Under the pieces are notes generated by a model, which saw nothing but the letters and a program-made list of their open reading frames with translations, was not told where the DNA came from and made no database searches. Made by a program: the position numbers and the translations under genes. Below are positions 1-64,000 of a stretch of 64,000 bases of DNA, in pieces. How positions within the stretch are numbered: the first letter of the stretch is position 1; the number at the start of each line of letters is the position of its first letter. The stretch is from positions 62,001-126,000 of the forward strand of contig JAQGEQ010000175.1 in NCBI GenBank assembly GCA_034620365.1, written 5' to 3'. The stretch is from Pegea sp. RAD2-039 (taxonomy: Eukaryota > Chordata > Thaliacea > Salpida > Salpidae).

Positions 1-30
1 ATATAACAAAATATAATCTTTCAATTTTAG

Positions 31-1248
31 GTCACAGCTGATGAAAGAATGGAAACTCTTAATGATATTTGTCAATATTCATTACCTCTTCCTTTAAAAT
101 TTGAACAACTTTCTAAAAAAGAAAGAGATATTTTCACAAAACATGTGATTGTCAATGATGAATATAAATTCTTATATTGTTATACACCTAAAGTAAAGTT
201 TTTACAACTTTTTATGATTAGTTTTTTCAAACAGTAAAAATTATTTTCTGAATTTTGTTTAAAACCAGCTTATATAAACATGAGATGCTTATAATTTGTT
301 TAGTAATTTGTAAAATATATTTTAAGAATGTTGATTAATCAAAAAATGTGTGATATCAATTTAGTTAAAAAGCACAAAAATGTTTTCTTATAAAATTCTA
401 GAAGACATAATTGTTGGTTTTTGAATTAGGTAGCTTGTTCTAATTGGAAAAAAGTTATCAAATATCTATATGGTCAAATTGATAATATTGATAAAATTTA
501 TAAAATGGACCACAAAGCTGGTTTCAAGAAGCTTTCTGATTACAACATCGACGAGATTAACTTTCGAATCAGCAACTATTACAAGTTTATGTTTGTTCGA
601 AACCCAACACGGCGTATTATATCAGCTTATCGAAATAAATTTAATGAAATCGAATCTTTTTATAAAACATATGGAAAAAAAATCAACGAAATCTTTCATC
701 CTAAAAGACTTCATCAAAACGTAAGATACTTTTACATGTGATGCTGAAATTAATTCCTTTTTTTGGTTAGTATGAAGGCAAGGTTGTTGGAGATGACATC
801 GCATTTCTTGATTTCATCAAATATTTGAATGAAGGAATTGAATTAATAGATATGAATGAACATTGGATGCCTATGTCTCTTTTATGTCAACCATGTGTCA
901 TGGGATATGATTTTATTGGATCTACTGAAAATATTGATAAAGACTCTGAAGTAATTTGTGATTAGATTGTTAATGAGATACTTTTTATAATCTATAAAGT
1001 AGTTGAAAGATGTAACAATCTGTCTTTTTTTACAGACTGTTCTGCGTTCCATACAAGCACCTCCTGATGTACATTTCCCAAAAAGACAATCTTATTATAA
1101 ACCTACTAGCAAAAGCTTAGAAAACTTTTATCTTTCTCTTTTACCTCCGAAAATTTTAGATGAATTTGTTCAACGTTACAGTATCGACTATAACATGTTT
1201 TCTTATCAGAAACCTTATTTCGTTCATGAGAATGTCATCGTTCCTTAA
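31..1248 (+). CDS. Carbohydrate sulfotransferase (HNK-1/chondroitin type), 3' four exons of a partial gene
   Basis: Exons read at 31-192, 430-720, 771-950 and 1036-1248 (stop), all joining in phase 0 with GT-AG borders. The 5' end lies left of the window. Visible family motifs are the 5'-phosphosulfate loop TPKVACSNWKK, which spans the first junction, and the 3'-phosphate-binding segment FVRNPTRRIISAYRNKF in the second exon. The C-terminal PPKILDEFVQRYSIDYNMFSY is typical of the CHST8-14/HNK-1 sulfotransferase family (Pfam sulfotransferase family 2). Such enzymes are Golgi type II membrane proteins that move sulfate from PAPS to glycan chains; the membrane anchor would be in the missing 5' part. 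The acceptor sugar cannot be told from this fragment. Family assignment is firm, subfamily is not. SMG5 follows on the same strand 326 bp after the stop. Confidence 0.92.
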
Positions 1249-1574
1249 ATTGTTCAGTTTTATTGACACAAAAACCTTTTATGTTGATCAACTTTTATTA
1301 GCTTTTGTTTTTATTAGTATAATTTTGACAAACTTTCAACCATGCACAAATATTTAACTCTCAATCGTGTCTTAACCTCTTCGTGTTTCAACATTAATGC
1401 AATTAACCGCTTGTTTTTCAGCTGAAATATTTTTGACTTAATTATTTTTGTGGTTATTTCATTTTAACTGACAAAGGATTCAACAAGTTAGTTTGTTGAT
1501 TAAATTCTGTCTCTTTTCAATCTTACTTCTTCCTCAAATTATCTTCACAATCTTCTATTTTCTATTTAGGAATA
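1249..1574 (+). promoter_or_regulatory. Short intergenic spacer with poly(A)-like signal and SMG5 leader splice acceptor
   Basis: The spacer between the sulfotransferase stop and the SMG5 start has no AATAAA. It has a variant ATTAAA at 1499-1504. A long pyrimidine-rich tract (about 1508-1568) then ends in CTATTTAG at 1569, only five bases before the SMG5 ATG at 1575. This acceptor has no coding exon upstream of it. It fits a spliced-leader trans-splice site or the end of an intron in the 5' leader. A conventional promoter is not evident in so short a gap, though one inside the spacer cannot be excluded. Confidence 0.55.
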
Positions 1575-4500
1575 ATGAGCCAACGGAATCAAGAGACATC
1601 ATCCGTAAACTCATCAGCAAATGGGAGTAAAAACAGATCAAAACGACTTTACAAGTCAGTAGCTACTACCTGATATCCACAAATCACTTCAGACTTTCAT
1701 CTTCGTTCAGACTTATTAAAGATCAGATCAAAATATTAGATGAAAAAACTAAAAATCGACGAAGTCTCGTGAGCTTGTTTCAACCGGAACAGACTCGTCT
1801 TCGGTAACTTCTAAAAGATCTTCATCTAGACTTCCTTTAACTTTATTTTTAAAGACAAAAGATCCGGGACTCCTGCGAAAAACTCCTCCTCTTACATCCT
1901 TCAGATCTAAGCAAAAAAGCGGAAGAAGTGATGTGGCGAAATGTCTTCTATGACGTCATACAAGCGGTGAAAGGTAAAAGAAAAGTACGTAATACTGCAC
2001 TGTGATTGGACGATTTTTAAAACTGATTTAAATCCAGTTACAATCAAATGGAACTGTTAGCAACCAACAACGAGATCTTGTTGCTCATTATAAACAATTT
2101 CTTGATTCTGCTACTGGTTACTATCAACATCTGTTGCTGAAAATCCAAGAAAGTTGCCCTGGACTGGTGGATGTGGATTATCCTTTAATGGCTGGACCTT
2201 TTTACAATACCTCTCGCCTGAACAGAAGTCCCGGAATTCAGGTTGAGACTATCTTCCGTCCTCTTTGGTTTTAAGGATCATTTTCAGGATTTTGGAGTTA
2301 AGGAGACTGAAGATTGGGTCCGGACGATCAGTTATCGATTACTGATGTGTCTTGGAGATCTAAGTACCTCTCATTTGAGATTTATCTTTTTTTGTAAATG
2401 ATTTATTTCAGGTCGTTATCAAATGGAGTTCTATGATACTGAGAGTAGAGCAAAGAGGTTTTATCAAATGGCATCTTTAGCAAAACCTAAGATCGGGTTT
2501 CCCTACAACCAATTAGCTGCCTTGTCTGGATGTACTAAATGGTGGGGTTTAACTGCTACCTTCTACTACCACTGCGCGTGAGTTTGTTACTTTTTTGCGC
2601 TTGTCTCTTTTTGTGTTTGTTACTTTTTATGCTTGTCTCTGTTGTGTTTGTCTCTTGTTATGCTTGTCTCTTTTTGTGTTTGTTACTTTTTGTGTTTGTT
2701 ACTTTTTATGCTTGTTTCTTTTTATGCTTGTCTCTTTTTATGCTTGTCTCTGTTGTGTTTGTCTCTTTTTGTGCTTGTCTCTTTTTGTGTTTGTTACTTT
2801 TTATGCTTGTCTCTTTTTATGCTTGTCTCTGTTGTGTTTGTCTCTTTTTGTGCTTGTCTCTTTTTGTGTTTGTTACTTTTTGTATTTGTTACTTTTTGTG
2901 TTTGTTACTTTTTATGCTTGTCTCTGTTGTGGTGGTTGTTACTTTTTATGCTTGTCTCTTTTTGTGTTTGTTACTTTTTGTGTTTGTTACTTTTTGTATT
3001 TATTACTTTTTATGCTTGTCTCTTTTTATGCTTGTCTCTGTTGTGTTTGTCTCTTTTTGTGCTTGTCTCTTTTTGTGTTTGTTACTTTTTGTATTTGTTA
3101 CTTTTTGTGTTTGTTACTTTTTATGCTTGTCTCTGTTGTGGTGGTTGTTACTTTTTATGCTTGTATCTTTTTATGCTTGTCTCTTTTTGTGTTTGTTACT
3201 TTTTGTGTTTGTCTCTTTTTGTGTTTGTTACTTTTTGTGTTTGTTACTTTTTGTATTTGTAGCTTACAAGCGGAAACAATAAACGATAGTGCAGAGAATA
3301 ATCTTCAAGTTTTATTTACTAAAAATAAACAGAAATATTTTCAACTTGCCAACGATGCCTTAGAAACAGTCGCTTCTACACAATATCACAAGTAACCTTC
3401 ATCTAACCTTTGAAATCAGCAAAATAACTTCATTTTTTATAGAAGTAAACAAACAGAAGTTTTTATCATTTCCTTTCTATATTTATGTGAATTACTGAAA
3501 CCTAAATTTGCTGCAAGTGAAGCTGAGATGATAGGTTATTTCCCAATTTCAAATTTCGTTTATTTTAATCATTTTACTTCAATAGATTTATCTAAGAGAT
3601 TGATTGTAGCTTTACCATCATGTTTAGCGAGTTGTCGACAACAAGCAACTAGTTTTGAAGGTAAATAAATCACTTTTATCATCAAATCTTCATCAATTTC
3701 AATAGATTCTCAACTTGATGTTAGTGATAATGTTGAAGTAAACTCAAATACGAGTCAAAATTCTACATTCTATCTCACGTAAGACTTCTATCTTTCATAT
3801 AAACCAAATAAACCTACAAATAACTGATCATAGAATAAATGAGATGGAAAGATCTGTTGAAGCTCTTCAAATAGATGAATTTCCTCAATTAACAGATGAA
3901 GCCATCTTCCAAATCACTATAATCTCACTGATCAATTTACATGAGCTACAAGTAAGAACATCATTTGTAGATTTCGTGATTCTAAGAGATTATGTTGAAG
4001 ACTCATAAATCGGATAAACTTCCCGTCGCCATCTCATTCTACATCGGATTCTTTTCTCATCTCGCAAATCATCTTTTCCTCATCTCTACAGGTTCTTAAC
4101 TCATCTTCATCTTTCATTTTTATCATCTTTTTTCTTTAGAAGACACAAATAATCTAGAAGAGATCAATTTTGCTGATGGTGAGTGAAGATGAGGATTGGA
4201 TGAGATTTCAACATCTTTACTGATTTAAGGCGACAGCAGAAAAAGATTGAGTCCCGCTTGCATCCGTAGAAGAAGAAGAGTAACGGAAGAAAGAAAAGGA
4301 TCCGATGAGTATCACAGTGAAGACTCACTAGGAGCTGGTGATGCAGATTTAGAAGATTCAGAAGATGATGTCTCAAGTAGTCCTGAATCCTCCCAAGATG
4401 ACGAGTTCTCCGAATCTTTACGCAGCATCAACTCCAAAACTCGCCAGGTATTTCGCGAACGTCATGACGTCATCATCACCCTCTGTGTGACGTCATCAGA

Positions 4501-7500
4501 TCGTTCTGGCTCCCTCCTTCAACATTCCACTCAAAGATGATCTGGCAAGCGATGATAGCGTTTTGATGACGTCATCATCCCCGCTAGACTTATCGCTGCT
4601 TGATCAACAATCAGAAAAAGCTGTGAAGCGACTAGAAGGTGTGTAGAGGTCAAAGGTAAACTTCCGAGTCACATCCGGTCGCTTTCTCTGCTTCAGATGA
4701 CTTCAGTTGCTTCCAGAAGCTTCTTGGTCGCAATCAGCTCTTCGCTTCGTTCAAACTTCTTGCTGATTGGCTGATTATCAATCGTGACGTCATCGCTTCG
4801 TGTGCTGACAGCGCACAGGCCCTCTTTTTCCACTTGACTGCACTTGCGAATCGGCTTCCAGACGAATCACAAATGCTTCTAGAAGGTTTGTACTCGCCGC
4901 TAGCAGGCGCACTTGAGTCAGTTTCAACAAAATCGCCGAAAATGGCTTTTTTTATTTCAGCGCTAATTTTTAATAAAATATTTTCGTTTCAGTGAAATCT
5001 GATCTGACTTCCGACTCGCCGCTTCTCGCTCAGCTTCAAGCTACTGATGGTTAGTAGGGCCAGAATGTTGAAAAGCCAAAATGTTGATTGTAATTAATTC
5101 AGATGTTGAAGATTGGATGCAGGAAGTAAAACTTCCGGAAGATGAAGTTGTATCAAACATGAAGATGATTGTAGAAAGAGATCAGAGCAAGTTACGAGAT
5201 GATGTTGACACAAATCTTGATCTTTGTGACGTCACACAGGTAAGTGAGATGAGAAGATCGGGAAGATATTGATGATTGTTTGTAGTTGATGGTGAGAATT
5301 TGTTGTCTTCGATATTTATGTCGACAATTTGTTGAAATAAAAGAAACCGAAGTGAAGTGGTCACGTGTTCATCACAAGTTTGAAGCTCGTCAATGTGATA
5401 TTGTTGATTGCCATAAACTAGTACAGGTAAGAATATAACCACGTGACTATCTAACCACGTGACTATCTAACCACGTGACTATCTTACCACGTGACTATCT
5501 AACCACGTGACTATCTAACCACGTGACTCTCTTACCACGTGACTCTCTAACCACGTGACTCTCTAACCACGTGACTATCTTACCACGTGACTATCTAACC
5601 ACGTGACTATCTAACCACGTGACTCTCTTACCACGTGACTCTCTAACCACGTGACTCTCTAACCACGTGACTATCTTACCACGTGACTATCTAACCACGT
5701 GACTCTCTTACCACGTGACTCTCTAACCACGTGACTATCTACCACGTGACTATCTAACCAACTTACCGTCAAATAAACCAGGTAACTGAGTGGCGATTTA
5801 TTTTGGTTTTCATCTTCACCAACTGCTACAACTCGATGAGCAAACTTGTTGTAAGCTTCACCTAGATAGTGACCGGGTTAGAAATTTTATGTAGCTTTAA
5901 ATTGAAGTTATGTTTACAATGTAAATAATATAAATCTTTTTTTTACATACACGTTAACCTGTTTGTTAACTTCTATCTATTGTTTGTAATAACATAAAAA
6001 TCAATGTATAGTCGTCAGTTAAAACAAGAAAAATAGAAATTAGTTTTTTTGTTTATTGATAAACAAGATATACTTGAATAAAAAATCTGATAATTATCTG
6101 ATAAAAACGAAAAATTTACTTTTTACTGAAACAATTTGTAATTATCAAATTGAAGATAAATAATTTGATAATTTTATTTTCAACAAAATCAACATTTTTT
6201 TCTGATAATTTCTTCATTCAATTCGTCTACTGATTACTTTAATATCAAATTTCTAATACCATCATTTAAACCAACCACGTGACCATATCTGATCCATTTG
6301 TGGCCCAGCTACTGGTACACTTGAAATGGTGGACGGTATAGAGTTGAAAGCTCTGTGTTGTGGTCGAGTTGTTTGTGAAAACCTTTTTAGTTTATCATGT
6401 TTGTTATAAGATTTATTGAATAGATGAAAAATACTGTGTGGTGAGATTTCAACAAAAGCTACTTTACCATCTACTAAACAACAAGAGTAAGTCCTCAGCA
6501 CCTTCGACCACCAAACACAATACAATCTTCGTTTAGTTTTGTTACAAAGTCCTTGAGAATTGAACTTGGCTTACTGGTTTTTTGTCACAAAAGTTTTCTG
6601 AAAATATTTGATCTTATCACGTGACTTTTTTCAGGATATTAACAACATCAGAAAAAATCATCAAATGAAGGAGATGGCGTCTTTAAGACTTAGAAATCAA
6701 GTTCAAAGTCTCGAGAGTTCGATTCATGTACAAACAGTTCTTTGTCTTTATGTAGTTCCAGATGTTTCAGCTTTATGTCATGATTTAGTTGCAATTCGTC
6801 GAATTGTTGCTTCTGGTCGATTTCTCCTAATTATTTCAAAAACAGGTAGGTCAAGTAACTTGCTAACCACGTGACTTGCTGACCACGTGACTTGCTAACC
6901 ACGTGACTTGCTAACCACGTGACTTGCTAGCCACGTGACTTGCTAATCGCGTGACTTGCTAACCACGTGACTTGCTAACCACTTGACTTTTAGTGATCGA
7001 TGGATTAGATAGTATCAAAAAAGACTCGCAGTCAGCACGCGATGCGATTCGCTTCATTGATTCGGAGTTCGAACGTCGAAGCAAGTCAGTAGTCGCCGCG
7101 TCATGTTATAATTTTTGTTGACGTCATCTTTGTAGAGTTGTTCTTCCTCAAAAAGCTGATGAAATGATTGAAAATATCGAAAATGAACCCACAAAACTTC
7201 GACAACAGGATATAGATGCTTGGTACGCGCGCTAATTACCATGACAACCAGTTTAACTGGTTTGTTGTTTCAGGAGGTTATATCGAATTATTGAATGTTG
7301 TCAATATGTGATGAAACGGGAAGCTAACAGACAACAGATGGAGTTACATGAACAAACAGGTTTGTGTCCTTTAAATATCAACGAGATGCTGAACAATATT
7401 CACAGGACTTGTTACTATCCTCACTAATTCAAGTTGCCAAGCAACAACAGATCACTATGATTCTGCTCTTCAATATGCCAAAGATATTGGCCTCCAGGTC

Positions 7501-7593
7501 CTATTTCATCTCAATTTCAATCTATTTTATATCTTCTTCTTCTAGATCTCTGATGTTTCTAGTTTTGAACATTCTCTTCAAACAGTCTCTTAG
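1575..7593 (+). CDS. SMG5: SMG5, nonsense-mediated mRNA decay factor (14-3-3-like and PIN domains)
   Basis: Twenty-five coding exons, about 953 aa: 1575-1654, ~1710-1803, 1855-1984, 2038-2241, 2288-2363, 2412-2577, 3263-3391, 3443-3534, 3586-3660, 3706-3778, 3834-3951, 4001-4091, 4140-4178, 4230-4447, 4500-4638, 4697-4885, 4993-5049, 5103-5239, 5286-5426, 6635-6845, 6994-7084, 7136-7222, 7274-7359, 7406-7497, 7546-7593. Phases agree except that exon 2 needs about one base fewer than its coordinates give. The N-terminus (MSQRNQ, then SKRLYK) and the KAEEVMWRNVFYDVIQ, GYYQHLLLKIQE and GFPYNQLAAL segments match the SMG5 14-3-3-like/TPR region, which pairs with SMG7 and binds phospho-UPF1. A basic RLSPACIRRRRRV stretch precedes an acidic linker (about residues 456-528), as in animal SMG5. 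The PIN domain starts near residue 785 (VVPDVSALC, VASGRFLLII, VIDGLDSIKKDSQSARDAIRF). QDIDAW is kept, but the TDD of SMG6 reads TNS, so nuclease activity is unlikely. The human protein is about 1016 aa. Confidence 0.95.
2582..3261 (+). repeat. 16-bp minisatellite (about 41 copies) in SMG5 intron 6
   Basis: Degenerate tandem units of 16 bp such as TTTATGCTTGTCTCTT, TTGTGTTTGTTACTTT and TTGTGTTTGTCTCTTT run through almost the whole 685-bp intron (2578-3262). One strand is T-rich and nearly free of A. Because 16 is not a multiple of three and the unit contains no stop in most phases, all three forward frames stay open for 200 or more codons (Cys/Leu/Phe/Val-rich); this is not coding evidence. 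The last copies supply the pyrimidine tract and acceptor of exon 7. Confidence 0.93.
5434..5757. repeat. E-box minisatellite, 20 copies of a 16-bp CACGTGAC unit, SMG5 intron 19
   Basis: Twenty head-to-tail units of (a/t)aCCACGTGACt(a/c)tct, the last 15 bp long, begin about ten bases after the exon 19 donor. Each unit carries the palindromic E-box CACGTG followed by AC, the core bound by USF, MAX/MYC and MITF/TFE-type bHLH factors. Two unit polymorphisms (first base a or t; tat or tct near the end) form a partial higher-order pattern: units 6-10 and 12-16 have the same order, a 96-bp super-period. Confidence 0.96.
5758..6634. other. Remainder of SMG5 intron 19
   Basis: AT-rich intron sequence with no exon that fits the SMG5 alignment; exon 19 and exon 20 are contiguous in the family. 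It holds isolated copies of the E-box core: ACCACGTGACC near 6275-6285 and ATCACGTGACTT near 6616-6627, the latter inside the pyrimidine tract of the exon 20 acceptor. Confidence 0.7.
6846..6993. repeat. E-box minisatellite forming the whole of SMG5 intron 20
   Basis: The 148-bp intron consists almost entirely of 16-bp units AACCACGTGACTTGCT: six CACGTG copies and one decayed CGCGTG copy, with degenerate units at both ends. The final unit has become aaccaCTTGACTTTTAG and serves as the 3' splice site of exon 21. The unit shares ACCACGTGACT with the array in intron 19 but ends in tgct rather than tatct, so the two arrays expanded separately from related seeds. Confidence 0.95.
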
Positions 7594-10500
7594 CTGTTAG
7601 AAGAGAACATTTCTAAGATGATAAACAAATGAAAGTTGAAATGAAGACAGAACAGCAAATAGCAGAATAATTCTTTTCTTTAAAATATATATTTGCACTA
7701 ATTGACACAAAAGCTTCATATATGAACGTGTTGATAGGATCAAAAATAAATTCAAGTTTATCACTCTCTTAGTTTGAGACCAATTGTTCTTTATCTGTCA
7801 AAAAGTTTTAGTTTCTCAAACAGAAAACAATTTCTAACCATTTAATTGGTTTTCATAGCTGGTTTTTGAAAGGTTACAAAATTCCTTATAACAATTACCT
7901 TTTTTTTTTATCTATCTTCAAACTTTCAATTTTTCACTTTAAGTTTGAAACTTTTAAAAACTTCCCACACTCCTAGTTACTTGTGGTTTTATTCAACTTT
8001 CTGTATTAGTAACAGATATTAGTAACAGATAAGCATATGCAGAAAACTGAAGTATATAGTCTCTGATTGAAATGACAAAATTGCTACTGTTAGCCAAATT
8101 TTCTCTTATTTATTTTTGAGGCCTTCTAGAAAAATGGAAGAGAACGTTAAATAAATATTTAAAGTTTGCGACAAAGTAAGTTAAACATTGATGAATAGGT
8201 TTTGTAAATATTAAAATTTACGTTTTCATTGATGAAAAATATTTTGAAAGTTACTGTCTTCAAAACATTTAGAAGTTATCACAATTACTTCAAAATTTTT
8301 AGATCTAAAAAAAGTTTTTAGTTATAATTAGCTAAGTTTAGATGAAAATAACTTAAGATATTCAACTAAAAGATACTTTTTAGTGTTGCAGTTACTAGTA
8401 GAAAGATTTAGGCTTAAGAAGCTAATTGAAATTACTTTATAGATTTCATAAAGCAAATTTTGTGGTCTACTGAAAAGCAATAGCTTGTATGATGTTAATA
8501 AATTTAGCTACTTAGGTTTCTACACTTCTAGATAAATGTTGGTTTATGAGGTTGATTATTATGTATTGAGTATAAAGAAGAAAACGTTTCTTGCAAATTA
8601 AGAACTTATGAAGTTAAAACTTTAAAATCATTTTAAGTAAACTAAGAAAACATAGTAACTAATTTTACTGTAAATAATTTAATTTTTATACTTTTATATA
8701 AATTTTTAAGTTTTACTATAAATCTTTTGAAAAGCAAATTTGAAAGAATTCCGTTTTGTTTAAAATAAACTAAATATTGGTGACAGAAAAAATAATATTC
8801 TTAAAATCTTTAAACAAAGTCATTTTTAATTTCAAAATATTTAAATTTATATTTACAAATATTTTAAGAAACAAATTTTGAAGATTCTAGATAAAAATAA
8901 ATTGTAGAAAACTAGAAATATATTACCGTTTTGAAGTTTTCAATTTTTATCTCAGCCTTTTCTGCTTTTATCCGATTTTTTACTTTATTTATTTTTGTTC
9001 TCCAAAATTTAATCGATTTTATATCATTTATGAATTTGAGGGTTATCAATGTTTATTTTTACAACCTATTTCAGTAGCTATATTCATTTGTATCAGATAA
9101 CTCTACAAAGATATTAAAAATCTTGTTCTTAGTACTATATTCTTTTATCTAAAGTTTTGGTTTATTTACAAATATTTAATGAAAATTAACTTTGGTCAAA
9201 ATATTTATAACTGATTGTTATTATTTTTATTTAACGTTTAAATAATTACTTTTTACAATAACTTTGGGTTGGTTACTTTAAAATTTTTGTTAAAAAAGGT
9301 TGCAGAGAATATTTTTTAAGAAATGATGATTGATTTTTATTAATACTGGAAGCAGATGTAAAATAATTGGAAAAAATTCGTTGTAAATTAAAAGAAAATT
9401 CTGAATAATTCTTGAAATAGATATTTTTATTTATTTAAAAGAAATAATTTAATTTTTAGAAATATAGAACTAGAACCAGATAAGAATTTATTTAAAGTTT
9501 AGATTGTGATTCATTATCACCAAATTCAATTTTGTTCTTATCTCATAACAAAATAAAAGTAAGAATAAGCAAAAATAGCTTCTTGCAGACTGTTAGCTTT
9601 ATGTTTAGACTAAGCAGACTAATTTAAGAAATGTTAAACAAAAGCTTATTACAAATCTAAATGAATATTTCAATTTTATTTTCAAACAGAGATTTTTATA
9701 AATGAAAATCTGGTGTGAAAGAGAAAGGTTAAGAACAGCAATTTTTAGCAAATTATTATTTCGTGGAAATCTTAGAAATTTGTGGTGAGTAAAATTATCA
9801 AACAGTTTTATTTGTTACATCAGCCTAATGAAACTGAAATTATTGTGCTCTTTCACAAGAGATTAAGGGAAAATAGTAAATAATTCTGAGAAATAAATTG
9901 TATATCTTTACTACAATTTTTAGTTACTTAACAAACCACAAATTCTGACAAATTGTCTTTACCTACTATGAAATGTAAAATATTCAAATGGACATTATAC
10001 AGTTGTTATTCATTTACTTTATAAAAAAATGTTGTAAAATAGTTTTGGTAATTAGTATGCAAAATAGTTTATAAATATTGTAAGCTTATACATTTAATTT
10101 TCAATATTTTATAAAGTTTTAAAATACGTAAAATACTTACTGTGATTATATATAAATAAAAATAAATTTTAAATATTTATCTATAACATTTTTTAATGTA
10201 CTTAAAAGATATTACGAAGATTTTTGTAATAAAAAATTAAGATAAGAACTGAAATTTGCGGCTGCCAAAATTATTTCTCATGTCAACGCTTAATGAAAGA
10301 TTTAAAGATGGAAGGATCTAATCTTTGTTAATTTACAATTTCAAGCAGCCAAAAATATCGTACGGTTCAAATAATTTTTAAAAAGATCTACATATTTTAC
10401 TATTAAAGGAGATAGCGTTGTTTAATATTGTAATCGAAAGATACAAAAATATTCAGAAAATTTTAATTTAGCAAAACTAGCTTTGTTAAACCGACGAACA

Positions 10501-13500
10501 AAAATCACTGTATAATTGACTAAAATGATTTATATATATATCAGTTAAAAGCTGCTTTTACGGTTTACATAAGATTCATATCAAAAAAGGAATTACTCCT
10601 AAAATAGTGAAGAAAATTTTGAAGCTTTAGATTGATATAAGTATTTTTGGCTTGTGTCATTTTGGTTCATATATCAGAATTGAGATATATTTGGTGGTAT
10701 TACAGTTGAAAAATTACTTTAATTTTATTTAAATTTGACGTCTTTCTTAAATACCTACACGGTTGTATGTTAACGCATTAAAGAAAGTAATTATTTAAAA
10801 TCCATCTTACATAAAAAAAGTTTTTATAAAATGTTAGTTTTTAAATTTTCATAAATTAAGCTTTGATTCGACTGTAATTCTGATTAAAAAAATATTCTAA
10901 TAGTCAATAATTATTTTGAATTATTTAAATTTGCAATTTGATAAAAACTTGTTTATCTGATTTTATTTATGATTTTTTTATTAGAAACACTGCACATTAA
11001 GTTTGAAATTAATTTTATATTCAAATGTTTAAGTTTAAAACAATTGATAAAAATTGCTACAATGTTTGCTTCTCACAAATTTGTTAACTAGCAGTAAAAG
11101 AACAAACAATTTTTTTTATTTTTGATGATGGTCGGTGTGTACATGTTTTCCATGTACTCAACAGAGATATATATTTGACATTTCGATAAACAGCTTTTGT
11201 TTATTTTGTGCCGTCAACATTTTTCTAGTCATCGCTGTAAAACAAAAACTACCATAAAATTTAGTATAAATATTTCTGCAGTGGTTTATTTCCCTTTATG
11301 CGCACAACACAGTTTTACATTTCCAACAATATTTGCAAAATTTTCTACAAACTAATCTAACAATAATTTCTTGTCAATAACTATTCAAAAAAAGCCTTAT
11401 AGTCATTCATCAAATATTCATGGGTATGTTGATGTTTTCAAAACTAGCTAATTCTTACATAAACAAATGAAAAAAAAACTTTCTAATAGATTTTGTTAGA
11501 TGCTAGAAAAACTTCTGTTATTTTCACTGCAGTTAAAATTTACGAAATGAAAAAATAATAGTTTAAGGTGTTAAATGTTAATTTTTAATATATCAATCAT
11601 TACATTGTGATATAATACCATATGGTGCAATAAAGTATAATATGTTAAAATATTAATAAGCTTTTTTAATGATCTAAAAAATGTTATAATTTTTTGAAGT
11701 GATTCATATTTTTAGAATTACTTAAACTAGCTTCTTATCAAATTTTTTCATGAAAACTCCTATTTATAAAGGAAATGGTAGTGACAGTTTAAAGCAAAAA
11801 TTATCATCAACAGTTTTACTTTATTTAAAATACAATTTTTTTTTATGTTGCAAATTTTAACGTCTAAATTTTTACTGAAACCTTTTTTATTCAACATTTG
11901 TTTATAGATTTAGGGATTAAATTAAAAAAAAATTATTGAAAATTCTATTGTAACTATAAACTAAAATTTTATGAATACCAAATTTGCTGAAATGAACTTT
12001 TTTTTTTAAATTACAAACATTTTTTTCTTCCATTCTTTTGAGTAACAGCAAATAAGTATATTTTTGAATCTAATATTTCAGGCTAGATCAAATTGTAGTT
12101 ATAAATTTAATTAAGCTTTAAACTTTACAAAGATTAGATTTTATTTACAGTTGATAAGTACAATGAGAAAGAACATTTTATTAACCAAATGTTTAATAAG
12201 AAAAAAGTATTTTGAAAAGAGAACAAAATGAGAGAATATCTGAAGAAAAACTTTTTAACTATTAATAGAAAAGTTTAAGCACAACAAAAATTTTCTAAAA
12301 TAGTTATTGCAAAAAAGAATTTTTATTTAAACATTTATTTTTGAACCAAAAATAATATGAATTTGGTTTGAATCAACTTTATAAAAAAAACTTTTTTGAA
12401 GTTTTAGTAAAAAGTATGAAATTTATTTAGAGAATAATTTAAATTGGTAATTGCTATCCATAAGATCCTATGTTTTTCGGAAGAATTTTTATCTGTGGTT
12501 TCTACCAAAATATAACTCAGTTTTTCTCGTAGAAATTTTTATTTCAGTTTTTTTGAAGCAGTATTTTTTTCTTTTTTAGATAGTTACTGAGTTTTCATCG
12601 TAATTTCTTAATTTGTATTTTTTGAAAGTTAATTAGATTTAGTTTCAGTTTATATTCTTAATAATATAAATGAACATATCTTCGCAATAATCTTTTTTCT
12701 CTAACTATCACTTTAAAGTTTAATAAAACGTAAAATACTCTAAAACTTATTGATGTTTTAGAAGTATAAGTTTCATTTATACTAAAATATTTGAATGTAA
12801 AATGATTTTATACATTTTAATAACTTATATATTCATTAAATTGAAAATGGTGAATTCTAAACCTTTAACTTTCTTTTCTTATTTAGTTGTTTGCCAAATA
12901 TCACTTCTGTATTTACTCGGTGATTTGATTTCAAACAACCATATAATTTATCATGCTTGATTTATTCTTTCAATCATATCTTACCTATGGGAATTAACTT
13001 ACTGCAAACAAATACTAAAATATTCAAAATCTCAATAATATTCACCATCAACTATAACCTATAATTTATTTAATACTACAATAAACCTTTTCAACTTAAA
13101 TCTGTTCATATTTTAACAACTTAAAAACCAGTTGATGCAAAACTAAAAGCAAAATTTTGGGTTAAATTTGTTAGACTTGGTGTCTTTAACACAACATTTA
13201 ATACGACATCTATGCAAATAACCTTGTAATCTTTAGAATAAAAATATTTTCTAGTAGATAAAATATATCATTAGATGCAATACATGTTGTAGTGGTTTAA
13301 ACATTAATTTCTTCACTTATATGGACGAATTCGCTAGTAAATATTTGCTCAAAAAGTCCTTCCATTATTTTCTAAGCTTTCTCTGCGTCACTTTGACAGA
13401 TGGATATTTGATAATATAACTCATCCCTAGCAAACAGTTTTTAGATGATTTTGGTAGAGCTTGCTAATTGAGTTACCTTTTTGTGAGAGGACTAAATGAA

Positions 13501-16500
13501 ATTATCTGTACTTTGTGGTGGCGACTTATTTTTCAATTTTCTTTAGTAAAAACTTTCAAGATGCTTATTTGCGGTTAAATAAACGTTTTATTTTATTAGT
13601 ATTTAATTTTAATTGGTAGATAAAACGAAATTGCATTTCTATAACTTCCTTGGACAATTTATTACTTTATTAAATTAATTGTTTCCGAAAACTTCTCTTC
13701 CTCGACAAGGATATAGCTGAAAATCCAAAATCTATATTGACATGTTTTGATTTTAGGTTCTTAAAAAAACTATTTAAGGATTTTTGATTTAAAGTGTCAA
13801 GCAATAACTTAGGAATTGATAAGTCTATACGACTCGAATTAATTAGCTACTTGTTTGTTTTTCAATTTTTTTATAGAATTAAACGTTTATTAAATGTGTA
13901 GAAAGTTTATTAGGTCTTTTAGTTCAATATTTTTGGTATTTACCTGACATCATCATTAAATATGAACCTCTGCGGGAAAACCACAAGTTGTTATTGAACG
14001 TTTCTTTAATTGAAACAATCAATATAAACTGTATAATGCAGAGTTAAATTGAATTTTCAAGAATCCATTTATCGCAAAAACCCCTATCATATCTATCATA
14101 TATTTTACTTGTTATAATGAAAGGTACTCTTATTATTGAAGGATTTCTAGCAAAATCATTGGTTAAAAAGAACCCAAGCCCAAAGCGATTAGGTAAATAT
14201 TTCAACAGTTGTAATAATGATAGATAAGCAAATTACAACCAGTCTTACCGAGATAAAATAATTTTGTTTGAGGTTAAGATTTACACAAAATAGACTAAAT
14301 CATATTTGGTTTGGTCTTTACTTATGAGACTATATAATCTTTTTGAGGCTTATCGTTATCTAAAAGTTTTTAAGGAGTTAATTTTGATTTTATTGAAATC
14401 AAATCATCTGTAAACTTTTACAATCACATGTCTTTAGAATATAATCTCCTAATTATACTACATTGAAAGCCTCCGTAAATTCTGTATCAGTAAAGCTCTG
14501 TAGTTTATGAATGTTGTGCTAAAAGTCAGGCCTAATCACTTAATTGAATTATCGAGAAATTTGATAGCATACTTGCAATTTCTAAATTAAAAGGATTATT
14601 AAGTTAGATGAATACTAAATTAGAATTAAAAGTGCTGTTTAAACCTCTATAATCTACTTTAAATTATTTATCAGTTCTTTACAGCAATCAAATTTGTATT
14701 GATTCAATTATTAAAGGCTTTCAAGTAAGCTAGACAGAAGGACTGAAGCTAGTAAATGTCAATGAAATAAACATTTGTACGTAAATAGCTGACTTAGCCT
14801 ACTTATTTACTAAGACTGCAAGGACGTCATATAGCCTTCCTGCACACTATCTTCTATTCACTATGCACAGCTTCCTTCTATTCAATGAAAGCAGATACTA
14901 AAAAATACGTTAGCTGTGTATCTCCTACTGGAGCAGATCTTTACTGACAGATGTTGTTTTTAATTAAAGATTAAATTTCCAAGTCATACTTGGAATTTTT
15001 TCTTTTATTTTAAGTAATAAGAAAAGCTTGTTTTATCATTTCTTTAGTTTCTATTTTTTTCATGAATTTTATTAGTTTTTTTATGAATGATTATTCATTT
15101 AGGTTAAAGTCAAATTTTTGATTAATTAGTTTTGAACGCATAGATTTAATAACTAGATATTATGAGCAAGTGTTTGTTTTAACAGCTATGTATAATTTAA
15201 GAGATATATTTCAGGTATTTAAATTTTTTAGATAGTTTTCATCCGTTCATAAAATCATTGATAACATTTTTGAAACACTTAAAATTCAATCAATAAAATA
15301 TTTAAGTATTAAGTTTCAATTTGAAATATCATTTTACAATCTTATTAAGATAGAATTTAACAGATAAAATCAAAGTTTTAGTTAAAATCTTGTTAACTGA
15401 TTAACAACAATTGATTACTTAATTTCCTACTTTAGAGCTGCTTCCTTAAATTAAATTACTTTACTAGTAGCTCAATAGACTAAATAGTAGGCTCAATTAA
15501 GCATTTAAAAATGAAATTATTGTATTACAAGGCTGTGTAGTAACGTAGATACAGTAATTGAAGTAATCAGTTATCAGTTTAAAAAATAGATTTACAGAAT
15601 TTATGAAAAGTAAAACTAGTTTTGAAATTTTATAATTTTTTATTTCATCAAAAGTTATTTCCTACTAAACATTTTTTTTGTGTTTTATCAGTAAAATTAT
15701 ATCAAATGTTACGATTTATATTCTATTTAAGTGCTCTGTTATGTAGCTTAACAGTCAAATTGACTGAAAGATTATTTGCAGCTTCTGAAATTTCCTTTTA
15801 AGTTTTAATAAAAACTTTTTGTATGTCATCATGTTTTTGCAGCTCAAAAACATTATTGTATAAAAAGAATTTGTTGTTTGTAATAATAACAAAACTAACT
15901 CATATCAAAATCAACTAAAATATTTAAAAGATTTACAACTTAAAAGATGTCTAAGGGTTATTTATTTTGTTATTTTTCTTTTAACAATAAAGTTCAAGTG
16001 TAGAAGATTGAAAAGTTTTACCAAAAAAATGTTTTTGCAACTAAGTACGTTAACCTTTTAACGATTTTCTATTCATTTTTGAGACTAGTAATTTCTCATA
16101 ATTTAAAGTAGAACTCAATTACTTTAATATAAAAAATCATATGAGAGTTTGTCATTACTTATAGCAACGGTGATTTATTACTAAAATATGAACTCTGTTT
16201 GTTGCTTGTAAAGTAATACAAATACATGCAACAACAAAAGCCTATAAGCACTGTTTCAATGTCTTTAAGTTGAGCTATTGTCATGATATCTGCAACTTGA
16301 AGATGTATGATATGCACGCAAAATTGAAAATGTTATCTATAAGAACTCAAATCTGATAGCTAAGAGCTGACGAGTTTTGTAATATAGTATAACACTTAAA
16401 AAATCAAGAATGTTTGCTTAAAATTTACTGTTGCTGATATTTTGTTACTTCCTAAATAAAAAAAATCTGCTAGCTCAGGCTCCAGCTTTATTTTTTATCA

Positions 16501-19500
16501 AAACGTCTGTAAAAAATACAAAGTTTGAAAAGGCAAAATAAGCTTATTCTATTAAATCTTTGTCTAGCGTTTAGCAGATATTTATTTTTTAATACCTTAA
16601 AGAATTTTTCACATCTGTATAATCATTTAAATCGATACAGTACTAACTTTTTAAAGATTTATTCAGCTATCATTTAAACTAATGTTATTGTTAATGTAGT
16701 CAATATTATAAAAACTTATACATGTTCAACTTAATCCTAGAGATTTCATTTATATTGATAGTATTCAAACATTACAGAATTTTAATTATGATATCGGTTT
16801 GCAGTTTCATTGTGCAAAGTTTTTTTAGTACAGGATGAATCATTATTTTTTAACGATTTTAAATTCATTTAATTAAACAAGGTAAAGATGTTGATATGTA
16901 GCATTCACTATTGTTCTTTTAAAAACTGCAGGTGATAAACTTTAGAACAATTGTTTTGTACCAGTCTTTTACTTATTGATATTGTAGAAACCTACATCAA
17001 GCCAAAAGCATTGTAAAAGCTTTCTTATCTGTAATTTAAAACTTTTTGTATAATATAGGAAACGTAAAATAAATTTGCTTTGTTCGGCTCATCTTTCAAC
17101 TAAAAGAAAAAAAATTAAACTAAAAGATTATTTGCTTACTTCTGAAATCTAGTAAAAAGCAGTCTAATCCATTGCTTCAAAAAAGTATTCCCACAAATTT
17201 ATTCTATATCTACTTGATCATAAATTTGTAGTTGAGTACTTGAGTAAACAACCACAGGAAGGCAATAACACAGTTTGAGTGCATTTTCTGAAAATTCTTG
17301 TCCAGCTGAATAAATATTTAACTAATCGTGTATCAGTTTAAAACTAATTTTAAATAAGTGTCGAAATGTTGGCTGATACAAGTTTAGACGTTTACAGAAC
17401 ACCACTCAGGTTTCAGTTACTGTTTAATTAGACCTTGTGAAAGAAAAACCAACTTATAATCACTTAAATTTTTCTATGTAATAAAATATATTTCTTGATT
17501 TGTATAATGAAGCGTAGAAGTATAAATGAAACAGTTAATTAATAAGTTTATATCAGATTTGAAAATACAGCAGTAACTATTTGTGATATTATTAATACTT
17601 GAAAACGTTTTGTAGACAAAAATTAAAAAAGTTTTTGACAAAGTTTGATAATTAACTTGAAAACAGCTTACACGAAAAGGTTGTTTGCAATTTCAAACAA
17701 AGCATCCTTATGTTGGTGGTGGGTAATTTAAAACCTATTTTTCAATTTAAGAAACTTTCTGTTGTATACTCACAAAACTTTACGGTTTTAATTTGATTTC
17801 CAAATATTTAAAATCACAAAATCTGTTTACGAAGTACTATCAAATAATTTGAAAATTTGAAAGAAATATATTATCACGCAATAACCAAATTAAATCAAAC
17901 TGGACATTATTTCTCTTGATTACTTATTTGAAATATTGATGATATTTCTACCTTAAAGTTTTCAAAATTTCCATTTAACTGACTCAATTGGAAATGTTAG
18001 TGAAAATATCAATTGAGTATTTTAAGAAGTAAGTTTGTCTAATGTAAACATAATTTTTTACTCGACCGTTTCAATTAGCCCGCTACAAAGTGCTTGCTTT
18101 GATGGCTGTGTAATTGCTTAAAATAACCATTTAACTTGTATGATTAAAATACCATCTAATTGTAAATGAATTAGATAAGACTATAATCATACCTACTTTA
18201 TATAACCATTATATTTCGTCCGATTTATTTTTAAAATTTATGCTTTGAGTTAAGAGAATTATAATTTAACTTAGAAAATAATACCTATTAATGCTGTGCA
18301 TTAACATTTTTATCATTCTATCTACTTATACATTGAATCCTTCCACAGATAGGTGATGTATTGCAAAAGTTAAATTTCAGCTGCTAACCATAATTCATAA
18401 TCAAATTACAAAAACTAAAAATTGTTTTTAATTAAAACAGAAAATATTTAGCTATGAGAAATAGGTAAAAATAATAATTGAAAGTTTATTTAATCAATAT
18501 AATAATACAATTTAATAATAAACTAATACTTTCATGTTGGTTTTTATAGGTCTTGAATCAACTTTCTTTAATGTTGATTAAGTTTACCCCAACTTTTATC
18601 GGCTAGATTTAAGTGAGATGTATTCAAGAGCAAGATCTTGTTTTATTTCTATTGTTAATTTAAAGAAGTTTCATAGAGATATTGTTTTAGCAACTTAAAT
18701 ACAGATCAGTTTCACAAAATTTGTCTCAAAAGTTACTTACAGCAGAGGCTAGTAGATAAATCTTTTTTATTCATGACAATGAAGTTTATATCATTATAAT
18801 TTAGACTCAAAAATTAAAAAGCTTTTTATGGTAAAATCTCCTTGTAAAGTATGTAGTTAGTTGTGGAAGGTAAGCAAACAAATTAGTATCTTCTCATGAA
18901 CGGTTTGTGGTTTGTTGGTTCACTAAGATCAAGAGTACTTGTAAGATACTTGTGATGAGATGCTTGAAAACATGGTTTGATTATTCACTGTAAACGTCTA
19001 AGAGCCTAAATGGTGCTTGTATAGTGTTTGAAAAGCTTTGCTAATTACACTTCTGTCTTTTGAGTGCTGGCAAACAAGCAAAATAGAAGTTGTTAGGTAG
19101 GTTCAGCTGCTATATCAAAAATGAATTTTTAGTTGAGAGGTTGATAAACGTCTTTCTAGTGAAACAACAGAAACTTAACTTTAATGAAACAATTCGATAA
19201 TTAATAAAAAATTTTTTGATAGAAACTTACTTCAGATTAATTTGAGTTGAAAAAAGTGTTTTGGGCTTTTAGATAATTGACAAAAACGAAACTTAAAAAG
19301 TTCGAGTTCTTATTGAGTTTAACTTAGCTGCTTCAGTAAACAAACCTGCGTAAAAATTTATAGAAAAATCTTGAATCACACATTTTTCAATTTGATTGTA
19401 ATCAGCAAGACACATAAAGAAGACACCAAAAAATCGCTTTAAACCGATAGTATCCAGCCAAGGACTTTTGTTGTTTATCAGTTTTGGAAATTGTAGTTTT

Positions 19501-19560
19501 CAATTTGTGATTACTTAAACGTGACAACTTGAAGTTAAAATGTTACGAAGTTTTAACTAG
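7594..19560. other. 12-kb AT-rich intergenic region without a supported gene
   Basis: No reading frame of useful length, no splice-consistent exon series, tRNA, rRNA or recognisable transposon was found on either strand. One isolated segment (ATG at 14116-14118, running to a possible donor before GTAAAT near 14193) reads as an exon-like stretch of about 25 codons, but no partner exon was found. The region separates SMG5 from the Groucho locus and may hold distal regulatory DNA; nothing in it can be named. Confidence 0.6.
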
Positions 19561-19830
19561 TTTTATGCGCACTAACTATTCCTGTCGAAGGTTACCGCGT
19601 GGTAACAACTATTCAGCCAATCAGAACGTAGAGTTTGTTACCACGTTGTAACAGTGAGTAAAAAAGCAGACTCGCGTGTGTTGAAGGCAGAGAAAAAAAG
19701 AGAAGAAAAAAAATAGAGAAGGATTGAATCAGGGTTAATTTATGTGGATTGAAGTATGTGTTTTTCCTTGTATCTTTCACTATGGTAGATGATTCAAAAG
19801 ATTCATTTAACGGCTAGTGCCTTCAGTAAG
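19561..19830 (+). promoter_or_regulatory. Promoter-like segment, probably of Groucho A: CCAAT box between two palindromes, candidate leader exon
   Basis: A CCAAT box (AGCCAATCAGA, about 19615-19625) lies between two related palindromic 16-mers, GTTACCGCGTGGTAAC (19591-19606) and GTTACCACGTTGTAAC (19637-19652), differing at two positions. No TATA box is seen. Downstream is a purine-rich stretch (about 19685-19725) and two strong donor-like sites: GTATGT at 19754 and GTAAGT at 19826. These would end a non-coding leader exon joined to the acceptor at 23614. Base composition is visibly less AT-rich than the flanks. The assignment to Groucho A is inferred from position and strand. Confidence 0.5.
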
Positions 19831-22800
19831 TACCATAATAGATGTCAGTTATTTTCCTCCAGCTCCTCATTTTCTTCTCTCACAACCTACCTCTTTCCTT
19901 CTTTCTTCCTCTCTATCGGTGGTAATGTGCACGCTTTTACTCGTTGTTTAATTTTGCCGTGGTTTGAGAACCGTCCAGCAGAACAGTTATTTGTTCAGCG
20001 GCTACCTACATAGCCTTTGAAAGTAAGCTTTTTTCTCTTTTTCTATGAGTCTACTTGTACATTTTCATTTGGTCTGGACGCCAGGCAGACAGGTTCTTAT
20101 TTAAGTGTTAGCTTGGATTACAGCAGAAAAAGATGGGTTGAAATTAAAGAAATATTTTTGTGTTTGTTCAATTTTTACAGCTTTTTATTTCAGCCTTAAG
20201 TAATAGAAACAGATTTGAAGTAAAAGTTGTTTGAAGGATTTTTGGAAAGAAAATAATTTGTTGCGCTTAGTAACTTGTAAGTATACGCCATGTTGTTTAT
20301 GAAAAGACATTTTTTACCATTTTCATCAGTAATTTTTGCTTATTTCATTTCTTAGAACAGCTTTTTAGTGTTTATTAGTAAGTAATTTTGAAGTAAAAGA
20401 AAAAAAATGTCAATTCTCCTTAAAGTATTGATCTTTTTATAGTTAAGTTTTTCTGTAAAAAGTTGTAATCTGGTTTTGCTGAGATAAAACTTTGTTTGAA
20501 CTGTGTTGTAGTGCTTACAAGGTATTGTAAAGTTATTTGTCAAAATCACTTACGTGTCGTATACAGCAAAAGCGGGTGATGTGACTTAAACCCTATTCTA
20601 AGAAGGAGCCAAGCTCAAAGCATTTTGACATTAAATTTGTCGACCAACCGGAAATATTTGTAGCTTTTTCCGGCTTTTTTGTGTAAGTGGTATGTAAAAC
20701 AGTTCTAACTGTTTTGTGTTTGCTACTGGCTCTGTGTAATGTATTACAATAAGCCAAACCTTATTTATTAAACAAACAAAGTAGTGACAGACACAACGTT
20801 GATGTTTATATAATGAATTTTTCAAGAGAATGAAATTGAAAATTGGCTTGTTAAGAGGTTTTTTATGAAAAGCTTTATTTTCAAAATTGTTTAAATTGAA
20901 AACCCACCACTTAGCAATAATAGGCAATTACAAATCGGAGAGAGTAATTGATAGTCGGCGGCAAGCAAGATAACACGAAGCAAAAATTAGTCAATATAAA
21001 AATCGACAAAGTTTTTTATCTGAATTTAAAGAGCTGAACACTTACAAATCTATTTTCAACAGCACCGTTAGTGTAGCTCACATTTAGAACTTTTAATTTG
21101 AGCAATTGATAAATTATTAGAATGAAATAAAAACAATCAAACCGGATACTACTCAATTACAGAGTATAGTATGAAGTAATTTATGTGAATTGGTCGTAGA
21201 AATCTTGTGCGATTGAGTACTATAATCAATCAGCAACTGTAAATTGGAAATAAATATTAACAATTTTTATAGCGTTTGACAATATCATAGCAATACAGCA
21301 TAATAGCAATTATAGATTAAATTTGTAAAGAGGTAATAGTTGTAACAGGTTAAAGAAGTTTAACTTACTTACATCAATTGCTTAAGTATAAGTTAATACA
21401 AAGTTTATGGTTCCTGTTAAAACTATTACATTTGTATAATCATGATAACAACTATAAAATAAACAAGTAGAATGCTGTATGAATCAACTACAGTGTCAAC
21501 TTTTGTTCTTATATGTATTTATTATTAGGTTTTTTGGTTTATTAACTTTATAGATATCATGTCTTTCTTATCAAGCCTTAAAATAGTATCAAATTTCTTG
21601 TAAAGCTAAAAATATAGTATGGTTCTTATCAACTAATCATTGATATTTTTTTTTCTGATTTTAAAGATAAATTTTAACTTGATAAGCTTGAATTGCTGAA
21701 GCTACAAAAACTGAAGGTTTAATTACAACTCTGTCCAAACTTAACTCATTATGAAATGTAATTAACAGTTTGAGTGTTTCACCTGTATCAGACTGATGTA
21801 TTCATTTTAAAATTTAATTTGATGATTGTTTTTTTCTGTAGCTTTAAGTTATTGTAAAAAGAATAATTGTTGAAATGTTAATAGAGAACAATTAATAAAA
21901 AACGTTTGATATATCGCAGACTTAGTATGGTTGAAAAATTTCAAAACATTATTAAATTACAATTTCTAAAATCAGTAGAACATATTGAACAGACTTTGTG
22001 TGCAAGTACTAATCAAATGAGTCAATTTTTACTAAAAATGTGTTTGCATAAGATATTTTTATGTAGAACTGTTGTATTGTCGATAAAAGTAACTAATTTT
22101 TTTTCCTAGATTGTGTTTTTGATAAATTTTTTCATAGGCATGTTTTTTTGAGCTTTGTAATTTTCTTATGTTTGAACGTTTGTTAATGTTTTTGCTGTGT
22201 GTCCGTAGTACATTAGTATTATTATTTATTTATTACAATTATGTATGCTTAACATGGCATCATCGTCAAATATGTTTTATATAACTCGATATTTACATTT
22301 GTTGTATCGTTTGTCTGCAAACTGTAATGTATTAACTATTAAATTATTTAGAGCTAGGTATACTAGAGTTGTTTTCTTATGTAAAATTATGGAGGATACA
22401 CTTTCATTGTATTTAGCTTAAGCAAGTTATTTTAACTTTACATTCAATCTTGAAATAATTAATTACTAAATATTTAAGATATGCAAATCAAAGCTTAAAG
22501 TAATCTTGTAAATAATTTTCTTGAATCTCACAAACTATATCTAAAAGAAAAGCAACTAACACTTGATTTGTAATTTAGGCTTTATCCAAACAGCTTCTAT
22601 TTCATATCTAAGCCTTAACTTTATTTCTTTACATAATCAGACTGAAATTAGTGTCTGTGTTTGCTTGCTACTTAAAGCTGAAAGAAGTCAACATAGTTTT
22701 TAGCCCGGTAAACAGTCTTTTTTTACACCACTAAATCATAAAAGTCTAACTTTACCAATGTAACAGGTGCAGAGTTTTGGCGGAAAGCTTAAACAACATA

Positions 22801-23614
22801 ACGTCATAATTTTCAGCATGACTTAAAAAGAAAGAAACAGATTTTTTTTATTTACCCTATAAACATTCTCGCACAAGAAATACTCGAAGATTTTTACAGT
22901 TTTTTTATTTATAAAGTTCAAGAACTAATATTAGAAACATTCTGAAATATTTTCCACTTCAGTTTTTTTTCTCTGATTTTCATTTGATGAAAAAGGATTT
23001 TTTGTGAAAGATTATTTTTCAATGTTTTTTTTTTAATTATAATTAAACTAAATTTTATTAAAAACAAGAATTATATGTTAATGGTTGAAACAAAAACCGT
23101 TCAGTTTGTAAAAAATGCTTGGTGTCTCCTTATGTTCTAAATTTTTTACCTTATGTACAGATAGTTCAACAACTGTTGCTTCAACTTAGCTGTATAACCA
23201 GCAGATGAGATATTGTTTTTTTGTAATAGTATTTTGACTAAACAATTTATCTTCTGGTATCAATTTAACCACATGCTTAAGAGGTTTCTACCACACATAC
23301 AGCAAAGCAAGTACAATTGTTTTAAAAACAACCCGAACTTTTAAGACACTTCAATTTCTAACCATTGAGATGAACCACTTTAGAGTTTACAAAACTTTGT
23401 AGTACCTTAAAAAGGCCGCCTTATACTAAAAAGCGGAACCTTCAATTTTAAATCATTAGTAACTTCCGAATCGAATTAGTAGTTTCGATTATTGAACCTT
23501 TAGCTCTTTAAATTAGAATTTAAAACTTTTTTCTACTTATAGATACTGCGAGTGTGTTTTATTCTAACATATATTTGCTTGAAAAATATTTATTCTAATC
23601 TGATTTCTTTTTAG
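19831..23614 (+). other. Leader intron or outron upstream of Groucho A coding exons
   Basis: AT-rich sequence between the promoter-like segment and the acceptor TTTCTTTTTAG at 23604-23614. Short open frames here (for example 19789-20013 and 21906-22109) lack similarity I can recognise, splice context or composition unlike their surroundings, and are judged chance. The exon from 23615 carries 75 nt of leader before the Groucho A start codon. Confidence 0.5.
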
Positions 23615-23689
23615 ATAAAATTAAGTAAATTTACATAGCACCAAAACCTTTGTATCGGATTCTACAGTTGGATATTAACAAGATTTTAA

Positions 23690-35257
<11,568 letters not shown>

Positions 35258-35924
35258 AACATCTTTAAGACATTTGTAACTTAATGAAGAATGAATGGTA
35301 GCGGGTGCTATTCAGATAATTTGCACTATCAGTATTTTATCTTTTAAGAGGTGAAGATAATTACACGGCTGTGTTTTTTCAACCGTGTCTTCTCATTCTA
35401 TTCCCGATTTTCTAGACAATGGTTTTCATTCCTTTTTAACTTAAACCTGATTGCAGTTCTTTTTTGCTTTTTATTTAAGTTATAATGGACTCATATAATA
35501 TTTGTAAACTTTTGGTTCAAGAGATACAAACTGACTCAAACTTTTTTAGACTAACTTAAAGTTTTACTTCTAATATTCTTTTATAATTTGGTTTCACAGT
35601 TCGCTTTTTAGTCTACATCTTCAAAAAATTTACAAACAAGCAAAACTTCTTTTTAAATGATTTGTGAAGAAGAGATTAAAAAAGTTTTGCTTTAACTCAA
35701 AACTATTTTTGATTTATCGTGATTGGTAGAACTATATATAACATGTGTAAACAAAACATACATGCAAGCCTCAATTTCAAAGGTTGTTCGAAAAGATGTT
35801 TACTGAGTTTGGTAAACATCCATTCAACTGATTACTAACACTAAGAAGCTTTCTGGTTGTAATGGAAAATATTTTGTAAAAGATTTACTGTTTTCTTGTG
35901 TTTGGTTTCTCTAATTAAAATAAA
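35258..35924 (+). terminator. Groucho A 3' untranslated region with AATAAA
   Basis: After the TAA stop the first canonical AATAAA on this strand downstream of the stop is at 35919-35924, in the context CTAATTAAAATAAAGTACG, giving a 3' UTR near 680 nt. The minus-strand small gene has AATAAA on its own strand at about 36077-36113, so two convergent transcripts would end within about 200 bp of each other. Confidence 0.6.
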
Positions 35925-36133
35925 GTACGATTTTTACAAAACCATCAAATTTTAGATGAAATATTTTAATCTAAAAGATTTAATTGAGGCTTAAAAAACT
36001 TGTTCATATTTCTTTACATTATAATTATAGAAGAATATTGACGCCGAAAAGTAAACTTTCAAAGCCAGTCAAATATTATTTATTATCAACGAAAACTAAA
36101 CATGGGTTTTTATTTGGTTTTTACATCGTTAGT

Positions 36134-38725
36134 TTAAGCTATTTCGAAATTGAGTTGATGAACAGGAAGATCTAGAAATGAATGAATTGATTCAGCGATT
36201 GATTGACATTTTTCAGAACTTTTATTAAATTGTTCATTTCGTCTTGGATCAGTTTTAGAGAAGACTGAGAGAAACTGTGCGGATTTAGTATCTGCAAAAA
36301 CCTGTGCCATTTCAACCTAACAAAAAAGTAGTTTTTGTCAAATAATTAAAAAAAGATTATGAAAAGCTAATAAGGTTTAATGACAAATCATCATATAAGT
36401 TTCAATTACATTCAATTGTTTGAATAAATAAATTCCAAACGAATATTGTTTACAAGAACTTCGGATTTTCTAAGCTTTCCATTTGATAAACTTCATAACA
36501 ATTTAAGTCGTAAATTACATTTAGATGTTTACTTTCAAGTTTACTTAAAGTAAATTTAATTTTTATAAATGAATAGATAAAGCCATCTATTATAAGCCAA
36601 CATCTAAAACCAATGTTAAATGATATAGATTTGTTTTGAAGTCACAAACAGAGAGTGCTATAGAAGCTTGCAGCTTTTAAAAACTTGTCTTTTGACAGTA
36701 ATTTTAGTTAAAAACTATTTCGTAGTAAGTTAACGAAGAATTATTAACAAGTTCTTACAATAATTTAAAAACAAACTTTAGAAACTTAAAGAGAATTTTA
36801 AATATGATTTTGTGAATTTCTAAATAAGATGGATAGTTTATCAAAATGAATCTACCCAAAAATGATGATTAAAACAATTTCTAGTGAAACTGTCTACCAT
36901 CAGTCTTTATGTAGTTGAGAATTGATAAGATAGAAAATCCCAAAAACTCATCTATTTTTAACTAGTTAGATTTTAAAACATCTAATATCTCTCTTAGTAA
37001 AAGCAAAATAGCCAAAAAATAAACTACATTTGTCCAGTGTACAAAAAACAGACAAAAAGAAATAGAAGAAACCAGAACATGATGAACAACAGAAGATGTA
37101 GTTTATGATTTATTTGTGAAGCACTTGAAAGTTGATGTTTAAATTTGAGAATTTTTCACAATAGAAAAACTTCTAAAGGGCAAGTAATGAAAGAATAATC
37201 TGAATTTAGTTGATGTAATTTGATAAACGTTTTTCAGTGGAAAAAAATCATCAAGAAAATAATAGTAGAAAGAAGCAAGTGGTGTGAATAGCATTCGACT
37301 GCGGAAAAGATGTGGTAATCAATAAGTTTTTTCAAATTGAGGTTATATTACAATCCTTTCAAGGATTCAATTAAGCACTTAAAAAAAAAACTTTAATTTG
37401 ACTTCAGTAAGCTTTTAGCTAAATTTTTTTACTAAGCATCATTATGAGATTAAATAATAATTAGTTTAAATTCTTTGATTGTATGGCTTATATTACAAAG
37501 AAAATAATTATGTTTAACATCAGGTTAAAACATGTATTTATAAAACAATCTTTTTTTTTAAACCAACGTCTACGTTACTCAGTAGTTTTAAAGACTAATA
37601 TAGATGGCATCTTGACATAATAATTGAAAAATTGCTGATTATCTAGTAATATTTTAAAGATGAAGATAACCCTGATAAAAAGAAGAAAGCAAAGATTTAC
37701 AAGTAAATGAATTTGTTTACTGAACATTTATTAATGTACTTTAGTTTAAAAATAAATGTTTAAACATAACAGTGTCAACAACTGACTCTAAAAATATAAC
37801 AAAAAAACAGTTTTTTTATGTTACAAAATTTTTAAATATACTAATTACAAAAATTAAAGAATGAAAAACAAGATAGTTAACTTATTTGCATGTAAAAAAA
37901 GAACTTGGCAAGAATGTGATTAAGACAGAGAATTTGTGTAAGGAAGCTGATTAAATTGAAATATCTAGCTGTAAATTTGGTAAATATATATGCTGAAACC
38001 TAAAGCTTGTAAAATCTATCATCGCCTTTCTATAATGATTGGTAAATATTAAGGAGAATGTGGTTAAAAGCTTTCTAGATGAAAACTAGATAGCAGGCAT
38101 CGACAAATAAACCAAAATTTGAAACAAAATACATTTTACAGTTGCTTAAGCTTTGAAAATGATATACTGTTTACAAAACTTCTTTAAAAAGTAGAAAAAT
38201 AATGGAAAACTTAAACACACCAAAAACTTCACGAGAAAAAGCAATCCTATTATAAAGCTCTTTGGTAAGAGTTAAGTTGACCACAAGAATGTTAAAGCAA
38301 TAGTTGGAACTGTTGTATAAAGTAAAGTTTCAAGCCCGGCTTGATTAAAAGTGTATCCAACAAAAAATAAACAATTTGAAGTTTGTAGTTTTTGAGGTAT
38401 ATCTTAATCAAAACAATTAGCTTATTTAATTTCATTTTCATAAATACATGTTTACGTGAGATTATAGATTTATAATTATCATACAATCTAAATATTTATT
38501 TAGTAAATAATAATAAATAATAATAAGTCTTGTGATTGGAAAATTAAATATTGAAGATATAAGTAAAAAGCATGATAAAAAAATCATAAAATTCTTGTTC
38601 TAAATCATCATAAGATGAAAAATACATATAATAAAACATACTTGAATCATTTTTATATCATTAATAATTTCTTTACACCTTTCAGCAGTTTCATGATAAT
38701 CAATAGACGTTTTAGAGGTTTCCAT
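36134..38725 (-). CDS. Unrecognised small two-exon gene, 88 aa
   Basis: Exon 1 is 38725-38642 (28 codons, METSKTSIDYHETAERCKEI...), ending in donor GTATGT. Exon 2 is 36316-36134 (60 codons plus TAA) after acceptor TTTTTTGTTAG; both borders are phase 0. The protein is hydrophilic and probably mostly alpha-helical (KCQSIAESIHSFLDLP near the end), with no signal peptide, membrane segment or metal-binding cysteines. Support: clean splice signals, an unbroken joined frame across a 2.3-kb intron, a leader acceptor (AAATTTAG at about 38740) 14 nt before the ATG, and AATAAA 20-60 nt after the stop. I do not recognise the family; its size and helical look recall small subunits of trafficking complexes such as BLOC-1/BORC, but no motif proves this. 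It lies between the two Groucho genes on the opposite strand. Confidence 0.72.
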
Positions 38726-41700
38726 GTTCTATTGGGTCACTAAATTTTAAATACTTTTAAAATCTGTAAGTTATAGTTTTAGTATCCGACAATTAATGGT
38801 TTAAATATAATGCTAATTATCATAAATTACTTTCAAATCTGCTTTCATCTTTAAAAAAGTTAAAATATAAACCCAATGAGTGCATTAAATCATCTTAAAT
38901 AAAATTAAATAAAGACAACATTGAAACGCAAGAATTATGAAATATTAAAACATTTTTCAATTAAATGAAATTGTGATTAATTAAGATTGATATTTTTCAA
39001 CTTTTTGTAAACCTTTTGAAAATAGGAGATAAAAATTATCTTTATAAAAACGTTGACAGTTTTATAAAAATAATTCTCTTGTGCTTCGATATATAATTCA
39101 ATTAATTTAAATTGTAACAAAGTATTAGTCTTGTTATAGACAATTTTTCACTGAAAGTAACTTTTGCTAGGTGATGCTAGTAATAAAATTAATACTTAAA
39201 GATAATCTTTAAATATTTACATCAATATCAGCACAATATTTTGATCTTTCAAGATTTAAAAATGAGTTTAAATAATGAACTGTTGACATAAAATTTATAA
39301 TAAAATCTTTTACAACGAATAAAGATATTTTATGAGCCATCTACAACCGTAAGACTTAGTGAGTCTTTAACATCTTAGTATTTTGTGACCATAACTTACT
39401 TGATTGGTATTAGTAATTTTATACGTGAATTATATGTGCAGCCAACTAGTTAATGCTTTGTCGAGACAACTAGCAAGTGCTTTTTTTCCAGCCAACTAGT
39501 ATTTTTTACAACTTTTTCTCAGAAAAAGCCCTTAAAAAAATTATCAAATAACTTATTGCGTAGTTGATATATGATATTTTAGTCTAAAAATATGTAATAA
39601 TTTCTGAGTTAAAAACTTTAAAATTATGATAATTACAGCTTGTAAATGCATGTTATAAAAGCCTGATATAAAATGAAAAAATAATGAATGGTTACTATAT
39701 AAAAATGCAATTTTTCTTTAAAAACTACAATTAAAGGATAAATATTTTTTTGAAATACATGCAAGTTAAAAGCAAATGAAAAAATGAGTGAACATATATA
39801 AAAATTCATATTACCAAAACAAAAATCTAAACCAACAAAAATCTCATTAAAATCCAATTGAAAACTATAAACAAAAGTATAGGGTTTCCCAAATTCCCAT
39901 TTATAATGAGATTTAAAAGCAGTTGATTTTTCAAGTGTTTAACAGGCAATTCTAAATATAGTTTATTTAAATAATCAGTATAACTGACGTAAGGTCTCTA
40001 CAACATTTGACAAAATTTATGTCGAGCCTTAGGTCGATATAACTACTAAAACTAAATCTAAACAAAGTAATAAATTCACTTATTTATAATTAAACATCTT
40101 TAAAATTAAAAAGATAATAGAAAAATAATTAATCAAAATTTATTTTAAGAAACGTGCGTATAAGATAGTTAATTTAAACAGTAACTACTAATTTAAATCT
40201 AGAAATTTGTTTGTTGAAGGAAGTTAAAGGAAATTAACAACATAATATAAAAATATGAATGACGAATGTTATTAGCATAACAGAAAAATTTTAATTATTG
40301 ACTATGATAGATGGTTGGTATTGATTGGTATTGATTGCACGAAAATAAAACATCAAATTTATCAAAAAATTAAATGTGATATAATTTCAAGAAAAATTAC
40401 AAAATATTTAGTTATTAAAAATGATTATTACGAAAACTTATAGTTAAGGTTTAAAATTTTTTGGATTTTATAAATAATGGCAACAAAATTACTAAAAAAA
40501 AATTTATTTCATGACGTTAGATATTTTGATTAAAATAAAAGAAAATTTTATGTTTAAATTTTAGTTACGTAAATAAAAAGTATATTTTATAAAATGTGCG
40601 GAAATTAAAATATAACATTAAAAAAATAAGATTAATTGTGAAAAAGTGCTAATTTACAAAATAAACTACCTGTTGAATAAATATATTAAAATTTAGAAAC
40701 ATTCAAGGTTATTCTTCTAAATAATAATAAAAAACTTTAAAGTAAATTTAGAATCAGCTTTTAAAAGAGCAATTGATTAGAACTAGAAAACATTGGAAAC
40801 TATGATTAAGTAATATATGGCAATCAGTAATTGACTAAGACGTATACTTAATTTTTAATTGGCTGATAAACTAATTAATGATTTTACGTAATTGGCTTTT
40901 CTACTTAAATAAATGTAAGTTTTAATTATCTCAATAGCTCAAAATAACAACTAGTTAGCATAAACTCAATACAAGCTCCACCAAGTATAACTTAAAATTA
41001 TTAGTGCTATTATTGTTACTTATTACTAACAGAACAATTTTTTGATGTCATTAAAAAATCCTTAAAATATAAAGAGCTTAAGTTATTAATACTTAATTTA
41101 ATTTGAATCAGAATACTTATAATTTAATTTGATACAGAATGTTATATACAGATATAATTTTAGAAATATTACTTATTGGTATCGTATTGAATTTGAACTG
41201 TACTACTTTTGCAAGAAATAAAATTCTAATCTAAGCATGCAGCAGAATTTTTATCAAAAATTATATTTTATTTGTGAGTTTTTGTACCTTGCTGAAAACT
41301 ATCAGCTCAATAATAGCATAAGATAGCATTTATATACAAGCTGTAATGTAAGGCATTGAACTGATTCTTTTCATATACTAAATATAAACTATATTTAAAT
41401 AATTATACAAGTGAACAGCTAATAAATTAACTTGTTTCAGTAAAACAAGAAGATAAGTAAAAGCTGTACAAACACTTATAAGAAAAAATAACTTTTTTGC
41501 TGAGCTAAAAGTAAAAAGATCTATCTAAAAAACTTAATCAAGGCCAAGTTACTATACCACCAAAGCTTGTAATATACGAATATAGAAGTATTACTTTGAA
41601 TATAGGCCTTTTAAAGTATCAAATACTGCTCAAAAGTGAAAACTAAACTTTTCTGATATTCCCTTAGTTATTACTTTGGGTATTAAGACATTTTCGCTTA

Positions 41701-44700
41701 TCACTAGACTGGTTGAACTTGTCATATAAAAGCATTAATTTGGATTGAACTTTAAAAATTAAGGAAAGTGCTACACCAAATAGCAATCCGTTGCTTAAAG
41801 GTGTATGAACACTAGCAAGCATTTCTACAGTTTGTTCTGAAATTAATATATAAAAAAAATTTATTAGTATTTGGAAAATTAAGTAACACTACAACATATT
41901 AGTTGCAACTCTGGCAGAGTCCTAATTCTTTTTAGATTTTACTTTTTAAGGGATTTAGGTTAAAAACTGTACAGTTTATCCTAAAAAGTATAACATAAAT
42001 ACCTGAAATTTATATTTTTCTATCAGAATCATGAATTTAACAATTTTTTGCCTTATTGATATTAAGATTTATCATCAAATTAAATTTCTAGATACATAAA
42101 ATATTTGGTTGAATTCACAAATTGGATTAAAAAAATGTTGTAACAAAACTACACATTTAATTGTTTAAAAAATAAAGATTGTTTTTCTTTAAAGTGATTC
42201 AAGGTTGCTTTAAAAAATTGTATATTTTAACTAATATTTAGTATTAAAATAAAGATAATAAGAAGATTATAACTATTTTTAATTATGTAAAACTGGCAAC
42301 TGAATTCATATTTATCTGAAAATAGTGTTTTGTAAACACGTGAGAAGTATTGATTGTTAACTTTAGAATGATTGCTTGATTGGTTTATAAGCATGTCTAT
42401 TTTTTTTATCTTGTAGCATTTCTTTACTAGGTTCGTTGTCCCGCCATAGACTCATAAAAATTGATTGATAATTTGTCTAGTTTAAGAAGCACGTAACCAC
42501 TAAGAGCGAACTTCAGCCTTACAACTGACAAAAGTTTTTTACAAATAAACATTTAGTATTTCAGAATCTGTTTAGTCTAATGTTTTTTTCTTTTCACCAG
42601 AAAACTTTTTGTTTATTTATCAGTTGAAATTTTTAAATATTAGTTTTTTAATAAATAAACATGGTGTATATGAAGATATCTAGTTTCTAGAAGTGAGTTG
42701 ATATTTTTGAATGTAGACTTTAAGTGTATTGAATTTATTTTAACAATATTATTTTTTAAGCTATATAACATTGAATTATTCTATTTTTATCGCATTGTAT
42801 CAATTTCTCATAGTCAAAGTTATATCACTTATTCAATTATTTGCAAGTTTTGCTTAATATAATTTTTTAAATAGTTATTTGCTGATTTTTAAAAAAAACT
42901 TATCTTTGAAATATTGTAAAATAAATATGTTTAATTTATTTTTATAATTTAGTTAATAATTATTATATATTTATACTAATTAATAACTATTTAATAAATA
43001 TTTGATTGATTAATGATACTAATTAGTGGTAATTAAAATAATATTTTATAGCTTATTAAAGAATGATAACTTAAATGAAATTAATTTAGAATTAAATGAA
43101 AAACAGATAAATTTTTAAATCATAAATAAAGACTTTGACTTTTTATATATCAAGAATAAACTTAAAATGTAACTTATAAAATATAAAAAGCTAATAATAA
43201 CTTGATAGTATGATTGTTAATCATAAATAATAATAATGTTAATAGTTATGTATGATTGTTTTATAATAAATATAAATAATTATTAATAGAATTGAATACC
43301 TAATAAAATAGATTTTATTGTTGGTGTTATTGATAATATTAAGATAAGATTATGTCATCTTTGTGTGAATCTTTGTTAGGCATCTTTATAAAGATTAGAT
43401 TTATATCTTTAACAGTCATTAAAGATAATTATGCCTTAACTGTTGGTGCCAAATAGATTTTATAATTTTATTATATAAGAAATTAAACTATGTCAAATAT
43501 TCATGTAAACTGTAGAAAATTATTCTATATATGAATACATACAAACAAATCATTTTAATAACTTAGCATCTTAAGGTTATTTATTCAAACTTTCTATAAA
43601 TAGTTCTATATGGGTGTCTATAGAGATATTTATATCTAATTTAATAACGGTAATATCCTGTGATAAACACTAGTGTATGAAAGTTTTTATTTGAAACTAA
43701 TTTATTGACAAAAAATACTAATATTTTCTTTAAATTTTTAAATAGGCTTTCTTTATAATAAAAATAATTGTTTTATCTTAAAAGTTTGTAATTTTATTAG
43801 CTTTTAGTACATATATTAAATGCCTTTTTTTATATGTTCTACCCTAGTAATGTAGGTTACTAGTTCATAGTTTTGAACTAGTTATGAGTTTTAAAATAAT
43901 AACAACAACAAGTATATGCAATCTGTTTTTACACTTTTAAATAATAGCTTACTAATTGATTTTTATAAAAAGATTAATAATCTTAAATTACAAAATTTGG
44001 AATAATTGAAACTAATTATAGAATCAAATATATTCCCACAAGCAACATTACTTGCCTTTTTATAATATCAATAAAATAAATATTTTAATTGTCCCATACA
44101 TTTTTAAGTGTACTTTTCTCACTATAAGATAAATTAATAAAAGTTATGTGTAGAATCAGATGTGTTTTTATATATGGCAGCTTTTATTTTCCAATTCTTT
44201 ATTATCTCTATTAAGGATTTTTAGCTTGATTTTTTTTCTCATAAAAAGTTTGATATTTTTGTATATTTATTTATTACACTGAGTATATTTAAAAATTGTT
44301 TTACTTGTTTATAGTAAATTTAAATATTTGTATGTTATATAAACACTAATGTATGTTGACTAATGTTATTATAATCTTTATTTTTCTATATATTATTTGT
44401 TATGATAAGTTTGGATAACTTTTTAGTAAATGATTATTGATAAACAAAGATAATAATTTCTAAACTTAACTTTTTGGAAACCTTTCAAATTATCATTAGT
44501 CAATTTATATTTAGAATTGCCATATGATGGTTACAATAGTTCTAATTTCTGTGCTGGAATTATTTTTCTATTTTGGGAAATTATAAATTAGATTATTTTT
44601 TACACTTAAATGATATCTATAAATTATTTATGTTTAATTGATTTCATCAATGTTAAATTTTAAGTAAAAGATATTTGACTTAAAGTAATAAACATTTTTT

Positions 44701-45259
44701 TAAATCTAACTTCAGTAAATATCTCAGATATTTTATGTTAATTCTTTGATTTGTTTATATTTTGATGCAATTTAAACAGTTGTTGATATTTTAAAAGTTT
44801 AAAGATTTTAAGCAGGTTAAAAGAAGTTCACTTTTATTTCCATAATTGCATTAACTTAAAATAATTAAAGTTGAAACATAGGTCAAATATTTAAGAATTC
44901 TTGTTAATGTTTATCAAAATATCTTGTTGGTTTTATACGCAAATATGTAATTAAATAGATTTAAGTATCTGTTTAACTAATTTTATCATTTCGATTTTAG
45001 AAAGCTTAAAGTATATCAATCTAATTCATTTTAACTAATTTTTTTAAGGACTTCTTAAGAATTTTATATCTGTTTTATGAAAAGTGTTCCTTCAAAGTCA
45101 TCATTAATAAGTCTCAAACAGGTTAAGTGGAAAAAGTTAATTAGTATTGAATTTATCAACTTTCACTTACTAAAAGATGTTTTAATGATTTTTATGTCAA
45201 TAGATAACGTCTTTTAACTCATAAAAATATTCAAGTCTTTTTTTTTTTGTAAATTTTAG
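38726..45259. other. AT-rich spacer and presumed 5' region of Groucho B
   Basis: No gene supported on either strand; open frames such as 39633-39857 (-) are low-complexity chance frames. It contains a direct repeat CAGCCAACTAGT at 39439-39450 and 39489-39500 exactly 50 bp apart, a CACGTG at about 42337, and a cluster of ATCTTT palindromes near 43355-43430. The Groucho B promoter should be in this interval, but I see no clear core promoter. Confidence 0.55.
43355..43430. promoter_or_regulatory. Cluster of ATCTTT/AAAGAT palindromes upstream of Groucho B
   Basis: Within 75 bp are two single CTTTGT (SOX/TCF-like) cores, the perfect 14-bp palindrome ATCTTTATAAAGAT (43382-43395) and the inverted repeat ATCTTTAA-6 nt-TTAAAGAT (43405-43426), next to GATAAGATTA. 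It lies 1.9 kb before the Groucho B coding start. A role as an enhancer bound by HMG-box or GATA factors is inference only; AT-rich DNA yields such motifs often. Confidence 0.3.
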
Positions 45260-45314
45260 GAAAAACTTAAACAGATTGAAACAGAAATTATATCTGAAGA
45301 ATACAGTTGTCAAT

Positions 45315-55187
<9,873 letters not shown>

Positions 55188-56183
55188 AATATTCTTCAAT
55201 TATTAGTAGAGAATTTTGTTGAACAAACTCATAAATTTTTGTCGAATATTTTTATATGAATTATGTCTTTCTTGCTAACGTTATATTGCCTAATTTAATG
55301 ATGAAGATCTTTTTCGCCAATGTCTGTAATTACTGAATTTTCTTTTACAAATTTTCAACTATTTTGCACCTTTTCATTCTTAGTTGAAAATCTTCAAACT
55401 ATTTTTTCGTATCTTGTAAATAATCCTATCATCATGTATAAAAACTCTTCCGCATGCAGTTTGTCATTGTTTTCTTGTGATAGTAGGCAACTGGTACCCT
55501 TTCAACTTTTCCCGGTACTATCACGCCAGACTTTTTCTATCACGCTGTTTTTTCAACCATTATTTGATATTTTCTTAAATTTAAATTGTGGTTTTAAATC
55601 AATTTAAAACGATACAAACATCACCACCAGCAACATCACTTTTTTTATGTCACATCTTTCATTTTTTACTTAATTAACTTGGATCCAAACATCATATCAA
55701 TCATTCATCAATTAGTGTTACAAGCTACAAACTTTTTGATTGGTATTTACAAATGTTCTTTTTCAACGAACTAAAAACAAAATCTTTCACGCTCTTATTT
55801 CTTCAAATTTCATTAAAAGATGAAAATACTAAAAATGTTATTTCGTCACTGTGTCTAAATTTCGACTAAAACTCTTCATTAGATTTCAACCACTATTAAT
55901 TTAGATAAATTGGAGACATTATCTACTTTTTTATTCTCAAAATTTTCCGCCGTCTGTACAATCCTGAATCTTAGTGATTTGGTATCCTGCAGTAACCTGT
56001 TCTGAACTTTATGTAAATTATTTCATCTGAACAGTTCAATTTGTTGCATGGTTTGTCGCCTGTTTTTTTTTGCATTATTATTTCTCTTTTTATTATATAC
56101 AATTTTTTTGTTGAAAGTATTAAACAGTGATTGTTGTTAGATTTAGCTCAAGGTTGCATGATAAATTAATAGAAATAAATAAA
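55188..56183 (+). terminator. Groucho B 3' region with overlapping AATAAA signals
   Basis: Two overlapping AATAAA hexamers occur at 56174-56183 (AGAAATAAATAAAACTT), about 1 kb after the stop, the best poly(A) candidate seen. The 95-codon open frame at 55320-55607 within this stretch has no recognisable similarity or splice support and is treated as chance. Confidence 0.5.
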
Positions 56184-58640
56184 ACTTAAATTTCTAATCG
56201 TCTACAATCCAAAGATATTTTCTTTCAAGATTTATTCCCTAATAATGTTGGGTGTCTGGTTACACTAAAACTTCAAGATAAACAACATACTTTTCAGTAA
56301 ACCAACATCAAAATACATTAATTGCATCCGTTAAATTAAAAGATTTAGTCTTGATAAGTTTTTTTAGATGGTTTTGCCAAAAGTACTTTTCAAAGTAAAT
56401 TTTTACAAAAAGTAAAAAATACATCAAAATAGGAAGTTATGTTAACTTAGAATGTGAAAAGAACCTGGTTTATTTAGTTTTAAAATCTAATTATAGATCA
56501 ATAATTTTTATTATTTGTAAATAGATTATATCTGATTGTAAAAGAAATGATAATCAAATTATACTAATTGATTTAAGTAGCAACATAAAGTAAACTCTGA
56601 TCCATACTGTGTGGTTTGTTACACAGTTTGAAGGTCATACTGAATATTTGAATTAAGTCTATTCACTATTATGTACGGTTTACTTCATGCCTTGCATATA
56701 TAATCATATATAATTACATCCTGTTAAGGTTTGACGCATAGAAATATAACACTAACTTATTTGTGATTTTAAACAGAGTTTTAAGCTAAGAATAATTTGA
56801 TCTGTTAAACGAGGTAAATTTTTGCAGGCTACATTTTAACAAGCAATTATATGTGTTTAAAACAAGCGCAAAAACTTCATACAAGTCAGTAATTGACTAA
56901 ATGCTTTCGAAACACTTTATAACTTTCAAATAGCTTCTTTTGTTGTGGGTTTAACATAAAGTCTCCATTTCAAACTATCTTATTTTCTGATGTTTAATTT
57001 TTTACATGGCTAAGTAAGTGTGAAGCCTTTTATACTTTCAGTTGGACTTCCATAATAAGTTCCTTTATTTTGATCTATTTCTATACTTTGTAATCATTAT
57101 CAAGTAGTTTTTTTTGGTTCCACAGTAAATTTTTTCCTTCAACTTTTTAATTGTATTTTTTTGGAACTTCTTTTTATTAAGAATAGTTTCTGCTTCAACT
57201 GAAAATAAGATTTATTAAACTAAAAAACAAAATATTCAAAGATTATAAGGGTTTTAAATATAAGTGTAATAATTTATAAAGTTAGAAAACCATTAAAAAA
57301 CTGTCTTAAGGAAAAATTAAAATTATAAAAAATAATTTAATTAACATTAAAATTATTTCAGAAAACTCAACATTTATCGATTTACAATTATATTATTTTT
57401 TACAAGTCTAAACCTTATTTGGACTTTTTCAAATTGTTCACATTCTTTTGATAATTAATTTAATATTTACACAAATAGTCGAGGACAATAACGACTAGTA
57501 AATATTTATTTAAAATTCAAACAATTAACCAGTTAACATTTAAGTAAATTTTTCTTAAAAGTACAACAGCTTTTTCAACTTTATGATTTAGGTGTAAACG
57601 AATTGAGTTTCGCCATTGTTAGCAAATATTTTGTTAATATGAACCCGAGTTTTTATCCACTAATGGATATTTTGTTAACTTAGTAGCTCTGTGTGAATAA
57701 TAGCGTAAAATCTTAAATAAATTCCTTTTTGTTTGAAATGATATAAATCATTTTTTACTCTACGCTACAATTGAACCATTATAAAGTTTTATTAGCTTTG
57801 ACTTAAAAACAAATAAAAATAATTAACATTTAATAGTACAAAAGTATTATCTAGATTAATACAAATACCAATATACGGGAAGGTTTAAAGATTTACTTAT
57901 ATTGTTCATTTAATCTTTCAATTTTCACATCTTACCAAGCAAAAAAGTTTGTTTAACTTTAGTTTCTTACGACATTAATTTATCAAGTCATAATTTTCCA
58001 TGTAAGCGAATTTTCAATATTTGGTTTAATAGCTCTTATACCATAAGCTTTACTGTTTACACTCGCTTACTTGATCCGATAGAAGAGGACTGTTTGCTTG
58101 TGATAGAAAAAATACGGGTCTACACGAACATTAAATAGAATTTAAAAAAGTAAACAATACGCCTTATTTAATGTTTAATGTGCGGTGGTTAAGTAGAAGT
58201 CCGTTTATCAACAACCATTTCAATGTTAGATAAATAATGTTTTGTTGAATAAGTAAATGTTTGTAGCTGGATATTGATGGTTACTTTAATGATGCTTCTT
58301 TATCGTGAAAAGCCTTGAATTAGCTTTTGCAGAATATTAACGAGTTTTTTTTTAGTTTTGTTGTTATGCTAAATACTTTTTGTGCTAAATCATTATAAAT
58401 CGAAAAATATGAATTTGATGTTAGTAATATATTTGGTTATAAAACTTTTATAACTGCTAAGCTTTTTCTGAATATTTTTATAAAACGTTTTTCCATTTCA
58501 ATAATTCTATTATTGTGGTAAGTCCATTCATTTGCACTTTATTCACTTTAAATACTTATTTAACATTTAACAATTTTTATTGGTTAATAATTAGAAGTAA
58601 TAGATAATGTTTTTTAAATGTATCATATTTCGATAAGGCT
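56184..58640. other. AT-rich intergenic DNA
   Basis: No gene, RNA or repeat supported on either strand. Base composition is uniform and AT-rich. Confidence 0.6.
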
Positions 58641-59060
58641 TAGAAATGAGATACAAAAATATTTTATTACAAATTGTTGATCAAAAAGTGATAAGAAATA
58701 TTTTATTTTTATCGATATATAGATTTGCGCGTGGGTTAGAATACCACCTTGTCATTGAAGATACGGTGGACAGGGCTTTATTACGCCACCTTGTGGTTGC
58801 TTCCAGATATAAAATCTATAGTCCGTATCTCGATCTACCTAGTCACTGGACTGAAAGATGGTTTAATGTACACGACAATCTACTATAATCAAAGCTATCC
58901 ATAAAGGTAGTTAATAAAATTCACCTCTAAAGGTCCTGGTAACATTGGTGACGGAAGATGACAACTAGAAGCCGTAGTCGCGATACCGCTAATACGCGAT
59001 CAAGGATATGAGTCGTCTTCGGCTGACGCAGAGATGACAGTATACCTAGGTGTTCTCTTC
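58641..59060. other. GC-richer patch of unknown nature with CTCF-like motif
   Basis: This segment stands out from the AT-rich flanks. It carries two CCACCTTGT direct repeats about 40 bp apart (58744 and 58787) and a TATAAAA at about 58808. Open frames occur on both strands (58646-58888 plus; about 45 codons around 59070-58935 minus), none with recognisable similarity. It could be a decayed mobile element, the 5' part of an unannotated gene, or a regulatory element. I cannot choose between these. Confidence 0.3.
58784..58796 (-). promoter_or_regulatory. CTCF-like motif
   Basis: CGCCACCTTGTGG on the plus strand, CCACAAGGTGGCG on the minus strand, fits the CTCF core CCASNAGRKGGCR. A second, weaker CCACCTTGT half lies upstream at 58744. 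Confidence 0.42.
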
Positions 59061-60330
59061 TGACTTTCGTTGGAGTTTAAGTATTTTATTTATGAAGCTT
59101 TTTTATTAACTCTTAGAAAACATTTAAATGAAATTTATTTGTTGAAAATGTTGATGAATTCATCATAGTTTTTTAAACATTTAGTTGTTTACTTTACAAC
59201 TAAATTTTTGGCAAATATTCAAATGTTAGTTCTTAAATATCTAACAGCTTTTTACCATTTCAAGCGAAAAAATTGTTTTAAACTATTTTAAAGAATTTAA
59301 CAAAAATCATTTCGTCATTATTATTGGTAAGATAAACTAAGTAATAAAAAGAAAATCTTACAATCACTAACTTCTATTCTTATATTTGAAGTTAATTAAT
59401 GAATAATTATGTTTTATGTCCAAAGTATTGAATTTTTTATACAGATACTCGTCAGTTACTTTATCTAAAATATGAAAAGTACCTAAGTAAAATAGAATGG
59501 TGTGATTAGATATAAATCCAATAAAAGTAAACATAGCTTAAGTACTTTATAAAATAAAATAATGAGAAAAATTATTACAATTTTATGTTTTGATTTTATA
59601 CATTAAAAATAATTGCACTAAAAACAACCGAAAGAATACTTAGAAATCAAATTTCTTTTCAACACAAAAGTTTTTTCTGTTATAAGATCTTATACTAGCA
59701 AGGAAATATTCTAAAACTTCAATTTTATCTAAAAACACAAAAGAATTCTGAACTAGAGTCTGACAAATTATATAAAAACACTTTTAAAGAACAGAACAAC
59801 CTTTACTTTTACTATAATTATAGAACATTATTTTCTTTCAATGGTAAAAGCTCTGATTTAAGGCTTTATTTAAGAATAGGCAGATAATCATATGGTTTTA
59901 TAGTAGAAGATAATAATTTTTTAGAGAGCTTTATTCTATTATAAAACACGAACTACAAGTATAAACACACAGAATAAATTATAAACAAATAGCGCCTGAA
60001 TACACGTCTTCAAATGACATTTACGTATTCGGTAAAACAATCTTCTATTTTAAAGTTCAAATCGACTATTTGTAATCAGCTAATTTATGAGTTTTAATCA
60101 TAAAAATACTTCAAAACTAAATTTGATGCAACTTGAACGACTTAGCTAATTATCTATTTTATGCTTATAAAAAAATATTTAAAGAAAAGTAAATGAAAAA
60201 ACTAAAAATATTATTAATGCTTTTCACCTTATAGAGTAGGGAGAAACTCCCTGGTAACCACAAATTTAACCATTTTTGTGATGAACAAAATAAACCAAAA
60301 AATATCTAAATCGACTCTTTTAATAGTTTC
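59061..60330. other. AT-rich intergenic DNA
   Basis: No feature supported on either strand. It ends at an acceptor-like CTCTTTTAATAGTTTCAG (about 60315-60332) that may belong to the candidate gene that follows. Confidence 0.55.
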
Positions 60331-60351
60331 AGCGATTATTTTTCGTCAAGT

Positions 60352-60364
60352 CCACTAGGTGGCG
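60352..60364 (+). promoter_or_regulatory. CTCF-like motif
   Basis: CCACTAGGTGGCG on the plus strand fits the CTCF core and is oriented opposite to the motifs at 53929 and 58784. It lies about 100 bp upstream of a candidate start codon. Confidence 0.45.
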
Positions 60365-60463
60365 TTTCTCAAGTCTACCTCTGAAGCTCTTTACTGCTGC
60401 AACGAATTGTTTCTTCGAGAAGTTTTAACTCGCTGTCGTAGAAGGAAAACTTCCTCCCCTAAA

Positions 60464-60867
60464 ATGGACTATATACAATCAGGGTTCAGGTCCGACAATG
60501 TAAGAAGCCAAATTTTAATTTTTTTGCTGCATCTTCTTGAAAGGTGAATTTCCTTGATTCAAAATTCCTTCATATTTGTTCGTTTTGGGAACTGCGACGC
60601 CAGAAATACAATCTCACTATTCTGTGTGTCTTTTTTTATTTATCTTTATTTTTTGTTCCTGTAAATTTGTCATCTGAAAAGAAGTCTTCTTTGACGACAG
60701 CTCTTTGCCATTTTCTAATGCTCCTGCTTTTTAATAAACTTATTTTAGTTGAACCGTTCCTACCTAGGTTGGTTACTTGTTGCCTTGGTAACATCCTAAC
60801 TGTTTATTTTGATGCTGATAAAGCTTTTGATTTAATACAATGTGGCCGAATGTTAGGTTGGCGTTGA
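60464..60867 (+). CDS. Candidate small membrane-protein gene, unrecognised
   Basis: Possible two-exon reading: 60464-60499 (MDYIQSGFRSDN, then donor GTAAGA) and 60544-60867 after a 44-nt intron ending TTGAAAG, giving about 119 aa. For it: good start context (CCTAAAATGG), a minimal intron like others here, and AATAAA about 22 nt after the TGA. The protein has two hydrophobic runs (TILCVFFYLSLFFVPV; LCHFLMLLLFNKLILV). Against it: no recognised family, and the acceptor is mediocre. The end segment VYFDADKAFDLI faintly recalls a reverse-transcriptase D-x-x-KAFD motif, so a decayed LINE fragment is an alternative. Confidence 0.28.
60779..60792. promoter_or_regulatory. RFX X-box-like palindrome
   Basis: GTTGCCTTGGTAAC fits the X-box bound by RFX factors (GTTNCC-2 nt-GGNAAC). 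It is inside the candidate second exon at 60544-60867, so it may be coincidental. Confidence 0.3.
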
Positions 60868-61219
60868 CTCATTTTTTGTTGAAATTTTAAATAAATAAAT
60901 GAATTTAGTGATTTAAATGACATGCTTAAATTGATAAGAACATTTTTTCGCATCTTCTAAATGTATGCTCTGCTGACTGTGTGATGAAAATGTTATTCTA
61001 ACAATGAGTCAGAGTTTTAGTTGCACGTAAGCCTATTAGTAAGTTCTATTTAGACAAACTTAACAAAGTCAAGAAATACTTTATCTTCCGTATGTAGAAA
61101 TTGACGCAGTGAAGACTTTGAAATGACAAACATTTAAAAAAAGACAAAAATCCTTAGTCAAGATGTTAACGTTCCAATCAACATCAATAGTTGTGACGCG
61201 AGGCTGAAGATAATTTTGT

Positions 61220-61275
61220 TAATATAATAATATTATAATAATAATTATGATATAATATAATGATAATATAATAAT
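61220..61275. repeat. AT microsatellite (TAA/TAATA type)
   Basis: Imperfect tandem of AATATAATAATATTATAATA-like units containing only A and T apart from a few G. A second such tract lies at about 61372-61412, on the other side of a GC-rich hairpin. Confidence 0.75.
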
Positions 61276-61318
61276 CGAAATGCCATGTGTTTTTGACTAA
61301 ATAGATGTTATTTGTGAG

Positions 61319-61412
61319 AATGCGTGTTAGCGGGAGGTGCTCTCTTCAGGCACCCTCCTTCGCATTTATTGTAATAAATAAATAAAATAATAATATAATA
61401 ATATTATATTTA
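61319..61412 (+). mobile_element. Possible non-LTR retroelement 3' tail: hairpin followed by TAA-type repeat
   Basis: A stem-loop spans 61319-61366: AATGCG pairs with CGCATT, and inside it GGGAGGTGC (61332-61340) pairs with GCACCCTCC (61350-61358) with one mismatch and one wobble. It is followed directly by TTATTGTAATAAATAAATAA and an AT microsatellite. A GC-rich hairpin leading into a TAA-type tail is the usual look of LINE or SINE 3' ends. No upstream coding region survives nearby except, at most, the doubtful KAFD-like fragment near 60830. Confidence 0.38.
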
Positions 61413-63160
61413 TATTTCCCTCCAGAAACCCGACTCCAAAAGCCTAACAGATGTTTGTCGTTAATTTTTTGTCCAGTCCAAGTTTTTATATCTGACGATT
61501 TTAACTAAGTTAGAAACTGCAGACATTTCTACCGCCTAAAAAATAATAAAATAATTCCATTAAGATCACCAAAAAGAGTCCAACTCGCATATTCAAGCTT
61601 TAAACTCTTTTAATGAGTGGCTACTAAACCAACATGCGTTTGAAGATGGTTTGATTGCGTTTGAAAATGTAGTTTTACCAACACACGGTGTTTTCCAAAT
61701 ACAAACTTTTTATTAAAACCAGATAATATACTAAACAACCTAAACAGCTTATATCTCTACCTTCTAAATCTTTTTAAATTTGCAGATGAAATCTAATTGG
61801 TAATGTCAGAGTAAATAGTAAATTAATAAGCTATATTTGTCATCAAGCTAACAGATATCTTTTTTTTTCTATAAACAATTTTATCAAAATTACTTTTATT
61901 GATATTTTAGATATGTTCGAAGTCTTAGCAGAAATGTCCTTGATGTAAACAACTTGTTACACATCTTCTTGGTTACATTTAATGACCTTGGGTTTAGTTC
62001 TAACATTTGTCTTAAAATTTTTCAATGTGTAACCAACCTCAACCAATTTGACAATATTAGCTTTGTACGAATATCTCATAGTCAATATTATAAGTCTTTA
62101 TAATGACTACTGTGATTGATTTCTTTATTTATCTTCAGATTTACTTCTTAAATGAGAAAAATCAAATTGAAATAAGTATTTATTCAAATGTTTGATTTCT
62201 TTTCTCTTTTCTCAACAACTTCAACAAAACTGCTTTTAATTTGACAAACTTTTTATTTAGTTTGTCAATTCTTTAAAACCAATTTCTGGAATAACTTGAA
62301 TCTGTTAAACTTTAATTTATTTTTGCGATGGTTTACAAATAATTTAATTTTAGAAATAAATAGTTTTATATCTATCGACGGTTAATTTTTCAACAATTTT
62401 TTTTCTTTATATCTTTCTGAAGAACTTAAGGAATGATTAACATTTTTGATCAGATTATATTTCATATAAACATTTAAATGTGATTTTGCGAAGGGAACTT
62501 TTGTAAACTTTATTCGATTGTTGTGACATTTAATAACTTTTAGGATTTTAATTTTTAGCTACTGGTCACTTATAAAACACTTTTTTGATATCTTAAAGCA
62601 TTTTTATATAATATTTAAATTCCATAGACAGAATTATCATTTTTTTAAATAAAAAAAAATTTTTAAATTTAAGTTTATATTTAAAAAATTGTTGATAAAA
62701 TTTTCCACTGATAAACGTGAAACAATTTTCTACAAGAAGCTATTAATCAGAATTTGCATTAAATACTAATAATATGCGATGACTCACAAAACCTTGCTCT
62801 ATACTAAGTTGTTGTCTCATAACTAAATGTCTTACTTAGTTATTTACGAAATGGTAACATTTATATAAAGATTATAGAATAATATTTATTATCACCAACT
62901 TAAATTGTTTTTGTCTAGAAAACAACCAGCAATTATTAAATACAAAACCATTTTCTACATCAAAATACCATTTAGCTTAATTTATTGCTTAAAAGAAACA
63001 CCAAAGTAATTGAAGATACCAGAAGATATGATGTTGAAATAAAACTATTGAATAATTATAAAAAGGTTTTTCTTAATTAAGGTGCATATAAGTTGAACAA
63101 GGTCAGGAAATTTACAAAACTCTAAACTCATAATTAGTTGATAATCTTTGAAATATGGAA
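61413..63160. other. AT-rich DNA including the IF1 3' region
   Basis: No coding exon seen. On the minus strand AATAAA at 62986-62981, about 175 nt past the IF1 stop, is a candidate poly(A) signal for that gene. Confidence 0.5.
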
Positions 63161-63445
63161 TCAGTCATGCTTTTGTAATTGCTCCAAACGCTTCTTATGT
63201 TGTTCAATCTTTTCTTGAAGTCTTTTAATATCAGCTTCGTGTTCTTGAATCTCATCATTGTGGTGATCTTTCAGAGCAGAGAGTTGTTCTCTTTCAAGTT
63301 GACGAAAGTATTGATTTTCATCAGCAGCACCTTTCTTGGTTAGCTTTTCGTTGACTTTGTTACCATCACCACCACTAGACATACTTCTCAAAATAATTCT
63401 TGAAGTAAAAGCTCTACGGAAGACAGTTACAGGTGACAGAGACAT
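63161..63445 (-). CDS. Mitochondrial ATP synthase inhibitor factor IF1
   Basis: Single coding exon of 94 codons. The first 20 or so residues (MSLSPVTVFRRAFTSRIILR) have arginines and no acids, as expected for a mitochondrial import presequence. The inhibitory core ENQYFRQLEREQLSALKDHH corresponds to the conserved minimal inhibitory region of animal IF1. A charged heptad-patterned helix (EADIKRLQEKIEQHKKRLEQL) follows and would form the dimerising coiled coil. IF1 binds F1-ATPase at low matrix pH and stops ATP hydrolysis. The glycine-rich stretch before the core is shorter than in mammals. TTTTAG acceptors lie 22-29 nt upstream of the ATG, so the leader is spliced although the coding part is not. 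Confidence 0.93.
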   Translation of the reverse strand: MSLSPVTVFRRAFTSRIILRSMSSGGDGNKVNEKLTKKGAADENQYFRQLEREQLSALKDHHNDEIQEHEADIKRLQEKIEQHKKRLEQLQKHD

Positions 63446-64000
63446 TTTATCAAGTTTGAGATTTATCTAAAATCTAAAAGTTTTCAAAACAAAATATTAA
63501 AAAAATTCAAAGATTTATTCAAATTGTAATAATATATAAAGTCAGGTTTAGAATGCTAAAATACAAATTTAAAAATTTGATAAAAATTAATATAAATTAT
63601 AATTATGAAAACTTAAATATTAAATCAAAAACTTAAAAAAAGATTTCTTATCTTGTGAAAAAAGAATTATTCAAAAGAAATAAAAACTGAAATAATAATA
63701 AATTTATAATATATAAGTAGATATTTATATTATATTTGTAATTTGAAATTGATGTTATAGTTTGTTGTTTTTGATAATTATATAAATAATTAAAGTAAAA
63801 TATAAAAACATCTAAAGTAGATGTATATATAAATTAAGATAATTAATACAATAAATTTTCTAAAAATAATTAAATAAAAGTGTAAATTTATAATTTACTT
63901 TTTTAATTTTAATAATCATATCAATAAAAATTTACGCTTTAAATATTCTTATTTTAAATACAGCTTAAAGTTAAAAAGTTTTAGTTTTTAGATAATCTAT
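63446..64000. other. AT-rich upstream region of IF1
   Basis: Contains the candidate leader acceptors (read on the minus strand) at about 63466-63475. The rest is highly AT-rich with no recognisable feature. Confidence 0.5.

Follow-up and report, generated by a model that had tools for sequence, protein, structure and literature searches.

Genes of the window and the acceptors before their start codons

The window analyzed in this study, which is the whole 64,000-nucleotide stretch from the genome of Pegea sp. RAD2-039, carries SMG5, two Groucho/TLE genes, IF1 and a small minus-strand open reading frame (ORF). The start codon of SMG5 is at positions 1575–1577 of the plus strand, where the translation reads MSQ and then KRLYK, and those of Groucho A and Groucho B, each beginning with MFP, are at 23690–23692 and 45315–45317, respectively, of the same strand. 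These N-termini correspond to those of the human proteins, and the exons after the three starts were placed by tblastn with human SMG5 and TLE1 sequences as queries. The ATG of IF1, whose first base is at 63445 on the minus strand, was assigned by a match to Pfam IATP (E 1e-8). The small ORF, with the first base of its ATG at 38725 on the minus strand, had no Pfam match and is itself unverified as a gene, leaving four genes with good support. The two Groucho/TLE genes form a tandem pair, both on the plus strand (23614–35254 and 45259–55187). In an SMG5 intron, positions 2580–3260 are taken up by related TTTGTGTTTGTTACTTTTTATGCTTGTCTC units in a long array, in which long open frames are kept in three frames.

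Upstream of SMG5 and on the same strand is a sulfotransferase-family gene, of which the exon at 430–741 matched Pfam Sulfotransfer_2 with an E value of 1e-18. Its last exon occupies positions 1036–1248, the exon start being placed by eye and the stop, which ends at 1248, being computed. Thus, 326 nt separate the sulfotransferase stop from the SMG5 ATG.

An earlier note on this DNA claimed that a splice acceptor precedes the start codon in all five genes. All five sites were present, one of them before the ORF without a family match. The acceptor of SMG5, TTTTCTATTTAG at 1556–1569 on the plus strand, ends 5 nt before the ATG, and those of Groucho A (23601–23614) and Groucho B (45246–45259), also on the plus strand, end 75 and 55 nt before theirs; these three positions and distances were as claimed. 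The same was true of the minus strand at 38740–38754, where the acceptor-like sequence AAATTTAG places a TTTAG 14 nt before the ATG of the small ORF. Before the IF1 ATG, both of the claimed acceptor-like TTTTAG sequences were found at 63467–63489 of the minus strand, of which the TAGs end at 63467 and 63475, i.e., 21 and 29 nt from the ATG; the second end had been given as about 63474 and the distances as 22–29 nt.

These sites have to be read against an AT-rich background. On both strands of the window, 361 of 1874 ATGs (19%) had a TTTAG no more than 80 nt upstream, and 128 of 1877 had one no more than 30 nt upstream. At the 19% background, the probability of finding such a site in five of five genes is about 3e-4, for a motif and a distance that were picked after seeing the data. 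Moreover, the position-weight scores, whose weights and thresholds were set by hand and untrained, were 0.75 for Groucho B and 1.55 for IF1, so that two of the five acceptors are weak or middling. A leader intron requires a donor, whereas an outron can do without one. Upstream of the five acceptors, no GTRAG was found over 321 nt for SMG5, 534 nt for IF1 and 600 nt for each of the other three.

Acceptors and donors upstream of other start codons

The genome searched comprises 105.7 Mb in 387 contigs, among which no match to COX1 was obtained. Genes of the Ras superfamily, which had 147 matches genome-wide, were chosen for start codons that lie close to a recognizable domain. Forty places in which the match began at profile positions 1–3 were hand-picked from the 147, with some such places left out; 31 of them, with an in-frame ATG no farther than 130 nt from the domain, were kept and the other nine dropped. 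An acceptor with a score of at least 2 was found within 80 nt of 19 of these 31 starts. Of 30 stretches farther upstream (−160 to −240), four had one (Fisher p 1.6e-4), as did 22% of 1863 ATGs in the window. About 12 of the 31 starts lacked an acceptor of that score. In a score-free count, TTNYAG occurred 18 times in the first 50 nt (0–49 nt) upstream of the 31 starts and 6–10 times per 50-nt bin beyond that; each of three scrambled words occurred 2–9 times in the same bins, and one of them peaked, at 9, in the first bin. At three starts, L113, L115 and L119, the AG abuts the ATG directly. Of these, L113 is presumably Rab23-like and L115 Rab3-like, the names being given from human sequences. 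The acceptor signature extends from the genes of the window to other genes of the genome.

Donors were scarce upstream of the same starts. Sequence upstream of the 31 Ras starts, 10,034 nt in all, contained four GTRAG in sense and eight in antisense, and the reversed word occurred six times. In stretches extended to about 1.1 kb upstream of 20 Ras starts, a subset of those in which an acceptor had been recognized (at least five more of this kind, L099, L122, L130, L133 and L136, were left out), a donor with a score of at least 4 was found in 0, 2 and 4 of the 20 within 320, 600 and 900 nt, respectively. The corresponding numbers for coding introns were 11, 13 and 13 of 17; these introns were modelled by maximizing splice scores, which favours introns, some of their donors are weak, and four intron positions in the WD40 part of Groucho A that could not be modelled were left out. 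The start acceptors were also below the intergenic background, which was 16, 27 and 36% at the three distances. With a donor score of at least 5, the contrast between starts (0, 1 and 2 of 20) and introns (6, 7 and 7 of 17) was weaker (p 0.005, 0.014 and 0.052). With a score of at least 3, donors were found for 2 of 29 start acceptors (24 Ras and five window sites) and for 16 of 26 in a comparison set (p 2.5e-5); the latter consisted of the 17 modelled introns and nine Ras exons without a near ATG, two of which, L104 and L131, are possibly not internal, since an ATG lies farther upstream of them. Finally, when positions were tiled over gene bodies and intergenic parts, a donor was found for 50% of the sense and 23% of the antisense positions in gene bodies and for 26% of the intergenic ones; upstream of the Ras starts, the counts were 3 of 31 (sense) and 6 of 31 (antisense). 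A caveat here is that the G+C content of most gene bodies (26–40%) exceeds that of the intergenic parts.

Because 14 of the 17 modelled introns are at most 605 nt long and donors are missing upstream, the start-proximal acceptors can be called orphans over the distances that ordinary introns of this genome span. The outron signature, i.e., an acceptor near the start codon and no strong donor upstream, was found for the five acceptors of the window and for a selection of 20 Ras starts, as judged from sequence only. The lack of donors is the strongest argument in favour of trans-splicing, and an absence of splicing would leave no donor either.

The main rival to trans-splicing is that of conventional, cis-spliced leader introns, in which every gene would begin with a non-coding first exon of its own and the start-proximal acceptor would end an intron of the 5′ untranslated region (5′-UTR). 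Such introns are common in animals, and 3 of the 17 modelled coding introns are longer than 1.3 kb, so that the donor might be farther away than the sequence inspected. The four starts that do have a donor within 900 nt are also compatible with leader introns, and leader introns longer than about 0.9 kb may exist. Nevertheless, the paucity of donors at shorter distances, below even the intergenic level, argues against them, and for SMG5, where the 321-nt gap is free of GTRAG, any first exon carrying a standard donor would need to be located inside or beyond the sulfotransferase gene. Leader introns are thus considered rather unlikely, and trans-splicing is favoured over them because the acceptors have no donor at the ordinary intron distance.

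Similar to SMG5, the small GTPase gene at L134 closely follows another gene on the same strand. A Pop5-like ORF (Pfam RNase_P_Rpp14, E 2.6e-21) ends about 270 nt before the GTPase start; together with L209, L134 is at C3:535147-536327, and a strong acceptor lies 42 nt before the GTPase ATG. No donor with a score of at least 4 was found in the upstream stretch of this GTPase. The Pop5-like ORF was the sole recognizable upstream gene among the listed ORFs of at least 48 codons in the 20 extended stretches, where two ORFs were run against Pfam and the others were judged by eye. The two tight same-strand pairs, sulfotransferase–SMG5 and Pop5-like–GTPase, are compatible with operons.

Small RNA genes with snRNA-type promoters

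The U2 and U5 genes share a promoter element with a consensus near CCCACAAAYNCYARRCTT, which is about 57 nt before the RNA start, and a related element lies about 64 nt before the start of the U6 genes. Genome-wide, the core of this element had 124 matches, compared with 35 in a reversed control. Given that the searches recovered the genes of U2, U3, U4, U5 (identified by eye), U6, U8, RNase MRP and tRNA-Sec, the promoter motif is right; a snoU6-53 match was also among those found. The pattern is strict, and some U2 copies fall outside it. The U2 genes were found in both orientations among U6 and U5 genes at kilobase spacing (L014–L028, on C32, C39, C81 and C101). No copy of the core was found in the window, where an Rfam scan also gave no match at gathering scores. 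Among the promoter matches read of the 124, there was no canonical spliced-leader (SL) RNA. The search also yielded multi-copy families in which the same promoter is combined with an Sm-like site and a 3′ hairpin, and of which the members scanned had no Rfam match.

The promoter followed by GT and an Sm site gave 195 matches versus 80 in the control, and with GTRNR instead of GT, there were 56 matches versus 1 in the reversed control. As identifiers of SL RNA, the GTRNR matches were ruled out by a control with TGRNR, which gave 69 matches versus 0. Hence, the class of promoter/Sm genes is real, and the possession of a donor does not characterize it as a whole.

The best candidate for an SL RNA within this class is the C104 family, of which 11 copies were identified on C104, C261, C267, C273, C275 and C286, all outside the window, by the 19-mer AGTTTCATTTATGGAATTG with at most one mismatch. 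At that stringency, no copy of the 19-mer was found in the genome outside the family, nor was any retrocopy carrying it. The genes have an snRNA-type promoter, and by the spacing of U2 and U5, with U3 and U4 compared by eye, the RNA is expected to start at the 19-mer. Following the 19-mer is GTAT or GTAC in 9 of the 11 copies and GATA in the other two. An Sm-like site, ATTTTGG (ACTTTGG in L180), is about 25 nt beyond the GT, after a predicted second hairpin and before a third. Three hairpins were predicted in all 11 copies. In the first, the two halves of the 19-mer pair with each other, and in most copies the base preceding the 19-mer pairs with the G of the donor; the second hairpin was in the same register in five copies and in a different one in six. 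In the predicted helices, 95% of the cells pair, with no change on both sides and no excess over shuffles, the copies being too alike for covariation. The 19-mer (+1 to +19) is the most conserved part of these genes, with a mean pairwise difference of 0.019, compared with 0.088 for the promoter, 0.074 for the spacer, 0.085 for the part between the 19-mer and the Sm site and 0.079 for the Sm/3′ part.

In a multi-copy SL RNA gene, the features sought by SLIDR are an exon, a GT donor, an Sm motif (default AT{4,6}G) 20–60 nt downstream and stem-loops (PMC7986045). The search for an SL RNA gene that the earlier note had proposed thus led to a family with a GT in most copies and an Sm-like site; since GTRNR is not enriched over TGRNR in the gene class, the GT of this family could be a chance occurrence. 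The C104 family is therefore a candidate SL RNA and not proof of one. A second candidate has five copies on C8, three of which were read, and GTATAT follows a 13-nt stretch in it. The leader strings of both candidates had no occurrence in the literature searched.

In total, more than 100 genes for short Sm-site RNAs driven by the snRNA-type promoter were found in clustered arrays among the matches listed genome-wide. Arrays with Sm sites were seen on C22, C64, C72, C91, C92, C94, C96 and C102, on C178, C188, C224, C238, C247, C254 and C278, and on others, and Sm-site RNA loci are among L059–L072, L090–L098, L139–L157, L170–L178, L186–L190 and L192. Copies were compared for the families of C22 (8 copies, of 22 places listed), C102/C247 (10), C188 (9) and C72 (8). 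Their first 12–19 nt differed by 0.36–0.60 per site, compared with 0.13–0.38 for the upstream spacers, and the aligned Sm/3′ parts of C22, C102 and C188 differed by 0.01–0.05; C72 was compared ungapped only, and ungapped values for the Sm part are unreliable where the Sm site is misplaced. These four families are unlike one leader in their behaviour. The first 19 nt of the C64 type (four copies; 0.026 versus 0.039 for the spacer) and of the C91 type (three copies; 0.070 versus 0.031) are conserved, to an extent that does not clearly exceed that of the spacers. As to the hypervariable families, they may represent alternative leaders or guide-like Sm RNAs, or else be copies in decay.

Trans-splicing could be real and the C104-type RNAs could still be other Sm-bound RNAs, SmY-like or of a different kind, with the true SL gene missed. 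Many members of the superfamily have no fixed GT and several have hypervariable 5′ ends, the class as a whole shows no preference for GT, and a strict promoter pattern of which a subset of matches was read could have passed over the true gene. Against this, the C104 family differs from those of C22, C102/C247 and C188 by having its most conserved segment at +1 to +19 (0.019 versus 0.074–0.088 elsewhere), and its predicted layout has three hairpins with the Sm-like site before the last. We regard this possibility as a serious one, if short of even odds, and the assignment of the C104 family as the leader donor as tentative, with the odds against it. Similarly tentative is a broader Sm RNP repertoire, in which there would be either many alternative leaders or guide-like Sm RNAs beside trans-splicing with a leader from the C104 family. 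The Sm-RNA genes with hypervariable 5′ ends form an unexplained set that could be a distinct class.

The 5S array was also inspected as a possible host of SL genes, and in its four complete units (C1:1385410-1386691) no Sm-bearing SL gene was seen by eye. This tandem array is very small (L009–L013), with four complete copies and one truncated copy; a diverged copy is on C84, and the copy number is a lower bound, 47 of 880 candidates having been scored. The spacer of the 5S units (L009–L012) contains GCTTATTACAATTAAGGT, of which GCTTATTACAA also occurs in the spliced leader of bdelloid rotifers. In one unit the sequence is GCTGATTAC, after which no Sm site was seen.

Proposed trans-splicing and comparison with known systems

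Taken together, our results suggest, with a probability of about 0.6, that many genes of this genome, those of the window included, are SL trans-spliced. The pre-mRNA would begin some way upstream of the start codon with an AU-rich outron that has no usable 5′ splice site. Its first 3′ splice site would be a T-rich YAG 0–80 nt before the start codon, and this YAG would be joined to a short capped exon from an Sm-class SL RNA that is made elsewhere from an snRNA-type promoter, for which the 11-copy C104 family is the best candidate. The use of the acceptors, their use in trans and the C104 family as the source of the leader are all inferred. The trans-splicing proposed by the earlier note has thus gained in that the acceptors generalize, the upstream donors are missing and a candidate SL RNA family exists; what does not fit as well is that GT is unenriched over TG and that about 12 of the 31 Ras starts are without an acceptor of score 2 or more.

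That the mRNAs are unspliced and start just upstream of the ATG, with TTTAG as chance or T-rich start-proximal sequence, would suit the AT-rich window, the low-scoring acceptors and the missing donors, and is nonetheless improbable, as the excess upstream of the 31 Ras starts is largely specific for AG and the three scrambled words had no comparable peak.

Among animals, SL trans-splicing has a patchy distribution, and there is debate about its origins and losses. A signature from the genome alone, composed of orphan start-proximal acceptors and of candidates with an snRNA promoter and an Sm site, provides a testable call for an animal. If the candidate leader were correct, it would explain the formation of 5′ ends in this animal and the way in which closely spaced genes could share a transcript.

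In tunicates and acoels, the use of trans-splicing is also partial. In Ciona, about 50% of genes are trans-spliced, and in these the first donor is weak and the outron rich in A+U; an earlier view was that trans-splicing needs the upstream donor to be absent (PMC11155486). In the acoel Symsagittifera, 30.2% of genes are trans-spliced (PMC9911081); the same paper gives 43% GC for the genome of Xenoturbella bocki. For B. plicatilis, no leader was found in an EST study (PMC1925144). Similar to SL trans-splicing in Ciona and the acoel, the system proposed here from genome sequence alone would combine partial use, absent or weak upstream donors and AU-rich outrons. Different from the leaders of Ciona and the acoel, the candidate leader of this genome was not found in the literature searched.

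Comparisons were also made with Sm-bound RNAs of nematodes. Similar to SmY, the RNAs described here are short, have Sm sites and hairpins, and form several multi-copy families; the members scanned gave no SmY match at E values up to 0.5 or 1. The first stem-loop of SmY is conserved, whereas the 5′ part is hypervariable in the families of C22, C102/C247, C188 and C72 and conserved in that of C104. Nematode SL1 (Rfam RF00198) had no match among the 50 of 41002 candidates scored, and as it had none in any control genome either, this negative carries no information. In nematode SL RNAs, the exon and the donor side are in stem-loop I and the Sm site precedes the last hairpin. The predicted layout of the C104-type RNA is like that of nematode SL1 and SL2.
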